In this document: positions 1 to 64,000 of the stretch, one piece after another
How positions within the stretch are numbered: position 1 is the first letter of the stretch
Layout: every line of letters starts with the position of its first letter
From: Pseudomonadota bacterium
GTDB taxonomy: Bacteria; Pseudomonadota; Gammaproteobacteria; Burkholderiales; Sulfuricellaceae
DNA length: 64,000 bases
Direction: 5' to 3'
Assembly (NCBI GenBank): GCA_021801705.1
Contig: JAJYXP010000046.1
Span: forward strand, 1 to 64,000
Translations under genes and position numbers: made by a program
Notes under the pieces: generated by a model
The model's database searches: none
What the model was told of the DNA's origin: nothing
Seen by the model: the letters and a program-made list of their open reading frames with translations, nothing else

Positions 1-98
1 TCAAACACTATCGCCGAATTTTTAGTCGATTTGAGAAAAAAATGCTCAATTTCATGGGGATGCTGACGTTTGCGGCCTCTCTGCTGTGGTTGCGCTAA
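1..98 (+). mobile_element. IS5-type transposase, C-terminal fragment (cut by window edge)
   Basis: The third frame from base 3 reads about 31 residues (HYRRIFSRFEKKMLNFMG...LLWLR) and stops with TAA at 96-98. The HYRR...SRF(D/E)K...F(L/M)G pattern followed by a hydrophobic end resembles the extreme C-terminus of IS5/IS427-group DDE transposases. Only the tail lies in the window, so it cannot be said whether the element is complete. It lies just beyond the 3' end of guaA. The family call rests on pattern recognition of a short stretch. Confidence 0.55.
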
Positions 99-190
99 AC
101 AGGCGGCAATACGTCAACAGAACCTAGGCCAAAATTCCCTTAACAATCAACCTGAAAATTTCTCGTTGATGATTGATTTTTCAGCGGTTC

Positions 191-220
191 TCAATAGTCT
201 TCAATAGACGTCAATAGTCC
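191..220. repeat. Three direct TCAATAG repeats, 10-bp period
   Basis: TCAATAG occurs at 191-197, 201-207 and 211-217, one helical turn apart, just past the stop codon of guaA. The rest of 99-224 has no gene I can support. The spacing suggests protein binding, for example recombinase arm sites, but nothing in the window proves this. Confidence 0.4.
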
Positions 221-224
221 CTTT

Positions 225-1790
225 TCATTCCCACTCGATGGTTGCCGGCGGTTTGCCGCAGATATCGTAAACCACGCGGTTGATGCCGCGCACTTCGTTG
301 ATGATGCGGTTGGAAACCTTGCCGAGCAGGGTATAAGGGAGCTCGGCCCAGTGCGCGGTCATGAAATCCTGGGTTTGCACGGCACGCAGGGCGACGACGT
401 AATCATAGGTGCGGCCGTCGCCCATCACTCCCACTGCTTTCACTGGCAGGAATACGGCAAAGGCCTGCGAGGTTTTTTCGTACCAGCCGGAGGCGCGCAA
501 CTCCTCGATAAAAATGGCATCGGCACGGCGCAGCAATTCGGCATATTCGTGCTTCACTTCTCCCAGGATGCGCACCCCCAGGCCGGGGCCGGGGAAGGGA
601 TGGCGATAGACCATGTCGTGCGGCAGGCCCAGAGCGATGCCCAGCTCGCGCACCTCGTCCTTGAACAGCTCCCTGAGCGGCTCCTGCAATTTCAGGTGCA
701 AGGTGTCCGGCAGCCCGCCGACATTGTGGTGCGACTTGATGGTATGCGCTTTCTTGGTCTTGGCGCTGGCCGACTCGATCACGTCCGGGTAGATGGTGCC
801 TTGCGCCAGCCACTTGGCGTTGGGCAGCTTGGCCGACTCGCGTTGAAACACTTCGACGAATTCACGGCCGATGATCTTGCGTTTCTGTTCCGGGTCGGTG
901 ACACCGGCAAGGTGCTTCATGAATTCTGCGCTGGCGTCGACGTGGATCACCTTGACGCCCAGATTCCTGGCGAAGGTTTCCATCACCTGCTCGGCTTCGT
1001 TGAGGCGCAGCAGGCCGTTATCCACGAATACGCAGGTGAGTTGCCTGCCGATGGCGCGATGCAGGAGCGCCGCCACCACCGACGAATCGACCCCGCCGGA
1101 GAGGCCGAGTATCACCTCGTCCGTGCCGACTTCGGAGCGTATCTTGCCTATTGCCTCCTCGACGTAATCCGGCATGTTCCAGTCGTAGCCCAGACCGCAG
1201 ATATCGTGCACAAAGCGCTCGATGATCACCTTGCCCTGCAGGGTGTGGGTCACTTCGGGGTGGAACTGCACGCCATAGAAGTGCCGCGCCTCATCGGCCA
1301 TGCCCGCAATCGGGGTGGCTGCGTTGGAGCAGATCACCTCGAAGCCGGACGGCAGTTCGGTCACCTTGTCGCCGTGGCTCATCCAGACGTCCAGCAGGCC
1401 ATGCTCTTCTGCGTTTGCCCTGTCCTGAATGTCGCGCAGCAAGGCGGAATGCCCCTGGGCGCGCACTTCGGCGTAGCCGAACTCGCGCTGAGTCGCGTTT
1501 TCGACCTTGCCGCCCAGTTGAGCCGCCATGGTCTGCATGCCGTAGCAGATGCCCAGCACCGGCACGCCGAGTTTAAAAACGACATCGGGCGCCCTGGGCG
1601 TCTCTTCCTCGTAGACCGAGGCCGGCCCGCCGGAGAGGATAATGCCCTGGGGGTTGAATTCCCGGATGAAGCTTTCGCTCACATCGTGGGGATGCAGCTC
1701 GCAATAAACGCTGGTTTCACGCACCCGGCGGGCAATCAGCTGGGTGTACTGGGAACCGAAATCGAGAATGAGTATTTTCTGGTGGAGCAT
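225..1790 (-). CDS. guaA: GMP synthase (glutamine-hydrolysing)
   Basis: Converts XMP to GMP with ATP and glutamine, the last step of guanine nucleotide synthesis in the cytosol. At 521 residues it is full length. The N-terminal class I amidotransferase domain shows GICYGMQ (nucleophile Cys) and the HPEV of the catalytic His/Glu. The ATP-pyrophosphatase domain carries the P-loop SGGVDSS near residue 232, and the C-terminal dimerisation domain ends in PPATIEWE. The ATG at 1790 has GGTGA six bases upstream. guaB lies upstream with a terminator hairpin in the 63-base gap, so guaA expression must involve read-through or a very short leader. The 3' end faces IS remnants; guaA 3' ends are known integration hotspots. 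Confidence 0.98.
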
Positions 1791-1811
1791 GATGTCACCG
1801 CACTAAAAATG

Positions 1812-1847
1812 AAAAAAGGGGGTGCAGCGCGCACCCCCTGATTTTTT
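1812..1847. terminator. Hairpin terminator between guaB and guaA
   Basis: An 8-bp perfect GC-rich stem (GGGGGTGC at 1818-1825, GCACCCCC at 1831-1838, 5-base loop) is flanked by an A-run on the left and a T-run on the right, so it reads as a Rho-independent terminator on either strand. For minus-strand transcripts from guaB it ends about 20 bases before the guaA start, so it may set the guaB:guaA ratio by partial termination. Confidence 0.8.
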
Positions 1848-1853
1848 TACAGC

Positions 1854-3314
1854 TTATTCCACGTGGTAATTCGGCGCTTCCTTGGTGATCTGCACATCGT
1901 GTACGTGAGATTCCCGGATGCCGGCCGAGCTGATTTCGACGAACTCGGCCTTGGCATGCACTTCGGCGATGGTCGTGCAGCCCAGATAGCCCATGCTGGA
2001 GCGCACGCCGCCGATCAACTGGTGAATCACCGTCAGCACGCTGCCCTTGTAGGCAACCCGGCCTTCGATGCCTTCCGGCACCAGCTTGTCGGCATTCGCT
2101 TCGGCTTCCTGGAAGTAGCGGTCTTTCGAACCTTGCTGCATGGCGCCCAGCGAACCCATGCCGCGGTAGGATTTGTAAGAACGGCCCTGGAACAATTCGA
2201 TCTCGCCCGGCGCCTCCTCGGTGCCGGCAAACAGGCCGCCCAGCATCACGCAATCCGCACCGGCGGCAAGCGCCTTGGAGATGTCGCCGGAGTAACGGAT
2301 GCCGCCATCGGCAATCACCGGCACGCCGCTGCCTTTCAACGCCTGCGCCACGTTGGAAATCGCGGTAATCTGGGGCACCCCGACACCGGCCACGATCCGG
2401 GTAGTGCAGATCGAGCCGGGGCCGATGCCGACTTTGACCGCATCCGCGCCGTGGTCGGCCAGCGCCATCGCTGCCGCGGCGGTGGCGATGTTGCCGCCGA
2501 TTACCTGTACCTGCGGAAAGTTGTCTTTCACCCATTTCACCCGGCTCAACACGCCTTGGGAATGGCCATGCGCAGTATCCACCACGATCACGTCCACGCC
2601 GGCCTCGGCCAGCAAAGCCACCCGGCCTTCGGTACCCTCGCCCACGCCAACAGCGGCGCCAACCCTCAACTGGCCATGAGTATCCTTGCATGCCAGCGGG
2701 TGTTCGGTGGATTTCTGGATGTCCTTGACGGTCACCAGTCCGCGCAACTCAAAATCATCGTTGACCACCAGCACCCGTTCCAGACGGTACTTATGCATCA
2801 GCGCCATGGCTTCTTCGCGGCTCGCGCCTTGCTTGACCGTCACCAGACGGTCGCGCTGCGTCATGATATTCTTGACCGGCTGATCCAGGTTGGTTTCGAA
2901 GCGCAGATCGCGGTTGGTCACGATGCCGACCACGCGCCCGCCCTCCACAACCGGCAGACCGGAAATCTTGTGCTGACGAGTCAGCGCCAGCACGTCCCGA
3001 ACCGTCATCACAGGCGTAATTGTAATTGGGTCCTTCACCACGCCGCTCTCGAAGCGCTTTACCCGCGCCACTTGTGCCGCCTGGGCGCTGGCGGACATGT
3101 TCTTGTGCACGATGCCTATCCCGCCTTCCTGCGCCAGAGCAATCGCCAAGGGAGCTTCGGTGACAGTATCCATCGCCGCTGAAAGCAGGGGAATATTCAG
3201 GGAAATCTCGCGGGTAAGCCGCGTTGCGAGGCTTACGTCACGCGGCAGAACGTTGGAATGCGCGGGGACCAGCAAAACATCATCGAAGGTCAGCGCTTTC
3301 TGAATAACACGCAT
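1854..3314 (-). CDS. guaB: Inosine-5'-monophosphate dehydrogenase
   Basis: Oxidises IMP to XMP with NAD+, the first committed step to GMP. At 486 residues it has the usual length. The (beta/alpha)8 barrel is split by a CBS pair at roughly residues 90-205 ([23 protein letters not shown]). The catalytic loop is [11 protein letters not shown] with the active-site Cys, and the flap region contains [11 protein letters not shown]. It starts at ATG 3314 behind GGAT. It is transcribed towards guaA, and a sigma-70-like promoter can be read upstream. The guaB-guaA order is the standard guanine operon arrangement. Confidence 0.98.
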
Positions 3315-3340
3315 TTTTTTATCCTTAATACCAAAGGATT

Positions 3341-3370
3341 ATTATACAAGTTTCGGGCATCCCCGGTAAA
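3341..3370 (-). promoter_or_regulatory. Putative sigma-70 promoter of guaB
   Basis: On the minus strand TTTACC (complement of 3365-3370) and a perfect TATAAT (complement of 3341-3346) are separated by 18 bases. The -10 box lies about 27 bases upstream of the guaB start. Assignment by consensus match only. Confidence 0.55.
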
Positions 3371-3421
3371 CCGGGTTCTCTGTTTTCTTCTTGCAAATTA
3401 TGCACCGGTACACTTGGACCA

Positions 3422-3450
3422 TTGACGGGCGTATAGTGAAACGTTATGTT
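3422..3450 (+). promoter_or_regulatory. Putative sigma-70 promoter for the small exported protein gene
   Basis: TTGACG at 3422-3427 and TATGTT at 3445-3450 are spaced by 17 bases, 34 bases before the ATG at 3484. The guaB promoter fires in the opposite direction about 50 bases away. Confidence 0.5.
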
Positions 3451-3483
3451 TAACAACTCAAAATAAAACTGAGGAGAAGAAAC

Positions 3484-3795
3484 ATGCGGAACACCATCAT
3501 CCCATTCATCACTATCGGTTTCCTGCTGCTCGGCACGCCGGCCGTTGCCGACCAGGCCGCCGCTGCCGCAACACCTGTTTCCGAAGAAGCCAGCCAGGCG
3601 CTCAGCAAAGCCGAAGCCGATGTCAAGCAGGCAAAAGCCAAAGGCTCCCTGTGGACCACCACGGCAGATGCCCTGAAAAAAGCAAAGGAAGCGGCCGCCA
3701 AGGGTGACTCCTCCGCCACCTTGAAACTCTCTAAAAGCGCAAGCGAACAGGCTCACTTGAGCATTGGACAGTTGAACTACCCTTTAACCAAATAA
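3484..3795 (+). CDS. Small exported Ala/Lys-rich protein of unknown function
   Basis: A 103-residue protein with a clear signal peptide (MRNTIIPFITIGFLLLGTPAVA, probable cleavage after AVA-DQ). The mature part is a short, Ala-, Lys- and Ser-rich helical stretch (SKAEADVKQAKAKG, ALKKAKEAAAKGDSS), predicted to be periplasmic or envelope-bound. The start has a strong GAGGAGA six bases upstream. I do not recognise a family; the heptad-like Ala/Lys pattern resembles small periplasmic helical proteins. It is followed 22 bases later by another envelope gene, so the two may be cotranscribed. Confidence 0.75.
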   Translation: MRNTIIPFITIGFLLLGTPAVADQAAAAATPVSEEASQALSKAEADVKQAKAKGSLWTTTADALKKAKEAAAKGDSSATLKLSKSASEQAHLSIGQLNYPLTK

Positions 3796-3817
3796 AGCCT
3801 TCTTTAAGGTTGCAACC

Positions 3818-4282
3818 ATGCGGCAACTGCTGATAATTGTTTTGATGCTGATGGTTGCAACCGTAACGAACGCCAGGGTAAGCAAGTGGGTAGACGCCGA
3901 AGGCAAGGTGCATTATTCCGACCAGCCGCCACCCTCCACCGCCAAATCGCAAAAGAATCTGGATATCCAGACCAGCCCGGCCTCACCCATAGCCACGCCG
4001 GACAGCAAAGGCGGAGCCAAGAGCCTGGCCGAAAGGGAGCTGGAATCCCGCAAGCGCCGGGCCGAGGCGGAAGAGGCTGCCGCAAAACAGGCGGAAGAGA
4101 AGAAGGACGCCCAGCGCAAGCAGGAAAACTGCGCCCAGGCGCGCAATCAGTTGCAGGCCCTGCAAGAGGGCCAAAGAATGGTCAAATACAATGAAAAAGG
4201 CGAACGGGTCTTTCTCGAAGACAGCGCACGCCCCCAAGCAATCGAGGAAGCAAAGCGGGTAGCCGATTCCTGGTGCAAATAA
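3818..4282 (+). CDS. DUF4124-domain exported protein
   Basis: A 154-residue protein. The N-terminus is a signal peptide (MRQLLIIVLMLMVATVTNA), followed by the DUF4124 core KWVDAEGKVHYSDQPP, in which a small beta-motif ends in the conserved YSDQPP. The rest is a charged coiled-coil-like stretch (residues about 65-110, rich in Glu, Ala, Lys and Arg) and a short C-terminal part ending SWCK. DUF4124 proteins are common in beta- and gammaproteobacterial envelopes and have no firmly known role. It is convergent with rnfH and its stop codon sits in a long perfect inverted repeat. Confidence 0.85.
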   Translation: MRQLLIIVLMLMVATVTNARVSKWVDAEGKVHYSDQPPPSTAKSQKNLDIQTSPASPIATPDSKGGAKSLAERELESRKRRAEAEEAAAKQAEEKKDAQRKQENCAQARNQLQALQEGQRMVKYNEKGERVFLEDSARPQAIEEAKRVADSWCK

Positions 4283-4317
4283 GAGCTTGTCCGCAAATTA
4301 TTTGCGGACAAGCTCTT
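4281..4317. terminator. 17-bp perfect inverted repeat, bidirectional terminator
   Basis: The arms 4281-4297 and 4301-4317 are perfect reverse complements with a three-base loop. They span the whole gap between the convergent DUF4124 gene and rnfH. The left arm begins in the last two bases of the TAA stop. The long stem suits a shared terminator even though a strong U-run is lacking. Confidence 0.7.
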
Positions 4318-4319
4318 AA

Positions 4320-4646
4320 TCAGGGGGCAGACTCTTCAGTCTCGGCTGACTCCGTCTTCACGCCCTTTCCCTCTGCCGCGCGTTTCCTGCGCACTTCCTT
4401 CGGGTCTGCGATCAGCGGACGGTAAATTTCGATCCGGTCCTTGTCCCGCAACACCGCGTCAAGCTTGACAAGCTTGCCAAAAACGCCCAGCTTGGCGCTC
4501 GCCAGGTCAATTTCCGGGAACTCCGCCAGGATGCCCGATTGCTCGATCGCAAGGGATACCGTAGCACCGGGCTTTACCTTCAATGGCAGGACCTCCTGCT
4601 TTTGAGGCAGGGCGTACACGACTTCCACCGAAATTTCTTCACTCAT
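4320..4646 (-). CDS. rnfH: RnfH family protein (ubiquitin-like fold)
   Basis: A 108-residue protein with the RnfH/UPF0125 signature: an early VEVVYALPQKQ strand, a GVFGKLVKLD motif and RIEIYRPLIADPKEVRRKRA. The family has a beta-grasp, ubiquitin-like fold; its function is unclear despite the name, taken from linkage to rnf genes in some bacteria. The C-terminal tail (EGKGVKTESAETEESAP) is low complexity. The gene overlaps the end of ratA by four bases, the conserved ratA-rnfH pair, divergent from smpB. Confidence 0.93.
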   Translation of the reverse strand: MSEEISVEVVYALPQKQEVLPLKVKPGATVSLAIEQSGILAEFPEIDLASAKLGVFGKLVKLDAVLRDKDRIEIYRPLIADPKEVRRKRAAEGKGVKTESAETEESAP

Positions 4647-5083
4647 GATTCACCATAAATCACTGCAGCACGTTTAACGAACGCCTCGACGAAACTATTG
4701 GCGATATGCCCGAATACAGGGCTGACCAATTTTTCCAGCATCTTACTTGAAAATTCGTAATGTAGCCTGAACTCGACCTTGCAGGCAAATTCATCCAGAT
4801 CGACAAAGCGCCAACTGCCCTCAAGGTGGCTGAAGGGGCCGCGACGGAGTTTCATTTCGATAAAATGCGGCTCCCGGCGAAGGTTTTCAGTGGTAAAGCT
4901 TTGCTTGACGTGATGGTAGTCAATATGGACCGTCGCTTCAAGGGCCGTATCACTGTGCCGTTTCACTTCCGTTCCACCGCACCAGGGCAGGAACTGCGGA
5001 TAATCCTCAGCCCGATCGACCAACACGAACATTTGCTGCGCCGAGTAAAAAACCAGCACGGATTTTTCCACTACCGCCATCAA
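4643..5083 (-). CDS. ratA: RatA-type START-like protein (SRPBCC superfamily)
   Basis: A 146-residue protein with the coenzyme Q-binding/START-like pattern: VEKSVLVFYSAQQMFVLVDRAEDYPQFLPWCGGTEV, then a hydrophobic cavity fold ending in FGHIANSFVEAFVKRA. In E. coli RatA was described as a toxin that blocks 70S assembly; the wider family (Coq10-like) binds ubiquinone, and the name does not prove toxicity here. The protein begins with two Met codons, either usable. It lies 57 bases from the divergent smpB, a widely conserved arrangement, and overlaps rnfH. Confidence 0.93.
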   Translation of the reverse strand: MMAVVEKSVLVFYSAQQMFVLVDRAEDYPQFLPWCGGTEVKRHSDTALEATVHIDYHHVKQSFTTENLRREPHFIEMKLRRGPFSHLEGSWRFVDLDEFACKVEFRLHYEFSSKMLEKLVSPVFGHIANSFVEAFVKRAAVIYGES

Positions 5084-5140
5084 TCTGCCGCCATCAAAAA
5101 CTGTTAAAATACACTATTTTCAAGGGAAACTCACCTGCCG

Positions 5141-5587
5141 ATGAGCATCGCGCAAAACAAAAAGGCCTTCCACGACTTCTTCATCGAGGAAAAACTCGAA
5201 GCCGGCATCGTTCTGCAGGGATGGGAAGCAAAAGCCATCCGCGCCGGCCGCGTGCAGCTCAAGGAAGCCTACGTCATCATCCGCAGCGGGGAACTCTTCA
5301 TCATTGGCTGCCATATCAGCCCGCTGCCGACCGCTTCCACCCACATCAATCCCGATCCCGTGCGCACCCGCAAGCTGCTGCTGCACAGCGAGGAAATCGA
5401 CAAGCTGATCGGCAAGGTGGAACGCGCTGGTTATACCCTGGTGCCATTGGACATGCACTACAGCCGTGGCCACATCAAGCTGGAAATCGGTTTGGCCAAG
5501 GGCAAGAAGCAGCACGACAAGCGTGAAACCGAAAAAGAACGCGATTGGCAGCGTGAGAAACAAAGGCTGATGCGGAACAAGGTATGA
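5141..5587 (+). CDS. smpB: SsrA-binding protein SmpB
   Basis: The tmRNA partner for rescue of stalled ribosomes. The 148-residue length is typical. The protein opens with the conserved [31 protein letters not shown] and closes with the basic tail ([11 protein letters not shown]) that enters the mRNA channel. The [16 protein letters not shown] motif of the family core is present. The ATG at 5141 gives the usual N-terminus [10 protein letters not shown]. The gene overlaps the next one, mobB, by four bases (ATGA). No tmRNA gene was seen in the window. Confidence 0.98.
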
Positions 5588-6105
5588 AAATTTTCGGCAT
5601 CGCCGGCTACTCCGGCAGCGGTAAAACCACCCTGATCGAGAAACTGATCCCTCTGTTCGTGGCCAAAGGGCTGAAAGTTTCGCTGATCAAGCATACCCAC
5701 CACGATTTCGAGATTGATCAACCGGGCAAGGATTCCCATCGCCACCGTGCCGCAGGCTGCAGCGAGGTATTGGTCGCCTCGGCCTTCCGCTGGGCGCTGA
5801 TCCACGAATTGCGCGGTGAAGCAGAGCCCTCGCTGGAAGAACAGGTGGCGCGGCTCTCGCCGTGCGACCTGGTGCTGGTGGAAAGCTTCAAACGTGAAGC
5901 GATCACTAAGCTGGAGGTGCACCGCGCCGGTAGCGGAAAACAACTGCTTTTTCCGCAGGATACGAATATTGCAGCTATTGCCAGCGATATTCTGGTGGAA
6001 ACAGCGTTGCCGCAATTCACGCTGGACCAGGTGGAAAAAATTGCCGAATTTATTTTGCAACAGACAGGTCTCAATCAATATGGACAAAAAACCGAACATG
6101 CTTAG
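5584..6105 (+). CDS. mobB: Molybdopterin-guanine dinucleotide biosynthesis adapter MobB
   Basis: A 173-residue P-loop GTPase of the MobB family, which assists MobA in attaching GMP to molybdopterin. Walker A is [14 protein letters not shown] at the N-terminus. The [22 protein letters not shown] stretch (switch-like, histidine-rich) and [10 protein letters not shown] are typical. It overlaps smpB upstream by four bases and moeA downstream by 26 bases. The gene probably starts a molybdenum cofactor operon coupled to smpB. Confidence 0.95.
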
Positions 6106-7303
6106 CGCCGATCAGGCACTCGCCTTCCTCCTGGATCGCGTGCGCCAGCCTGGTGAAATCGAGCAGGTCGCCACAGCCGAAACGCTGGGACGGGTACTGG
6201 CTGAGCATCAGGTTTCCGCCATCAACGTCCCGCCGCTAGACAACAGCGCAATGGATGGCTATGCAGTCCGGCTCGCCGACCTCTCGGCCGGATCGACCCG
6301 GCTTCGGGTAGCGCAGCGCATCCCTGCCGGCACGGTCGGACAGCCGCTGGAAGCGGGCACCGCAGCCAGGATTTTTACCGGAGCGCCGGTGCCCGCAGGC
6401 TGCGATGCCGTGGTCATGCAGGAGAACTGCAGCGCGGAAGGCGACATGGTGGCAATCAACAAGTCGCCCAATATGGGTGAAAACATCCGTCGCGCCGGCG
6501 AAGACATCGCCGTCGGGGCGGAAATACTCCCTGCCGGTATCAGGCTGCGTCCTCAAGAAATGGGACTGGCGGCATCCGTCGGTTTGGCGCGGCTTCCGGT
6601 TTTCCGCCGATTGAAAGTAGCCACTTTCTTCACCGGTGACGAGATAGTCATGCCCGGCCAGCCACTTGAACCCGGCCAAATCTACAATTCCAACCGCTTC
6701 GTGCTGACCGGCCTGCTGCAGGCCCTCGGCTGCGAAGTCATCGACCTCGGCATCGTGCAGGATGATTTCGCCGCCACCGTTAAAGTGCTCGAACAAGCCG
6801 CAGCCAGCGCCGATCTGATCATCACCAGCGGCGGGGTTTCCGTGGGCGAGGAAGACCACGTCAAAAGCGCGGTGGAAAAAGTCGGCAAGCTCGATTTGTG
6901 GAAAATCGCCATCAAACCGGGCAAACCGCTGGCTTTCGGCAGTGTAGGCAGCACGCCTTTCATCGGCCTGCCGGGAAATCCGGTTTCGGCTTTTGTGACC
7001 TTCATCCTGCTCGTGAGGCCATTTATTTTGCGCAGCCAAGGCATGGCTGTGACCGCACCGCAAGCACTCTCCCTGAAGGCGGATTTCGACTGGCTGAAAT
7101 CCGACAAGCGCCGCGAATTTCTGCGTGCCAGGCTGCACATGGCGGAAGATGGCAGCATCGACGTACAGCTTTATCCGAACCAGGGTTCCGGCGTGCTGAC
7201 CTCCACTGCCTGGGCCGACGGCCTGGTTGAAGTAGCGGAAGGCACGCTCATCCGGCGCGGCGAAACCGTCAGGTTTCTCCCCTTTTCCGAATTGCTCAAC
7301 TGA
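6080..7303 (+). CDS. moeA: Molybdopterin molybdenumtransferase MoeA
   Basis: Inserts molybdate into adenylylated molybdopterin. I place the start at ATG 6080 ([18 protein letters not shown]), giving 407 residues, the family norm; the open frame extends farther upstream but in mobB sequence. ATG 6098 (MLSADQ) is an alternative. Family motifs visible: PPLDNSAMDGYAVR, GEDIAVGAEILPAG, FTGDEI, ITSGGVSVGEEDHVK (MoCF-binding loop) and IGLPGNPVSAFV. It is followed by moaD and moaE, so the run mobB-moeA-moaD-moaE covers several late steps of cofactor assembly. Confidence 0.97.
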   Translation: MDKKPNMLSADQALAFLLDRVRQPGEIEQVATAETLGRVLAEHQVSAINVPPLDNSAMDGYAVRLADLSAGSTRLRVAQRIPAGTVGQPLEAGTAARIFTGAPVPAGCDAVVMQENCSAEGDMVAINKSPNMGENIRRAGEDIAVGAEILPAGIRLRPQEMGLAASVGLARLPVFRRLKVATFFTGDEIVMPGQPLEPGQIYNSNRFVLTGLLQALGCEVIDLGIVQDDFAATVKVLEQAAASADLIITSGGVSVGEEDHVKSAVEKVGKLDLWKIAIKPGKPLAFGSVGSTPFIGLPGNPVSAFVTFILLVRPFILRSQGMAVTAPQALSLKADFDWLKSDKRREFLRARLHMAEDGSIDVQLYPNQGSGVLTSTAWADGLVEVAEGTLIRRGETVRFLPFSELLN

Positions 7304-7317
7304 ATAAGGATGCGCGC

Positions 7318-7572
7318 ATGATCACCCTGCTCTATTTCGCCCGGCTACGCGAAAGCTTCGGCATCTCCTCGGAACAGGCGCACCCGCCTGCCCATGTCGT
7401 CGACGTCCGGTCGCTGACCGAATGGCTGCGGCAACGCGGCGGAGCCTGGCAAGAGGAACTCGCCCAGAACAGGCCTGTGCGCGTGGCCGTCAACCAGGAC
7501 ATGGCCGCTCCGGACAGGGCTGTATGCGACGGTGATGAAATCGCTTTCTTCCCACCGGTGACGGGAGGCTGA
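7318..7572 (+). CDS. moaD: Molybdopterin synthase sulfur carrier subunit MoaD
   Basis: The small subunit of molybdopterin synthase, a ubiquitin-like protein of 84 residues ending in the obligatory Gly-Gly (FFPPVTGG), which is thiocarboxylated to donate sulfur. The N-terminus ITLLYFARLRE is typical. Fourteen bases separate it from moeA and one base from moaE. Confidence 0.96.
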   Translation: MITLLYFARLRESFGISSEQAHPPAHVVDVRSLTEWLRQRGGAWQEELAQNRPVRVAVNQDMAAPDRAVCDGDEIAFFPPVTGG

Positions 7573-7573
7573 G

Positions 7574-8023
7574 ATGACAGTCCGGGTGCAATACGAGGAT
7601 TTTGACCTAGGCGCGGAAATCCTCAAACTACGCCATGGCAATTCCAAAATCGGCGCCATTGCCAGCTTCGTTGGCCTGGTTCGCGATCTCAACGATAACG
7701 CCAGGGTTGCCGAAATGACCCTGGAGCACTATCCCGGCATGACGGAAAAGGCTTTGGCCGAAATCCTGGAACAGGCAAAACAGCGCTGGTGCATCATCGA
7801 TGCACTGGTGATCCACCGCGTTGGGCCGCTCAAACCCGCCGACCAGATCGTACTGGTGGCGGTAAGCAGCGCGCACCGTGGCGCAGCCTTCGCCGCCTGC
7901 GAATTCATCATGGACTACCTGAAGACCCGCGCGCCATTCTGGAAAAAGGAACAGACCGAAGCGGGTGCGCGCTGGGTGGACGCGCATGAAAGCGATGAAG
8001 CAGCCGCGCAGCGCTGGGTTTGA
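7574..8023 (+). CDS. moaE: Molybdopterin synthase catalytic subunit MoaE
   Basis: The large subunit of molybdopterin synthase, 149 residues, turning precursor Z (cPMP) into molybdopterin. Family motifs: GAIASFVGLVRD, LEHYPGMTEKAL, HRVGPLKPADQIVLVAVSSAHRGAAFAACEFIMDYLKTRAPFWKKE (containing the catalytic Lys residues). It follows moaD immediately and forms the end of the molybdenum cofactor cluster; a flagellar promoter starts 35 bases downstream. Confidence 0.97.
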   Translation: MTVRVQYEDFDLGAEILKLRHGNSKIGAIASFVGLVRDLNDNARVAEMTLEHYPGMTEKALAEILEQAKQRWCIIDALVIHRVGPLKPADQIVLVAVSSAHRGAAFAACEFIMDYLKTRAPFWKKEQTEAGARWVDAHESDEAAAQRWV

Positions 8024-8057
8024 ACCCATATTGCTTGTAAAAACATTGATTCTCCAC

Positions 8058-8084
8058 TAAAGTTTCATCAGTTCATGCCGTTAA
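8058..8084 (+). promoter_or_regulatory. Sigma-28 (FliA) promoter of flgM-flgN
   Basis: TAAAGTTT at 8058-8065, an 11-base spacer, and GCCGTTAA at 8077-8084 match the enterobacterial FliA consensus (TAAAGTTT-N11-GCCGATAA) at 15 of 16 positions. The box lies about 90 bases upstream of flgM. FliA itself is encoded at 10895-11608, so flgM is probably a late, FliA-dependent gene that feeds back on its own sigma factor. Confidence 0.88.
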
Positions 8085-8175
8085 CCCTATCAAAGATTCG
8101 GATAACCGCCAGCGGATCGTGAAGCGACAGCGCTGCCGCCGCCAATAAACGATCCATAACCCGAAGGAATTTACC

Positions 8176-8499
8176 GTGAAGATCGATGCCTCAGTAAAGT
8201 CGCCGGCCAGCACAGGCATAAAAGAGGCCACGCCACGCACCTCGAAAGCCGGCACAGGCACGGCAGCCGCCGTGCCGCAAAAGAACCCGTCCCCACAGGA
8301 CAACGTCCAAATCACCACGCTTTCGTCCCAGCTTCATGCCATGGAAAACAGCATGGACAATGTACCGGTGGTGGATACTGCACGTGTGGACGCGATCAAG
8401 CAAGCCATCAGTGAGGGACGGTTCAAGGTCAATCCCGAAGTCATCGCGGATCGCCTGCTTGCGACAATCCAGGACTTGGTGCGGAATCAAAAAGGCTGA
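8176..8499 (+). CDS. flgM: Anti-sigma-28 factor FlgM
   Basis: Binds and silences FliA until the hook is complete, then is exported. A 107-residue protein, typical of the family, with the disordered Ala/Pro-rich N-terminus and the C-terminal FliA-binding helix region VDTARVDAIKQAISEGRFKVNPEVIADRLLATIQDLV. The start is GTG at 8176 with AAGGA eight bases upstream. It sits behind a strong sigma-28 promoter and overlaps flgN by one base (TGATG), so the two are translationally coupled. Confidence 0.93.
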   Translation: MKIDASVKSPASTGIKEATPRTSKAGTGTAAAVPQKNPSPQDNVQITTLSSQLHAMENSMDNVPVVDTARVDAIKQAISEGRFKVNPEVIADRLLATIQDLVRNQKG

Positions 8500-9002
8500 T
8501 GTTGACTGACAACCGGGCCATCATCGCCTCCCCCAGAGATCTTTCCCAAAGCGTGGATGCGGAATTAAGCGCTTTCAGGGATTTCGTCCAAGTATTGCAT
8601 ACCGAGCAGGAAGCACTGATCCAGGGTGATATCGACAGGTTGATCGAGCTTGCCCGGCTAAAGTCCGAGAAGGTTCTCTTGTTGTCGCAGTTCGCGGAAC
8701 GCCGCAACCGTTATCTGGCCGCGAATGGCCGCAACCCGGAACAGCGGGGTAGCATGGACAAATGGCTACAGCAGCACGGCGGCGAAAGCCCGCATACTGC
8801 CGAAGCCTGGGAACAACTGCTGGAACAGGCAAAAATCGCTCAACAGATCAATCAGGTCAATGGCAGCCTGATCGAAATCAAACTCAGATTCAACCAGCAA
8901 GCCCTTACCTTGCTTCAGACTGCCGCCAACCAGACAGGCATTTACGGGCCGGACGGACAGACCCATGCAAGCGGACTGGGACGTCCTCTCGGTAAGGTTT
9001 AG
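8499..9002 (+). CDS. flgN: FlgN family flagellar chaperone
   Basis: Export chaperone for the hook-filament junction proteins FlgK and FlgL. The 167-residue protein is largely helical (AELSAFRDFVQVLHTEQEALIQGDIDRLIELARLKSEKVLLL), the typical FlgN pattern, with a polar C-terminus ending GLGRPLGKV. Sequence similarity within this family is low, so the call rests on coupling to flgM as much as on the protein itself. Confidence 0.87.
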   Translation: MLTDNRAIIASPRDLSQSVDAELSAFRDFVQVLHTEQEALIQGDIDRLIELARLKSEKVLLLSQFAERRNRYLAANGRNPEQRGSMDKWLQQHGGESPHTAEAWEQLLEQAKIAQQINQVNGSLIEIKLRFNQQALTLLQTAANQTGIYGPDGQTHASGLGRPLGKV

Positions 9003-9223
9003 GCCATACGACTCCGCAGTCGCTTTAGCATACGATCTTTCATCCGCGGCAGTTTCAGCGGATAGAAAGTCGGAGTCCTTTAGGGTTTCCTGACGTGGCT
9101 AGTAGTCAGTCATATTGAAACCGGTGGACAATCTCGTCATTCCGGCGAAAGCCGGAATCCAGAAAAATCAACAACCTGGACACCGGCTTTCGCCGGTGTG
9201 ACGGTTCAACTCATCCATGCTTT
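9003..9223. other. Structured non-coding gap between flgN and motD
   Basis: The first half (9008-9077) contains nested imperfect inverted repeats, including GACTCCG/CGGAGTC and ATCCGC/GCGGAT, possibly a terminator for flgMN. The second half belongs to the inverted-repeat element listed separately. No gene was seen. Confidence 0.5.
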
Positions 9224-9245
9224 TCACCGTGACTGACTACTAGCC
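9097..9245. repeat. MITE-like inverted-repeat element overlapping the end of motD
   Basis: Perfect 16-bp terminal inverted repeats lie at 9097-9112 and 9230-9245. Inside are two further palindromes, TTCCGGC-GAAA-GCCGGAA around 9139-9157 and a CACCGGC...GCCGGTG pair around 9181-9197, which themselves form an inverted pair. GTCATTCCGGCGAAAGCCGG-type units are dispersed repeats in many proteobacteria. The right arm encodes the last residues of motD. No transposase is present. Confidence 0.65.
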
Positions 9246-10078
9246 GCTTCCTGCACAACTTTGGAAGCCTGGCTTGCAACCGGAATATCGGTGATCTTCT
9301 CCTGCTGTTCCGATAGGATCATCACCGTCACATGGCGGTTTCTGGCTCGCCCCTCAACCGTGCTGTTGGAATCAATCGGGCGAAATTCACCATAACCCAC
9401 CGCCACCAAACGCTCCGGTGGAACGCCGCTCTCGACGAACAAGCGCACCACACTGCTTGCGCGAGCACTAGACAACTCCCAATTGGACGGAAACGCCACG
9501 GTATTGATCGGGGTGGTATCGGTAAACCCTTCCACCTGAATATCATTAGGCACATCAGCCAGAACCTTTCCTACCGCCTTTAGCGCCTTGATCGAACCGG
9601 CTTCCAGACTTGCCTGCCCGGATGCGAACAGCAAACTGGCATTTATCTCTATGGCGATACCATGGACGCTCTGACTGACCTTGACCTGGCCATTCTTAGT
9701 TAAGGGTTCCATCACCTTGAGAATATCCCTGGCGATCCCTTTCATTTTTTCTGCTTGCTGTTTCTGGCGGACTTCCTGGGCAGGATCATTCTTGAGCACG
9801 ATGAACGTCTGCTTCTGTGCCTGCGACCTGGCGGTGCTTGTCTGGCCTTTGGTAGAGGCATCGATCCTCAGTGCCGGCGCGATTGGGGTGGTGGTCGTCG
9901 GTGCAGCCTTGAAAGCATTGACCAGCGCATCGCTCAGCACACGGTACTTCCCCTCGTTTACTTGGGAAATCGAGTACATAACAACAAAAAATGCAAACAG
10001 CAATGTAATGAAGTCGGCGTAGGAAACCAGCCAGCGTTCATGGTTCTCATGTTCTTCGGGTTTGTGTCTCCGCGCCAT
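9224..10078 (-). CDS. motD: Flagellar motor protein MotD (MotB-like stator)
   Basis: A 284-residue stator subunit. It has a basic N-terminus, one membrane helix with the conserved proton-path Asp (WLVSYADFITLLFAFFVVMYS), and a periplasmic OmpA-like peptidoglycan-binding domain (DIQVEGFTDTTPI, NWELSSARASSVVRLF, GYGEFRPID). The MARRHKPEEHENHERW start and its pairing with MotC point to the MotCD stator known from Pseudomonas rather than classical MotB. The last codons (about ASSQS) lie in the arm of an inverted-repeat element, so the C-terminus may have been replaced or extended. Confidence 0.93.
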   Translation of the reverse strand: MARRHKPEEHENHERWLVSYADFITLLFAFFVVMYSISQVNEGKYRVLSDALVNAFKAAPTTTTPIAPALRIDASTKGQTSTARSQAQKQTFIVLKNDPAQEVRQKQQAEKMKGIARDILKVMEPLTKNGQVKVSQSVHGIAIEINASLLFASGQASLEAGSIKALKAVGKVLADVPNDIQVEGFTDTTPINTVAFPSNWELSSARASSVVRLFVESGVPPERLVAVGYGEFRPIDSNSTVEGRARNRHVTVMILSEQQEKITDIPVASQASKVVQEAASSQSR

Positions 10079-10101
10079 AGTATGCTCGCCGCCCAGCGGG
10101 A

Positions 10102-10842
10102 TTAAATGATGTAGCCCTGCAACTTTGATTCGATTACGCGCGGATTCTCGCCATTGGCGATGGACACCAGCCCTTCGATCAACATCTCACGCATGATCAC
10201 CTCCTGCTCGATAACGGATTTAAGTTTGCTCGCAATCGGCAGGAAAAACAGGTTGGCCGAACCCACGCCATAAATGGTGGCAACAAAAGCCACGGCAATG
10301 CCGGAACCAAGTTTGGAGGGGTCGCTCAGATTCTCCATGACGTGGATCAAGCCCATTACCGCGCCCAGAATACCAATGGTTGGCGCATAACCGCCCGCCG
10401 CCTGCCAGACTTTCGAGGCATCCAGGTGGTGCTTCTCATAAGTGGCAATTTCGACTTCGAGCGCCGCACGGATTTTCTCCGGTTCGGCACCATCCACCAG
10501 CATTTGCAGCCCCTTTCTGGTAAAGCCATCCGGCAAGTCGTCTAGCTGTGGTTCCAGCGACAGCAATCCACCCTTGCGCGCGATCCCGCTCCAGCCGAGG
10601 ACCTGATTGATCAGGTCATGCGGCACCGCATTGGGCGGATAAATGATCCATTTAGTCAGCTTCATGCCTTGAAAAAAAATCTTGGCCGAACTCTGCAGCA
10701 TGATCGCGCCTATGGTTCCGCCCATGACGATAATGAACGCGGTCAGTTGCAACAGGGAGCCCATGTGCCCCCCCTCCAGAAATTGGCCGCCGAGAATAGC
10801 GGCAAAAGCCAGCGCAATGCCCAGAATGCTGACTACATCCAT
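10102..10842 (-). CDS. motC: Flagellar motor protein MotC (MotA-like stator)
   Basis: A 246-residue inner membrane protein with four predicted helices: residues about 5-22, 30-50, 145-170 and 180-205. It has the MotA/TolQ/ExbB core (WQAAGGYAPTIGILGAVMGLIHVM) including the conserved PTIGILGAV helix, and a cytoplasmic loop that contacts FliG. It is the upstream partner of motD, 23 bases apart, the standard motCD pair downstream of fliA. Confidence 0.95.
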   Translation of the reverse strand: MDVVSILGIALAFAAILGGQFLEGGHMGSLLQLTAFIIVMGGTIGAIMLQSSAKIFFQGMKLTKWIIYPPNAVPHDLINQVLGWSGIARKGGLLSLEPQLDDLPDGFTRKGLQMLVDGAEPEKIRAALEVEIATYEKHHLDASKVWQAAGGYAPTIGILGAVMGLIHVMENLSDPSKLGSGIAVAFVATIYGVGSANLFFLPIASKLKSVIEQEVIMREMLIEGLVSIANGENPRVIESKLQGYII

Positions 10843-10894
10843 GAATCCGCCCGGTTTTCGAATTTCAAGCCCATCCGCTGATCATCCTCTTTTT

Positions 10895-11608
10895 TCAAAG
10901 CCACCCCTTCAAATGGCTGCGCAGGCGCACGATGGCCTGGCTATGCAACTGACACACGCGCGACTCGCTCACGCCCAGCACCTCGCCGATTTCGCGCAAA
11001 TTCAGTTCTTCCTCATAATACATTGCCATCATCAGTTTCTCACGTTCCGGCAAAACGCTAATCGCCTCGATCAGCCTCTCCCGGAATCTTCCGTCATGCA
11101 GACTTGCCCATGGTTCGGATGAGTTGTCTTCATGGTGACGTTCCAAGAAATCCTCTCCCCCGCCCTCCTGCAGATCCTCGTAATGCAGCAACTGGCAGCC
11201 CCGCGCATCCAACAGCATCTGCTGGTAGTCGTCCAGACTCAAATTCAATTCGTCGGCTACCTCGCGTTCTGCAGGCGCACGGCACAGGCGCTGCTCCAAG
11301 GCATTCATCGCTGCTTCAATCTGACGCATGCCCTTGCGCGCCGAGCGCGGCAGCCAGTCGCCTTGCCGCAACTCATCCAGCATTGCGCCGCGGATGCGTT
11401 GCACGGCATAAGTCTCAAATTGCGCGCCCTGCGTGCAGTCATAATTGTTCACAGCATCGAGCAGGCCGATCATGCCAACTTGAATCAGGTCGTCAACCTG
11501 CACGCTGGCAGGCAGCCTCGCCATGAGATGATAAGCGATACGTTTAACCAGGGGAGAAAACTGGATGGCGTATTGTTCTTTTTTCTCCAGTTCGGTTTTA
11601 GCGTTCAT
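10895..11608 (-). CDS. fliA: Flagellar sigma factor sigma-28 (FliA)
   Basis: A 237-residue sigma-70 family factor that reads late flagellar genes. Region 2 shows LIQVGMIGLLDAVNNYD and FETYAVQRIRGAMLDELRQGDWLPRSARKG. Region 4 shows LPEREKLMMAMYYEEELNLREIGEVLGVSESRVCQLHSQAI. It begins at ATG 11608, ten bases after flhG, and ends 52 bases before motC. Its likely target promoter at 8058 and its antagonist FlgM are both in this window. Confidence 0.97.
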   Translation of the reverse strand: MNAKTELEKKEQYAIQFSPLVKRIAYHLMARLPASVQVDDLIQVGMIGLLDAVNNYDCTQGAQFETYAVQRIRGAMLDELRQGDWLPRSARKGMRQIEAAMNALEQRLCRAPAEREVADELNLSLDDYQQMLLDARGCQLLHYEDLQEGGGEDFLERHHEDNSSEPWASLHDGRFRERLIEAISVLPEREKLMMAMYYEEELNLREIGEVLGVSESRVCQLHSQAIVRLRSHLKGWL

Positions 11609-11617
11609 AGCGCGATT

Positions 11618-12553
11618 TTATAAGCGAAATCCTTCTGCCGCCATACGGCTGCTCTGGATCAGACGCTGCATGAAGGCTTCCAGACGTCCATTCTCCCCAG
11701 ACGGGTAAGGCCATTGTTCCATGGTTTCGGCCAGATTTCTGACCGCCTTGGCTGAGGAGGCCGCTGGAAACGCATCCACCACCGGACGGAAAATCCTTGC
11801 GGATTGCTTCATTTTCTCGTCAAACGGGACATAGCCCATGAAATCAAGCGACACATCGAGAAAGCGCTCCGCCACCTCGGCCATGTTACTGAACAATGCC
11901 AGCGCCTCCGGTTCATTCAGCACCTTGCTGGCCAGGATATGGAAACGCTGAATGGCAAAGCGCTGATTGAGCACCTTGATCAAGGCATAGGCATCGGTAA
12001 TCGAAGAAGGATGCTGGGACACCACAATCACGATTTCCTGCGAGGCCAGGGAAAGCGGCAAAACATTGCTGGCGATCCCGGCAACCGCGTCCACCAGTAC
12101 AACGTCCACCGTTTTCGACAGATGACTGAACGATTGCACCAGACGATCCTGATCTTCCTGCCCCAGCTCACCCAGCACTCGCAACCCCTGGCCGGCAGAA
12201 ACGATGTCCACCCCCTCCGGTCCATGCAAAATCACTTCCTCCAAGGTTTTTTCACGCCGGATCACATGCATCAGGTTATAGTGGGATGAAAGGCCAAGCA
12301 GCGTTTCCGTGCTGTCTTTTCCCTGCTGTTCATCCAGCACCAGCACATGCCGGCCGCGCTTTGCAAGTGCCGCGGCCAGATTAACGACGACATTGGTTTT
12401 TCCGGCCCCGGTCCGGCCGCTGGTCAGCGTCACCACCCGCACGGAGTCCCGCGCAAGCAGGCGGCGCAGACCCTCGGCCTGATCCTGCTGGACGTTATTA
12501 GCCACGGAGAGCTCCGGCATTGCGCTTGGCATCCGCAAAACCGGTCGTATCAT
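11618..12553 (-). CDS. flhG: FlhG/FleN-like ParA-family ATPase, divergent P-loop
   Basis: Controls flagellar number, usually with FlhF. At most 311 residues. The N-terminal ATPase shows VVTLTSGRTGAGKTNVVVNLAAALAKRG followed by HVLVLDEQQGKDS, where typical FlhG/MinD proteins have KGGVGKT and LDADLG. The signature Lys is therefore Arg and the next Gly is Thr. Later motifs (VDVVLVDAVAGIAS, EIVIVVSQHPSSITDAYALIKVL) match the family. The start is uncertain: ATG 12553 overlaps flhF by 56 bases, and ATG 12532 and 12520 are also possible. Operon position between flhF and fliA supports the identity. Confidence 0.9.
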   Translation of the reverse strand: MIRPVLRMPSAMPELSVANNVQQDQAEGLRRLLARDSVRVVTLTSGRTGAGKTNVVVNLAAALAKRGRHVLVLDEQQGKDSTETLLGLSSHYNLMHVIRREKTLEEVILHGPEGVDIVSAGQGLRVLGELGQEDQDRLVQSFSHLSKTVDVVLVDAVAGIASNVLPLSLASQEIVIVVSQHPSSITDAYALIKVLNQRFAIQRFHILASKVLNEPEALALFSNMAEVAERFLDVSLDFMGYVPFDEKMKQSARIFRPVVDAFPAASSAKAVRNLAETMEQWPYPSGENGRLEAFMQRLIQSSRMAAEGFRL

Positions 12554-13823
12554 CCAAGCCGCCTGCGACAGCCATCACCAGCGGATATTCGCTTTCCAGC
12601 GGAGTAAAGGGGGAGTCATCCGACACGGATTTCAAGGCACGATCCACCAGGTAAACCAGGTTCGGAAGATGCAAGTCTTCCGGCACGCGCTGGCCGTTGG
12701 TCACATAATGAAGCAGCATCTTATGACGGATTATCACGTCCAGAGCCGGAGCGATGCTGATCGCCTCGTCGATTTTGGTCAGGATGCAGCCATCCATGCC
12801 TTCCGCGTGATAGGATCGAACGACATCTTCCAGGGTACTCCCCTGGCCGTTTGCGCTAAGCAGAAGCAAGCGCTTGATGCTGCGCCCGCCGCCGGACAGC
12901 AACGCCACCTGTTCGCTGAGGCGACGGTCGCGCTGGCTCATGCCGACGGTGTCGATCAGGATCAGATGCTTGTTCTGCAAATCGGACAGGGTAAGCTGCA
13001 AGTCCGCTTCATCCTTGATCACGTATACCGGCACGCCGAGAATCTTGCCATAGATACGCAGTTGCTCATGGGCGCCGATCCGGTAGGTATCGGTGGTGAT
13101 CAGAGCAAGGCTGGCCGGCCCATGCTTCAGAGTACAGCGCGCCGCCAGCTTCGCCACGGTGGTGGTCTTGCCAACCCCGGTCGGCCCGGTCAGCGCATAC
13201 ACCCCGCCATGCTCGACAACGTCATCGCCCGCCTTCGCTACCCGCAGGTTGTGCATCAGCGCCGCTTTCAACCAGCGCAGGCCCTTCTCGAGATCGTAGC
13301 CGGACGGCATTTTTTCCAGCAACTGGCGCGAAAGAAAAGGGCTGAAACCGGTGTTCAGCATGTGGCGCATGGCTTCCACCTTGGACGGCTCTTGCCGTTG
13401 CAGTTCGCCCCAGGCAAAACCGGCCAGCTGGCCCTCCAGCATGCCGCGCAGAAATTTTATTTCGCGGATAATCTCCTGGGATGTCTCTCCCGGCAACACT
13501 TCTTTTTCTGGCTGTGCAGGTTTGCCCTTCTCCTGCAGCTCGGCAATTTTAGCCCGGGAAACCGGTGCCGGCGCAGCAACAGACGATGGCGCCGGTGCCG
13601 GATGAAGCCCTTCGGCAGGCGGCTTTGGCTTGGCTGCCGGCGCCGCTGCTGTCAACGGAGGGCTGGCCGTCAAGGATGCGACATCCATATCCGCCACCGC
13701 CATAATCTCTATTCCGCCAGCCACTTGACGGTTGGAAAGGATAATCGCATCTGCGCCCAAGGCATCCCTCACTTGGCGCAAAGCCTCACGCGTGGTGCTG
13801 GCGTAGAACTTCCGGACGTTCAT
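12498..13823 (-). CDS. flhF: Flagellar biosynthesis GTPase FlhF
   Basis: An SRP-type GTPase that directs the site of polar flagellum assembly. The 441-residue protein opens with NVRKFYASTTREALRQVRDALGADAIILSNR, then a Pro/Ala-rich linker (residues about 60-110) and the NG domain. GTPase motifs: GPTGVGKTTTVAKLAARC (G1), LIDTVGMSQRD (G3) and LTKIDEA (G4). The start overlaps the flhA stop by four bases. Together with flhG it suggests a polar, number-controlled flagellum. Confidence 0.96.
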   Translation of the reverse strand: MNVRKFYASTTREALRQVRDALGADAIILSNRQVAGGIEIMAVADMDVASLTASPPLTAAAPAAKPKPPAEGLHPAPAPSSVAAPAPVSRAKIAELQEKGKPAQPEKEVLPGETSQEIIREIKFLRGMLEGQLAGFAWGELQRQEPSKVEAMRHMLNTGFSPFLSRQLLEKMPSGYDLEKGLRWLKAALMHNLRVAKAGDDVVEHGGVYALTGPTGVGKTTTVAKLAARCTLKHGPASLALITTDTYRIGAHEQLRIYGKILGVPVYVIKDEADLQLTLSDLQNKHLILIDTVGMSQRDRRLSEQVALLSGGGRSIKRLLLLSANGQGSTLEDVVRSYHAEGMDGCILTKIDEAISIAPALDVIIRHKMLLHYVTNGQRVPEDLHLPNLVYLVDRALKSVSDDSPFTPLESEYPLVMAVAGGLDDTTGFADAKRNAGALRG

Positions 13824-15904
13824 TCCCTACCCCCCAATACAGCAGTCACTCTTATAGTTTTGGAATCCGGCACTTCGGCATGAGAAATGACCTTGAGTTG
13901 CGGCACGGCGCGTCGCAGGAAACGTGACATCAAGCCGCGTAGCGGAGCCTGCACCAGAAGCACGGCCGGCAGACCGAGTTGCTCCTGATTCTGCGCCACG
14001 TTCTGCGCCTGTGCCAGCAGGTTCTCTGCCAGACCCGGCTCCAGACCGGCGCCCTCCCCACCCGAAGTCTGCGTTGCCTGCAACAGCAGGCTCTCCAACC
14101 CGGGATCAAGCGAAATCACTTGCAATTCGTCCGTGCCCGGATAAATTTGCTGGATAATAGCACGTCCCAGGGCGACCCGTACCAGGGACGCCAGTTCGTC
14201 CACGTTCTGCGTGCGCGGCGCATGCTCGGCGAGGGTTTCAATGATAGTGCGCATGTCGCGGATGTGCACCCCCTCTTCCAGCATGTTTTGCAGCACCCGG
14301 TGCAAGGTGGACAGCGACAACTGCTTCGGTACCAGATCTTCGACCAGTTTGGGCGATTCCTTCGCCAGGTGTTCCAGCAGTTGCTGCACCTCTTCACGAC
14401 CCAGCAACTCGGCGCTGTGCGATTGGATAATGTTGGAAAGATGGGTAGCAATGACGGTGCTGGCATCCACCACAGTGTAGCCGAAGGTTTGCGCCTGCTC
14501 GCGCAGTTCGGCCTCGATCCAGACAGCGGGCAGGCCGAAGGCCGGGTCGCGCGTCGGCGTGCCGGCCAGAGTACCCATGACCCGGCCGGGATTGATCGCC
14601 AGATACATGCCGACATAGGCTTCGCCATGTCCCATCTCGACGCCTTTCAAGGTTAAACGGTAGCCGTTGGGCTTGAGTTCCAGATTGTCCCGGATATGCA
14701 CGGCCGGCACCACGAATCCCATTTCATGGGCAAACTTTTTGCGGATGCCGCGGATGCGGCGCAGCAATTCCCCGTCCTGCGCCCGATCCACCAAGGGGAT
14801 CAGCCGATAACCGACCTCCAGCCCCAGGGTGTCCACCGGCATCACGTCGTTCCAACTCACTTCCACCGGCTCTGCCGATGCCTGCACCGGAATCGGCACT
14901 TCCAGTACTTCAGGTTGCCGCGCACGCTGTTCGATGTAATAGGCGGCACCGGAAAGTATGGCGGCCAGCATCAGGAAGGCAAAATGGGGCATACCGGGAA
15001 TCATGCCCATCACGCCGAGTATCGTGGCGGTAATGTAGAGCACCAGGGGCTGATTGAACATCTGGCCGAGCAGTTGCTGGCTGAGATCTTCGTCGGTAGA
15101 AACACGGCTTACCACAATGCCCGCCGCGGTCGAAATAACCAGGGCGGGAATCTGCGCAACCAGGCCGTCGCCGATGGTGAGCAGCGTGTAGTTGTTGGCC
15201 GCGGTAGCGAAATCCAGGTTATGTTGCAGCACGCCCACTGCCAGACCGCCGATAATGTTGATCAGCATGATCAGGATACCGGCGACGGCGTCACCGCGCA
15301 CAAACTTGCTGGCACCATCCATCGAGCCGAAAAAGTCCGCCTCCTGGGAAATGATGGCACGGCGCTTTCGAGCCTCCTCCTCGCCGATCAGGCCGGCGTT
15401 GAGATCGGCGTCGATCGCCATCTGCTTGCCAGGCATGGCGTCCAGGGTGAAGCGCGCGCTGACCTCGGCGATACGCCCGGCGCCCTTGGTGATCACCACG
15501 AAATTGATGATCACCAGGATGATAAATACCGTGATCCCCACCGCATAGTTGCCGCCCACCAGGAAATGACCGAAGGCCTCGATCACCTTGCCTGCGGCAT
15601 CGGCACCAGTGTGGCCCTCGAGCAGCACTACCCGCGAGGAAGCCACGTTGAGCGACAGCCGAAGCAATGTCGTCACCAGCAGCACGGTAGGAAATACGGA
15701 GAATTCCAGCGGCTTGGTGGTGTACAGGCTGACCAGCAATACAATCATCGCCAGAGCGATGTTGAAGGTGAACAGCAGATCGAGCACGATCGGCGGCAAC
15801 GGCAGGATCATCATGCCCAGGATCATGATGATCAGAATCGGGCCCGCCAGTTTGGTCAGATTCATGCCGCCCGGCACGGCCATGCTTTCAATCCTGGCGT
15901 TCAT
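13820..15904 (-). CDS. flhA: Flagellar export apparatus protein FlhA
   Basis: The large membrane gate of the flagellar type III secretion system, 694 residues. The N-terminal half has eight predicted helices and the FHIPEP-type conserved loop (RIAEVSARFTLDAMPGKQMAIDADLNAG). The cytoplasmic C-terminal half forms the nonameric docking ring for chaperone-substrate complexes. It overlaps flhB by four bases upstream and flhF by four bases downstream. Confidence 0.98.
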   Translation of the reverse strand: MNARIESMAVPGGMNLTKLAGPILIIMILGMMILPLPPIVLDLLFTFNIALAMIVLLVSLYTTKPLEFSVFPTVLLVTTLLRLSLNVASSRVVLLEGHTGADAAGKVIEAFGHFLVGGNYAVGITVFIILVIINFVVITKGAGRIAEVSARFTLDAMPGKQMAIDADLNAGLIGEEEARKRRAIISQEADFFGSMDGASKFVRGDAVAGILIMLINIIGGLAVGVLQHNLDFATAANNYTLLTIGDGLVAQIPALVISTAAGIVVSRVSTDEDLSQQLLGQMFNQPLVLYITATILGVMGMIPGMPHFAFLMLAAILSGAAYYIEQRARQPEVLEVPIPVQASAEPVEVSWNDVMPVDTLGLEVGYRLIPLVDRAQDGELLRRIRGIRKKFAHEMGFVVPAVHIRDNLELKPNGYRLTLKGVEMGHGEAYVGMYLAINPGRVMGTLAGTPTRDPAFGLPAVWIEAELREQAQTFGYTVVDASTVIATHLSNIIQSHSAELLGREEVQQLLEHLAKESPKLVEDLVPKQLSLSTLHRVLQNMLEEGVHIRDMRTIIETLAEHAPRTQNVDELASLVRVALGRAIIQQIYPGTDELQVISLDPGLESLLLQATQTSGGEGAGLEPGLAENLLAQAQNVAQNQEQLGLPAVLLVQAPLRGLMSRFLRRAVPQLKVISHAEVPDSKTIRVTAVLGGRE

Positions 15905-17043
15905 GCAGCTTCACCTTCCGGGTCGAGGTCAGGAGGCACCGGCAGATGTTGCGGCGGCCGGGGCTGCTCGCCTACCCCCGCCTCGTAATTGCGCAACTGA
16001 TAAACATAGGCGAGCACTTCGGCCACCGCGGTATACAGGGCGGACGGGATCTCCTCGCCGAGTTCGGCATGACGGAACAGAGCTCGCGCCAGAGGCGGCG
16101 CTTCCAGAATCGGAACATGGTGTTCCTCGCCCAGTTCCCTGATACGCGCCGCCAGCAGGGCCGAACCCTTGGCGACGACGACCGGAGCAGCATGGGCCTT
16201 GTCCTGGTAGCGAAGCGCTACGGCATAATGGGTCGGGTTGGTCACGATCACGTCGGCTTTGGGCACTTCCGCCATCATGCGCCCGCGTGCAAGCTCGCGC
16301 TGCATCCGGCGGATATGGGCCTTGACCTCGGGCGAGCCTTCCATTTCCTTGTTTTCCTGGCGCACCTCCTCTTTCGTCATCTTCAGCTTGCGGGCGTGCT
16401 CCCATAACTGGAAGGGCACGTCGATCGCCACAATCAGAAGCAGCGAAGCAACGATGTACAGGAAGGCAGTTCCAAGCAGGCTGCCTAAATGCGCAGCGCT
16501 CTGATTGAGCGATTCGCCGGCCAGCGCAAACATTGCCTCCTTGTGGTGCCAGAATACCCAGAGCGCGACACCACCGATCAGCGCCGATTTGGCCAGCGCC
16601 TTTACCAATTCAACCAGGCTGGTCGAAGAAAAGAGGCGGCCAAAACCCTTGAGTGGATCGAGACGAGAAAAATCCGGTTGCAATGCCTGAAAAGAAAAGA
16701 GCCAGCCGCCCATCACCAGCGGCGCCATTATTGCAGCGACAACCATCAACAGAAGAAAGGGAAAGAAAGCATAGAGGACGCTCAATGCCAGTTGGTGCAG
16801 GCGTGGCAGCAGGAGCAGCGGATCGAAAGCTGCCGCCCGGTCGAGCGTCAAGCCGCTGCGCATCAGCCCTGCCAGGGTGTCCATCAGTTGCGGACCCATC
16901 AGCATTAGTCCGCCACCAGCGGCCAGCAACACGGTGAATGTAGCCAGCTCTCGGGAACGGGCAATCTGCCCCTTCTCGCGGGCCTGCTCTATACGTCTCG
17001 ACGACGCAGGTTCTGTTCGTTCTAAATCGCTGTCTTCCGCCAT
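15901..17043 (-). CDS. flhB: Flagellar export apparatus protein FlhB
   Basis: The specificity switch of the flagellar exporter, 380 residues: four N-terminal membrane helices and a cytoplasmic domain with the self-cleavage site NPTH (DVIVTNPTHYAVALRY), then KGSALLAARIRELGEEHHVPILEAPPLARALF. The N-terminus AEDSDLERTEPASSRRIEQAREKGQIARSREL is typical. It has a longer Pro-rich tail after residue 355. It is the first gene of the flhB-flhA-flhF-flhG-fliA-motC-motD run. Confidence 0.97.
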   Translation of the reverse strand: MAEDSDLERTEPASSRRIEQAREKGQIARSRELATFTVLLAAGGGLMLMGPQLMDTLAGLMRSGLTLDRAAAFDPLLLLPRLHQLALSVLYAFFPFLLLMVVAAIMAPLVMGGWLFSFQALQPDFSRLDPLKGFGRLFSSTSLVELVKALAKSALIGGVALWVFWHHKEAMFALAGESLNQSAAHLGSLLGTAFLYIVASLLLIVAIDVPFQLWEHARKLKMTKEEVRQENKEMEGSPEVKAHIRRMQRELARGRMMAEVPKADVIVTNPTHYAVALRYQDKAHAAPVVVAKGSALLAARIRELGEEHHVPILEAPPLARALFRHAELGEEIPSALYTAVAEVLAYVYQLRNYEAGVGEQPRPPQHLPVPPDLDPEGEAA

Positions 17044-17188
17044 TCATCCCCCCCGGCCATAGGGCAGCGCAGGTAGCAACATCTGGTAGATAGTTTACAT
17101 GATTTCCACCAGATATAGTAGAGGAAGCGGAGTGATTATCCGGCAGAACGAACCCTAATTATATGCCTGGGGCATGCGCCGGATGGAA
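17044..17188. other. Gap between iscX and flhB with possible flhB promoter
   Basis: On the minus strand a perfect TATAAT (complement of 17158-17163) could be a -10 box for the flhB operon, without a convincing -35. An ATCTGGT/ACCAGAT inverted pair lies around 17080-17115. A small GC stem near 17163-17176 could end the isc operon. No gene was seen. Confidence 0.35.
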
Positions 17189-17383
17189 TTATTCGGCCTC
17201 GGCTATCCATGCCATCTGAATCGCTTCGAGGATCTTCTCGTTGGATTTGTTCGGGTCGTCGCTGAAGCCTTCAAGCTCGGTAGCCCAGCGGTGCAAATCG
17301 GTAAAACGGACATAGCGGGGATCCACGTCAGGCATTTTTTCATAAAGCCCGATCGCGATATCGAGCGTGTCGGTCCATTTCAT
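17189..17383 (-). CDS. iscX: IscX (Fe-S assembly protein)
   Basis: A 64-residue acidic protein that binds IscS and iron and tunes cluster assembly. The signature MKWTDTLDIAIGLYEKMPDVDPRYVRFTDLHRWATEL with the Asp/Glu-rich iron-binding face is clear. It lies ten bases after fdx and closes the isc operon. Confidence 0.96.
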   Translation of the reverse strand: MKWTDTLDIAIGLYEKMPDVDPRYVRFTDLHRWATELEGFSDDPNKSNEKILEAIQMAWIAEAE

Positions 17384-17393
17384 GAGGGCCCCT

Positions 17394-17732
17394 TTAGTGA
17401 TGCTCGCTGGCCAGATTGATGGTGTATTTGGGGATTTCGATCACCAGGTCCCGATCCTTGACGATCGCCTGGCAGGACAGGCGCGAAGTGGGCTCCAGCC
17501 CCCATGCCTTGTCCAGCATATCGTCTTCCAGTTCTTCGGCGGGTTCGAGCGACTCGTAGCCCTCGCGCACCACCACATGACAAGTGGTGCAGGCACAGGA
17601 TTTCTCACAGGCATGTTCGATCTCGATATCATTTTCGAGCAGCGCGTCACAGATGGAAATGCCGGGTCGGGCCTCAATCACCGCGCCTTCCGGACAAAGA
17701 TGTTCATGCGGTAACACTATCAATTGCGGCAT
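17394..17732 (-). CDS. fdx: ISC-type [2Fe-2S] ferredoxin
   Basis: Electron donor for Fe-S cluster assembly, 112 residues from ATG 17732 (MPQLIVLPHEHLCPEG). A TTG twelve bases upstream could start a longer form but lies inside hscA. The cluster ligands are in HACEKSCACTTCHVVV plus the later LSCQ. The start lies one base after the hscA stop, so the two are coupled. Confidence 0.97.
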   Translation of the reverse strand: MPQLIVLPHEHLCPEGAVIEARPGISICDALLENDIEIEHACEKSCACTTCHVVVREGYESLEPAEELEDDMLDKAWGLEPTSRLSCQAIVKDRDLVIEIPKYTINLASEHH

Positions 17733-17733
17733 T

Positions 17734-19602
17734 TTAGATCTCAAGTTCCTCTAGTTTATATCCGGTGAGCGCTTTCTGCACGCTCTGGTCCATGCGGCGT
17801 GCGGCAAACGTCTCGGAGATATGATTCAGTCTTTCAGTCTGTTCCTTGATCGCCAAATGGTCCTGGCCTTCCAAGGCGCTGCGCAGGGATGCCATTCCCT
17901 CATCGATCTCGGCACGTTCCGCAGCGCTGAGAAGGCGGTCACCATTTTCGTGCAGAGCCGCTTCGATCGCCTCGATCAGGCGCCCAGCCTCAACCTGCTG
18001 CTCGCGCAAAGCGCGCGCGGCCATGTCAGCTCGGGCGTTTTCCTGGGAGGTGCGCAGCATGTTGGCAATTTCATCGTCGCTCAGGCCATAGGAGGGCTTC
18101 ACCACGACCGAAGCCTCAACGCCGCTGCTTTTTTCACGCGCCGAGACACTGAGCAAACCATCGGCATCCACCTGGAAGGTGACACGGATACGCGCGCCCC
18201 CCGCCACCATCGGCGGAATGCCACGCAGCTCGAATTTGGCCAGAGAGCGGCAATCGCTCACCAGTTCGCGTTCTCCCTGTACCACATGGATGCTCATCGC
18301 GGTCTGGCCGTCCTTGAAAGTGGTGAACTCCTGGGCACGTGCCACGGGGATGGTGGAGTTGCGCTGAATAATCTTCTCCACCAGTCCGCCCATGGTTTCG
18401 ATGCCCAGCGAAAGCGGGATCACATCCAGCAACAGCCAGTCATCGCCGGAGCGATTCCCTGCCAGGACATTGGCCTGGATCGCCGCTCCCAGCGCGACAA
18501 CCTTGTCCGGATCGAGGTTGTTGAGCGGCTCCTGGCGGAAAAACTGTCCAACCGCGTGCTGGATCTGGGGCATGCGGGTTGCTCCGCCCACCATCACCAC
18601 GCCCTTCACGTCCTCGACCTCCAGCCCGGCATCGCGCAACGCTTTCTTGCTGGGCACCAGGGTCTTGTTGACCAGGCTGCGGGTAATTTCGGTGAAAACT
18701 TCCGAGCCGAGCGTGAGATCAACCATTTCACCCGTGCTGAGCACTGCGGTAATGCGCACCTCGGGATGAGCGGTCAGGTCTTCCTTGGCTTCGCGTGCGC
18801 GGGTCAGGAGCAGACGCGCATCCTGTGGCTTGATACCGGACAGCTTGGCCTGCTCCAGGATCCAGCAATAGATACGGTGGTCGAAATCGTCGCCCCCCAG
18901 GGCGGAGTCGCCATTGGTAGCGAGCACCTCGAAGACGCCCTTGGACAGGCGCAGAACGGAGATATCGAAAGTGCCGCCGCCCAGGTCATACACCGCGTAG
19001 ACCCCCTCCGCAGCATTGTCGAGGCCGTAAGCGACCGCCGCCGCAGTGGGTTCATTGAGCAAACGCAGCACATTAAGTCCGGCAAGCCTGGCCGCATCCT
19101 TGGTGGCTTGGCGCTGGGCATCGTCGAAATAAGCCGGCACCGTGATCACGGCCCCAACCAGCTCGCCGCCCATGGATTTTTCGGCGCGATCGCGCAGGAC
19201 CTTGAGAATTTCGGCGGAAACCTCGACCGGACTTTTCGCCCCGGCCACGGTTTTGAGCTGCACCATGCCGGGCGCATCCACGAACTGGTAGGGCATGCTG
19301 CCGGCGCCGGGCAAATCGCGCAGACCCCTGCCCATGAAGCGCTTCGCCGAAACGATGGTGTTGTGCGGATCGCTGCTTTGCATGGCCTGCGCGGGATAGC
19401 CGACATCGGTGCTGCCATCGGCATGGTAACGCACCACCGAGGGCAGCAGCGCCCGGCCGTTTTCATCGTGCAGCACAACGCTCATGCCGCTTCTGACCGT
19501 TGCCACCAGCGAATTCGTCGTGCCCAAGTCAATACCCACCGCCAGCCGGTGCTGGTGCGGGGCGGCGCTCATGCCGGGTTCTGCGATTTGAAGTAATGCC
19601 AT
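17734..19602 (-). CDS. hscA: Hsp70-type chaperone HscA
   Basis: Specialised DnaK homologue that releases Fe-S clusters from IscU, 622 residues from ATG 19602 ([11 protein letters not shown]). An upstream in-frame start at 19626 exists but the chosen ATG has AGGT at good distance and fits the family. ATPase motifs: [27 protein letters not shown] and [14 protein letters not shown]. The C-terminal substrate domain follows the linker near residue 390. It lies downstream of hscB across a palindromic spacer. Confidence 0.97.
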
Positions 19603-19618
19603 TATTAAAACCTGTTGA

Positions 19619-19711
19619 TTAACCACGAATTACACGAATGTTCACGAATCAACACGAATATTCTAAAAGACTGAGTTTCATTCGTGGCGATTCGTGTTCA
19701 TTCGTGGTTAA
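19619..19711. repeat. 93-bp imperfect palindrome between hscB and hscA
   Basis: The element begins TTAACCACGAATTACACGAA and ends with the near-complement GATTCGTGTTCATTCGTGGTTAA, each end closing on TTAA. CACGAAT/ATTCGTG units recur inside. It fills nearly the whole hscB-hscA gap. Similar CACGAAT/ATTCGTG palindromes are dispersed in environmental proteobacteria (recollection, unchecked). In RNA it would form a long hairpin and could affect hscA-fdx-iscX levels. Confidence 0.65.
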
Positions 19712-19714
19712 AGT

Positions 19715-20248
19715 TTAGCTTTCAAGTTGTTCCAGCGCGTGGTTTATTTCCTCGCGCAATTTTTCCATGAATTTGAGTTCGCGTACAATTTCCGCCGCCC
19801 TTGCAAAATCCCTGTCGCGGTCGAGAAAATCCGCCAACTTGTGCTGCTGCACCTGCATCTCGGCACGCAACTGACCGCTCAAATGCTCCAGTTCGGGAAC
19901 ATCCCTGGCTGACTTGGCCTCGCCGATCGCCTCGCGCCACTCCATCTGCTGCATCAGGAAAGCCGGCGACATCGCCGTATTGGTTTCCTCATGAATCTCG
20001 ACGCCGTTCAGGTGGAGCAGGTAGCGCGCCCGGCCAAGCGGCTGACGCAGGGTCTGATAGGCTTCGTTGGCCTGTGTCGCCCATTGCATCGACAGCCTGC
20101 GCTCGGCTTCGGAAAGATAGGCAAACTTGTCCGGATGAACCTGAGCCTGGATGTCGCGATAGGCCTGTTCCAGCCTGATAGCGTCTATCTGGTAGGCCGG
20201 AGCGATGCCGAACAGCTCGAAATGGTTCTGGCTGAAATCGATATTCAT
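19715..20248 (-). CDS. hscB: J-domain co-chaperone HscB
   Basis: Delivers IscU to HscA. 177 residues from ATG 20248 (MNIDFSQNHFELFGIAPAYQID); 30 more upstream codons are open but are rich in Ser/Ala and overlap the iscA gap, so I reject them. The J domain has the HPDK motif (VHPDKFAYL). The C-terminal three-helix IscU-binding domain (MEWREAIGEAKS...) follows. Order iscA-hscB-hscA is standard. Confidence 0.96.
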   Translation of the reverse strand: MNIDFSQNHFELFGIAPAYQIDAIRLEQAYRDIQAQVHPDKFAYLSEAERRLSMQWATQANEAYQTLRQPLGRARYLLHLNGVEIHEETNTAMSPAFLMQQMEWREAIGEAKSARDVPELEHLSGQLRAEMQVQQHKLADFLDRDRDFARAAEIVRELKFMEKLREEINHALEQLES

Positions 20249-20267
20249 TAACAGGCCATTAGTCCGG

Positions 20268-20591
20268 CTAGACGCCGAAGCTCTCGCCGCAGCCGCACTG
20301 GTTCTTGACGTTGGGATTGTTGAATTTGAAGCCTTCATTCAAGCCTTCGCGCGCGTAATCCAGTTCAGTGCCATCGAGGTACGCCAGGCTCTTTGGATCG
20401 ATCAGCACCTTGACGCCATGACTCTCAAACTGGCTGTCGGTATCGTTCAGCTCATCGGCGAATTCCAGCGTGTACGACATGCCTGAACAGCCGTTTGTGC
20501 GCACCCCCAGGCGCAAACCGACACCCTTGCCGCGCTTGGCGATAAAGTTCTTGATGTGGGTTGCTGCTTTCTCAGTCAGGGTTACAGCCAT
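20268..20591 (-). CDS. iscA: Iron-sulfur cluster assembly protein IscA
   Basis: A-type carrier for [4Fe-4S] cluster maturation. 107 residues from ATG 20591, which has GAGGAGAGG upstream; a longer frame to 20609 is less likely. The three ligand Cys are in [10 protein letters not shown] and [11 protein letters not shown]. Confidence 0.97.
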
Positions 20592-20618
20592 TGTCCTCTC
20601 CTCAACCAAAAGTATGCA

Positions 20619-21029
20619 TTAGCCCTTGCAGGCGGCGGTTTCCACCATCGCGCCATGCCTGGACTTGTAATCGGCCACAGCGGCCTTGATCGCGTCTTCA
20701 GCCAGCACCGAACAGTGGATCTTCACCGGCGGCAACGCCAACTCCTCGGCGATCTGGGTATTCTTGATGGTGAGCGCCTCGTCCAGGGTCTTGCCCTTGA
20801 CCCATTCTGTCACCAGCGAACTGGAGGCAATCGCGGAACCGCAACCGTAGGTCTTGAACTTGGCATCCTCGATCACACCGTCCTTGTTGACCTTGATCTG
20901 CAGCTTCATCACGTCGCCGCAGGCGGGGGCGCCCACCATGCCGGTGGCCACTCCGTCGTCATCCTTGTTGAAGGCTCCGACATTGCGGGGGTTTTCATAA
21001 TGATCCAAGACCTTGTTGCTGTAAGACAT
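20619..21029 (-). CDS. iscU: Iron-sulfur cluster scaffold IscU
   Basis: The scaffold on which [2Fe-2S] clusters are built. 136 residues. The three conserved Cys occur in GAPACGDVMKL, TYGCGSAIASSS and KIHCSVLAEDAI, with the HscA-recognition motif LPPVK just before the last. It lies between iscS and iscA with short spacers. Confidence 0.98.
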   Translation of the reverse strand: MSYSNKVLDHYENPRNVGAFNKDDDGVATGMVGAPACGDVMKLQIKVNKDGVIEDAKFKTYGCGSAIASSSLVTEWVKGKTLDEALTIKNTQIAEELALPPVKIHCSVLAEDAIKAAVADYKSRHGAMVETAACKG

Positions 21030-21052
21030 GACAATTCTCCTTCAAAAATACT

Positions 21053-22264
21053 TTAATGGGCAGCCCACTGCACAGTGCTCAAGTCGACACCTTCCTTGAA
21101 CATATCCCACAGTGGCGACATTTCGCGCAGGCGGCCGATCTTGGCTTTAAGCAGTTCAATCGCATAATCGACCTCTGCTTCGCTGGTGAAGCGGCCGATG
21201 CTGAAACGGATCGAGCTGTGCGCCAGTTCATCGCTACGCCCCAGTGCACGCAGCACATAGGAAGGCTCAAGACTGGCCGAGGTGCAGGCGGAGCCGCTGG
21301 AAACCGCAAGATCGCGAATCGCCATGATCAGCGATTCGCCCTCGACGAAGTTGAAGCTGATATTGAGATTGTGCGGCACGCGCTGTTCCATGTCACCATT
21401 GACGTGCACTTCCTCGATTTGCGACAGGCCCTTGTAGAGCCGGTCGCGCAGGTAGCGGATACGCTCGTTCTCGGTCGCCATCTCTTCACGTGCGATGCGG
21501 AAAGCCTCGCCCATACCGACAATCTGGTGTGTCGCCAGTGTGCCGGAGCGCAAGCCTCTTTCATGTCCTCCGCCGTGCATCTGAGCCTCCAGACGGATGC
21601 GCGGTTTCCGTTGCACATACAACGCGCCGACACCTTTCGGCCCATAGGTCTTATGAGCGGAAAAGGACATCAGGTCCACTTTGAGATTGGCCAGGTCTAT
21701 CGCCACCTTGCCTGTCGCCTGTGCCGCATCGACGTGGAAAATGACGCCCTTGGCGCGGCAAACCTCGCCCAGCGCCGCGATGTCCTGAATCACGCCGATC
21801 TCGTTATTGACCAGCATGATGGAGGCAACGGTCGTGTCGGGACGCAGGGCAGCCTTGAATTTCTCCAGATCCACCAGTCCGTTTGATTCCGGCACAAGAT
21901 AGGTCACCTCATAGCCTTCGCTTTCGAGATGGCGCATGGTATCGAGCACCGCCTTGTGTTCCGTCATCACGGTAACCAGATGCTTGCCCTTGCCCTTGTA
22001 AAAGTGCGCCGCGCCCTTGATGGCGAGGTTGTTCGATTCGGTCGCACCCGAGGTCCAGACGATTTCCCTGGAATCGGCATTGACCAGCGCAGCAACCTGT
22101 TCTCGCGCCTCTTCCACCGCCTTTTCGGCCACCCAGCCGAATTCATGGGAACGGCTCGCAGGGTTGCCGAACTTCTCGGTCAGATAGGGGATCATTTTTT
22201 CGGCAACCCGCGGGTCAACTGGCGTGGTCGCGGAATAATCCATATAAATCGGTAGCTTAATCAT
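21053..22264 (-). CDS. iscS: Cysteine desulfurase IscS
   Basis: PLP enzyme that takes sulfur from cysteine for IscU and tRNA thiolation. 403 residues from ATG 22264 ([20 protein letters not shown]), matching the family start; a GTG at 22279 is an alternative. The PLP Lys is in [12 protein letters not shown] and the catalytic Cys loop is [17 protein letters not shown]. It ends with the IscU/IscX docking tail typical of IscS ([21 protein letters not shown]). Confidence 0.98.
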
Positions 22265-22309
22265 CTTCTGTTTCTCCACTTTCCAAAATTCTCGTTCGTT
22301 GCACCCGGC

Positions 22310-23515
22310 TCAAACCGTATACGACTCGGCACGAGCCGGTTTCATGGCTCGCAGCGGATCGGAGCCCCCTTGCGGGGCGACCGTCACCAGCCGTTTCAAC
22401 CTGAAGATTTCTTCCTGCAGCACCTGCAAAAACCGCTCAACCTGGCCCATTTCGTTTTCCCTGCCCAAACTGATGCGCACGGCGCAGCGCGCCAGTTCGC
22501 GCTCGACTCCCATGGCCAGCAATACCGGGCTCGGCTCGGCGCTGTCGCTGGAACAGGCAGACCCGCTTGCCACCGCGAATCCGGCACGATCCAAGGCCAT
22601 CACCAGGGTTTCACCATCAATCCCGGGAAAAGCAAAGTAGCCGGTATTGGGCAAACGTGCAGCGCCATCACCGAACAACACCGCACCCATCGCGTGCAAG
22701 CCCTGATCCAGACGTTCCCGTAATGACTGAAGCTGAAGGGACGATTGCCCCAGGCCGCTCACGGCCAGGGAGCAGGCAGCGCCAAAACCAACAATCGCCG
22801 GCACGTTCTCGGTACCGGCGCGCAAACCCTTCTCATGCCCCCCGCCGATAATCTGCGGCATGATGTCGAGGCGCTTGTCCAAAATCAGGGCGCCTATGCC
22901 TTTTGGTCCATATATCTTGTGCGCGGAAAGCGTCATTGCATGCACGTTCAAATCGGCAAAACTGACCGGCACCTTGCCGAACGCCTGAACCGCATCGGTA
23001 TGGATAACTGCGCCCGCACCCCTCGCCATTTCCGCCACGGCCGCGACGTCCTGCACCACACCGGTCTCATTGTTGGCCAACATCACCGAGGCCAGGCCGG
23101 TCGGCTCTCGTAGCGCGGCCTGCACGTCCGTCATATCGAGCCGACCGGCATTATCAACCGAAAACCGCCTGAACTTCCAGCCTGACTCACGCAGCGCCAG
23201 GGCTGGTTTCATCACGCACGGGTGCTCCACGGCGCTCACTGCGACCTGGGACGGCCTGAGCCGGGCCGCCGCGCCCTTGATCAGCAGGTTGTTGGCTTCA
23301 GTCCCGCCGCTGACGAAATAGACCTGCGATGGGTGGGCGCCGACGGCATCCGCCACCTGCTCGCGAGCATCGTCTACCGCCTTGCGCGCCGCCCGGCCGA
23401 ATGCGTGGCGACTGGAGGCATTGCCGAAACTTTCCTGGAAGTAGGGCAGCATCGCCTCCAACACGCGCCCGCTGAGCGGCGTGGTGGCGTTATGGTCAAA
23501 ATACGCCGGCAACAT
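22310..23515 (-). CDS. Second cysteine desulfurase (IscS/NifS-like)
   Basis: A 401-residue PLP enzyme closely related to IscS/NifS: YFDHNATTPLSGRV at the start, PLP Lys in TLSAHKIYGPKG, catalytic loop ASGSACSSDSAEPSPVL. It ends RAMKPARAESYTV and lacks the IscS docking tail. It lies between iscR and iscS, overlaps the end of iscR by 20 bases and is 45 bases from iscS, so it belongs to the same operon. Its separate role (tRNA thiolation, cofactor sulfur, or a backup for IscS) cannot be read from sequence. A NifS role is unlikely, as no nif gene is nearby. Confidence 0.92.
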   Translation of the reverse strand: MLPAYFDHNATTPLSGRVLEAMLPYFQESFGNASSRHAFGRAARKAVDDAREQVADAVGAHPSQVYFVSGGTEANNLLIKGAAARLRPSQVAVSAVEHPCVMKPALALRESGWKFRRFSVDNAGRLDMTDVQAALREPTGLASVMLANNETGVVQDVAAVAEMARGAGAVIHTDAVQAFGKVPVSFADLNVHAMTLSAHKIYGPKGIGALILDKRLDIMPQIIGGGHEKGLRAGTENVPAIVGFGAACSLAVSGLGQSSLQLQSLRERLDQGLHAMGAVLFGDGAARLPNTGYFAFPGIDGETLVMALDRAGFAVASGSACSSDSAEPSPVLLAMGVERELARCAVRISLGRENEMGQVERFLQVLQEEIFRLKRLVTVAPQGGSDPLRAMKPARAESYTV

Positions 23516-23984
23516 CCGCCTTAACCTCGCCGCGCCGTTTCTGCACTACCCCGGCATCATGCAACTGGCCCACGGGTACGCCACGCTGCTGCGCCACCAA
23601 ATGCGACAATTTGACGGAGGCCAGATAATCGAAAATTCTGGCGTTCAGGTTGGTCCATAAATCGTGCGTCATGCACTCGCGCTCGTCGCGGCAATTGCCC
23701 AGCCCGCCGCACTGGGTGGCGTCGATCGACTCGTCTACCGCCTTGATAATGTCCGAGACCGCGATATCGTCCAGCCCCTTGGCAAGGTAATAGCCGCCGC
23801 CCGGTCCGCGAACGCTCTCCACCAGGGCATGGCGGCGCAGCTTGCCAAACAGTTGTTCGAGATAAGACAGGGAGATTTTCTGGCGTTCGCTAATCCCTGC
23901 CAGCGTCACCGGCCCCTCGCCCTGGCGCAACCCCAGGTCGAGCATCGCAGTCACCGCAAAACGCCCTTTTGTTGTCAGTCGCAT
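23496..23984 (-). CDS. iscR: Fe-S cluster-sensing regulator IscR
   Basis: Rrf2-family repressor holding a [2Fe-2S] cluster. 162 residues. Winged helix: MRLTTKGRFAVTAMLDL...SYLEQLFGKLRRHALVESVRGPGGGYYLA. The cluster ligands are the three Cys in TQCGGLGNCRDERECMTHDLW plus the family His. First gene of the isc operon, with a type-1-like IscR site in its promoter, so it should repress itself when clusters are plentiful. Confidence 0.97.
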   Translation of the reverse strand: MRLTTKGRFAVTAMLDLGLRQGEGPVTLAGISERQKISLSYLEQLFGKLRRHALVESVRGPGGGYYLAKGLDDIAVSDIIKAVDESIDATQCGGLGNCRDERECMTHDLWTNLNARIFDYLASVKLSHLVAQQRGVPVGQLHDAGVVQKRRGEVKADVAGVF

Positions 23985-24014
23985 GATTATTCCTTCCCGT
24001 TAAATTACGGTGCA

Positions 24015-24047
24015 ACTCTATAATACCTTATTAATTTAGTCAACTAT
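24015..24047 (-). promoter_or_regulatory. iscR promoter with IscR type-1-like operator, overlapping cysE stop
   Basis: The 25 bases complementary to 24023-24047 match the E. coli IscR type-1 consensus (ATASYYGACTRWWWYAGTCRRSTAT) at 23 positions: half-site ATAGTTGACTA, other half ending AAGGTAT. The -35 TTGACT (complement of 24038-24043) lies in it, with TAGAGT (24015-24020, spacer 17) or TATAGA as -10. The left half is also the cysE end codons Ile-Val-Asp-stop. Confidence 0.75.
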
Positions 24048-24788
24048 TTTATTCAGATAGTTCGCATCGAATTTATCATTTGACGGCACCAACTGTTCCG
24101 GCTCGACACCCAGTTTCTTCAACTGCGTCACAATCAGTTCGATGCGCTGGTCCAACACCACGGTGTGGTCAAGCAAACCATGGATTGCCTTGACCACCGG
24201 GTCGTTCATGTCTGCGCTGATGGCATAGGCGGAAAATCCCATTTTTTGCGCCTTGCTTTCGCGCGCATCCGCCTGTGCCGGATCAAGTATCCGCGCCGGA
24301 ATGCCGACGGCCGTGGCGCCTGCCGGAACATCCTTTACCACCACCGCATTGGAGCCGACTTTGGCACCATCACCAATAGTAATTGGGCCGAGAATCTTGG
24401 CTCCGGCGCCCACCACCACTCCCTTGCCCAGGGTCGGGTGGCGCTTGCCCTTGTTCCATGAGGTTCCGCCCAGCGTGACACCATGATATAGAGTGGAATC
24501 ATCGCCGATCTCGGCTGTTTCACCGATCACCACGCCCATGCCATGATCGATGAAAACGCGCCGGCCTATAGCCGCGCCCGGGTGAATTTCGATGCCAGTG
24601 GGCCAACGCCCCAGATAGGAGACGAAGCGTGCCAGCCATTTCAGGTTCCAGAGCCACAAGCGGTGCGACAGACGGTATACCAGCAGCGCGTGCACACCCG
24701 GATAGGTGGTCAACACCTCCCAGGTGGAACGCGCAGCCGGATCCCGCTCGAACACAACCGCTATATCTTCACGCAAATGCTCAAACAT
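24036..24788 (-). CDS. cysE: Serine O-acetyltransferase
   Basis: First step of cysteine synthesis from serine, the sulfur donor of the downstream isc operon. 250 residues from ATG 24788 ([21 protein letters not shown]). The N-terminal helical domain is followed by a left-handed beta-helix with hexapeptide repeats: [33 protein letters not shown] and the [15 protein letters not shown] loop. The final codons overlap the iscR control region. An IscR-like half-site also lies upstream of this gene, so it may belong to the IscR regulon. Confidence 0.97.
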
Positions 24789-24817
24789 CAGCAAATTCCT
24801 AAATATATAAGAAGTCC

Positions 24818-24847
24818 ATTATATTCCAGACCCCTTTAGTCAACTAT
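24818..24847 (-). promoter_or_regulatory. Putative cysE promoter with IscR-like half-site
   Basis: The 13 bases complementary to 24835-24847 are identical to the left half of the iscR operator (ATAGTTGACTAAA), and the full 25-base frame matches the type-1 consensus at about 20 positions. A perfect TATAAT (complement of 24818-24823) lies 14 bases from TTGACT, which is short for a classic promoter. Confidence 0.5.
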
Positions 24848-24854
24848 AGGTTTT

Positions 24855-25592
24855 TTAATTTTTTCGGATAAATTTATCCATTGAAGTCAGAATTCCGCGC
24901 AGTATGCTGACCTCTTCCTTTTCCATATTCGCTCGCGCAAACAGACGTCTCAAACGCTGCATCAAGCGGCCAGGGTTGGCCGGATCGAGAAAGCCGGTAT
25001 CGATAATAGTGCGCTCCAGATGCTGGTAGAACCGCTCCACCTCCTCAAAACTGGCGGTTTCCATCGCTTTTGCCGCAGGCATTTCGGTCTCGCCAAGAAA
25101 TGCCATGCGCAGCTCGTAGGAAAGAATTTGCACCGCCGCCGCCAGGTTCAGTGAGGAAAATTCAGGGTTGGCGGGTATCGTAGCGAGCAGTTGGCACTTC
25201 CCAAGTTCAGCATTGGAAAGCCCCGACATCTCTGTGCCGAACACCAGCGCCACTTCACCATGGGCGGCATGCATAAGCATGCGGGACGCCGCCTGGCGCG
25301 CAGCCAGCATTTCATGGGATAAATCGCGTCGCCTGGCGGTCACGGCCACGGCAAGAACCGTACCGGACAAGGCCTCATCCAGGGTTGCGCAAACCCGCGC
25401 ATTGCCGAGCACATCGACTGCGCCGGCTGCTCGCGCATCAGCCACGGGATCTGGATAGGACTTGGGATTGACCAGACAAAGGCGGTCCAGGCCCATCGTC
25501 TTCATTGCCCGCGCTGCGGCACCGATATTGCCGGGATGGCTGGTGTGGCTAAGCACGACACGAACATTATTCAGGACATTTTGTTTCTTCAT
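24855..25592 (-). CDS. trmJ: tRNA (cytidine/uridine-2'-O-)-methyltransferase TrmJ
   Basis: SPOUT enzyme methylating position 32 of tRNA. 245 residues from ATG 25592 ([24 protein letters not shown]); the frame is open further upstream but that part runs into the suhB promoter region. Motifs: [23 protein letters not shown] (motif 1), [16 protein letters not shown] (motif 2) and [19 protein letters not shown] (knot). Divergent from suhB by 70 bases; trmJ-cysE-iscR order is conserved in related bacteria. Confidence 0.96.
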
Positions 25593-25662
25593 CCAGGGTT
25601 TCCCATTAAAATGGCGGCCATACGCCCAGCGTTTTTGTTCATTAAACCCTTTAGGAAACCTC

Positions 25663-26457
25663 ATGCACCCCATGCTCAACACCGCGGTCAAGGCCGCGCG
25701 CCGCGCCGGACAGATCATCAACCGCGCCTCCCAGAATCTGGATTCGCTTACGGTCAAGCACAAGAGCTTCAATGATTTCGTTAGTGAGGTGGATCAAAAA
25801 GCGGAAGACGCAATCAAGGAAATCCTGCTGGAAGCCTACCCGAAACATGCGATTTTAGCAGAAGAAAGCGGCGCACAGGGCGACTCGGAATACCAGTGGA
25901 TCATCGATCCGCTCGACGGCACCACCAATTTTCTTCACGGTTTCCCGCAGTATTCGGTTTCGATCGCCATGCAGCACAAGGGCGTGCTGACCCACGGCGT
26001 GATCTACGACCCCAGCCGAAACGACCTGTTCACAGCCACACGCGGCGCCGGCGCCTTCCTCAACGACCGCCGCCTGCGCGTGAGCCGCTGTGAATACCTC
26101 AAGGATGCCCTGATCGGCACCGGCTTCCCGTTCCGCAACTTTGCCCACCTCGACGCCTACCTCGGCATCTTCCGCGAACTGATGCAGAAAACCGCAGGCC
26201 TGCGCCGGCCCGGATCAGCCGCACTGGATCTGGCCTATACCGCCGCCGGGCGCTTCGACGGCTTCTGGGAATTCGACCTGAATGCCTGGGATATCGCTGC
26301 CGGCGCACTCATGGTGCAGGAAGCGGGCGGCCTGGTCGGCGACTTCAAGGGCGAGCCGGGCTACCTGCAAAGCGGCAACATCCTTGCCGGCAACCCGAAA
26401 GTTTTTGTCCAACTGCTGCAGACCATTACGCCGCATCTGGCGACAAAGGCAAAATAA
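25663..26457 (+). CDS. suhB: Inositol-1-monophosphatase family protein SuhB
   Basis: 264 residues from ATG 25663 ([27 protein letters not shown]), behind AGGAAA. Metal-dependent phosphatase with [22 protein letters not shown] (metal binding) and [15 protein letters not shown]. In E. coli SuhB also joins the ribosomal RNA antitermination complex. Last core gene before the accessory island. Confidence 0.96.
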
Positions 26458-26524
26458 AATCTCAGGGGTTGATGGCTGGGCTCGCCGTGGGGGAGTGCGA
26501 GAGACGATGACGCGAGGAAACGCG

Positions 26525-26806
26525 ATGGCAACTAATGGATCGAACAATTATGGCATCCGTGACAACCACTCCCGTGGCAAAGTTGCCGATTTCCTCGTCG
26601 AGAAGATCGCCGACAGTAGCCAGCTATCAGTCGTCTCGGCGTATTTCACCATCTACGGCGACCACCGCGAACACGTCATCCTGAGCAGATCCAACTTCAC
26701 CCGGCGCAGGCTTGGAAGTACCTGCGCAACCAGATTTACTTCGTCACCGAGGGGCGCGGCGCCGCCGAGCAGAAACACCGCAGCATCGCCAATATGGTTG
26801 AAGTGA
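26525..26806 (+). pseudogene. N-terminal fragment, PLD/helicase-type protein
   Basis: ATG 26525 opens MATNGSNNYGIRDNHSRGKVADFL followed by VEKIADSSQLSVVSAYFTIYG. This resembles the N-terminus of PLD-fold-plus-helicase proteins (the KVADFL...LSVVSAYFTIY motif forms the first PLD strand). After about 45 residues the likeness ends; the frame runs on in low-quality sequence to a stop at 26806. It may be the relic of a second helicase of the same kind as the gene downstream. Confidence 0.5.
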
Positions 26807-26898
26807 TGAGTCGGGACTATTGCAGGCGGAATTGTGTCACGATTCCAGAACTGGGCGACCTTGATCGCCTCCAGAAACCAGCTACGGGCAGCAAATGA
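26683..26898 (+). pseudogene. C-terminal fragment of an unidentified protein
   Basis: A second frame reads EQIQLHPAQAWKYLRNQIYF, then VTEGRGAAEQKHRSIANMVE and ends DLDRLQKPATGSK with TGA at 26896-26898. It has normal protein-like composition, no own start, and begins where the previous fragment fades. I do not recognise the family. A deletion joining a 5' fragment to this 3' fragment with a frame change is the simplest reading. Confidence 0.45.
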
Positions 26899-26961
26899 GC
26901 GCGCGGGGTGCAAACCTGCGGAAGCTCATGAAAAAAGTACGAAACGGGGAGGAAAGTCGCA

Positions 26962-29900
26962 TTGCCTAGAATCTTTGACAACATCGAAAAATCGCTCTTG
27001 CCCGCCTTGCAGGAAACCCTGCAAGTAGCCGAGCGCGCTGATTTTTGTGTCGGCTACTTCAATTTGCGCGGCTGGCGAAACCTGTCCGAGCATGTGGGTC
27101 GCTGGTCAGGCGGCGATGGGCATTGCTGCCGCCTACTGGTCGGAATGCACGTCACCCCGACTGACGAATTACGCAAGGCACTTCGGACGACAGGCGACGA
27201 AGAAGCGCTTGATAACCAGACCGCCATCCGGGAGAAGCGTCGTATCGCGGAAGAATTCCGCCAGCAGCTAACCTTTGGCGTCCCGACCAATGAGGACGAA
27301 GCGGCGCTCCGCCACTTGGCCGAACAGATTCATGGCAAGAAGCTGGTCGTGAAGGTCTATCTGCGCCATCCGCTGCACGCCAAGCTCTACCTGCTGCACC
27401 GGCAGGATACCAACAACCCGGTCACCGGCTTTCTTGGCAGCAGCAATCTCACCCTCGCCGGTCTCGCCAAACAAGGCGAGTTGAACGTCGATGTGCTGGA
27501 GCACGACGCCTGCAACAAGCTGGTGGATTGGTTCGAGGATCGCTGGCAAGACCGCTGGTGCATCGATATTTCCAAGGAACTCGCGGACATCATCGACGAG
27601 AGTTGGGCAGGTGAAAGACTGGTGCCGCCCTATCACGTCTATCTCAAGATAGCCTACCACTTGGCCCAGGAGGCCAGGGCGGGACTTTCCGAATTCCATA
27701 TTCCTTCCGTCTTCGGCAATACCCTGTTCGATTTCCAGATCGCCGCTGTCAAGATTGCCGCGCATCACCTCAACAAGCGGGGTGGCGTGCTGATCGGCGA
27801 CGTGGTGGGCCTTGGCAAGTCCATGATGGCTACGGCCCTCGCCAAGGTCTTCGAGGACGACTATCACACCGAAACCCTTATCATTTGCCCCAAGAACTTG
27901 GTGCCGATGTGGGAAGACTATGCGTATCGCTACCGACTCCGCGCCAAAGTGATGCCGCTTTCCAAGGTGCTGAATGAGTTGCCTGAGAAAACCCGGCGCT
28001 ACCGGGTGGTGTTAATCGACGAATCCCACAACCTGCGCAATAAGGAAGGCAAACGCTGGAAGGTGATTCGCGAATACATCGAGCGCAATGACAGCCACTG
28101 CATTCTGCTTTCGGCCACGCCTTACAACAAGACCTACCTTGACCTCTCGGCGCAGCTCTCGCTGTTCTTGCGCGAAGATGCCGACCTCGGCGTTCGCCCC
28201 GAAAAACTGCTGGCTGAGCTTGGGGGGGAGCATGAGTTCGTCCGCCGCCACCAATGCCCGGTGCGCTCACTGGCAGCCTTTGAAAAAAGCAGTGACCCGG
28301 ATGACTGGCGCGACCTGATGCGGCTTTACATGGTGCGCCGCACACGCGGCTTCATCATGCAGCACTACTCCCAAGAGGATGAACGCGGCAAGTATCTCCA
28401 GTTCGCGGACGGTCGGAAGTCCTACTTTCCCAAGCGCGTGCCGAAGAACCTCACTTTCACAATCAACGACGCCGACCCCGCCGATCCTTATGCCCGTTTC
28501 TACTCCGACAAGGTGGTCGGTACGATCAACGCGCTGGTGTTGCCCCGCTACGGGCTTGGCAACTACATCGCCCCGAAGCCAAAAATCCCGCCAACGCCCC
28601 ATCAGGACAAGATTATCGATGGCCTTTCCCGTGCAGGCACACGGCTAATGGGCTTCTGCCGCACCAACCTGTTCAAGCGCCTGGAAAGTGCCGGCCCGGC
28701 CTTCCTGCTTTCCATTGAACGCCACATCCTGCGCAACTTCATCGTCCTGCACGCTATCAAAAACGGGCTGGATATACCCTTGGGCACGCAAGGCGCTGAA
28801 CTGCTGGACACCCGTTATTACGACGAAGATCCGGAAGACGCAATGGCCGAAGATGTCGATGACGATACCGTCGTCGATGACCCGGAAGTCAGCGCAGCAA
28901 CAACCAACGGGCTACGCACCGAAGCCGACTATCGCGAACGCGCTGCCAAAGCCTACACGGCCTACAGCAGCACCTTCAAAAATCGCTTCAAATGGCTACC
29001 AAGTACGCTGTTCATCAAGGCCTTGGGCAATGATTTGCAGACGGACGCATTGGCATTGCTCGACGTGCTCATGCAATGCGGCGACTGGAACCCCGATCAC
29101 GATGCCAAGCTGGCCGAATTGATGAAGCTCGCGACCCAAAGCCACGGCAAGGAAAAGCTGCTGGTCTTTACCCAATTTGCCGACACGGCGCGTTACCTCA
29201 AATCTCAGTTGACCGCTCGCGGCTTCAAACAGATTGAAGAGGCCACCGGCGAAAGCGCCGATCCCACTCACCTCGCTTGGCGCTTCTCGCCTGAATCCAA
29301 CGGCAAGCGCGACAAGGTGCGGGCAGCGGATGAATTGCGCATTCTGATTGCCACCGACGTGCTCTCCGAAGGCCAAAACCTTCAGGACGCCCACATCATC
29401 GTCAACTATGACCTGCCTTGGGCCATCATCCGGCTTATCCAACGGGCGGGTCGTGTGGATCGCATCGGGCAGCAGTCTGACAAGATTCTCTGCTATTCCT
29501 TCGTCCCTGCCGATGGAGTGGAGCGCCTCATCAAGCTGCGCGCCCGTGTTCGTCAGCGCCTGATCGAAAACAAGGAAGTCGTCGGCTCCGACGAAACTTT
29601 CTTCGATGACGACAAGGACGACGAGCTCATTCGCGACCTTTACACAGAGAAGAACGGCATTCTCGACGACGATGGCGACACCGAGGTCGATCTCGCCTCC
29701 TACGCTTACCAGATATGGAAGAACGCCACTGACGCCCACCCGTCGCTGGTTGCCAAAATCGAAGCCATGCCCAACGTGGTCTATGCCACCAAAACGCACC
29801 AGCCCTCGCCGGGGGCACCCAAGGGCGTACTGGTCTACATGCGCACCGCGCAGGGTAATGACGCGCTGGCCTGGATGGACGAGGCTGGCAAACCAGTCAC

Positions 29901-30372
29901 CCAATCCCAGCTCACCATTCTCAAGGCCGCAGCCTGCTCAGCGGATACTGAACCACTGCCCCGCATGGAAACACATCACGCGCTCACCCAGCAGGGATTG
30001 GCGCACATTATGGAGGATGAGAAATCCTTCGGCGGTGCGCTGGGCCGCCCCTCGGGCGCTCGCTTCAAGGCCTATGAACGGCTCAAGCGCTACCGCGACA
30101 GTCTGGGCGACAAGCGCGACCTTTTTATCACTGACGAGCACGTCCGCCGCATCGAGCGAGCGTTGGAAGAAATCTACCGCTATCCGCTCTTCCAGACGGC
30201 AACTGACACCCTAAACCGGCAGCTCAAGTCAGGCATTGGCGACCACCAGTTGGCGGACTTGATTCTGTCCTTACGGGAAGATGGCCGCCTCTGCGTGATC
30301 GACGAACAGGAAAACCAGCCCGACCCCAAGCTAATCTGCTCGATGGGATTGGCACAATCTATCGCAACTTGA
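26962..30372 (+). CDS. PLD-domain SNF2-family helicase (putative defence protein)
   Basis: 1136 residues. N-terminal phospholipase D-like domain with one HxK...N set (HPLHAKLYLLH about residue 139, GFLGSSNLT about 158). SNF2 helicase core: Walker A GDVVGLGKSMMATAL (about 278), DESHNLRN (about 352), SATPYNK (about 383), and C-terminal lobe LVFTQFADTARYL (about 734), ATDVLSEGQNLQDAHIIVNYDLPW, QRAGRVDRIGQ (about 832). Start is TTG 26962 with GGGGAGG nine bases upstream; no in-frame ATG precedes it after the last stop. First gene of a six-gene coupled run that includes a DNA methyltransferase, which suggests phage restriction. It resembles DISARM DrmD and similar helicases, but no drmA/drmB is present. 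Confidence 0.9.
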   Translation: MPRIFDNIEKSLLPALQETLQVAERADFCVGYFNLRGWRNLSEHVGRWSGGDGHCCRLLVGMHVTPTDELRKALRTTGDEEALDNQTAIREKRRIAEEFRQQLTFGVPTNEDEAALRHLAEQIHGKKLVVKVYLRHPLHAKLYLLHRQDTNNPVTGFLGSSNLTLAGLAKQGELNVDVLEHDACNKLVDWFEDRWQDRWCIDISKELADIIDESWAGERLVPPYHVYLKIAYHLAQEARAGLSEFHIPSVFGNTLFDFQIAAVKIAAHHLNKRGGVLIGDVVGLGKSMMATALAKVFEDDYHTETLIICPKNLVPMWEDYAYRYRLRAKVMPLSKVLNELPEKTRRYRVVLIDESHNLRNKEGKRWKVIREYIERNDSHCILLSATPYNKTYLDLSAQLSLFLREDADLGVRPEKLLAELGGEHEFVRRHQCPVRSLAAFEKSSDPDDWRDLMRLYMVRRTRGFIMQHYSQEDERGKYLQFADGRKSYFPKRVPKNLTFTINDADPADPYARFYSDKVVGTINALVLPRYGLGNYIAPKPKIPPTPHQDKIIDGLSRAGTRLMGFCRTNLFKRLESAGPAFLLSIERHILRNFIVLHAIKNGLDIPLGTQGAELLDTRYYDEDPEDAMAEDVDDDTVVDDPEVSAATTNGLRTEADYRERAAKAYTAYSSTFKNRFKWLPSTLFIKALGNDLQTDALALLDVLMQCGDWNPDHDAKLAELMKLATQSHGKEKLLVFTQFADTARYLKSQLTARGFKQIEEATGESADPTHLAWRFSPESNGKRDKVRAADELRILIATDVLSEGQNLQDAHIIVNYDLPWAIIRLIQRAGRVDRIGQQSDKILCYSFVPADGVERLIKLRARVRQRLIENKEVVGSDETFFDDDKDDELIRDLYTEKNGILDDDGDTEVDLASYAYQIWKNATDAHPSLVAKIEAMPNVVYATKTHQPSPGAPKGVLVYMRTAQGNDALAWMDEAGKPVTQSQLTILKAAACSADTEPLPRMETHHALTQQGLAHIMEDEKSFGGALGRPSGARFKAYERLKRYRDSLGDKRDLFITDEHVRRIERALEEIYRYPLFQTATDTLNRQLKSGIGDHQLADLILSLREDGRLCVIDEQENQPDPKLICSMGLAQSIAT

Positions 30373-30385
30373 ATGGAGAAAAACC

Positions 30386-30631
30386 ATGAGCATGAACTTC
30401 AAGCCCTATATCACCCGTGACCCCTCGATCTGTGGCGGTGAACCCGTTATCACAGGAACACGAATAACGGTGCGTACCATCCTCGCAAGTCTGGCGGAAG
30501 GGATGGACACAGATGAACTCTTGCTGGATTTTCCAACGCTCAGCCGTGATGCTGTGCGCGCCGTTGTTGCCTTTGCAGCAGTATCCGCAGAAGAAGACCT
30601 CCCGTTGCCGGCAACTCCGGTTCTGGCATGA
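30386..30631 (+). CDS. DUF433 antitoxin-like protein
   Basis: 81 residues with the DUF433 pattern: ITRDPSICGGEPVITGTRITVRTILASLAEGMDTDELLLDFPTLSRDAVRAVVAFAA. DUF433 proteins are winged-helix-like partners of PIN-type toxins. Fourteen bases after the helicase and overlapping the next gene by four bases (ATGA), so translation of the pair is coupled. Confidence 0.9.
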   Translation: MSMNFKPYITRDPSICGGEPVITGTRITVRTILASLAEGMDTDELLLDFPTLSRDAVRAVVAFAAVSAEEDLPLPATPVLA

Positions 30632-30978
30632 AAATCAAGCTCGACGAAAACCTGCCCGCGAGGTTGGCGCCCATTCTGCAAAGACATGGGCACGATGTTG
30701 ACACCGTACCCGAGGAGCACTTGAGCGGCAGACCGGATGCAGAAATCTGGCAAGCAGTGAGTGCGGAAGGCCGTTTCCTCATCACCCAGGACCTGGATTT
30801 TTCCGACACCCGCCAATTCGCGCCCGGCACGCACGCCGGTTTGTTACTTGTCCGTTTGCGCGAACCGGGTGCTCATGCCCTGCTGGAGGCCATCAACGCC
30901 GTTGCCGCCGAGATCGCCGATTGGGCCGGTTGCTTCGTCGTCCTCACCGAAAATAAAATACGAATCAAGCGCCCATGA
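30628..30978 (+). CDS. DUF5615 PIN-like toxin
   Basis: 116 residues of the DUF5615/Mut7-C-like PIN fold: the first acidic residue sits in KIKLDENLP, then HGHDVDTVPEEHLSGRPDAEIWQAVSAEGRFLITQDLDFSD with the conserved acidic pair. PIN proteins are RNases. It is coupled to the DUF433 antitoxin before it and to the methyltransferase after it (ATGA overlaps on both sides), so the toxin-antitoxin pair is built into the restriction operon, probably stabilising it or acting as an abortive arm. Confidence 0.88.
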   Translation: MKIKLDENLPARLAPILQRHGHDVDTVPEEHLSGRPDAEIWQAVSAEGRFLITQDLDFSDTRQFAPGTHAGLLLVRLREPGAHALLEAINAVAAEIADWAGCFVVLTENKIRIKRP

Positions 30979-33900
30979 CGATTGACGCCACCCGTTTTCA
31001 GAAGCTGCTCAACGACTTCAAACTGGAACAGCTTTTCAACGAATTCGGCTGGGATCATGCCAGCCTCAAACCGCAGGAGCTTCCGGTCAGCGGTGAGGCA
31101 TTCACCCTCACCGCCATCGCCCAAAAGCGTGGCGTCGCGGTGTTGCGTTGCACGCCCGACAGCGCCGGCAATATCCCGCCCCGCCCCACGCTGCTCAAAA
31201 TCGAGAAAGAAGCCACCAAGCTCGCCCACGAGCACCTGTTGGTCTTCGCCGATGCGGCACAAACCATGCTCACCTGGCTGTGGGTCGCCCGCGTACCCGG
31301 CCAGCCCAACGCCACGCGCACGCACACCTGGCACAAGGGCACCAGCGGCGAATCGCTGCGGCAAAAGCTTAACCAGATTGTCTGGGCGCTGGAAGAAGAG
31401 GAGGCCATCACCCTCACCGATGTCATCACGGGTTTGCGTAAAGCCTTTGATCGTGACCGTGTTTCCAAGAAATTCTATGAACATTTCAAGGCCGAGCATC
31501 AAGCCTTTGCCGACTTCATCGAGGGCATCGCAGCGGCCACCGACCAAGCCTGGTATGCCTCGCTGATGCTTAACCGCCTGATGTTCGTTTACTTCATCCA
31601 GCAAAAAGGCTTCCTTGACGGCAACCAGAACTATCTGGCCGACCGCATGCGGCGCGTGCGGGAACAAGCAGGTGAAGGTCACTTTCATACTTTCTACCGG
31701 CAGTTCCTGCGCCGCCTGTTTCACGAAGGGCTGGGGCTGCCGAAAGGGTCACGCGGCGCTGATCTTTCCACCCTGATCGGCGAAGTGCCCTACCTCAACG
31801 GCGGCCTGTTCGCCGTGCATGAGCTGGAAGAAGCTCACCCCGACATTGACATTCCAGATGAAGCCTTCGAACGCCTGTTCGCCTTCTTCGATGCCTACGA
31901 CTGGCACCTCGATGACCGGCCACTATCGTCGGGCAACGAAATCAACCCGGACGTGCTTGGCTACATCTTCGAGAAGTACATCAACCAGAAGCAGATGGGA
32001 GCGTACTACACCAAGGAGGACATCACCGAGTACATCAGCAAGAACACGGTCGTTCCGCACCTGATCGAGCAGGCGCGGGAACGCTGCAAGGTGGCCTTCG
32101 ACGGCGAGACCTCGGTATGGAACCTGCTCAAGGCCGACCCCGACCGGTATATCTACCCGGCGATGAAAACCGGCGTCATCGATGCCAGCGGCAACGCGGT
32201 GCCCGAAACCGCGTTGCCGGATTTCGTCCAAACCGGGATGAAAGACCCCAAGGCGCGCATGTTCGAGCGCCGCTACAACCTCGGCGAAGCGGTATTCCAC
32301 ACCGTCACCGGCGAGCGTGGCACTCTGCCCACTGAAACCTGGCGTGAATACGTTGAACGCCGCACCCGTTGCCTGGCCGTGCGCGACAAGCTGGCCAGCG
32401 GCGAGGTAAAAAGCGCCGACGACCTCATCACCCTCAACCTCGACATTCGCCAGTTCATGCAGGATGTCATCGACACCTGCACCGGCCCCGACCTGCTGCG
32501 CGCCGTCTGGCAAGCCATCGTCGGGCGGGTGCCGGAAAAGGCCAACGAAAAATTTCGCCACGGCATCACCATCCTCGACCCCACCTGCGGCTCGGGCGCT
32601 TTCCTGTTCGCCGCGCTCAACGTCCTGGAACCCTTGTACGAAGCCTGCCTCGACCGCATGGAAGGCTTCGTCGAAGATGCCAAACGCACCCCTCGCCCGC
32701 TTGCGGGAGAGGGGCTGGGGGAGAGGGCAGCGGGAAAGCAGGGAGAGGGTGCTTTTGCGGATTTCACCAAAATTCTCGCCGAAGTCGCGCACCACCCCTC
32801 GCGCCGCTACTACATCTACAAGACCATCATCCTGCACAACCTGTTCGGCGTGGACATCATGGCTGAAGCGGTCGAAATCTGTAAGCTGCGGCTCTTCCTC
32901 AAGCTGGTGTCGCAGGTGGACGGCGGGCGCGAACTGGAGCCACTACCCGACATCGACTTCAACATCCGCGCTGGCAACACGCTGGTCGGCTATGCCACCG
33001 AGGCGCAGTTTGACGCCGCCAACACGCTCGCCAGCGACCAAGCGCACCGCGCCGAAATAAAGGCCAGCACCGCCGATTTAGCCGACCTGTTCGACCGCTT
33101 CCGCGAACAGCAGACTGTCCACGGCGGCAAGGTCACGGCGGACGACAAGCGCAAGCTGCGCGATAAGCTGAACGGCCTGAGCCTGGAGCTGGATCGCTAT
33201 CTCGCCTATGATTACGGCATCGGCCCGGACAACGCCAGCGCCTTTGCTGCCTGGCGGGCCAGCCACCAGCCGTTTCACTGGTTCGCGGAGTTTTATGGGG
33301 TGATGCGCGAGGGCGGGTTCGATGTGGTGATCGGGAATCCGCCATATGTCGAGTATTCAAAGGTTCGTTCTACCTACTCGATTCATCGCTTCCACACGGA
33401 GGATTCGGGGAACTTGTACGCGTTCACTATTGAGCGTTCTGGCATTCTTGTGGATCGAGATGGCAATGTTGGATTGATCGTTCCTATAGCTGCCATCAGC
33501 GTAGCTGAGACCACTTCGGTTCGAGAAAATATCCGCAACAGTTATCAAGCTACTTGGTTCAGTAGCTATGCGATTCGACCGGCAAAATTATTCGAGGGTG
33601 TTGAACAGCGATTGACAATTTTCCTCGCGCATAAAGGGGGAGAAAAAAGAACCCGGGTTCAATCTACAAAATACCACCAGTGGTATGTCAGCGAACGACC
33701 GCATCTCTTCGATACGTTGGCTTATTGCCCTCTGCCTTTTCCAACAAATAGCTCGCCCGTGGCGAAATGTGGATCACCAATAGCACGCTCGGCCCTTGAG
33801 AAATTGGAGAGTGCTGCAGGCAGCAAAGCGATAACTTGGCTTGTTGGAAGATGTACATCCCCACTGTTTTTCCATCGGACGCCAGGCTATTGGATCAGGA

Positions 33901-34358
33901 TGATGGATTTTGAGCCGTACTTTCGATCACCGACGGCCACGAGATCAGTGCACCACATACGAGAACTTAGTGCAGTTGGGAAACGTGAGGCGTCGTTCAT
34001 TGGCTGTATTGTCAGTAGCTCCCTGTATTTTTACTGGTTCTTCTCGCTCGGGAATTGTCGCAATCTGACTTTGGACGATGTTCGCCAATTCCCAGTCGGG
34101 AAGCCAGCGGCATCTTCACTTGATCGGGCCGACGAGTTATTTTCTCGCTTAATGAGTGACTACCAGAAGAATTCGGTAATCAGCCGCAGAGGAAAAACTG
34201 AATTTCAGGAATTCAACTGGGGGTTATCGAAACCTATTGTTGACGAGATCGACAGCCTTCTTGCCGAGCATTACGGCTTAAACGAAGTGGAACAGGATTT
34301 TGTCATTAACTACGACTTGAAAATTCGCATGGGCGCTGCGCCAGACGAAGAAGAATGA
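30975..34358 (+). CDS. Large Eco57I/PglX-type adenine-specific DNA methyltransferase
   Basis: 1127 residues. N6-adenine methylase motifs: ILDPTCGSGAFLFAALNVLEP (motif I, about residue 534) and FDVVIGNPPYVEYS (motif IV NPPY, about 785). The N-terminal 500 residues are helical (RLMFVYFIQQKGFLDGN, QMGAYYTKEDITEYI) as in type IIG and PglX/DrmMI-like enzymes; I see no certain PD-(D/E)XK nuclease. The last 330 residues are visibly more AT-rich and probably form the target recognition domain. A palindromic repeat is inserted in frame at 32690-32750. Overlaps both neighbours by four bases. Confidence 0.9.
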   Translation: MTIDATRFQKLLNDFKLEQLFNEFGWDHASLKPQELPVSGEAFTLTAIAQKRGVAVLRCTPDSAGNIPPRPTLLKIEKEATKLAHEHLLVFADAAQTMLTWLWVARVPGQPNATRTHTWHKGTSGESLRQKLNQIVWALEEEEAITLTDVITGLRKAFDRDRVSKKFYEHFKAEHQAFADFIEGIAAATDQAWYASLMLNRLMFVYFIQQKGFLDGNQNYLADRMRRVREQAGEGHFHTFYRQFLRRLFHEGLGLPKGSRGADLSTLIGEVPYLNGGLFAVHELEEAHPDIDIPDEAFERLFAFFDAYDWHLDDRPLSSGNEINPDVLGYIFEKYINQKQMGAYYTKEDITEYISKNTVVPHLIEQARERCKVAFDGETSVWNLLKADPDRYIYPAMKTGVIDASGNAVPETALPDFVQTGMKDPKARMFERRYNLGEAVFHTVTGERGTLPTETWREYVERRTRCLAVRDKLASGEVKSADDLITLNLDIRQFMQDVIDTCTGPDLLRAVWQAIVGRVPEKANEKFRHGITILDPTCGSGAFLFAALNVLEPLYEACLDRMEGFVEDAKRTPRPLAGEGLGERAAGKQGEGAFADFTKILAEVAHHPSRRYYIYKTIILHNLFGVDIMAEAVEICKLRLFLKLVSQVDGGRELEPLPDIDFNIRAGNTLVGYATEAQFDAANTLASDQAHRAEIKASTADLADLFDRFREQQTVHGGKVTADDKRKLRDKLNGLSLELDRYLAYDYGIGPDNASAFAAWRASHQPFHWFAEFYGVMREGGFDVVIGNPPYVEYSKVRSTYSIHRFHTEDSGNLYAFTIERSGILVDRDGNVGLIVPIAAISVAETTSVRENIRNSYQATWFSSYAIRPAKLFEGVEQRLTIFLAHKGGEKRTRVQSTKYHQWYVSERPHLFDTLAYCPLPFPTNSSPVAKCGSPIARSALEKLESAAGSKAITWLVGRCTSPLFFHRTPGYWIRMMDFEPYFRSPTATRSVHHIRELSAVGKREASFIGCIVSSSLYFYWFFSLGNCRNLTLDDVRQFPVGKPAASSLDRADELFSRLMSDYQKNSVISRRGKTEFQEFNWGLSKPIVDEIDSLLAEHYGLNEVEQDFVINYDLKIRMGAAPDEEE
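32690..32750. repeat. REP-like palindrome inserted in frame in the methyltransferase gene
   Basis: CCCTCGCCCGC and GCGGGAGAGGG form an imperfect hairpin around 32691-32713, followed by GGGAGAGGGC units. Read as protein it gives TPRPLAGEGLGERAAG, the product of a repeat widespread in proteobacterial genomes (PLAGEGLGER). It sits between motif I and the next conserved block and keeps the frame open. Confidence 0.75.
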
Positions 34359-34876
34359 AGCCTGCGCCCGTCACCCTGCCAGCCATCTGCGCCCAGCGTG
34401 TCGGGCCTGAATTCGCCGCGCGAATAGTCGGCGCTGGCGAGACGGCGCTGCTCGACGAACCGCTGCTCGGCCTCGTCGCCTCCCGCGAATGCCCCGGCCA
34501 TGTCCTGCTCGAAACCCTGGATCTCGTGCCGGAATGGGTCAAGTCCGGCCGGGTCATCGTCAGCGGCTTCCACTCGCCACTGGAACAGCAGGTGTTGCGC
34601 TCCGTCCTGCGCCGCGAGGGCCGCGTGGTGAAAGTGCTGGCACGCGGCATGACCGACTATCGCCCCACGCCCGAAGAACGCGAACCCCTGACCAGTGGCC
34701 GGATGCTGGTCGTCAGCGCCTTCGCCCCCGAAGTGCGCCGCACCACCCGCGAAACCGCGCTGGCACGCAACCGTCTGGTGCTCGCACTGGCCACGGAAAT
34801 CGTTGTTCCTCACGTCACCGCTGGCAGTCCCCTAGCGGCATTGCTCTCAGGGAGGGAGTTGTCCGATGCCGTTTAG
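34355..34876 (+). CDS. DprA/SMF-like SLOG-fold protein
   Basis: 173 residues with the Rossmann-type SLOG/DprA core: LLGLVASRECPGHVLLETLDL, SGRVIVSGFHSPLEQQVLRSVL, a strand ending VVKVLARGMT, and MLVVSAFAPEVRRTTRETALARNRLVLALATEIVVPHV. It is about half the size of true DprA and lacks its flanking domains, so it is a stand-alone SLOG protein. SLOG domains bind nucleotides or nucleotide-like signals and recur in defence operons. Starts within the methyltransferase stop (ATGA) and overlaps the next gene by 11 bases. Confidence 0.82.
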   Translation: MKPAPVTLPAICAQRVGPEFAARIVGAGETALLDEPLLGLVASRECPGHVLLETLDLVPEWVKSGRVIVSGFHSPLEQQVLRSVLRREGRVVKVLARGMTDYRPTPEEREPLTSGRMLVVSAFAPEVRRTTRETALARNRLVLALATEIVVPHVTAGSPLAALLSGRELSDAV

Positions 34877-35801
34877 CGACACGTCCGCAACAACAGACAT
34901 ACGAAGATTCGGGTATTACATACCTAAACCCGACGGAACCATGGATTTCGTCGTGCATGACAGAGTGGCAAGTGCAGAGGTGCTCACTGAATTTCACGAA
35001 ATAAGTAATGCCATCTTCCATCTGCAACCGATCATATTTGCTTTTGATGTGGTTGAAAGGAATTATCGGGAGCTTGTAGATTCAATTGAAGACCATCGAA
35101 CGCGATTGAATGATTTGGGAGTGGCAAATCCGTTGCCCATTTCGGGCGCCATGGACGGGATCGTATTGGCCGTTCAGAAAGTCTCCAATTTCCTATCATC
35201 GGCAAGCGCCTTCCTCGCGCAAACTGAAACACAACTCCGGCGTGTACACGGTACAGACTCGCCCGAACTGAATATATGGAATGATGAGCGAAAGAATCTG
35301 CACGCGACCTGCTTTTCGTACCGATTCTTGTATGAGCTTCGAAATTTCGCCCAGCACAGGAGCCTGCCGCTTTCGAGCTTCAACATTGCCGGCGAACGAG
35401 CCTCCGAAAATGCTCCCATGGTCTTCAAGACAGGTGCCTTGCTTTTGCGTGATGGGCTTCTCGGAGACGGATATAAATGGAAGAAACTTCGAGTAGAAAT
35501 CCAGCAGCAACCTCCTGAGTTTGAATTGCTGCCCCTCATCGCAGAATATCTTCACAGTTTGCGCCAGCTCTGTTTGGTGGCAGTGCAACTACAGAGTGCG
35601 CGACTGGCCGAGTGCGCCCATTACCTTGATACGGTGCGCAGGGTGCTGCAAACCCCCGTGGGTGCCGTGCCCGTCTTTTTTATTGGAGAATCCTCCTCAA
35701 AGGAAAAGCCTCCATCGCGAGTCGAAGTCTTCCCCATGGAGCAATTTGAGTATCTTCTTCGAGAATATGACCGACTTTTCAAATCGTGCAAAGCCAAATG
35801 A
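34866..35801 (+). CDS. Uncharacterised protein with HEPN-like Rx4H motif
   Basis: 311 residues, mostly helical, no signal or membrane segment. The helix FLYELRNFAQHRSLPL holds R159-N-F-A-Q-H164, which fits the Rx4-6H active-site motif of HEPN ribonucleases. No other family was recognised. Its ATG lies inside the SLOG gene, giving strong coupling, and its composition is more AT-rich than the SLOG gene. The pair suggests a sensor (SLOG) and RNase effector (HEPN), which is inference from motif and neighbourhood only. Confidence 0.7.
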   Translation: MPFSDTSATTDIRRFGYYIPKPDGTMDFVVHDRVASAEVLTEFHEISNAIFHLQPIIFAFDVVERNYRELVDSIEDHRTRLNDLGVANPLPISGAMDGIVLAVQKVSNFLSSASAFLAQTETQLRRVHGTDSPELNIWNDERKNLHATCFSYRFLYELRNFAQHRSLPLSSFNIAGERASENAPMVFKTGALLLRDGLLGDGYKWKKLRVEIQQQPPEFELLPLIAEYLHSLRQLCLVAVQLQSARLAECAHYLDTVRRVLQTPVGAVPVFFIGESSSKEKPPSRVEVFPMEQFEYLLREYDRLFKSCKAK

Positions 35802-35850
35802 AATTCAAGAGAGGCGCGGGAATAAACGCAGAATCAGGGAGAAAAATACC

Positions 35851-36774
35851 ATGAGAAAAAGCCCCTCAATACACGAACAACCTGAAAACCATCTCGTGGT
35901 CTTTCAGGAAAAGGCCATTCGCCGCACCTGGCACAATGAAGAGTGGTGGTTTTCCGTGGTCGATGTGTGCGGCGTGTTGACCGATAGCCCCGATGCCGGT
36001 GCCTACTGGCGAAAGCTGAAACAGCGACTGGGTGCGGAGGGCAGTGAAGTCGTGACGTTTTGTCACGGGTTGAAACTCGAAGCCCCGGACGGCAAGCAAC
36101 GTGTGACCGACTGCGCCAATACCGAAGGTCTTTTCCGCGTCATCCAGTCCATCCCTTCGCCCCGAGCGGAACCCTTCAAGCGCTGGCTGGCGCAGGTGGG
36201 CTACGAGCGGGTGAAGGAAATCGAAAACCCTGAACTCGCCAGCGCTCGCGCCCGCGAGCTCTACCAAGCCAAGGGTTACCCGCAGGCGTGGATCGAGAAG
36301 CGGCTGCGCTCGATTGCCGTGCGCGGCGAACTGACCGACGAGTGGAAAATGCGCGGCGTTCAGGAAGGCAAGGAATATTCCATTCTCACCGCCGAAATTG
36401 CCCGCGCCACCTTCGGCGTGACACCCGGTGCGCACAGCCGCCTCAAGGGTCTGGACAAGGTAAAAACCGGCAACAATCTGCGCGACCACATGACCGATCT
36501 GGAGCTGATCTTCACCATGCTGGGCGAGGCCGGTACGACGGAAATTGCTCGACGTAAGGATGCCAAAGGCTTTGCCGACAACCGCACGGCAGCGAAGGAA
36601 GGCGGCACCATTGCAGGCGATGCGCGCAAGGCGCTGGAAGCCAAGAGCGGCAAGCCGGTAGTGAGCAAACAGAACTATCTGGCACCGCCCGTCGCGACGG
36701 CACTGGAAGATGCCGACGTAGCGCCGCCGACAACTAAACGCAAGGCTGCCGCTCGACCGAAAAAAGGTGAATGA
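35851..36774 (+). CDS. BRO-N/DinD-like protein
   Basis: 307 residues from ATG 35851. The N-terminal BRO domain is clear: VFQEKAIRRTWHNEEWWFSVVDVCGVLTDSPDAGAYWRKLKQRL, continuing LKLEAPDGKQRVTDCANTEGLFRVIQSIPSPRAEPFKRWLAQVGYER as in DNA-damage-inducible protein D. The tail (PTTKRKAAARPKKGE) is basic. BRO/DinD genes are common in phages and defence islands. It is 49 bases after the HEPN-like gene, so it may share its transcript but is not coupled to it. Confidence 0.88.
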   Translation: MRKSPSIHEQPENHLVVFQEKAIRRTWHNEEWWFSVVDVCGVLTDSPDAGAYWRKLKQRLGAEGSEVVTFCHGLKLEAPDGKQRVTDCANTEGLFRVIQSIPSPRAEPFKRWLAQVGYERVKEIENPELASARARELYQAKGYPQAWIEKRLRSIAVRGELTDEWKMRGVQEGKEYSILTAEIARATFGVTPGAHSRLKGLDKVKTGNNLRDHMTDLELIFTMLGEAGTTEIARRKDAKGFADNRTAAKEGGTIAGDARKALEAKSGKPVVSKQNYLAPPVATALEDADVAPPTTKRKAAARPKKGE

Positions 36775-36784
36775 AGGCAACCTG

Positions 36785-36916
36785 ATGTATATGCGCGCTT
36801 TTGCCGATACCTGGCCCGATGCAGAAATTGTCCAACAGGCTGTTGGACAATTGCCTTGGGGCCATAACCTGGCGCTGCTCACACGGCTGAAAGACCCGGC
36901 AATGCGCTTGGCCTAA
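36785..36916 (+). pseudogene. DUF1016 (YhcG-type) nuclease N-terminal fragment
   Basis: A 43-residue frame, MYMRAFADTWPDAEIVQQAV then GQLPWGHNLALLTRLKDPAM and a stop. The PWGHN motif and its surroundings match DUF1016/PDDEXK YhcG-like proteins shortly after their N-terminus. Both ends are missing, so it is a relic at the right edge of the island. Confidence 0.7.
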
Positions 36917-37015
36917 CAACGAAAAATAGATCATCGAAAAAACGGTGATTAATCACACGCAGATATTTTCACTATCCGATGGCTAATTCACACAGTAGAA
37001 ATAAATAAAAATCCA

Positions 37016-39583
37016 ATGGTTACAAAACAGGAAGACCTCTCGAAACACACTCCGATGATGCAGCAGTATCTGCGCATCAAGGCGGAGCACCCGGACATGC
37101 TGCTGTTCTACCGCATGGGAGACTTCTACGAGATGTTCTTTCATGACGCGGAGAAAGCGGCGCAGCTGCTGGACATCACCCTCACTACGCGCGGCGCTAC
37201 AGCAGGGCAGCCGATCAAGATGGCGGGCGTCCCTTATCATGCTGCGGAGCAGTACCTCGCCAAGCTGGTAAAGCTGGGCGTAGCGGTGGCGATCTGTGAG
37301 CAGGTCGGCGATCCCGCGACATCCAAGGGCCCGGTAGAGCGCAAGGTGATGCGCATCCTCACCCCTGGAACGTTGACCGATTCCGCCCTGCTCGACGAGA
37401 AGCAGGACAGCTTGCTGCTCGCCCTGATGCCACAGAATGCCATCCTGGGGCTGGCTTGGCTCAATCTCGCCAGCGGCCGTTTCATTGTCGCGGAAGTCCC
37501 ACCCGAACGGCTGGGTTCTGTTCTGGAGCGCCTCAAGCCGTCGGAAATGCTGTTGCCGGAGGGCTACAGCCACGCCGCATTGGAAAACCAGAAATGCGCC
37601 CGCAGGGTCCTGCCGCCCTGGCAGTTCGATCATGACGCGGCACTGCAGGGGCTGTGCCGGCAATTCGCCACGCTGGATTTGCAGGGTTTCGGCTGCGGAG
37701 ATCTGAGTTGCGCCATCGGGGCCGCCGGCGCCTTGCTGGAATACGTCAAGAACACCCAACGCGGCGCGCTTCCCCACATCAGGGCAATCCGGGTCGAACA
37801 CGAAAACGGCTACGTCCTGCTTGACGCTGCTGCCCGGCGCAACCTGGAAATTACCGAAACCCTGCGCGGAGAGCCGGCGCCAACGCTGCTTTCGCAGATC
37901 GACACCACGGCAAGCAGCATGGGCAGCCGCCTGCTCCGCCACTGGCTGCATCACCCGCTGCGCGACAGAGCCGAGCTGCGCGCCCGCCTCGACGCCATCT
38001 CAACGCTCATCGGCGAATCCGGCTTGGCGGCCTACCCGCGCATCCATCAAGAACTGAAGCAGATCGCAGACATCGAGCGCATCACGGGGCGTATCGCGCT
38101 CCGTAGCGCCCGGCCCAGGGATCTCTCCGGCCTGCGCGACAGCCTGCTGCTGCTGCCGCAGATAGGCAGTGAAACTGCACAACTCGACAGTCCTCGCCTG
38201 ATGCAACTGTGCAGTCAGCTGCATGTACCGGAAACACTGGCGTCCGAGTTGAAACACGCGCTCCAACCCGAGCCGAGCGTTGTTTTGCGTGACGGCGGCG
38301 TGATTGCCGACGGCTACGACGCCGAGCTCGATGAACTGCGCGCCATCCAGACCAACTGCGGTGATTTTCTGCTTGCCCTCGAAGCCAGGGAACGCGAACG
38401 TAGCGGCATCACCAATCTCAAGGTGGAATACAACCGTGTGCACGGCTTCTACATCGAAGTCAGCCGCAGCCAGGCAGATGCGGTGCCGGACGATTACCGC
38501 CGCCGTCAGACACTGAAAAATGCGGAACGCTACATCACGCCGGAGCTGAAAGCCTTCGAGGACAAGGCCCTGTCGGCCTCGGAACGGGCATTGGCGCGCG
38601 AGAAAATGCTGTACGAGGCGCTACTGGACAAGCTGGCTCCCCACATCCAGGCACTGCAGGCAATCGCCGCAGCGGTGGCTGAACTTGACGTGCTGGCTGC
38701 ATTGGCGGAGCGGGCCCAGACGCTGGGCTGGACCGCGCCCGAATTCAGCGACAATGCGGAAATCGAGATCGTGGGCGGGCGCCACCCGGTGGTCGAGGCA
38801 CAAACCGCCAACTTTATCGCCAACGATGCGCGCCTTTCCCGCGCCCGCCAGATGCTGCTGATCACCGGCCCGAACATGGGCGGAAAATCCACCTATATGC
38901 GCCAGACCGCGCTGATCGTACTGCTCGCCCACTGTGGCAGCTTCGTGCCGGCCAGCAGCGCGAGAATCGGCCCCGTCGACCAGATCTTCACGCGCATCGG
39001 CGCCTCCGACGATTTGGCCGGCGGCCGCTCCACCTTCATGGTGGAAATGACGGAAGCAGCCAGCATCCTGCACAGCGCAACCGAGCATAGCCTGGTTCTG
39101 CTGGACGAAATCGGGCGCGGCACCTCCACCTTCGACGGTCTTGCCCTGGCTTGGGCGATCGCCCGCCATCTGATCGAGAAGACCCGTTGCCATACTCTGT
39201 TCGCCACGCATTATTTCGAACTCACCCGGCTGGCGCAGGAATTCCGGCAGATTGCCAATGTCCACCTCGATGCGCTCGAGCACCGCGACCACATTGTGTT
39301 CCTCCACAGCGTACAGGAAGGGCCGGCGAGCCAAAGCTACGGCCTGCAGGTGGCGGCGCTGGCAGGTGTGCCCGCAGCAGTGATCCAGGCGGCGAAGCGG
39401 CATCTGCTGCAACTGGAGCAGCAAGGCATCAGCGACGGCATGCAGGGTGATCTGTTTATCGAAACGCCGCAGATTGCGGCGCCTTCGGTGCTGGAAGAAA
39501 CGCTGCGCGGGGTGGAAGCGGACGAACTCACCCCGAAAGCAGCGCTGGATTTGGTATATAAGCTGAGAAAACTGCTGGATTAA
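37016..39583 (+). CDS. mutS: DNA mismatch repair protein MutS
   Basis: Mismatch recognition ATPase, 855 residues, full length. The N-terminus [31 protein letters not shown] contains the mismatch-reading Phe region. Walker A is [13 protein letters not shown], followed by [21 protein letters not shown] and ATHYFEL. Start ATG 37016 has only a weak ribosome site; ATG at the MMQQ codons is an alternative. Its end overlaps the convergent FKBP gene by four bases. It is intact beside the accessory island. Confidence 0.98.
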
Positions 39584-40062
39584 TGGTGGTGGCCGTGCTC
39601 GCCATGCGCATGGCCATGGGCGATTTCCTCGGCACTCGCGGGACGAACGCTTTCCACTGTGCACTTGAACAGCAGCGTCTGCCCGGCCAGGGGATGGTTC
39701 CCGTCAATCACCACTTTGTCTGCCGTGATGTCCGTTATCGTGAAGATCATATCTTCATCCGAACCTTCAGCGCCGGCCTGGAACTGCATCCCCACCTCAA
39801 TCTCGTCCGTTGGAAAAACATCACGAGGCTCGACGCGCACCAGCTCTTCATCAAACTCGCCGAAAGCGTTCTCGGGATCCAGTGTGACCGCGACGGAACC
39901 ACCTTCTGCAACGCCCTCCAGCGCTTCTTCCACGGTCGGGAAGATTCCGTCATAGCCGCCGTGCAGGTAACTGATGGGCTGCTCGCTTTTTTCCAGGAGC
40001 TTGCCGGCGGTGTCGCTCAACTCGAAGCTGATGGACACCACTGAATTTTTTGAAACCTGCAT
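39580..40062 (-). CDS. SlyD-like FKBP-type peptidyl-prolyl isomerase
   Basis: 160 residues with the SlyD fold: [39 protein letters not shown] and the insert-in-flap domain (about 70-125, [30 protein letters not shown]). The C-terminal tail [12 protein letters not shown] is a metal-binding stretch; SlyD delivers nickel in E. coli. It could be called slyD, but close paralogues (FkpB-type) exist. Five bases from bcp, same direction. Confidence 0.92.
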
Positions 40063-40066
40063 AACA

Positions 40067-40531
40067 TTACTCCATAACTTTGATTAAATTGATAACTTCC
40101 GCAGCGTGTCCGCGGGGATTGACCCCGTACAGCGCATGTCTCAAAATACCCTGCCTGTCGATGACAAACGTGGATCGGACGATCCCCAGTTTTTTCACAC
40201 CGTCTTTTTCTTTCTCCTGCCATACCCCGTATTTCTCGCACGCTTTGCCATCGGCATCAGACAACAAATGCACTGCGAGACCATGTTTGTCGCGAAATGC
40301 GGCATGGCTGATGCAGTCATCCCGGCTGACACCGAGCACAACCGCGTCCAGACGAGAAATCTCATCCTCCAGATCGCTGAATTCAATGGCTTCAATGGTA
40401 CAGCCCGGCGTATCATCCTTGGGATAAAAGTACAGGACGACATACTTTCCCTTGAAATCGGAAAGCTTCACGATTTCCATTTCTGCGTCAGGCAAACTAA
40501 ACTTGGGGGCAGGCTGTCCGATTTGCAACAT
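40067..40531 (-). CDS. bcp: Peroxiredoxin BCP/PrxQ type
   Basis: Thiol peroxidase, 154 residues from ATG 40531 with AGGAG upstream; a longer frame to 40591 is rejected. The peroxidatic Cys is in FYPKDDTPGCTIEA. The nearby resolving Cys of the common CxxxxC form is replaced by Ile (CTIEAI); other Cys at DDCISH and KACEKYG might serve, or it works as a 1-Cys enzyme. Divergent from the next gene. Confidence 0.94.
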   Translation of the reverse strand: MLQIGQPAPKFSLPDAEMEIVKLSDFKGKYVVLYFYPKDDTPGCTIEAIEFSDLEDEISRLDAVVLGVSRDDCISHAAFRDKHGLAVHLLSDADGKACEKYGVWQEKEKDGVKKLGIVRSTFVIDRQGILRHALYGVNPRGHAAEVINLIKVME

Positions 40532-40610
40532 AGCAACTCCTGTTACTGCACGTCTACATTTTAAACGATTTCTTCCGGCTTGAATTAACACGTGCCATAA
40601 TTAAATCGTC

Positions 40611-41114
40611 ATGAGCGAAACCCCAGACAAACCGATTTTGCTGCATCGGCCAATTAACGGCATTGCGGAATATGAAGAAGCGCTCGATATCCTGATCGAA
40701 CTCGCACGGCGACACTTGCGCATTTTCGACTACAATCTGGAAGATGGCGGGTACAACACCTTGCGGCGCTTCGATCTGCTGCGCACCTTTCTCCTCGCAA
40801 GCCGCAGCAACCGCCTGGAAATCGTGCTGCACGACACCGATTACCTCACCCGCTTTTGCCCGCGCATGATCAACCTGTTCAAGCAATTCAGCCATGCCGT
40901 CACCATCATGGAAACGACATCCGAAGCAAAAAGCATCTACGACCCCTTCGCCGTCGCAGGCCTGACGTGTTACGTGCATCGCTTCCATTATGACGACCCG
41001 CGCGCACTGCTCGCACTCAACGACGTTGAAGGCAGTCACGTACTGATCAAGCGCTTTAATGAAATCCGCGATGCTTCTGCGCCCGCAGTTACCGCGACGA
41101 CACTAGGGCTGTAG
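40611..41114 (+). CDS. Conserved protein of unknown function (DUF7931-like)
   Basis: 167 residues, soluble. The pattern ALDILIELARRHLRIFDYNLEDGGYNTLRRFDLLRTFLLASRSNRLEIVLHDTDYLTRFCPRMINLFKQF is one I know from conserved hypothetical proteins of betaproteobacteria. The IFDYNLED / LRRFDLLRTFLL arrangement loosely recalls PLD-fold regulators, which is speculative. The bcp and this gene are divergent with an 80-base gap. Confidence 0.8.
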   Translation: MSETPDKPILLHRPINGIAEYEEALDILIELARRHLRIFDYNLEDGGYNTLRRFDLLRTFLLASRSNRLEIVLHDTDYLTRFCPRMINLFKQFSHAVTIMETTSEAKSIYDPFAVAGLTCYVHRFHYDDPRALLALNDVEGSHVLIKRFNEIRDASAPAVTATTLGL

Positions 41115-41338
41115 CTTTATTCGTTTGGCATGACATGCCTTGCGTAAACCTTGTATGACTGCGGAATTTACAGACGAAAACAAGCTATGTATAGATTATT
41201 AATAATTTGACACTAGAAATATTTATAGAATCTGCTAGAATCGTGGAGTCGGTTGGACATCGTTGATGTGAAAGCCGATTTGCATCAATGGTATTGTTGT
41301 AAAAAAATCCTCACAAATTCAGTTAAAGGGAATAATAA
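41115..41338 (+). other. AT-rich leader of the lipoprotein gene
   Basis: About 220 bases, AT-rich. TTGACA at about 41207-41212 and an extended -10 TGCTAGAAT near 41234-41242 stand out but are 23 bases apart, so they may belong to different promoters. Transcription from here would give a leader of roughly 90 bases. No gene was seen. A small RNA cannot be ruled out. Confidence 0.4.
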
Positions 41339-41569
41339 ATGAAACACTCCGTCCTGCTCGCCGCTCTGTTGGCCCTGTCGTTGACTGCTTGCGGCAAAAA
41401 AGAAGAAGCCCCCGCTCCTGCACCTATGGAAGCACCTAAAGTCGAAGCTCCGGCTCCTGCCGCCCCTGCTGCTGAAGCTCCGGCTCCTGCCGCCGCTCCT
41501 GCTGCTGATGCTGCTGCTCCTGCCGCCCCTGCTGCTGACGCTGCTGCTCCTGCTGCTCCTGCCAAGTAA
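41339..41569 (+). CDS. Ala/Pro-rich repeat lipoprotein
   Basis: 76 residues. Lipoprotein signal MKHSVLLAALLALSLTAC with lipobox LTAC, then GKKEE and a low-complexity tail of APAP/ADAAAPAAPA repeats. The nucleotide sequence shows tandem GCTGCTCCTGCCGCCCCT-like units. No function is evident; the extended Ala-Pro tail could span periplasm or peptidoglycan. A strong terminator follows. Confidence 0.85.
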   Translation: MKHSVLLAALLALSLTACGKKEEAPAPAPMEAPKVEAPAPAAPAAEAPAPAAAPAADAAAPAAPAADAAAPAAPAK

Positions 41570-41583
41570 TTCAGGCATTCGGC

Positions 41584-41614
41584 AAAAAAACCGGCGCTCT
41601 GCGCCGGTTTTTTT
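41584..41614 (+). terminator. Rho-independent terminator after the lipoprotein gene
   Basis: A-run, CCGGCGC, loop TCT, GCGCCGG and a run of seven T. The stem extends through the A/T runs and lies 15 bases after the stop codon. It could also work in the opposite direction for the convergent gene at 41647. Confidence 0.92.
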
Positions 41615-41646
41615 ATGCCCTCTGGGCACTGATCCATCTTCTTGGC

Positions 41647-42411
41647 TTAGAAAACCTGGCGCCAGCCAAAGCCATTCATCTGATCAGCCACACCTATCCA
41701 TTCCTGTTCGCAATTCAAAACCCGGCTTAATGCCGCCCGCGCCAGTTCTGGGGTATTGTTCTTTTCGCTCAGATGCGCCGCAATCAAATGCTGCAATCTG
41801 CTATTGTCCAGTTCCGCCAGCAACCGTGCCGCAGCGCCGTTGTCGAGGTGCCCGAAACGACCGGCGACTCGCTGCTTCAATCCAGGCGGATAAGGCCCGT
41901 CACGCAGCATGTCCGGATCGTGATTGCACTCCAGAACCAGAGCATCGCAACCACTCAGTCTTGCTTCGATGTGCGGCGTGGACTTGCCGGTATCGGTTAG
42001 CACGCCCAATCGCCTGAGGCCATTGCTGAAAACATATTGCACCGGCTCGCGGGCATCATGGGGAACCGGGAAGGGCTGCACTTCAATGTCGCCGGCCTGA
42101 AACACGCTGTGTCCATCTATCAGACGGACCTCGGGCAAGGTTTCAGCAGGGGGGTGATTCTTGAAGGTGCCGTGCGTGAGCCATACAGGAATCGCATGCC
42201 GGCTCGCAAACTTGACTGCGCCGCCGATATGGTCGGTGTGCTCGTGGGTGATCAGAATGCCGCTGAGATCTTCCGGCCGCAATTCGAGGCGCGAAAGCCT
42301 CAAGGCTGTTTCCCTGATACCAAATCCGCAGTCGAGGAGCAAGCGGGTTTGCTTGACCTCGACCACCAACGCGTTGCCCCGGCTGCCGCTCCCCAGGGAG
42401 GCAAAACGCAT
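41647..42411 (-). CDS. Metallo-beta-lactamase-fold hydrolase (YycJ/WalJ-like)
   Basis: 254 residues from ATG 42411 (MRFASLGSGSRGNALVVEV); a longer frame to 42483 is rejected as it enters bamC. Metal motif ITHEHTDHIGG (HxHxDH), later PVPHDAREP, LTDTGKSTPHI, LECNHDPDML and IAAHLSEKNN. The family includes YycJ/WalJ-type exonucleases; the exact substrate is unknown. It follows bamC by 13 bases and dapA, so may be part of that operon. Confidence 0.9.
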   Translation of the reverse strand: MRFASLGSGSRGNALVVEVKQTRLLLDCGFGIRETALRLSRLELRPEDLSGILITHEHTDHIGGAVKFASRHAIPVWLTHGTFKNHPPAETLPEVRLIDGHSVFQAGDIEVQPFPVPHDAREPVQYVFSNGLRRLGVLTDTGKSTPHIEARLSGCDALVLECNHDPDMLRDGPYPPGLKQRVAGRFGHLDNGAAARLLAELDNSRLQHLIAAHLSEKNNTPELARAALSRVLNCEQEWIGVADQMNGFGWRQVF

Positions 42412-42424
42412 TGCCACGCTCAGA

Positions 42425-43570
42425 TTATTTAAGTTGTTCGAACAGCAGATTGAGAATCCTGGATGCGGTATCGGATTTTTCAAGCGCGCCGTCCTTGTTC
42501 AGCACACTGACCACGCTACCATCGCTCGAGGCCGCAACCTGGATCCGGTACTGCTCCGGCTTATCCTTGCCCTTGCCATCCCCCTTCCAGAAAGCCAGTT
42601 TGGACAGGAAGCCTTTTTCGTCCTTGACGCCGTCGCCTTCCGGATCGACATAACGGACATAATACAGCCCCTTGGAGCGGTCACGGTCAATCACCGTGAA
42701 CCCGACCCGGTCAAGAGACAGACCGACTCGACGCCAGGCATGGTCGAACGTATCGTACAGGGTGAGGCTGCCCGCCCCCTCCTGGTTGCGCGTAATTCTG
42801 GCTTGCTCGTGCCTGCCGTCTGCCGTCATTACGGATTTAGCACGCGCCCCCTCGACCCCGAACCTCACCATCAACCGGCGCAGCATGTCGGCTTCAATCT
42901 CTGGATCCGCCGGACGTGGCTCCCACACCGTCCGAGTGCCCCCATCGCCGCCTTCAATCACTTCATACATGCCGCGATGACTGACATATATTTCCGTCGT
43001 GCCCGGTTCCGCGCCGCGCTCCAACCGGGTGCGGAACTTGTCGCGCTCGGCGGTGGAATACAGTCCGTCCACTACCTTGCTCAACACATTGCGAATCGGG
43101 TCCTGGGGAATTTTTGCCCGGTTTTCGGCCCAGTCGGTTTCCATCAGGCCGGACTCCGGCACTTCAAGCTTGACGAGAAAACCCATCTCCTGCCAGAACT
43201 CCTTCACCACCGGCCACACCTGCTCCGGCGTGGCGTTCACCACCAACCAGCGCTGCGTTCCAGCGCGCTCGACCCTGACCTTTTCCTGGGCAGGAAGCAG
43301 GTTGGATACTGTTGCCGCCTGAGGCTGACCAGCCCTTTCCTTGTTGTAACCGGAGAAAGTGGCACTGCCCTGCGGGCTGGCGTCGGGTACCGCGAAGCGG
43401 TTGTCTGCCGTCGGCGAAGTCAGGTCGGGGGGAATTTCCAGCGGCGGCAGCTTGCCGGCGGATTTGTAGTCAACCTTCTTGCCTTCCAACAAGGAAGTCG
43501 AACCGCAACCCGACATCACCGCAAGCACTGACGTTGCCGCAACCAGGAACAATAAGCTTTTGTTTCTCAT
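42425..43570 (-). CDS. bamC: Outer membrane assembly lipoprotein BamC
   Basis: Accessory lipoprotein of the BAM complex, 381 residues from ATG 43570. Lipoprotein signal MRNKSLLFLVAATSVLAVMSGC, then the BamC N-terminal segment DYKSAGKLPPLEIPPDLT. Two helix-grip domains follow, with GLMETDWAENRAKIPQ and FWKGDGKGKDKPEQYRIQV. An upstream ATG at 43576 adds two residues; the chosen start has AGG at six bases. dapA-bamC order is conserved. Confidence 0.94.
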   Translation of the reverse strand: MRNKSLLFLVAATSVLAVMSGCGSTSLLEGKKVDYKSAGKLPPLEIPPDLTSPTADNRFAVPDASPQGSATFSGYNKERAGQPQAATVSNLLPAQEKVRVERAGTQRWLVVNATPEQVWPVVKEFWQEMGFLVKLEVPESGLMETDWAENRAKIPQDPIRNVLSKVVDGLYSTAERDKFRTRLERGAEPGTTEIYVSHRGMYEVIEGGDGGTRTVWEPRPADPEIEADMLRRLMVRFGVEGARAKSVMTADGRHEQARITRNQEGAGSLTLYDTFDHAWRRVGLSLDRVGFTVIDRDRSKGLYYVRYVDPEGDGVKDEKGFLSKLAFWKGDGKGKDKPEQYRIQVAASSDGSVVSVLNKDGALEKSDTASRILNLLFEQLK

Positions 43571-43601
43571 ACACATCCTATAATTATGCGCAAGCCGCTT
43601 C

Positions 43602-44504
43602 TTATTGAATTACGCCGGCCTGGCGCATGGCCTGTTTCAAAATATCGTGATAAGCAACGGAAAGCGGGGTCAGAGGCAAACGGATGCCTGCGCCGATCAA
43701 TCCCATTTGCGCTACCGCCCATTTAACCGGGATCGGGTTGGCTTCGACAAACAGCTTCTGATGCAGACCAAGCAGCTTGTTGTTGATCGACCGCGCCGCC
43801 ACCAAATCCCCTCTGAACGCCGCCTCGCACATCTCGTGCATCAACCTGGGTGCAACGTTGGCAGTCACCGAGATCACGCCGTGCCCCCCCAGCAGCATCA
43901 ATGCAAGGCCGCTGGCATCATCGCCGCTGTAGATTGCAAAGTCTTCCGGTGCGCGCAGCAGCAGATCGCTGCCGCGTTCTACATTGCCCGTAGCATCCTT
44001 AATTCCGACGATATTTGGAATTTTCGCCAGCCGCAACACGGTCTCGTTGGCCAGATCGCAGGCAGTTCGGCCAGGCACATTGTACAAAATCTGCGGGATG
44101 TCCACCGCTTCGGCAATCGCTTTGAAATGGAGAAACAGCCCTTCCTGTGTGGGCTTGTTATAGTATGGCGTGACCGACAGACTGTAATCTGCGCCAGCCT
44201 TCTTGGCGCATTGCGTCAGCTCGATCGCCTCGCGGGTAGCGTTTGCTCCGGTACCCGCAATGACCGGAATACGCCCCGCGGCTTGTTCCACTACAGTGCG
44301 GATCAGCAGGCAATGCTCATCGGCGTCTACCGTCGGGGATTCGCCGGTTGTACCGACGACGACGACACCATCGGTCCCTTCTTCCACATGAAAATCGACC
44401 AAGGCACGCAAACCGGGCAGGTCCAGGCTGCCGTCATCATGCATCGGAGTAACGATCGCAACCAGACTGCCTTTAAGCCTGTCCTGAGCATTGTCGAAGG
44501 GCAT
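43602..44504 (-). CDS. dapA: 4-hydroxy-tetrahydrodipicolinate synthase, altered N-terminus
   Basis: First step of the lysine/diaminopimelate branch. 300 residues. Motifs: [34 protein letters not shown] and GIKDATGN with the Schiff-base Lys. The normal start is [10 protein letters not shown]; here it reads [18 protein letters not shown], where PFDNAQDRL comes from a dispersed repeat. The ribosome site GCGGA stands at normal distance from the ATG, so the repeat entered just after the start codon. The fold core looks intact. Confidence 0.96.
44474..44503 (-). repeat. Dispersed CCCTTCGACAA...CTCAGGACAGGC-type repeat inside dapA start
   Basis: The minus strand reads GCCCTTCGACAATGCTCAGG then ACAGGCTTA, a variant of the GCCCTTCGACAAGCTCAGGACAGGC repeat that is spread through many bacterial genomes. 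It is placed directly after the dapA ATG and keeps the frame (nine extra residues). Confidence 0.75.
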
Positions 44505-44568
44505 AAAAATTTCCGCAAAAATTCGTAGTTTACCCGATTATCCGGCCAGGGGAAACGCACAGAGCCTA

Positions 44569-46392
44569 TTAATCTGCTTCGCGCTCAATGGAGCAGCACT
44601 GTCTTTCGGCAGCGCCTCCTTCGGAAAGCAAGACCTCTCCAGTAAACGGGTTGGGGCGGAAAACGGTGCAGCCTTTCAGGCCCTTGGCATAAGCGTTTTC
44701 GTAGATTGAACGGAACGCGTCGAAACTGTAATCGCGCGGCACATTGATGGTTTTGGAAATGGCGTTGTCAACGTGCTGCTGCAATGCCGCCTGCATTTCG
44801 AGATGCGCCTCCGGCGGAATTTCCCGGGCGCGGACAAAGGTGTCCGGCAGCGCCGCATCCTCACCATGCCGCAAGCGGAACTGACGAAAAGCATAATCAC
44901 CCACGCTGACCGTATTGAAACTGCCGTCCGCCTCACGAATGCGGCGTTCGTACTCGAAATCGAAGATCGGCTCCAGACCGCTGGAAACATTGTTTGCCAG
45001 CAGACTGACCGTGCCGGTTGGCGCGATTGCGGTTAAATGGCTGTTGCGTATGCCATAGCGTGCAATCCCTTGCACAATATCCTCGGGCAGAGTACGGATA
45101 AACTCGCCTGACAGATACTTGCCGGCGACAAATCCAGGAAACGCGCCTTTTTCCCGTGCCAGTTCGATCGAGGCCCGGTAGGCGCTGTGGCTAATTTCCT
45201 GCATTATCTTCCCGCCCAAATCAAAAGATTCCGTACTGCCATAACGGATGCCCAGCATCGCAAGGGCATCGGCCAGCCCGGTCAGACCAAGGCCGATCCG
45301 CCGTGAGGCGCACGCGGTTTGCGCCTGCTTTTCCAAAGGGAAGAGGGAAAGATCGTAGACATTGTCGAGCAGGCGCACAGCCGTTTCCGCGGCGACTCGA
45401 ATTCCTTCCAGGTCCAGTGCTGCGCTGGAGGTGAAAGGCGCATGGATGAATTGGGTCAGGTTGATCGCACCCAGGTTGCAGGCTCCATAGCAGGGCAGCG
45501 GAATTTCACCGCAGGGATTGGTAGCGCTGATCCGTTCGCAGTACCATAAATTATTCATGCGGTTAACACGGTCGATGAAGAGCACGCCGGGTTCGGCATA
45601 CTCATAGGCTGCTCGCATGATCTTGTCCCACAACACCCGCGCACTGATCCGGCGCACTACCTTGCAGCGGCGAGAAACGCTGCCGCCCGACCACAACCGC
45701 TCGACCACCTTACCCACCGCCAGTTCATTATCGGCCAGAGGGAACACCAACGGCCATTCCGCATCCTCCTTAACCGCTTGCATGAAGTCGTCGGTCACCA
45801 GCACCGACAGATTGAAGTGACGCAGAACCTGCGGATCGCGCTTGGCCACGATGAAAACCTCGATATCCGGGTGGTCGCAGCGCAACGTCGCCATCATCGC
45901 GCCGCGGCGTGCCCCGGTGGATAGGATCGTGGCACACATGCTGTCCCAGATGTGCATGAATGAGACCGGGCCGGAAGCGGTGGCGCCTACCCCATGCGCC
46001 AGTTCGCCGCTCGGACGCAGGGTGGAAAAATCATAACCCACGCCCCCGCCCTGCTGCATGGTCAGCGCGCCTTCCTTCAGCGCCTCGAATATGCCATCCA
46101 GAGAATCCTCGATTGACCCCATGACAAAGCAGTTGAACAAGGTTACTCGACGGGATGCACCCGCGCCGGCAAGGATGCGTCCTCCCGGCAGGAAGCGGAA
46201 CCCTTCCAGGATTTCGTAAAATCGCCGCTCCCAGGCATCCTGGTCTCGCGGCTCCACCCCGGCGAGCGCACGGGAAACACGGCGCCACGTATCTTCCACG
46301 GCCTGATCGACAGGCCTGCCTGCTTTGCGGTAACGGTAACGGATATCCCAGATGCGGAAAGAAATATCCGAGAGAAAATGTCCCTCGATCAT
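44569..46392 (-). CDS. nrdJ: Adenosylcobalamin-dependent (class II) ribonucleotide reductase
   Basis: Makes deoxyribonucleotides without oxygen. 607 residues, single chain. Catalytic core: FNCFVMGSIEDS, GGGVGYDFSTLRP, NPCGEIPLPCYGACNLGAINL (N-x-CGE) and APTGTVSLLANNVSSGLEP. The C-terminal redox Cys pair is RQCCSIERE. Lacks the N-terminal ATP cone, as in the shorter class II enzymes. Start ATG 46392 behind AGAGG. The hairpin terminator ends only about 13 bases before the start. This enzyme lets the cell grow under low oxygen if cobalamin is available. Confidence 0.95.
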   Translation of the reverse strand: MIEGHFLSDISFRIWDIRYRYRKAGRPVDQAVEDTWRRVSRALAGVEPRDQDAWERRFYEILEGFRFLPGGRILAGAGASRRVTLFNCFVMGSIEDSLDGIFEALKEGALTMQQGGGVGYDFSTLRPSGELAHGVGATASGPVSFMHIWDSMCATILSTGARRGAMMATLRCDHPDIEVFIVAKRDPQVLRHFNLSVLVTDDFMQAVKEDAEWPLVFPLADNELAVGKVVERLWSGGSVSRRCKVVRRISARVLWDKIMRAAYEYAEPGVLFIDRVNRMNNLWYCERISATNPCGEIPLPCYGACNLGAINLTQFIHAPFTSSAALDLEGIRVAAETAVRLLDNVYDLSLFPLEKQAQTACASRRIGLGLTGLADALAMLGIRYGSTESFDLGGKIMQEISHSAYRASIELAREKGAFPGFVAGKYLSGEFIRTLPEDIVQGIARYGIRNSHLTAIAPTGTVSLLANNVSSGLEPIFDFEYERRIREADGSFNTVSVGDYAFRQFRLRHGEDAALPDTFVRAREIPPEAHLEMQAALQQHVDNAISKTINVPRDYSFDAFRSIYENAYAKGLKGCTVFRPNPFTGEVLLSEGGAAERQCCSIEREAD

Positions 46393-46404
46393 CCGGAGCC
46401 TCTA

Positions 46405-46487
46405 GAAAATAAAAAGCGAGGCGCTGCCTTGCAGCCCTCGCTGATTTAACCCCTCATCGGGTTAAGAGCCTGTTTCAGTAGGTTCTT
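46405..46487 (-). promoter_or_regulatory. nrdJ leader: terminator hairpin and two more hairpins
   Basis: On the minus strand a 12-bp stem (46415-46442, one bulged base) is followed by a T-rich run that ends 13 bases before nrdJ, a Rho-independent terminator. Directly upstream lie TTAACCC/GGGTTAA (46446-46465) and AAGAGCCT/AGGTTCTT (46464-46487). Transcripts from upstream must pass it to reach nrdJ, so it may be an attenuator. No B12-box was recognised. Confidence 0.65.
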
Positions 46488-46492
46488 ATGCC

Positions 46493-46720
46493 CTACTGCT
46501 GAGATGCGTACATCCGCTCCAGGAAGGCCTCGACATCCAGCGCCGCAACGTCCGCCGGCATACCACTCGCGCGCTGCGATTGATGACGGATCAACTGTGC
46601 TGCAACTTCCGCCGCCTTGCCCTGCAGTGTTGCAATCTCAGGGTTCCAACTGGCGCACATCACCTCCGAAGTATAGCCGTTATCCATTTTGCGCGAGCAC
46701 ATATCCATTGTCACCATCAT
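46493..46720 (-). CDS. Small conserved-looking protein upstream of nrdJ
   Basis: 75 residues with a Met-rich, Cys-containing N-terminus (MMVTMDMCSRKMDNGYTSEV, MCASWNPEIATLQ) and a helical C-terminus (ALDVEAFLERMYASQQ). A perfect GGAGG sits six bases before the ATG at 46720. No family was recognised. Two Cys could bind metal. It stands between a methyltransferase and nrdJ and may be part of nrdJ control. Confidence 0.75.
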   Translation of the reverse strand: MMVTMDMCSRKMDNGYTSEVMCASWNPEIATLQGKAAEVAAQLIRHQSQRASGMPADVAALDVEAFLERMYASQQ

Positions 46721-46812
46721 GATTCACCTCCGCTTTCCCGCCTTTTTCTCTCAGGCAGCTACATTTACTATATCGGTCGTTTCGCGAAAATATAAAGAGC
46801 CCGACAAAAATA

Positions 46813-47340
46813 TTATCCAGCAACTTTGGTGGCACAAATTCGCTGCACTATGGCACGTTTTTTATATATAACGCACAATTCCTCATAAGCGTTGACTTCA
46901 AGCCTTCCTTCTGCCCATTCCAGCAACTCACCGGATTTGAGAAGATGATCCGGGTTGCGCGGCCTGCCGAGTAGTTCATTACCCTCGGAGAAGGTTTCGT
47001 AAATCAGCACCCCGCCCATCTTAAGCGCATTGAACAGACGAGCGAAAAGAGGACGGTGCAAATAATTGGTCACCACTATGCCGTCAAACGCAGCGTTGCG
47101 ATAAGGCCAAGGGCCATTTTCCAGATCTGCTCGCCGCACCGTGACGCCTGCCAAAACGGCAATGCCAGCCAACGCGCCGGCATCTCGATCCACCGCCTCG
47201 ACCTCAAACCCAGCCTCGGCTAAGAAACGGGTATGGCGGCCGCTTCCGCATGCAACATCCAGTATCAGCCCACCGGGGCGAATATGCGGCGCGTAGCGCA
47301 CCACCCACTCGGAAGGCTCGGAAACAAACAAGGAATCCAT
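46813..47340 (-). CDS. Class I SAM-dependent methyltransferase
   Basis: 175 residues. Motif I LILDVACGSGRHTRFLAEAG, then VEAVDRDAGAL, FDGIVVTNYLHRPLF (motif IV/V) and GGVLIYETFSEGNELLG. Substrate unknown; small tellurite-resistance-like or general methyltransferases share this shape. Its ATG overlaps the fliR stop by one base, so it is translated with the flagellar operon, though no flagellar role is known. Confidence 0.88.
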   Translation of the reverse strand: MDSLFVSEPSEWVVRYAPHIRPGGLILDVACGSGRHTRFLAEAGFEVEAVDRDAGALAGIAVLAGVTVRRADLENGPWPYRNAAFDGIVVTNYLHRPLFARLFNALKMGGVLIYETFSEGNELLGRPRNPDHLLKSGELLEWAEGRLEVNAYEELCVIYKKRAIVQRICATKVAG

Positions 47341-48131
47341 TAAATGACAGGCTTTGCCAAGCGGACGATTTGCAGCGCCATTTGTACCCCGTCCTGGATA
47401 AGGCGTTCAAACAAGGGAGCGAAAAATGGCAGGGCAACGGCAAGCACGACAAAGCCTGCCGCCAGTGTGATCGGAAATCCTACTGAAAATACATTAAGCT
47501 GTGGCGCAGCACGGGTCATAATACCGAGAGCCAGGTTGGTAATCAGAAGCGCTGCCATGATAGGCATCGACAGCAATAGCCCGGCAAGAAACACTTCGCC
47601 CCCCCAACCCGCCACAGCCCTCCAACCAGCGGAGGAAAAGGGCTGTGCCATCACCGGCAGTGCCTGGAAGCTTTGAGCCAGCACTTCAATTATCATCAAA
47701 TGGCCGTTCAGCGCGAGAAACACGAGAATACCGATAAGGCCGAGAAACTGTCCTACCACCGGAGTCTGAGCGGCGTTCTGCGGATCGAAAAACACTGCAA
47801 ACCCCAACCCCATCTGCATGGCGATGACTTGGCCGGCCATTTCCACCGCTGTAAAAATAATGCGCATGGCAAAGCCCATTGCCACGCCGATCACGATTTG
47901 CTGGGCTAGAATCAACAGCCCTATCGCAGAACCGGGTTCCACCGCAGGCATGGGGTCGAGAATTGGCGCCAGGACAAGAGTAATGGCAAAGGAAAGGCCA
48001 ATCTTGACTTGCGGCGAAACGCCGGGGTTACCCAGAATGGGCGCACTACTGACCAAAGCGACGACACGAAAAAAGGGCCAGATGAAAGCCGCCAGCCAGG
48101 CACTCAACTGAGCGGATGTGACGCTGATCAT
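47340..48131 (-). CDS. fliR: Flagellar export apparatus protein FliR
   Basis: 263-residue inner membrane protein with several hydrophobic helices; part of the export gate with FliP and FliQ. Family motifs: FFRVVALVSSAPILGNPGVSPQVKIGLSFAIT and EMAGQVIAMQMGLGFAVFFDP. It is separated from fliQ by a 183-base insertion-like element, where coupling would be expected. Confidence 0.96.
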   Translation of the reverse strand: MISVTSAQLSAWLAAFIWPFFRVVALVSSAPILGNPGVSPQVKIGLSFAITLVLAPILDPMPAVEPGSAIGLLILAQQIVIGVAMGFAMRIIFTAVEMAGQVIAMQMGLGFAVFFDPQNAAQTPVVGQFLGLIGILVFLALNGHLMIIEVLAQSFQALPVMAQPFSSAGWRAVAGWGGEVFLAGLLLSMPIMAALLITNLALGIMTRAAPQLNVFSVGFPITLAAGFVVLAVALPFFAPLFERLIQDGVQMALQIVRLAKPVI

Positions 48132-48156
48132 CGCCGTTTTACCGGAAACCCGCCAG

Positions 48157-48313
48157 TAGTCCGTTCCGCCAAAACAGTGACAAATGGAACGGATGGATTT
48201 TTTCGCCAGGCAAGGCGCAGACCCTCAGCCGTATGGGGTATACGGCAAGGGGTTGCAACGCCGCATGGCGGAAAAAGACGCCGTTTCATGTCATTGGTTT
48301 GGCGGAACGGACT
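48157..48313. repeat. MITE-like element between fliQ and fliR
   Basis: Imperfect terminal inverted repeats of about 25 bp (AGTCCGTTCCGCCAAA at 48158-48173, complement TTTGGCGGAACGGACT at 48298-48313) enclose 100 bases with nested palindromic parts such as TTTTTTCGCC...GGCGGAAAAA and GCCGTATGGGGTATACGGC. No reading frame. It splits the usual tight fliQ-fliR junction. Confidence 0.7.
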
Positions 48314-48314
48314 G

Positions 48315-48584
48315 CTAACCTATCAACCCGGGAATGCTGGCAAACAAACGGCGGGTGAAATCCATCAACAAATTCAGCATCCAGGGCCCCGCCACTCCTA
48401 GCATGACGAACATCACCAGCAGCTTCGGAATAAACGACAGCGTCATCTCATTGATTTGGGTAGCCGCCTGAAAAATGCTCACCAGCAGGCCGACCGCAAG
48501 CGCCGAGAGAAGCAGGGGTGCCGAAACCAGGATAGTCACTTCGAGTGCCTGCTGCCCGATTGTAATGAAACTTTCCGGCGTCAT
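48315..48584 (-). CDS. fliQ: Flagellar export apparatus protein FliQ
   Basis: 89 residues, two membrane helices (residues about 16-38 and 52-74). Typical start [25 protein letters not shown] and [18 protein letters not shown]. Overlaps fliP by four bases. Confidence 0.97.
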
Positions 48585-49363
48585 GTGTAGAAACTCTGAA
48601 CCAAGGAGCCGATCAGGAGATTCCAGCCGTCCACCAGAACAAACAACATCAGCTTGAACGGCATGGATACGACGACGGGCGAAAGCATCATCATGCCCAT
48701 GGACATGAGCACGCTGGCCACCACCATGTCGATGATCAGAAACGGGATGAACACCACAAAGCCGATCTGAAACGCTGTTTTGAGTTCGCTGATTACGTAA
48801 GCCGGAACCAGTATCTTCATCGGCACCGCCTCCGGGCCAGGCAAGGGTGCGCTGTTGGAAAGCTTGACGAACAACGCCAGATCATCTTGGCGAGTCTGCC
48901 TCAGCATAAAAGTTTTCAGTGGGGCGGAACCCTTCTCCAGAGCCTGGGTGAAATCGATTTTCTGATCGGCATAGGGTTTGTAGGCTTCAGCGTAAATCTT
49001 GTCGAATACCGGCGCCATCACGAAAAAAGTCAAAAACAGGGAAAGGCCGATCAAAACCTGATTGGGCGGCGCCTGCATGGTGCCGATAGCCTGGCGTAGC
49101 AGCGACAACACGATAACGATCCGGGTGAACGCCGTCATCATCAGCAGCACGGCCGGAAGGAACGTCAGCGCAGTCATCATCAGCAGCGCCTGGATGCTGA
49201 GGGTGTAGGTCTGTCCTCCCCCCGGCGAGGGAGTGCTGGTAAAGGCAGGCAGGCCAGGATCGGCCGCCTGCGCAAGCAGTGGAGCTACTGCGGCGAGGAC
49301 GGCAAACACCGCAACAAAAAATATTTTACTCCGGCGCGCGAAAAACACGTTTATATCATCCAA
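48581..49363 (-). CDS. fliP: Flagellar export apparatus protein FliP
   Basis: 260 residues with a cleavable signal-like N-terminus (about residues 13-33) and the classic FliP motifs [54 protein letters not shown] and [26 protein letters not shown]. Forms the pentameric ring of the gate. Overlaps fliO by eight bases. Confidence 0.98.
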
Positions 49364-49820
49364 GTTTGCGCCCCTGCATCGCCTGTTTCAGCCAGACCGC
49401 AAAACCCTTGCTCCCACCGGGCAATGCTTCTACCGTAAATGCCCCGCCTTCTGGTTTTGGTATGGTGTGAAGGGTGTTTACCTGCCCCGGCGCCACCCCC
49501 AGCACCAGCCAAGTTTCGCCGATCTCAACCAGAACAAGACGCTCCTTGGGTCCAAGAGCAACACCACCGATGACTTTCAACGCGCCGCCAGCGCCGATCT
49601 GACCGGGAGAAAACCGCCGGAGCAACCAGGCTGTCCCCGCTACCGCCGCCAGCACAAAACCCAAACCAAGCAGGATCTGCAGCATGCCGCCGAAGGAAAC
49701 CGGGGAAGCGATTGGCAACGGCGCTTGAGCGGTCGGCTGGGCCGCGTAACCAGCAAAGGAAAGAAAAAAAAAAGGCAACCCGGTGCAAAGCCGCATAATC
49801 GCTGCTCTCATCAGGCTCAT
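49356..49820 (-). CDS. fliO: Flagellar protein FliO
   Basis: 154 residues, N-terminal signal-like stretch, then one membrane helix ([25 protein letters not shown]) and a small cytoplasmic domain ([31 protein letters not shown]). FliO helps assemble the FliP ring. Overlaps fliN by four bases. Confidence 0.93.
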
Positions 49821-50323
49821 TTGTGCAGTCTGCGGATGCGTTCGGAAGGAGAAATGATATCTGTCAGGCGAATTCCGAATTTGTCATTCACCACCACCAC
49901 TTCTCCCTGAGCGATCAGACAGCCGTTCACCAGCACGTCCATGGGCTCGCCTGCCAAGCCGTCCAATTCCACCACCGATCCCTGGGCCAGTTGCAGCAGG
50001 TTGCGGATGGCGAGCTTGGTGCGCCCCAATTCAACCGTGAGGCTGACCGGGATATCCATGATCATATCGATATTGTTGGGCGCCCCGGCTAGGGCGCCGG
50101 AGGGGGATAATTTCTCGAATTGGGCCTTTGCAGCCGAGGGAATATTTCCGGCCGGGCCCGATGAGGCGTCCTGCTGCGTGGCGGCAGCTTGTTCAGACAA
50201 CGCCGCGCCCCAGTCGTCCTCGGCGGATGAAGCGCCACCCGCCGCATCCGATTCAGCCTGTTCGGCCATGGCCGCAGCCCAATCGTCGACTGGGGCCTGG
50301 TTATCAGCGTTTTCGTCAGCCAT
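49817..50323 (-). CDS. fliN: Flagellar switch protein FliN
   Basis: 168 residues from ATG 50323; a TTG at 50362 is rejected. The C-terminal SpoA/SurE-like domain NIDMIMDIPVSLTVELGRTKLAIRNLLQLAQGSVVELDGLAGEPMDVLVNG is typical. The N-terminal extension is acidic and contains a doubled unit, DDWAAAMAEQA and DDWGAALSEQA. Overlaps fliM by eight bases. Confidence 0.96.
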   Translation of the reverse strand: MADENADNQAPVDDWAAAMAEQAESDAAGGASSAEDDWGAALSEQAAATQQDASSGPAGNIPSAAKAQFEKLSPSGALAGAPNNIDMIMDIPVSLTVELGRTKLAIRNLLQLAQGSVVELDGLAGEPMDVLVNGCLIAQGEVVVVNDKFGIRLTDIISPSERIRRLHK

Positions 50324-51320
50324 GCTGGCCTCCGTGGCCGGACTCGTCAACCGCACCGGCAATAATTTTGTTCACTTTGAGCGCATACTGGCCGTTGAGA
50401 ACGCCGTATTTACATTCCAGAACGGGTACGCCGTCTACTTCGGCGATGATTGCTTCCGGGATTTCCAGGGAGATCACGTCCCCTTCCTTCATGTTCAAAA
50501 TCTGTCCCAGAGTAATGGGCGCATGCCCCAAGGTTGCAACCAGATCCACCTCAGCCGTCTGCATCTGCGCCGTCAGCAACCTTGCCCAGCGCTCATCGAC
50601 TTCCATGCGCTCGCCTTGCATGCTGCTGTACAGGATATCGCGAATCGGCTCGATCATAGCATAGGGCATGCAGATGTGAAAATCGCCTCCGCCCGATCCC
50701 AACTCGATATTGAACGTGGTCACTACAACAACTTCGCTGGGGGTGGCGATATTGGCAAACTGCGTGTTCATTTCCGAACGGATATACTCGAAATCCACCG
50801 GGTACACGGACTCCCAGGATTTTTTATACTCGCTGAATACCACTTCCAGCATGCGCTGGATGATGCGCTGCTCAGTTGGCGTGAAATCACGCCCTTCTAC
50901 CCGCATGTGAAAGCGGCCGTCACCGCCGAACAGATTGTCCACTATCAGAAATACAAGATTCGGGTCAAAAATGAACAACGAGGTGCCGCGAAGCGGTTTG
51001 ACGTGCACCATATTCAGATTGGTCGGCACGACCAGGTTGCGCACAAACTCGCTGTATTTGAGAACACGCACTGGACTGACAGAAATTTCAGCGGTACGGC
51101 GCATGAAATTGAAGAGCCCGATGCGAAACAGGCGGGCGAAGCGTTCGTTGATCATCTCCAGGGTAGGCATGCGGCCCCGGACGATCCGCTCCTGCTTGGC
51201 CAGATTGTAGGAACGAGGCCCCCCCTCGCTGCCCCCTTCGGCAGATGCTTCATCTACCTCACCGGTCACGCCCTTCAGTAAGGCATCAACTTCGTCTTGA
51301 GACAGTATGTCGTCTGCCAC
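50316..51320 (-). CDS. fliM: Flagellar switch protein FliM
   Basis: 334 residues. The N-terminal CheY-binding peptide is MADDILSQDEVDALLKG, followed by the middle CheC-like domain (GGDGRFHMRVEGRDFTPTEQRIIQRML) and the C-terminal FliN-like domain. Target of phosphorylated CheY, whose gene begins at 63830. Confidence 0.98.
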   Translation of the reverse strand: MADDILSQDEVDALLKGVTGEVDEASAEGGSEGGPRSYNLAKQERIVRGRMPTLEMINERFARLFRIGLFNFMRRTAEISVSPVRVLKYSEFVRNLVVPTNLNMVHVKPLRGTSLFIFDPNLVFLIVDNLFGGDGRFHMRVEGRDFTPTEQRIIQRMLEVVFSEYKKSWESVYPVDFEYIRSEMNTQFANIATPSEVVVVTTFNIELGSGGGDFHICMPYAMIEPIRDILYSSMQGERMEVDERWARLLTAQMQTAEVDLVATLGHAPITLGQILNMKEGDVISLEIPEAIIAEVDGVPVLECKYGVLNGQYALKVNKIIAGAVDESGHGGQHG

Positions 51321-51355
51321 GTGCGTCCCTTTAGCCTTGCTGACTCAGCACAACA

Positions 51356-51853
51356 TTACTGAATAACGAAGGACGTGAAATAAACACCCGTCACGCCTTT
51401 ACCCGTTGTCTTTGCATCAAGCGGCTTGTTTATCTGCTCCTGGATTTCCAGGCTCAGCTTCTGCTTTCCTTCCAGGCTCGTAATCTGTTCGGCATTCTTG
51501 CTCGAAAGCAGCAACAACACTCCATTGCGTATCTCAGGCATGTGCAGCTTGACCGCGTCGACAACGGACTGCTCCGTCACTTTCAAATCAATTCCAACCT
51601 GCAGGTAACGATCGCCGCCACCGTCAGGCTGCAGGTTAACGGTGAATGTTTCCAAGGTCACAAAAACCGGCGGCTTGGGTTTTTCCGCCGGAGACTGAGC
51701 GTGCTTCGCATCCGCTTGGGTAAAATACCACGCGGCTCCACCGCCTGCGCCACCCAGCACCAACAGGATCCCCAGGATCAGGAACAGCTTCCCCTTCTTC
51801 TTTGGCGTATTTTCCACGCCAGCCGCTTCCTCTTTTGCCTTGTCCTTGGCCAT
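51356..51853 (-). CDS. fliL: Flagellar basal body protein FliL
   Basis: 165 residues from ATG 51853 with GGGAG upstream; longer frames to 51919 are rejected. Single membrane helix (LFLILGILLVLGGAGGGAAWYF) and periplasmic domain with FVTLETFTVNLQPDGGGDRYLQVGIDLKV. Begins the fliLMNOPQR run. Confidence 0.95.
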   Translation of the reverse strand: MAKDKAKEEAAGVENTPKKKGKLFLILGILLVLGGAGGGAAWYFTQADAKHAQSPAEKPKPPVFVTLETFTVNLQPDGGGDRYLQVGIDLKVTEQSVVDAVKLHMPEIRNGVLLLLSSKNAEQITSLEGKQKLSLEIQEQINKPLDAKTTGKGVTGVYFTSFVIQ

Positions 51854-52043
51854 CCCCGCTCCCTTGATGCATCCGCTTCTGTCGCCGCCACATCCCACCC
51901 GCATGAGGAAACGACTCAAACAACATTAAAAACAACCAGTTTCGTATGCTAGTTTAAGTTCTTTATAATATCAAATCAAATTTTACACAAGAAAAACTGC
52001 AAGTTAAACTTACCTGACAATCGCCACACAAGTCCGACAAACA
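51854..52043. other. AT-rich gap upstream of fliL
   Basis: About 190 bases including an AT-rich tract (51950-52010) that should hold the fliL operon promoter on the minus strand. I found no sigma-54 or sigma-28 box of acceptable quality and no gene. Confidence 0.4.
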
Positions 52044-52079
52044 ACAAAAAAGCAGCTAACTCATTGAGGTAGCTGCTTT
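52044..52079 (-). terminator. Terminator after fliK
   Basis: AAAGCAGCTA (52049-52058) pairs with TAGCTGCTTT (52070-52079) with an inner CTC/GAG stem. On the minus strand the stem is followed by a T-run. It marks the end of the fliE-fliK operon, 35 bases past the fliK stop. Confidence 0.82.
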
Positions 52080-52114
52080 ATATTAAAAAGAAGAAAATCT
52101 ACGTACTAAGCAAA

Positions 52115-53176
52115 TCAGGCAAAAATATCCACCACTCCAATCCGCGACAGGCCAGCCGACGGGATCTTCCCGGCCATCCGGCCTATAGCACCCCCTTCTC
52201 CACCCGCATTGGCGGAACCATTTCCCTTGTTCCCCTGCTGCTCAAATGCCTGGTGCTGTTGCGCGAATGACTCCGCACTGACCGAAGCATTGCCCAGCAT
52301 GATCCCATTGTCGGCCAGCATTTCGCGCAACCGCGGCATCGCTGTCTCAATCGCCTCGCGCACGGCGGAATGATGGGAAACAAACAGCGCGGTGGCCTGG
52401 TCGTTATTGACCGTCAAGCGCACCTCGAGCGGACCGAGGCTGGGTGGGTTGAGATGAAGTTCAGCAACATGGTTGTTCTGGTTTGCCATCCACATGACCT
52501 TCTCGCCAACCGCCCTCCCCCATTCGGCAGATCCAACCCTGGCCGCGACTGTCATCTGCTCCGGCGGACGCGGCACAGCAGCCGCTTCGACCATCCCCGC
52601 AACGGGATGACGTACGGTTGCGGACAAGTCACTCGATTGCAACGGCACATCCGCCTTGTCAGTCCCAGCATCAACAAGATCCGCCGGCTTATGGGAAAAA
52701 TTGTTTTCCGGCAACGGCCCCTGCGGCAGGTTTTTGCCGTCGGCGGCAATTTCTGCCACCATCCGGGTTCCGCCTGTCCGGGATAGTGGCATCGGACCTT
52801 TCCCCATGCCGCCCCCCCCCGGCGAGGCCTCTTCGCCAACCACTGTTTGAGTTTGAGGCAAAGCGGCAGCCGGCATCAGCGCCGGATTTGCAAGACTGAT
52901 AAAGTCGACCGGGTTGAAGGCCGGCACATTGCCATTCGCCGCCAAATCAGAGGCATCTCCAGATTTGGGTGTAATTTTCTGAAGCTCGGCATCATCCTGA
53001 CGCACGAGCAAGGCAACAGCATCCTTCAACTGCTTGCCGAGCACGGCGCCAAAACTCAGCCCCTGCGAACCCTCCAGGCCTCCCCCATCCTCCGCGCTTA
53101 AAGCGGAAGCGGCTGCCTGACCGGCCCCAGTGCTCGGCAACTTGGAGGTTGCCGGAGAAACGGGAAGTTGTTGCAT
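52115..53176 (-). CDS. fliK: Flagellar hook-length control protein FliK
   Basis: 353 residues. The N-terminal two thirds are low-complexity Ala/Gly/Ser/Pro-rich, the molecular ruler. The C-terminal domain (VAELHLNPPSLGPLEVRLTVNNDQATALFVSHHSAVREAIETAMPRLREML) is the conserved FliK substrate-switch domain. The tail is rich in Gly/Asn. Last gene of the fliE-fliK operon. Confidence 0.95.
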   Translation of the reverse strand: MQQLPVSPATSKLPSTGAGQAAASALSAEDGGGLEGSQGLSFGAVLGKQLKDAVALLVRQDDAELQKITPKSGDASDLAANGNVPAFNPVDFISLANPALMPAAALPQTQTVVGEEASPGGGGMGKGPMPLSRTGGTRMVAEIAADGKNLPQGPLPENNFSHKPADLVDAGTDKADVPLQSSDLSATVRHPVAGMVEAAAVPRPPEQMTVAARVGSAEWGRAVGEKVMWMANQNNHVAELHLNPPSLGPLEVRLTVNNDQATALFVSHHSAVREAIETAMPRLREMLADNGIMLGNASVSAESFAQQHQAFEQQGNKGNGSANAGGEGGAIGRMAGKIPSAGLSRIGVVDIFA

Positions 53177-53239
53177 CGGTGATCCTTTCGCAAACTGGCT
53201 TAAGATTTAACCGAATACTAAGCAAGGCGCATGCCACAT

Positions 53240-53701
53240 TCAGGTACGCTGGGGATCATCCGGTTGTTCAGGCTCAACTCTATTTATGGAAAGCTCATCC
53301 TGCTCGCGCTGTTCCTGCTTGTCTTCTCGTTTACGCTCACTGCTCAGATGGCGCTGCGACAAGGTATCGAATGCCTTGAGCCTGCGCTGCTTCGCCTGCC
53401 ATTCGTGGAGCCCGCCTTCCCAGCTTTTCCTGCAGCGCTCCACTTCTTCCGATTGCTGTCGTATGGCGAGATCAAGCTTGCCGAGAAACAAATGGAAATC
53501 CTTGATGGAATTCGCCTGCATCCCCGTCTTTGTCCCCCGCAAAAGCCGTGCCTGATAATCTACGCGGTAGGACTTCAACTGCTGAAGCTTTTCTTCCGCC
53601 TCCTGCCACTTGGCCTTGAGCATGCCCAGCTTGCGAGCAGCAGCGTCGGTGTGATCCTGCGCCAGATCGAGAAGAGGTTGAAGCGGGAAACGGCGGGGCA
53701 T
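53240..53701 (-). CDS. fliJ: Flagellar export chaperone FliJ
   Basis: 153-residue coiled-coil protein (MPRRFPLQPLLDLAQDHTDAAARKLGMLKAKWQEAEEKLQQLKSYRVDYQARL), typical FliJ, which links the FliI ATPase to FlhA. The C-terminus is strongly charged. Gene sits between fliI and fliK as usual. Confidence 0.94.
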   Translation of the reverse strand: MPRRFPLQPLLDLAQDHTDAAARKLGMLKAKWQEAEEKLQQLKSYRVDYQARLLRGTKTGMQANSIKDFHLFLGKLDLAIRQQSEEVERCRKSWEGGLHEWQAKQRRLKAFDTLSQRHLSSERKREDKQEQREQDELSINRVEPEQPDDPQRT

Positions 53702-53720
53702 ATCGGATCAAAAAACACGC

Positions 53721-55124
53721 TTAGGCATTGAGCAATTCAGCCAGTTGGTTTCGGCTGTCGGCGTAATTCACGCGATGGTGCATTCCTTGCTGCAGGAAGG
53801 CATCCAGCATCGGATGAAGCAGGATAGCCTCGTCCAGGAGCAAATCGCTGCCTTTCACATAGGCGCCAACATTGATCAAGTCGCGGCTGCGCTGGAAGCG
53901 GGAGTAGAGCAGCCTAAACCTGCGAACCATGGCCAAATCTTCCGGTTGCAGCAACTCGGTAATTGCCCGGCTGACGGAGGCCTCGATATCTATAGCCGGA
54001 TAATGCCCCTGATCGGAAAGGCTGCGAGACAGCACGATGTGCCCATCGAGTATGGCACGTGCACTGTCGGCGATCGGGTCCTGCTGGTCATCCCCTTCCA
54101 CCAGCACAGTATAAAACGCGGTAATGGACCCCCCCCCCTCCAGACCATTGCCGGCACGCTCAACCAACTGTGGCAGCTTGGCAAACACCGAGGGCGGGTA
54201 ACCTTTGGTTGCCGGCGGCTCGCCAATGGCCAGCGCGATTTCGCGCTGCGCCATGGCGAAGCGTGTGAGCGAATCCATGATCAGCAACACATGCTTGCCC
54301 TGGTCACGAAAATACTCGGCTATCGAGGTGGCATAAGCCGCACCATGAAGCCTCAACAACGGCGGAGTATCGGCCGGCGCGGCAACGACTACTGAGCGAG
54401 CCAAACCAGCGGGACCCAGAATATTCTCGATGAACTCCTTGACCTCGCGGCCACGTTCGCCGATCAAACCGACCACGACCACGTCGGCACTGGTAAACCG
54501 CGCCATCATGCCCAGCAAAATACTTTTGCCAATGCCGCTACCGGCGAACAAGCCCATCCGCTGCCCGCGGCCGACAGTCAGCAGGGCATTGATAGCACGC
54601 ACGCCGACGTCCAGAACCTGATGGATCGGCGCACGGCCAAGGGGATTGCAGGGACGGCAGTGCAACGGCACCTGCTTCTCCAGGTGCAGCGGGCCGAGCA
54701 TATCGAGCGGACGCCCGGCACCATCGAGGATGCGGCCCAGCAAGCCGTCACCCACAGCCACTTGGCGCGCCCTGTCTTGCGAACGACGTCTCTTGTGGGA
54801 GGGGATCACAGCTTGTCCGGAAGCGCGCTGCATCAAGGCATCCACAGGTGTCACTCTGGCGCCGGGCACCAACCCGTAGACGTCGGTGGAAGGCATAAGA
54901 AAAAGTTTTTCTCCTGAGAAACCAACCACTTCAGCATCCACATCATGTCCGCCGGGCAGATGAACAGTGCAACTACTGCCCACCGCGAGCCGCAGCCCTA
55001 CCGCTTCCATCACCAGCCCTGCAACCCGTGTCAGGCGGCCGGTCACAATCCAGGGCTCAACGGCGGCAACCGCTTCGCCGCATTCCAGCAAAAAACCATT
55101 CCAGCGATCAGAGGGAGGCGTCAC
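53721..55124 (-). CDS. fliI: Flagellum-specific ATPase FliI
   Basis: 467 residues, F1-beta-like. Walker [33 protein letters not shown], Walker B region [37 protein letters not shown]. The start is GTG 55124 behind CAGGGA. Energises export together with FliH and FliJ. Confidence 0.97.
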
Positions 55125-55171
55125 GACAGGTCCCTGCCCGGCTTGTATGGATGCACCGCCGAGGTGCGTCG

Positions 55172-55792
55172 CTATTCAAGCCAGGCACCTTCACGTCCCA
55201 AGCCGGCAAGTATTCTTTCCCAGCGGATTTCCAGAGTGGCATCAACCTCGCTGTTCACCGTTTCCACCTTGCAACCGCCCCGCTTCACGCGGCTATCGTC
55301 AACAAGCTTCCAGTGAAAGTGATTCAGCTCGTCTTCCATCAGCGATCGCACCAGAGCCGCATCATCCGGATGCAATTTAATGTGCGGGTGCTGACTGGCT
55401 TGGGGCAGGCTGTTCACTGCCTCGCGAATCACAGGCAGGACCAGCTCAGGCCGCACTCTCAAAGCTTCGCGCAGCATTTGTTTGGCAATGTCCAGCGCCA
55501 GGGAAAGCAGGCTCTGCGTCAGTTCCTCGTCAAACCGGTTAAGCGCATCATCCAGTGCCGACATCAGCCGGGACAGCCGCGCCAGTTCGTCATCTGCCTT
55601 GCCCTTGCCTTCCTGGTAACCAGCGGCGAAACCTTCCCGGTAAGCCTGCTGATGGACGTTCTCTATCTCTGCCGCTGTCGGGAGTGCCACAGCATTCTTT
55701 TCGCTGCCCCCTTCTGCCGATCCATCCAGCGAATTCAGCTCCCAACGCTGGTAAGCGCTCAACTGCTCCTTGGGAATGATGTTGCTAGACAA
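55172..55792 (-). CDS. fliH: Flagellar assembly protein FliH
   Basis: 206 residues, regulator of FliI. Conserved part: [20 protein letters not shown] and the C-terminal FliH/V-ATPase E-like domain ([35 protein letters not shown]). Overlaps fliG by eight bases. Confidence 0.95.
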
Positions 55793-56780
55793 AACTTTCC
55801 TCTCCTTTGCCGCCCAGCACTATCTGACCTTCATCAGCGAGCTTGCGCACGACCCGGAGAATTTCCTTCTGCTCCGCCTCAACTTCGCTAACGCGTACCG
55901 GCCCTTTGGCCTCGAGATCGTCGCGCAACATCTCAGCGGCGCGTTGCGACATGTTCTTGAATATTTTCTCGCGCAGTTCCTCGCCCGTGCCCTTGAGCGC
56001 GATGATCAGGGACTCGGACTGCACTTCACGCAACAGCATCTGGATGGATCGGTCATCGAGATCGATCAGATTCTCGAAGACGAACATCTCGTCCTGAATT
56101 TTCTGCGCCAGCTCCGGGTCGTAATCGCGCACGCTGGCGATGATTGCCGTTTCGTTGGCGGTCCCGGAGAAATTGAGGATTTCCGCCGCTGCCCTCACGC
56201 CGCCGAGCACACTCTTCTTGAGGTTGGTGGTACCTGAGAGCAATTTGCTCAGCACATCATTCAATTCCTTGAGTGCGGACGGCTGAATCCCGTCCAGTGT
56301 GGCAATGCGCAGCACCACATCGTTGCGCAGCCGCTCAGTGAAAGAGTTCAACACCTCGCTGGCCTGATCCCGCTCCAGATGAACCAGAATAGTGGCGATA
56401 ATCTGGGGATGCTCGTTCTTGATCAACTCCGCCACGGAAGCTGCATCCATCCACTTCAGGCTCTCAATGCCGGCGGTATCACCCCCGTGCAGAATGCGTT
56501 CTATAATGTTGGCAGCCTTGTCCGAACCCAGCGCCTTGTTTAGCACGCTACGGATATATTCGTCAGAGCCCCCGCCAAGATTGGTTTTCTCGCCTGCCAA
56601 GTACATAAAGTCATCCAGCACCTGCTCCACCTGATCGCGCTTGACGGCGTTCAGGCTGGCCATGGCCGCCCCCAGCTTGTGCACCTCTTTTGGGCTGAGA
56701 TACTTGAAAACTTCAGCCGCCCCCTCCTCACCCAGGGTCATCAGTAAAATGGCGCTCTTATGAATTCCCTCGTCACTCAT
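55785..56780 (-). CDS. fliG: Flagellar motor switch protein FliG
   Basis: 331 residues, three ARM-like helical domains. Conserved EHPQIIATILVHLERDQASEVL (middle) and the C-terminal torque helix DDRSIQMLLREVQSESLIIALKGTGEELREKIFKNMSQRAAEML. Overlaps fliF and fliH by eight bases each. Confidence 0.98.
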   Translation of the reverse strand: MSDEGIHKSAILLMTLGEEGAAEVFKYLSPKEVHKLGAAMASLNAVKRDQVEQVLDDFMYLAGEKTNLGGGSDEYIRSVLNKALGSDKAANIIERILHGGDTAGIESLKWMDAASVAELIKNEHPQIIATILVHLERDQASEVLNSFTERLRNDVVLRIATLDGIQPSALKELNDVLSKLLSGTTNLKKSVLGGVRAAAEILNFSGTANETAIIASVRDYDPELAQKIQDEMFVFENLIDLDDRSIQMLLREVQSESLIIALKGTGEELREKIFKNMSQRAAEMLRDDLEAKGPVRVSEVEAEQKEILRVVRKLADEGQIVLGGKGEESFV

Positions 56781-58386
56781 TACCGCCGATCCACTCCTTG
56801 ACCACTCCTGCCACGATTTTCGGTTCCTGCTTCGCCATTTGCTTGGCCACTGTCAGTTGCTCTTCATAGCCAGCACGCGCTGGACGGGCACCCGACACGC
56901 CTTCTGCCTCAGCCTGTACAGCAGGCCGTGGCGGCGGAGTGGAAAGCTCCTTCAGCAAGGGGCGCAGCACTCCAAACACAAGGAAGAATACCACGGCGGC
57001 GATCAGCAGATTCTTGGCGATCTCCTTGGCCAGCGCAATCATACCCGGATCCTTCCACAACGGAACCGCCGGAACCGTTTCGACAACCGCATTGAACGGG
57101 GCATTCACCACATTGAGCGTATCTCCCCGCTGCTGCCTGTAGCCCATGGCCTCTTTGACGAGATTGCTGATTTGCGCCATTTCAGCAGCGGACAAGGGCT
57201 TGACGCTAATTTTCCCGTCCTTCTCCACCGTCTTCTTGAAATTCACCACCACCGCCACCGACAGGCGCTTGACGCCCCCCACCGGCAGCTTTACATGCTG
57301 TATGGTTTTATCCAGCTCGTAATTGACTGTTGACTCCCTGTAGCCGCTGCCGCCTGGAGGCTGAGCAGTTACCGCAGCCGCAGTTGCGGCGGCTGGAGCC
57401 GTGACCGGTGCGATAGCCGCACCAGGGGGCTGGTTGGATAAGGCGCCGGGCACGCCGCCAGCCACCTGGCCGGCTCCGCCGCTCTCGCTGCTCTGCTGGC
57501 TGCGGATTGCCGCAAGCGGCGGTGTAGGATTGGGTTTAAAGGTTTCCGCAGTCTGTTCGGTCTGCGAAAAATCCAGCTCGGCCGCAACTTGTGCCCGCAC
57601 ATTGTCTATACCGGTAATCGGGCTGAGAATATTTTCGATGCGCTTGACGAAGCTCTGCTCGACCTGGCGCAAATATTCCAACTGGCTCGGGTCGAGGCCG
57701 GCATTTTCCTTGCCTTCTGATGAAGCGCTCAACAGGTTGCCGTTCTGATCGATGACCGTCACATTTTTGATTGGCAGATTCGGCACACTGCTTGATACCA
57801 GGTGGATGATCCCGCTGACCTGACCCTTGTCAAGCTCCCTGCCTGGATGAAGGCTGACGAGCACGGAAGCGCTGGGTTTTTGCTGTTCGCGGGTAAAAAC
57901 CGAAGCCCTCGGGATGGCAAGATGAACGCGCGCACCCTGAACGGCGGAAAGCGACTGGATGGAACGCGTCAGCTCCCCCTCCAGGCCGCGCTGGTAATTG
58001 ACTTGCTCGAGAAACTGGCTGGTACCCAGTTTCTGTGCTTCCATCAACTCGAAGCCGACTACGCTGCCCTTGGGAAGACCCTGGGATGCGAGGCGCAAAC
58101 GCACATCATAAACCTGGCTGGCGGCGACCAGAATGGCGCCGCCGCCTTCCGCCATCTTGTAGGGCACGTTCATCTGCTGCAGAGAATTGATGATTGCGCC
58201 CCCATCCCGGTCGGAAAGGTTGCTGTAAAGAACCCGGTAATCCGGCGTCTGCGACCATATCCAGGCGCCCGTGATCAGTGCAATGGCGGCAGCCAATCCT
58301 AGCATCAGGCCCAGCTTTTGTCCGCTGGATAACCGGTTGAGCTCTCTTAAACGGGCAATAAGCGATTGCTGTGATGCGACAGCCAT
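56773..58386 (-). CDS. fliF: Flagellar MS-ring protein FliF
   Basis: 537 residues. N-terminal membrane helix (LGLMLGLAAAIALITGAWIW), RBM1/2 with DYRVLYSNLSDRDGGAIINSLQQMNVPYK, long periplasmic part with Pro/Ala-rich segment near 310-370, second helix (IALAKEIAKNLLIAAVVFFLVFGVLRPLLK) and FliG-binding tail. Starts at 58386, 110 bases after fliE. Confidence 0.98.
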   Translation of the reverse strand: MAVASQQSLIARLRELNRLSSGQKLGLMLGLAAAIALITGAWIWSQTPDYRVLYSNLSDRDGGAIINSLQQMNVPYKMAEGGGAILVAASQVYDVRLRLASQGLPKGSVVGFELMEAQKLGTSQFLEQVNYQRGLEGELTRSIQSLSAVQGARVHLAIPRASVFTREQQKPSASVLVSLHPGRELDKGQVSGIIHLVSSSVPNLPIKNVTVIDQNGNLLSASSEGKENAGLDPSQLEYLRQVEQSFVKRIENILSPITGIDNVRAQVAAELDFSQTEQTAETFKPNPTPPLAAIRSQQSSESGGAGQVAGGVPGALSNQPPGAAIAPVTAPAAATAAAVTAQPPGGSGYRESTVNYELDKTIQHVKLPVGGVKRLSVAVVVNFKKTVEKDGKISVKPLSAAEMAQISNLVKEAMGYRQQRGDTLNVVNAPFNAVVETVPAVPLWKDPGMIALAKEIAKNLLIAAVVFFLVFGVLRPLLKELSTPPPRPAVQAEAEGVSGARPARAGYEEQLTVAKQMAKQEPKIVAGVVKEWIGGNE

Positions 58387-58496
58387 ATTGTTTTACGCCT
58401 TGCCTCCGACTCGCGGGTAATGAGGTTTTTCGAGATTTTGAACCCTGCCCCGGAATGGGGATACAGCGATGCCAAGCAACGTGCATCGCATCCCGG

Positions 58497-58814
58497 TCAC
58501 ACTTGCATGCTCATGACTTCATGGTAAGCCGATACCAGCTTGTTGCGCACCTGCACCATGGTCTGGAAGGAAATATTGGCCTTTTGCAGGGAAATCATCA
58601 CCTCCTGAAGATTGGCACTGGGGTCGCCCTGCTCGAACGCTTTGGCCAGGTTGGAAGCGTCCTGTTGCGCGCCATTTGTCTGATCCAGAGAGGATTTAAG
58701 AAGCGCGGCAAAATCCGCGCCCTCCGCCGGTGCCGACAACGGCTCCGCACCCGCGGCAAGCGTCGATGCAGCGCGCAACTGGCCGAGCAACTGGTCTATT
58801 CCCTGCGTATTCAT
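58497..58814 (-). CDS. fliE: Flagellar hook-basal body protein FliE
   Basis: 105 residues. FliE pattern: DFAALLKSSLDQTNGAQQDASNLAKAFEQGDPSANLQEVMISLQKANISFQTMVQVRNKLVSAYHEVMSMQV. It links the MS ring to the rod. First gene of the fliE-fliK operon, behind a sigma-54-type promoter. Confidence 0.97.
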   Translation of the reverse strand: MNTQGIDQLLGQLRAASTLAAGAEPLSAPAEGADFAALLKSSLDQTNGAQQDASNLAKAFEQGDPSANLQEVMISLQKANISFQTMVQVRNKLVSAYHEVMSMQV

Positions 58815-58894
58815 AGTCTTCAGGCCTCCAGCTCGAATTATAGCCGTTTATCCATCTCGGCGATCATTTTTTTGCTCGCCGCCACCCGAAATAT

Positions 58895-58912
58895 AAGCAT
58901 ATTCTGTGCCTA
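58895..58912 (-). promoter_or_regulatory. Sigma-54-type promoter of fliE operon
   Basis: On the minus strand AGGCAC-N7-TGC reads with the GG (58910-58909) and GC (58898-58897) doublets exactly ten bases apart, close to the TGGCAC-N5-TTGC consensus. It is about 83 bases upstream of fliE. The next gene upstream encodes a sigma-54 activator of the FleR class. Confidence 0.65.
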
Positions 58913-58937
58913 TGCATAGCCGAAACAGGGAACGGCG

Positions 58938-60269
58938 TCATTGCCCGCCCCCGCCATTTTCCTCCCGGTACTGCTGGAGCTTATAACGCAAGGTGCGCTC
59001 GCTCATGCCCAATTTCTCCGCAGCAAGCTTGCGCGAACCGTTGGCCAATGCCAGCGTTTCCAGAATATGCGCCCGCTCCAGCGTTTTCATATCCACCGTG
59101 CCACCGGCGACCGGCGATTCCTGCCGTGGCGAGCCCAATCTGGTTTTCGGAAGGAGCAGGTATTCCGCTTCAAGCACCTCGCCCGGAGACAGAATCAATG
59201 CGCGCTGAATGACATTTTCAAGCTCTCGGATGTTACCCGGCCAGGCATATTGCGTCAATTGCCCGGCAGTTGCTGGTGACAAGCCGATTCCCGGGCGTCC
59301 GAGCGCGGCACCGAGCCGGTCGGCCAGATGCCGCGCCAACGGAACGATATCCGCCCGCCGCTCCCGCAACGGCGGCAATTCGACAGGAAATACGTTGAGG
59401 CGGTAATACAAATCCTCGCGGAAATCGCCGCGCGCGACGGCATCGGCCATCTCACGGTTGGAAGTGGCGATAATCCGGATATCAAGCGGAATGGTTTTGG
59501 TGCCGCCGACGCGCTCCACCTCGCGCTCTTGCAAAACCCGCAGCAGCTTGGCCTGAAGCGGAAGCGGCATCTCCGAAACCTCGTCCAGCAGCAGGGTGCC
59601 GCCCTGCGCCTGCTCGAACTTGCCGGCATGGGCTTGAGCGGCGCCGGTGAAAGCACCCTTTTCATAGCCGAACAGGGTGGCCTCGAGCAGATTTTCAGGA
59701 ATCGCGGCACAGTTGATAGCCACGAACGGCTCATTGGCGCGCGGGCTGTGGCGGTGAATGAAGCGCGCCATGACCTCCTTGCCGCAACCCGACTCGCCAG
59801 TGATCATGACGGTCGCATTGGTAGCGGCAACTTTCCGTGCCAAAGCGAGCAATTCGCTCATGCGCGGATCCACGCTCTGCATCTCCGAACCATCTGCCGG
59901 ATGCGCGGAAAGCATGTAGCGCACCACCTCGGCCAGCAACCGATCCGGCTCAAACGGCTTGGTCAGGTAAGTGCAAGCGCCCGCGCGCATCGCCTCCACC
60001 GCCTTGTCGATCATGCCGTACGCGGTCATCAGCAGCACCGGAACCCCCGGATGAGCCGACTTGATTTCGCGCAGGAGGGTGTGCCCATCCATGGGGTGCA
60101 TCTGCACATCCGTCACCACCAGGCCGACCCGGCGCCTGCCCAATATTGCCAGCGCGGCAGGACCGTCCGCCGCATCCAGCACCTCGTAGCCGGCCAGGCC
60201 GAGCGTATCGCACAAGGCCTCGCGCAGGTCTTTATCGTCTTCAACAATCAGGATGGGTAATGTTTTCAT
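58938..60269 (-). CDS. fleR: Sigma-54-dependent flagellar response regulator (FleR/FlrC-like)
   Basis: 443 residues, NtrC class. Receiver domain LPILIVEDDKDLREALCDTL with phospho-acceptor Asp in VVTDVQMHPMDG. AAA+ domain: GESGCGKEVMARFIH, GAFTGA (sigma-54 contact), GGTLLLDEVSEMPL. C-terminal Fis-type helix-turn-helix GSRKLAAEKLGMSERTLRYKLQQYRE. It lies between fliE and a kinase gene, 17 bases from the latter; the FleS-FleR pair drives mid-class flagellar genes in Pseudomonas. FlrC is the Vibrio name. Confidence 0.93.
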   Translation of the reverse strand: MKTLPILIVEDDKDLREALCDTLGLAGYEVLDAADGPAALAILGRRRVGLVVTDVQMHPMDGHTLLREIKSAHPGVPVLLMTAYGMIDKAVEAMRAGACTYLTKPFEPDRLLAEVVRYMLSAHPADGSEMQSVDPRMSELLALARKVAATNATVMITGESGCGKEVMARFIHRHSPRANEPFVAINCAAIPENLLEATLFGYEKGAFTGAAQAHAGKFEQAQGGTLLLDEVSEMPLPLQAKLLRVLQEREVERVGGTKTIPLDIRIIATSNREMADAVARGDFREDLYYRLNVFPVELPPLRERRADIVPLARHLADRLGAALGRPGIGLSPATAGQLTQYAWPGNIRELENVIQRALILSPGEVLEAEYLLLPKTRLGSPRQESPVAGGTVDMKTLERAHILETLALANGSRKLAAEKLGMSERTLRYKLQQYREENGGGGQ

Positions 60270-60286
60270 CGCTGTGCAACTTCAAA

Positions 60287-61459
60287 TTATTGCGCCTTGG
60301 GCAGCCACAGGCTGAATTCGCTGCCACAGCCCGGCATCGATCTGACCCGAACTTCCCCCCTGTGCGCCTCCGCCACACCACGCACGATCGCCAAGCCCAA
60401 TCCGGTGCCATCGGTACGGGTCGTATAGAAGGGCTCGAACAAACGCTCCTGAGTTGCGGCATCAATGCCTTTGCCGCTGTCACTCACGGTCAGGACCAGG
60501 AAATTGCCCTCTCCAATCGCGCCCCTCAACGCCACCCTCCCCCCTTCAGAGCAAGCCTGCATGGCATTTTCCAGCAGGTTGAGCAAGGCGCCTGTGAGGG
60601 CCTTGCGACTGCCCAGAACGGCAGCTCCCCGGCTGTCGTCTTCGACGCTGAAAACAAGCCCGTGCCCGGCCATTTGCGGCTCCATCACCTGCTGTAATTC
60701 AGCCAGCAGGGACGACACCTGCACCATATCATGCCCTCCGCTCTCTCCTTTCACGAACATCAGCATGTCCTGGATCAGGTGCTCGAGATGGCGCAGGCGC
60801 GCCAACACCCTGTCGGCGAAGCGAACCCGCTCGCTTTCAGGCAGGCCAGGCCTGTTCAGGTGGGCCGTATAGAGCAAGGCGGTAGCCAGCGGCGTGCGTA
60901 ACTGGTGCGCCAGCCCCGCCGCCATTTCGCCCATGGAAGAGAGTCTTTGGTGTCGCTGCAACTCGTGTTGCATGGCATAGGCTTCGGTCATGTCGTGGAT
61001 CAGCAGCACCTGCCCTCCGGCGGCATCCAGCGGGCTGCTGGAGATGCTGACCCGGCGCCGCACCCGCGCTCCATCGACCTCGGCGATATCCCATTCGTGC
61101 GGCACCACAGTCTGAACCAGCGCATGCGCCACGACCTCTGACCACGGCCGATCTGTCAGCGACTCGCCAAGCAGCCCACTGGCCATCGGATTGGCCTCCA
61201 TGACCACGCCCCGCTGATCCAGCACCACCACCCCTGCCGGCATGGCGGCAAGCAAGTGGCCCAGGCGTTGCGACAGCGCCTCCTTTTCCAACAATTGACG
61301 GCGCAGCTCCCCGTTAGCCACTGCCAGCTCGCCCGTCAGATACTCCACCTGTTGCTGTAATTCCTGATAGGCATCGGTCAACTGTGCCGAGGCCTGGTTA
61401 AACAGGGAGAAAGCCTGCTCCAGCTCTTTCGGATCAACATATGTAGGGGATTTAGACAA
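60287..61459 (-). CDS. fleS: Flagellar sensor histidine kinase (FleS/FlrB-like)
   Basis: 390 residues, soluble (no membrane helix). Coiled-coil N-terminus, PAS domain (MPAGVVVLDQRGVVMEANPMASGLLG), H-box GEMAAGLAHQLRTPLATAL, N-box LLNLLENAMQACSEG, and G-boxes LTVSDSGKGIDA and GTGLGLAIVRGV. Pairs with the response regulator immediately downstream. Signal unknown; FleS/FlrB-type kinases are thought to sense the state of the assembling flagellum. Confidence 0.92.
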   Translation of the reverse strand: MSKSPTYVDPKELEQAFSLFNQASAQLTDAYQELQQQVEYLTGELAVANGELRRQLLEKEALSQRLGHLLAAMPAGVVVLDQRGVVMEANPMASGLLGESLTDRPWSEVVAHALVQTVVPHEWDIAEVDGARVRRRVSISSSPLDAAGGQVLLIHDMTEAYAMQHELQRHQRLSSMGEMAAGLAHQLRTPLATALLYTAHLNRPGLPESERVRFADRVLARLRHLEHLIQDMLMFVKGESGGHDMVQVSSLLAELQQVMEPQMAGHGLVFSVEDDSRGAAVLGSRKALTGALLNLLENAMQACSEGGRVALRGAIGEGNFLVLTVSDSGKGIDAATQERLFEPFYTTRTDGTGLGLAIVRGVAEAHRGEVRVRSMPGCGSEFSLWLPKAQ

Positions 61460-61685
61460 GGCTGCTTAAGCTCCACGACCGAATTTGTGCCGGAATAATA
61501 CCGTAACTGATCAGATTCTTGTTGAATGTAATATACTGATCGCCGATGACTGCGATATGATTATCTTGCGCATTTGCAACAATTAAGGCCAACCGGTTTA
61601 AATTATTTCGGTAAAATGTGTCCGGCAACAGCACAATAACATGACACGGCAACCCTGAGGACATGGCACTGACAATCGCAATCAT
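61452..61685 (-). CDS. Doubtful small open frame upstream of fleS
   Basis: 77 residues (MIAIVSAMSSGLPCHVIVLL then PDTFYRNNLNRLALIVANAQ), ending in an eight-base overlap with fleS, as coupled genes do. Ribosome site GGGGCAG is fair. Composition (many Asn, Ile, Tyr) differs from neighbours and no family is known, so it may be spurious. Confidence 0.3.
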   Translation of the reverse strand: MIAIVSAMSSGLPCHVIVLLPDTFYRNNLNRLALIVANAQDNHIAVIGDQYITFNKNLISYGIIPAQIRSWSLSSLV

Positions 61686-61761
61686 CTGCCCCAACTGCCT
61701 GGTTACCCGCCATCTCTGACTGAGACATGGGTTCAGCGCTTATTCACGGAGAATAATCCAG
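61460..61761. other. Gap between divergent fleS and cheV
   Basis: About 300 bases with promoters for both directions expected. A GCCGATGA (61542-61549) resembles a sigma-28 -10 box but its -35 is poor. TGGCAC at 61664 resembles a sigma-54 -24 element with the wrong spacing. GGAG before cheV (61748-61751) is the ribosome site. No RNA gene was seen. Confidence 0.4.
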
Positions 61762-62718
61762 ATGTCAGAACTGTTGAAAAGCATCGACGCACGCACCAAG
61801 CTGGCCGGCACCAACAAGCTGGAGATCCTGCTCTTCACCCTGGGCATGGACAGCCGTACCGGTCGCAAGGAAACGTTTGGCGTCAACGTATTCAAGGTAA
61901 GGGAAGTCATGCGGGTACCGGAAATCACGCATGCGCCCGAGATGCCCTCTTCGGTCGAAGGCATGGTCAGCCTGCGCGGCGTGCTGGTACCTGTGGTGGA
62001 CCTGGTGAAATATACCGGAGTGGAAAGCAGCACCAAGCCGGAAATCATGATCGTCACCGAGTACAATGGCCATACTCAGGGCTTTCTGGTGGATGCGGTC
62101 GACACTATTCTGCGCCTCGACTGGTCGGCCATGCGCGTTCCTCCCGAAATGCTGGCGGCAAAAATGGGCGGCCTGGTCACCGCGGTAACGGAACTGCCGG
62201 ATGGCCGCCTGGTAATGATGATGGACGTGGAAAAAGTACTCTCCGAAACCAGCCACTATGACGACGACTTCCTGTTCACCAACATCAAACCGCTTGAACT
62301 CCATGATCGCACGGTGTTCTTCGCGGACGACTCGTCTGTCGCCAGAAACCAGATCAAACGCACGCTGGACGTCATGAACATCCGCCATATCAGTGCCAAC
62401 AATGGCAGGCAAGCCTGGGAAGAGCTGCAGAAAATCGCCGCCCAAGCCGAAACAGCCCGACTCCCCGTCACCGACTTCATTCAGCTGATCCTGACCGATG
62501 TCGAAATGCCGGAAATGGATGGCTATGTCCTGACCAAAAATATCAAGAACGACCACCGTTTTGCCGGCATCCCGGTAATCATGCATTCCTCCCTGAGCAG
62601 CATCGCCAACCAGCAGCTTGGCCGGGCGGTCGGCGTGGACGACTATGTTCCAAAATTCGAACCGCAAAAATTGGCGGTCATCCTTGCCAAACTGTTAAGC
62701 GAACCAGTTCAAAAATAA
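61762..62718 (+). CDS. cheV: Chemotaxis coupling protein CheV (first copy)
   Basis: 318 residues. N-terminal CheW-like domain (ILLFTLGMD...FGVNVFKVREVMRVPEITHAPEMPSSVEGMVSLRGVLVPVVDL) and C-terminal receiver with TVFFADDSSVARNQIKRTLD and the phospho-acceptor in LILTDVEMPEMDGYVL. Couples receptors to CheA and adapts by phosphorylation. Followed by a second cheV 12 bases later. Confidence 0.96.
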   Translation: MSELLKSIDARTKLAGTNKLEILLFTLGMDSRTGRKETFGVNVFKVREVMRVPEITHAPEMPSSVEGMVSLRGVLVPVVDLVKYTGVESSTKPEIMIVTEYNGHTQGFLVDAVDTILRLDWSAMRVPPEMLAAKMGGLVTAVTELPDGRLVMMMDVEKVLSETSHYDDDFLFTNIKPLELHDRTVFFADDSSVARNQIKRTLDVMNIRHISANNGRQAWEELQKIAAQAETARLPVTDFIQLILTDVEMPEMDGYVLTKNIKNDHRFAGIPVIMHSSLSSIANQQLGRAVGVDDYVPKFEPQKLAVILAKLLSEPVQK

Positions 62719-62730
62719 GGGAGGAATCGC

Positions 62731-63663
62731 ATGGAAAATAATAATCCGCTCCTCGACTCGGTGGACGCCAGGACCAAATTGGCCGGCTTCAATAAAATGG
62801 AAATCCTGCTTTTCTCATTGGGAAGCGGAGAAATTTTCGGCATCAACGTGTTCAAAGTGCGCGAAGTCAGCCAGACCCCAAAAATCACCAAATCACCCAA
62901 CATGCCAAGCGGCGTGGAGGGGGTGATTTCCCTGCGCGGCAACATCATCCCTGTCATATCCCTGGCCAAATTCATCCATCTCGACGATGCGCCTGAAGAT
63001 ACCGGCCATACCATGATCGTCACCGAATACAGCCGCCACACCCAGGGCTTCCTGGTGCATGACGTCGATCGCATCATCCGTGTCGACTGGGACAAGGTAA
63101 AACCGCCGCAATCCATGCTGGCAGGCCAGGAAGGACTGATCACGGCAATCACGGAGCTGCCTGACGGAAAACTGGTTTCCATCCTCGACGTCGAACAGAT
63201 CCTGGCCAATACCATCGGCATCGAAGCCGTACCGGAACTTGCCCCGATCGAAACGGAAACAGAGCAGTCGATTTTCTTTGCCGACGACTCCGCGGTGGCG
63301 CGCAAGGAAATCATCATGGTGCTGGACAAGATGGGCGTCAAATACCAGCAGGCCACCAACGGCCTGGAAGCATGGGAAAAGCTGCAGAGCCTGGCCGCGC
63401 GCGCCCATCAGGATGGCGCCACGCTGCACGATCTGGTCAGAATCGTCCTGGTGGATGCGGAAATGCCGGAAATGGATGGTTACGTTCTGACAAAAAACAT
63501 CAAGGCGGACCAGCGCTTCGAAGGCATCCCGGTAGTGATGCACTCATCGCTATCATCGGAGGCCAACCGCGACATGGGCAAACGCGTCGGCGTGGATGCC
63601 TATGTCGCCAAATTCGACCCGGCTGTACTGGCCGATACCTTGCGCCCCTTATTACTCAGATAG
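62731..63663 (+). CDS. cheV: Chemotaxis coupling protein CheV (second copy)
   Basis: 310 residues, same domain order: CheW-like (EILLFSLGSGEIFGINVFKVREVSQTPKITKSPNMPSGVEG) then receiver (SIFFADDSAVARKEIIMVLDKMGV, IVLVDAEMPEMDGYVLTKNI). Clearly a tandem duplicate, with diverged CheW surface and a nine-residue shorter N-terminal loop. GGGAGG stands before the ATG. Confidence 0.96.
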   Translation: MENNNPLLDSVDARTKLAGFNKMEILLFSLGSGEIFGINVFKVREVSQTPKITKSPNMPSGVEGVISLRGNIIPVISLAKFIHLDDAPEDTGHTMIVTEYSRHTQGFLVHDVDRIIRVDWDKVKPPQSMLAGQEGLITAITELPDGKLVSILDVEQILANTIGIEAVPELAPIETETEQSIFFADDSAVARKEIIMVLDKMGVKYQQATNGLEAWEKLQSLAARAHQDGATLHDLVRIVLVDAEMPEMDGYVLTKNIKADQRFEGIPVVMHSSLSSEANRDMGKRVGVDAYVAKFDPAVLADTLRPLLLR

Positions 63664-63672
63664 GTTCGCGTC

Positions 63673-63840
63673 ATGAAACACGACAGGCAATCATCAAGAA
63701 TGCGAAGCAGCCATCGAAGCAGTGAAGCATCGTATACCCCAAAGGATTCCGATTCCCTGCGGGATGAAGCGCGTGCGGAATCGCATCATGCCATGATGCA
63801 TACAGAACACATCATCCGTGGAGTTTCCCGTGGCCGATAA
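63673..63840 (+). CDS. Doubtful His/Ser-rich small open frame
   Basis: 55 residues ([20 protein letters not shown] and [20 protein letters not shown]), overlapping the cheY start by 11 bases. Very Ser/His/Arg-rich with no recognised family. The gap it fills is otherwise empty (about 165 bases). More likely spurious than real. Confidence 0.2.
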
Positions 63841-64000
63841 GAACATGAAGTTCCTGATTGTCGATGATTTTTCAACGATGCGACGGATCTTGCGCAATTT
63901 GCTGAAAGAACTGGAATTCACCAATGCCGATGAGGCCGAGGACGGCGTGGTTGCGCTCAGCAAACTGCGCAACGGCAAGTTCGATTTCGTGGTCAGCGAC
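63830..64000 (+). CDS. cheY: Chemotaxis response regulator CheY (cut by window end)
   Basis: The 57 visible residues from GTG 63830 read [20 protein letters not shown], then [22 protein letters not shown] and FDFVVSD, matching enteric CheY almost residue by residue (acidic pair in VDD, phospho-acceptor Asp at the end of FVVSD). GGAG is six bases upstream. The receiver output binds FliM. The rest lies outside the window. Confidence 0.97.

Follow-up and report, generated by a model that had tools for sequence, protein, structure and literature searches.

A conserved terminator-like hairpin between a small gene and the ribonucleotide reductase gene nrdJ

The window analysed here is a stretch of 64,000 nucleotides, positions 1 to 64,000 of contig JAJYXP010000046.1. 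Its minus strand carries, in this order, fliP, fliQ, fliR, a methyltransferase-like gene, a 75-aa open reading frame, a hairpin with a T run, nrdJ, dapA and bamC. The genes nrdJ, dapA and the methyltransferase-like gene were named by family search; fliP, fliQ, fliR and bamC are what we take the remaining named genes to be. Judged by its TIGR02504 match, NrdJ is a class II enzyme. A second, distant reductase-type match in the same genome, a 974-aa open frame (32%, E = 2.6e-52), is probably the large subunit of a class I enzyme. The features relevant to the locus are as follows.

46813-47340, minus strand: methyltransferase-like gene, flanked by fliR and the small gene (PF13649, E = 2.4e-10)
46770-46796, minus strand: sigma-28 (FliA)-like box of the small gene, by eye TTTATATT-N11-ACCGATAT; scoring prefers a 10-base spacer here
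46493-46720, minus strand: small conserved gene, 75 aa (open reading frame, family searches without Pfam or NCBIfam match, profile matches), its unit most likely ended by the hairpin
46476-46498, minus strand: extra hairpin 1 (CAGTAGG...CCTACTG) of the window fold, overlapping the small-gene stop codon; not conserved
46446-46465, minus strand: extra hairpin 2 (TTAACCC...GGGTTAA) of the window fold; by comparison recognisable only in the window genome (L001) and L004
46415-46442, minus strand: putative terminator hairpin of 28 nt, with 12 pairs, a one-base bulge and a 3-base loop (sequence, fold, equivalents in related genomes)
46406-46415, minus strand: T run TTTTTATTTT of the putative terminator, its first T being also the last stem base (sequence, terminator score)
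46390-46405, minus strand: nrdJ ribosome-binding region (AGAGG) and ATG (46392-46390), directly 3' of the T run
44569-46392, minus strand: nrdJ, adenosylcobalamin-dependent ribonucleotide reductase, 607 aa (TIGR02504, E = 3.9e-175, above cut-off; PF02867, PF00317)
44505-44568, minus strand: likely dapA box, GGGTAAACT-like (GATAATCGGGTAAACT in the window), between nrdJ and dapA; present in 12/12 same-genus loci and in variant forms in sister genera

Read on the minus strand from 46442 to 46415, the hairpin is AGCGAGGGCTGC-AAG-GCAGC(G)CCTCGCT, and 13 bases (46405-46393) separate its T run from the nrdJ ATG. RNA folding gives -20.3 kcal/mol for the hairpin alone and -45.8 kcal/mol for the 121-nt leader 46390-46510 (z = -3.79; 0 of 200 shuffles equally low). 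Seven of the 8 bases that follow the stem are T. The terminator score is 53.4; ten shuffles in two-base blocks reached at most 9.0, and only one of them exceeded 0. The hairpin is missing from a simple terminator pattern scan, probably because of its one-base bulge, and the total of that scan (9 found, 9.9 expected) is at the level of chance. Hairpin and T run thus look like a strong intrinsic terminator of the ordinary kind, and the hairpin presumably terminates transcription in the cell. The first-pass annotation, which had described a terminator hairpin at this position, was correct in this respect.

All 12 same-genus genomes (our own and 11 others) carry a hairpin with a T run at the equivalent place, counted as one locus per genome; L022-L031, duplicates from a named collection, are not counted again. 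Energies range from -15.6 to -24.1 kcal/mol, the small-gene stop codon lies 73-100 nt from nrdJ, and 21-24 nt separate the end of the hairpin from the start of nrdJ, at whose ribosome-site position a purine-rich stretch is found in the 12 aligned genomes. The T runs hold 5 to 7 T of 8; the four of the 12 genomes with only 5 T of 8 would fit some leakage, and the T run of the window itself is strong. Between the window and L005 four stem pairs differ, with both partners replaced each time (from the base: GC to AT, AT to GC twice, CG to TA), so the hairpin appears to be kept as a structure; mismatches are present in the stems of L012, L013 and L018. These pairs, listed from the base, were read from individual folds and not counted by a tool, since the MAFFT alignment A2 loses the stem register (by eye in L001, L004, L006 and L007). 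The nearest relative, L004, has a NrdJ 95% identical to that of the window. Several named relatives at 77-79% NrdJ identity are labelled Sulfuricella and others by phylum, class or order, and the genus may best be called Sulfuricella-like.

Directly upstream of the hairpin lies a conserved small gene with a promoter-like box, which the earlier reading of this locus had left out. Of 250 genomes sampled from the order, 26 have profile matches to it; within the family, single-sequence searches matched 15 of 22 genomes. Searches of Pfam with seven small-gene products (E up to 1) and of NCBIfam with the window protein gave no match; one of four small proteins had a marginal PHROGs match (E = 0.08) to a family of unknown function. 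It is about 70-80 aa long, has conserved W, P, FL and M positions, and is encoded near fliR and/or dapA (e.g. L015, L083, L086-L092, L094). In f37 the small gene stands upstream of an open reading frame that we take to be CheV-like.

The distribution of the small gene allows its terminator to be examined where another gene follows. In the sister genus g2 (L015, L016) and in f50, dapA is next to the small gene and nrdJ is absent from the fetched stretch. Terminator scoring covered 31 of 39 small-gene loci, leaving aside three paralogues and five f37 loci. Nineteen of the scored loci lie outside the genus, three of them (L015-L017) in different genera of its family. Ten of the 19 have a score higher than 15 downstream of the small gene; seven of these belong to the nine loci at which dapA comes next (L015, L016, L087-L090 and L092; not L017 or L097). 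Shuffles scored above 15 only at L097. A hairpin test, passed at -12 kcal/mol or lower with a T run, gave 23 passes among the 39 loci, 12 of them the same-genus nrdJ loci, compared with 3.3% of shuffles; for both measures the shuffles were made in two-base blocks, 10 per locus. The passes of L083, L091 and L097 are doubtful, and L016 falls narrowly below the threshold at -11.8. L101 (G086, a 35-position match) stands outside these counts, and L104-L106 duplicate L019-L021.

By the hairpin test on the 39 loci, a terminator is lacking at L017 (sister genus g3), L086 (f45), L094 (f28), some f24 and f20 loci, all five f37 loci and all three same-genus paralogues. At the f45 locus nrdJ follows the small gene with no terminator between them; at the f28 locus the hairpin between small gene and nrdJ is weak (score 5.2), with a GGCGAG...CTCGCC core as in the window. 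Because of these loci a terminator after the small gene is to be called common and not obligatory, and the exceptions are real and limit the claim. Since seven of the nine dapA-next loci keep a terminator after the small gene, the hairpin most likely closes the small-gene unit; the best fit to the comparison is a hairpin tied to the small gene and often present whatever comes next. The small gene would be no dedicated nrdJ leader, as it is kept in lineages without an adjacent nrdJ. It keeps a terminator of its own in many, not all, lineages without nrdJ downstream.

The converse arrangement is found in the sister genus g3, where fliR is followed almost directly by nrdJ with no small gene between them in 5/5 fetched genomes; seven of eight g3 genomes have no small-gene match. 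Near-direct succession of fliR and nrdJ in related genera (L117-L121; L033, L036, L041, L054, L061) resembles a flagellar operon ending in a reductase gene. One terminator finder missed the bulged hairpin of L022, and its blanks, including those at the g3-type loci L033, L036, L041, L054 and L061, are therefore weak evidence of absence.

The FliA (sigma-28) consensus is TAAAGTTT-N11-GCCGATAA, and the box of this genome's own flagellin gene reads TAAAGTTT-N11-TCCGATAA. All 11 same-genus upstream regions have CCGATAT at a fixed position about 50 nt ahead of the small-gene ATG; these regions match the consensus at 10 or 11 of 16 positions, with p values of 0.115 to 0.57 when taken singly. Matches outside the genus (L017, L083, L085, L086, L091, L096, L107) reach 12 to 14 of 16, each with 0 of 200 shuffles, and L083 has a clear sigma-28 site, TAAACTTT-N11-GCCGATAC, at 14 of 16. 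Of the 33 loci scored, from which L013, L018 and five f37 fragments with an incomplete upstream region or start were left out and to which L014, lacking its 3' end, was admitted for this scoring only, 26 have their best FliA-like site 43-52 nt ahead of the start, a count without positional control in which many loci are related. One of the 26, L084, has a site that does not look FliA-type; L091, L096 and L107 were measured from the start of the match instead of an ATG, which puts their distances off by a few bases. The three small-gene paralogues have no FliA-like site. The pattern CCCGATATA gave 6 matches in the whole of our own genome, at no informative places, and 9 for the reversed control; the window site falls outside these matches because it reads ACCGATATA. 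We infer that the small-gene promoter in this genus is FliA-like and do not put it more firmly, since its -35 element is degenerate and no same-genus region reaches significance by itself. The small gene is apparently flagella-linked, and its product is perhaps an undescribed small protein of the FliA regulon. A conserved small protein, often encoded near flagellar genes or dapA and with a FliA-like box in several families, is a side result of the comparison.

The transcription of nrdJ has to be considered with the hairpin in its path. Within 180 nt before nrdJ, no sigma-70-like site is better than those in shuffles in any of the 12 genomes (p 0.25-0.88), and the best sites share no position among them. 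Transcripts from upstream must therefore pass the hairpin, as had been stated earlier. Two promoter-like sites lie further up, at 46714-46686 (minus strand, inside the small gene) and at 46796-46767 (overlapping the FliA-like box), in a scan that found 5 sites with 3.4 expected, which is chance; the terminator would likewise stand in the way of RNA started at either. Given that no sigma-70-like site nearby exceeds the shuffles, nrdJ transcripts probably come from polymerases leaking past the terminator or from a promoter that escaped detection. Fixed low-level read-through is the simplest source, and an unrecognised promoter is its main rival.

Intrinsic (Rho-independent) terminators occur between genes of the same strand and include partial, leaky ones inside operons, of the rplL-rpoB type. 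The window resembles them in its GC-rich stem, its T run and the same-strand gene directly behind; in contrast to the rplL-rpoB type, leakiness at nrdJ is a proposal of ours. We favour, with reasonable though not high confidence, the reading in which the hairpin is the terminator of the small-gene unit, with nrdJ placed behind it and fed by leakage, a weak promoter, or both. Transcription of the unit would begin at the sigma-28-like promoter, some 50 nt ahead of the small-gene ATG, and would end at the hairpin, immediately behind which nrdJ begins. RNA polymerases leaking past the terminator would feed nrdJ, so that the terminator would act as a fixed valve with no sensor; a weak promoter not recognised here would be an alternative or additional source. 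Further down, dapA would be served by its own box, the conserved element between nrdJ and dapA being likely the dapA promoter. Within this reading the role of the terminator as a fixed valve is possible, and read-through and/or a weak promoter is what we infer for nrdJ transcription. The strict retention of the hairpin before nrdJ in 12/12 genomes could also mean that it has a role for nrdJ. We think it doubtful that nrdJ is fed mainly by sigma-28-type read-through from the small gene, with the terminator setting the enzyme level, or changing it conditionally, relative to the motility programme.

The hairpin had been proposed as a candidate attenuator that may sense cobalamin or nucleotide state. 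In the fuller form of this rival, an RNA or protein switch in the leader would choose between termination and read-through, the signal being cobalamin, nucleotides or small-gene translation. The terminator abuts nrdJ in 12/12 genomes, no separate nrdJ promoter was recognised in the 180 nt of the 12 genomes, and in the window the small-gene stop codon overlaps extra hairpin 1. The two upstream hairpins, offered earlier as alternative folds, do exist in the fold of the window; as alternative folds they fail in the comparison, since the hairpin 1 segment is absent from L004 by fold and alignment and hairpin 2 is confined to that pair of genomes. No conserved antiterminator was found among the same-genus genomes. 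When the 3' arm is cut off, pairing of the 5' arm with upstream sequence gains -1.7 to -13.0 kcal/mol, depending on genome and context length, and is always weaker than the hairpin itself (-15.6 to -24.1 kcal/mol) in a comparison made without shuffle control and without position-by-position comparison of the pairing partners. These truncated-transcript folds replaced a first set of antiterminator ddG values, discarded because the 'no-terminator' constraint had left both arms fully unpaired. A protein-dependent antiterminator would escape the fold tests used here. Rfam gave 0 matches at the gathering threshold in the 64 kb and 4 unrelated sub-threshold matches at E up to 10 in the 621 bases 46340-46960, which rejects a cobalamin or other known riboswitch at these thresholds; the earlier remark that the leader fits no recognised riboswitch stands, and the suggestion of cobalamin or nucleotide sensing finds no support. 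NrdR control of the locus was likewise rejected, as the window holds 0 NrdR-box-like sites at up to 3 mismatches from the box consensus.

With extra hairpins that are not conserved, weaker upstream pairing, ribosome-site pairing at chance level and no Rfam or NrdR match, no anatomy of a switch was found. The small gene, kept where nrdJ is not adjacent, also argues against a dedicated leader. A sensing attenuator is accordingly improbable, its positive evidence being that of position. Leader-peptide attenuators of the trp type have an open reading frame and then a terminator before a structural gene, an order that the window shares; unlike in those systems, the reading frame encodes a conserved 75-aa protein also found away from nrdJ, and conservation is lacking in the competing hairpins. 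The locus also recalls P. acnes in having a leader RNA upstream of a reductase gene; in that species cobalamin riboswitches are reported to be annotated before nrdAB and nrdDG and not before nrdRJ (PMC3848588); unlike nrdAB and nrdDG, the window has no cobalamin riboswitch match. Repression of nrdJ by cobalamin would be odd, because the enzyme itself needs cobalamin. Control through NrdR boxes is known for ribonucleotide reductase genes (PMC3848588), from which the window differs in having none. The candidate attenuator thus resolves into a more ordinary layout, a case of a switch suggested by a single genome and unsupported by comparison.

That nrdJ has its own promoter in the gap or the hairpin, the hairpin being irrelevant to most nrdJ mRNA or a protective 5' stem, is a minority possibility that we take seriously. 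An AT-rich TTTAAAAT box stands just before the hairpin in six of the 12 genomes (L005, L008, L010, L012, L013, L018), the T run of the window contains TATTTT with a poor -35, and some relatives outside the genus have, by eye, -10-like boxes near the nrdJ ATG; against this reading stand the chance-level scores and scattered places of the best sites, and transcripts begun within the T run would presumably lack most of the ribosome site. Far less probable still is control of nrdJ translation by a stem around the hairpin that masks the ribosome site: minimum-energy folds do pair at least some ribosome-site bases in 12/12 genomes, but the flanks fold no more strongly than shuffled flanks (p 0.11 to 0.85 over the 12 genomes), and masking was rejected on this ground.

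The excerpts available to us of the literature on nrdJ regulation, Sulfuricella, FliA small proteins and terminator read-through hold no description of this locus. The same-genus loci L019, L020 and L021 (genomes G003, G004 and G006) carry a further small-gene copy, divergent in sequence and 72 aa long, with no terminator and no FliA-like site; it has a strong GGAGGTG ribosome site and lies beside a gene that is presumably ABC-transporter-like.
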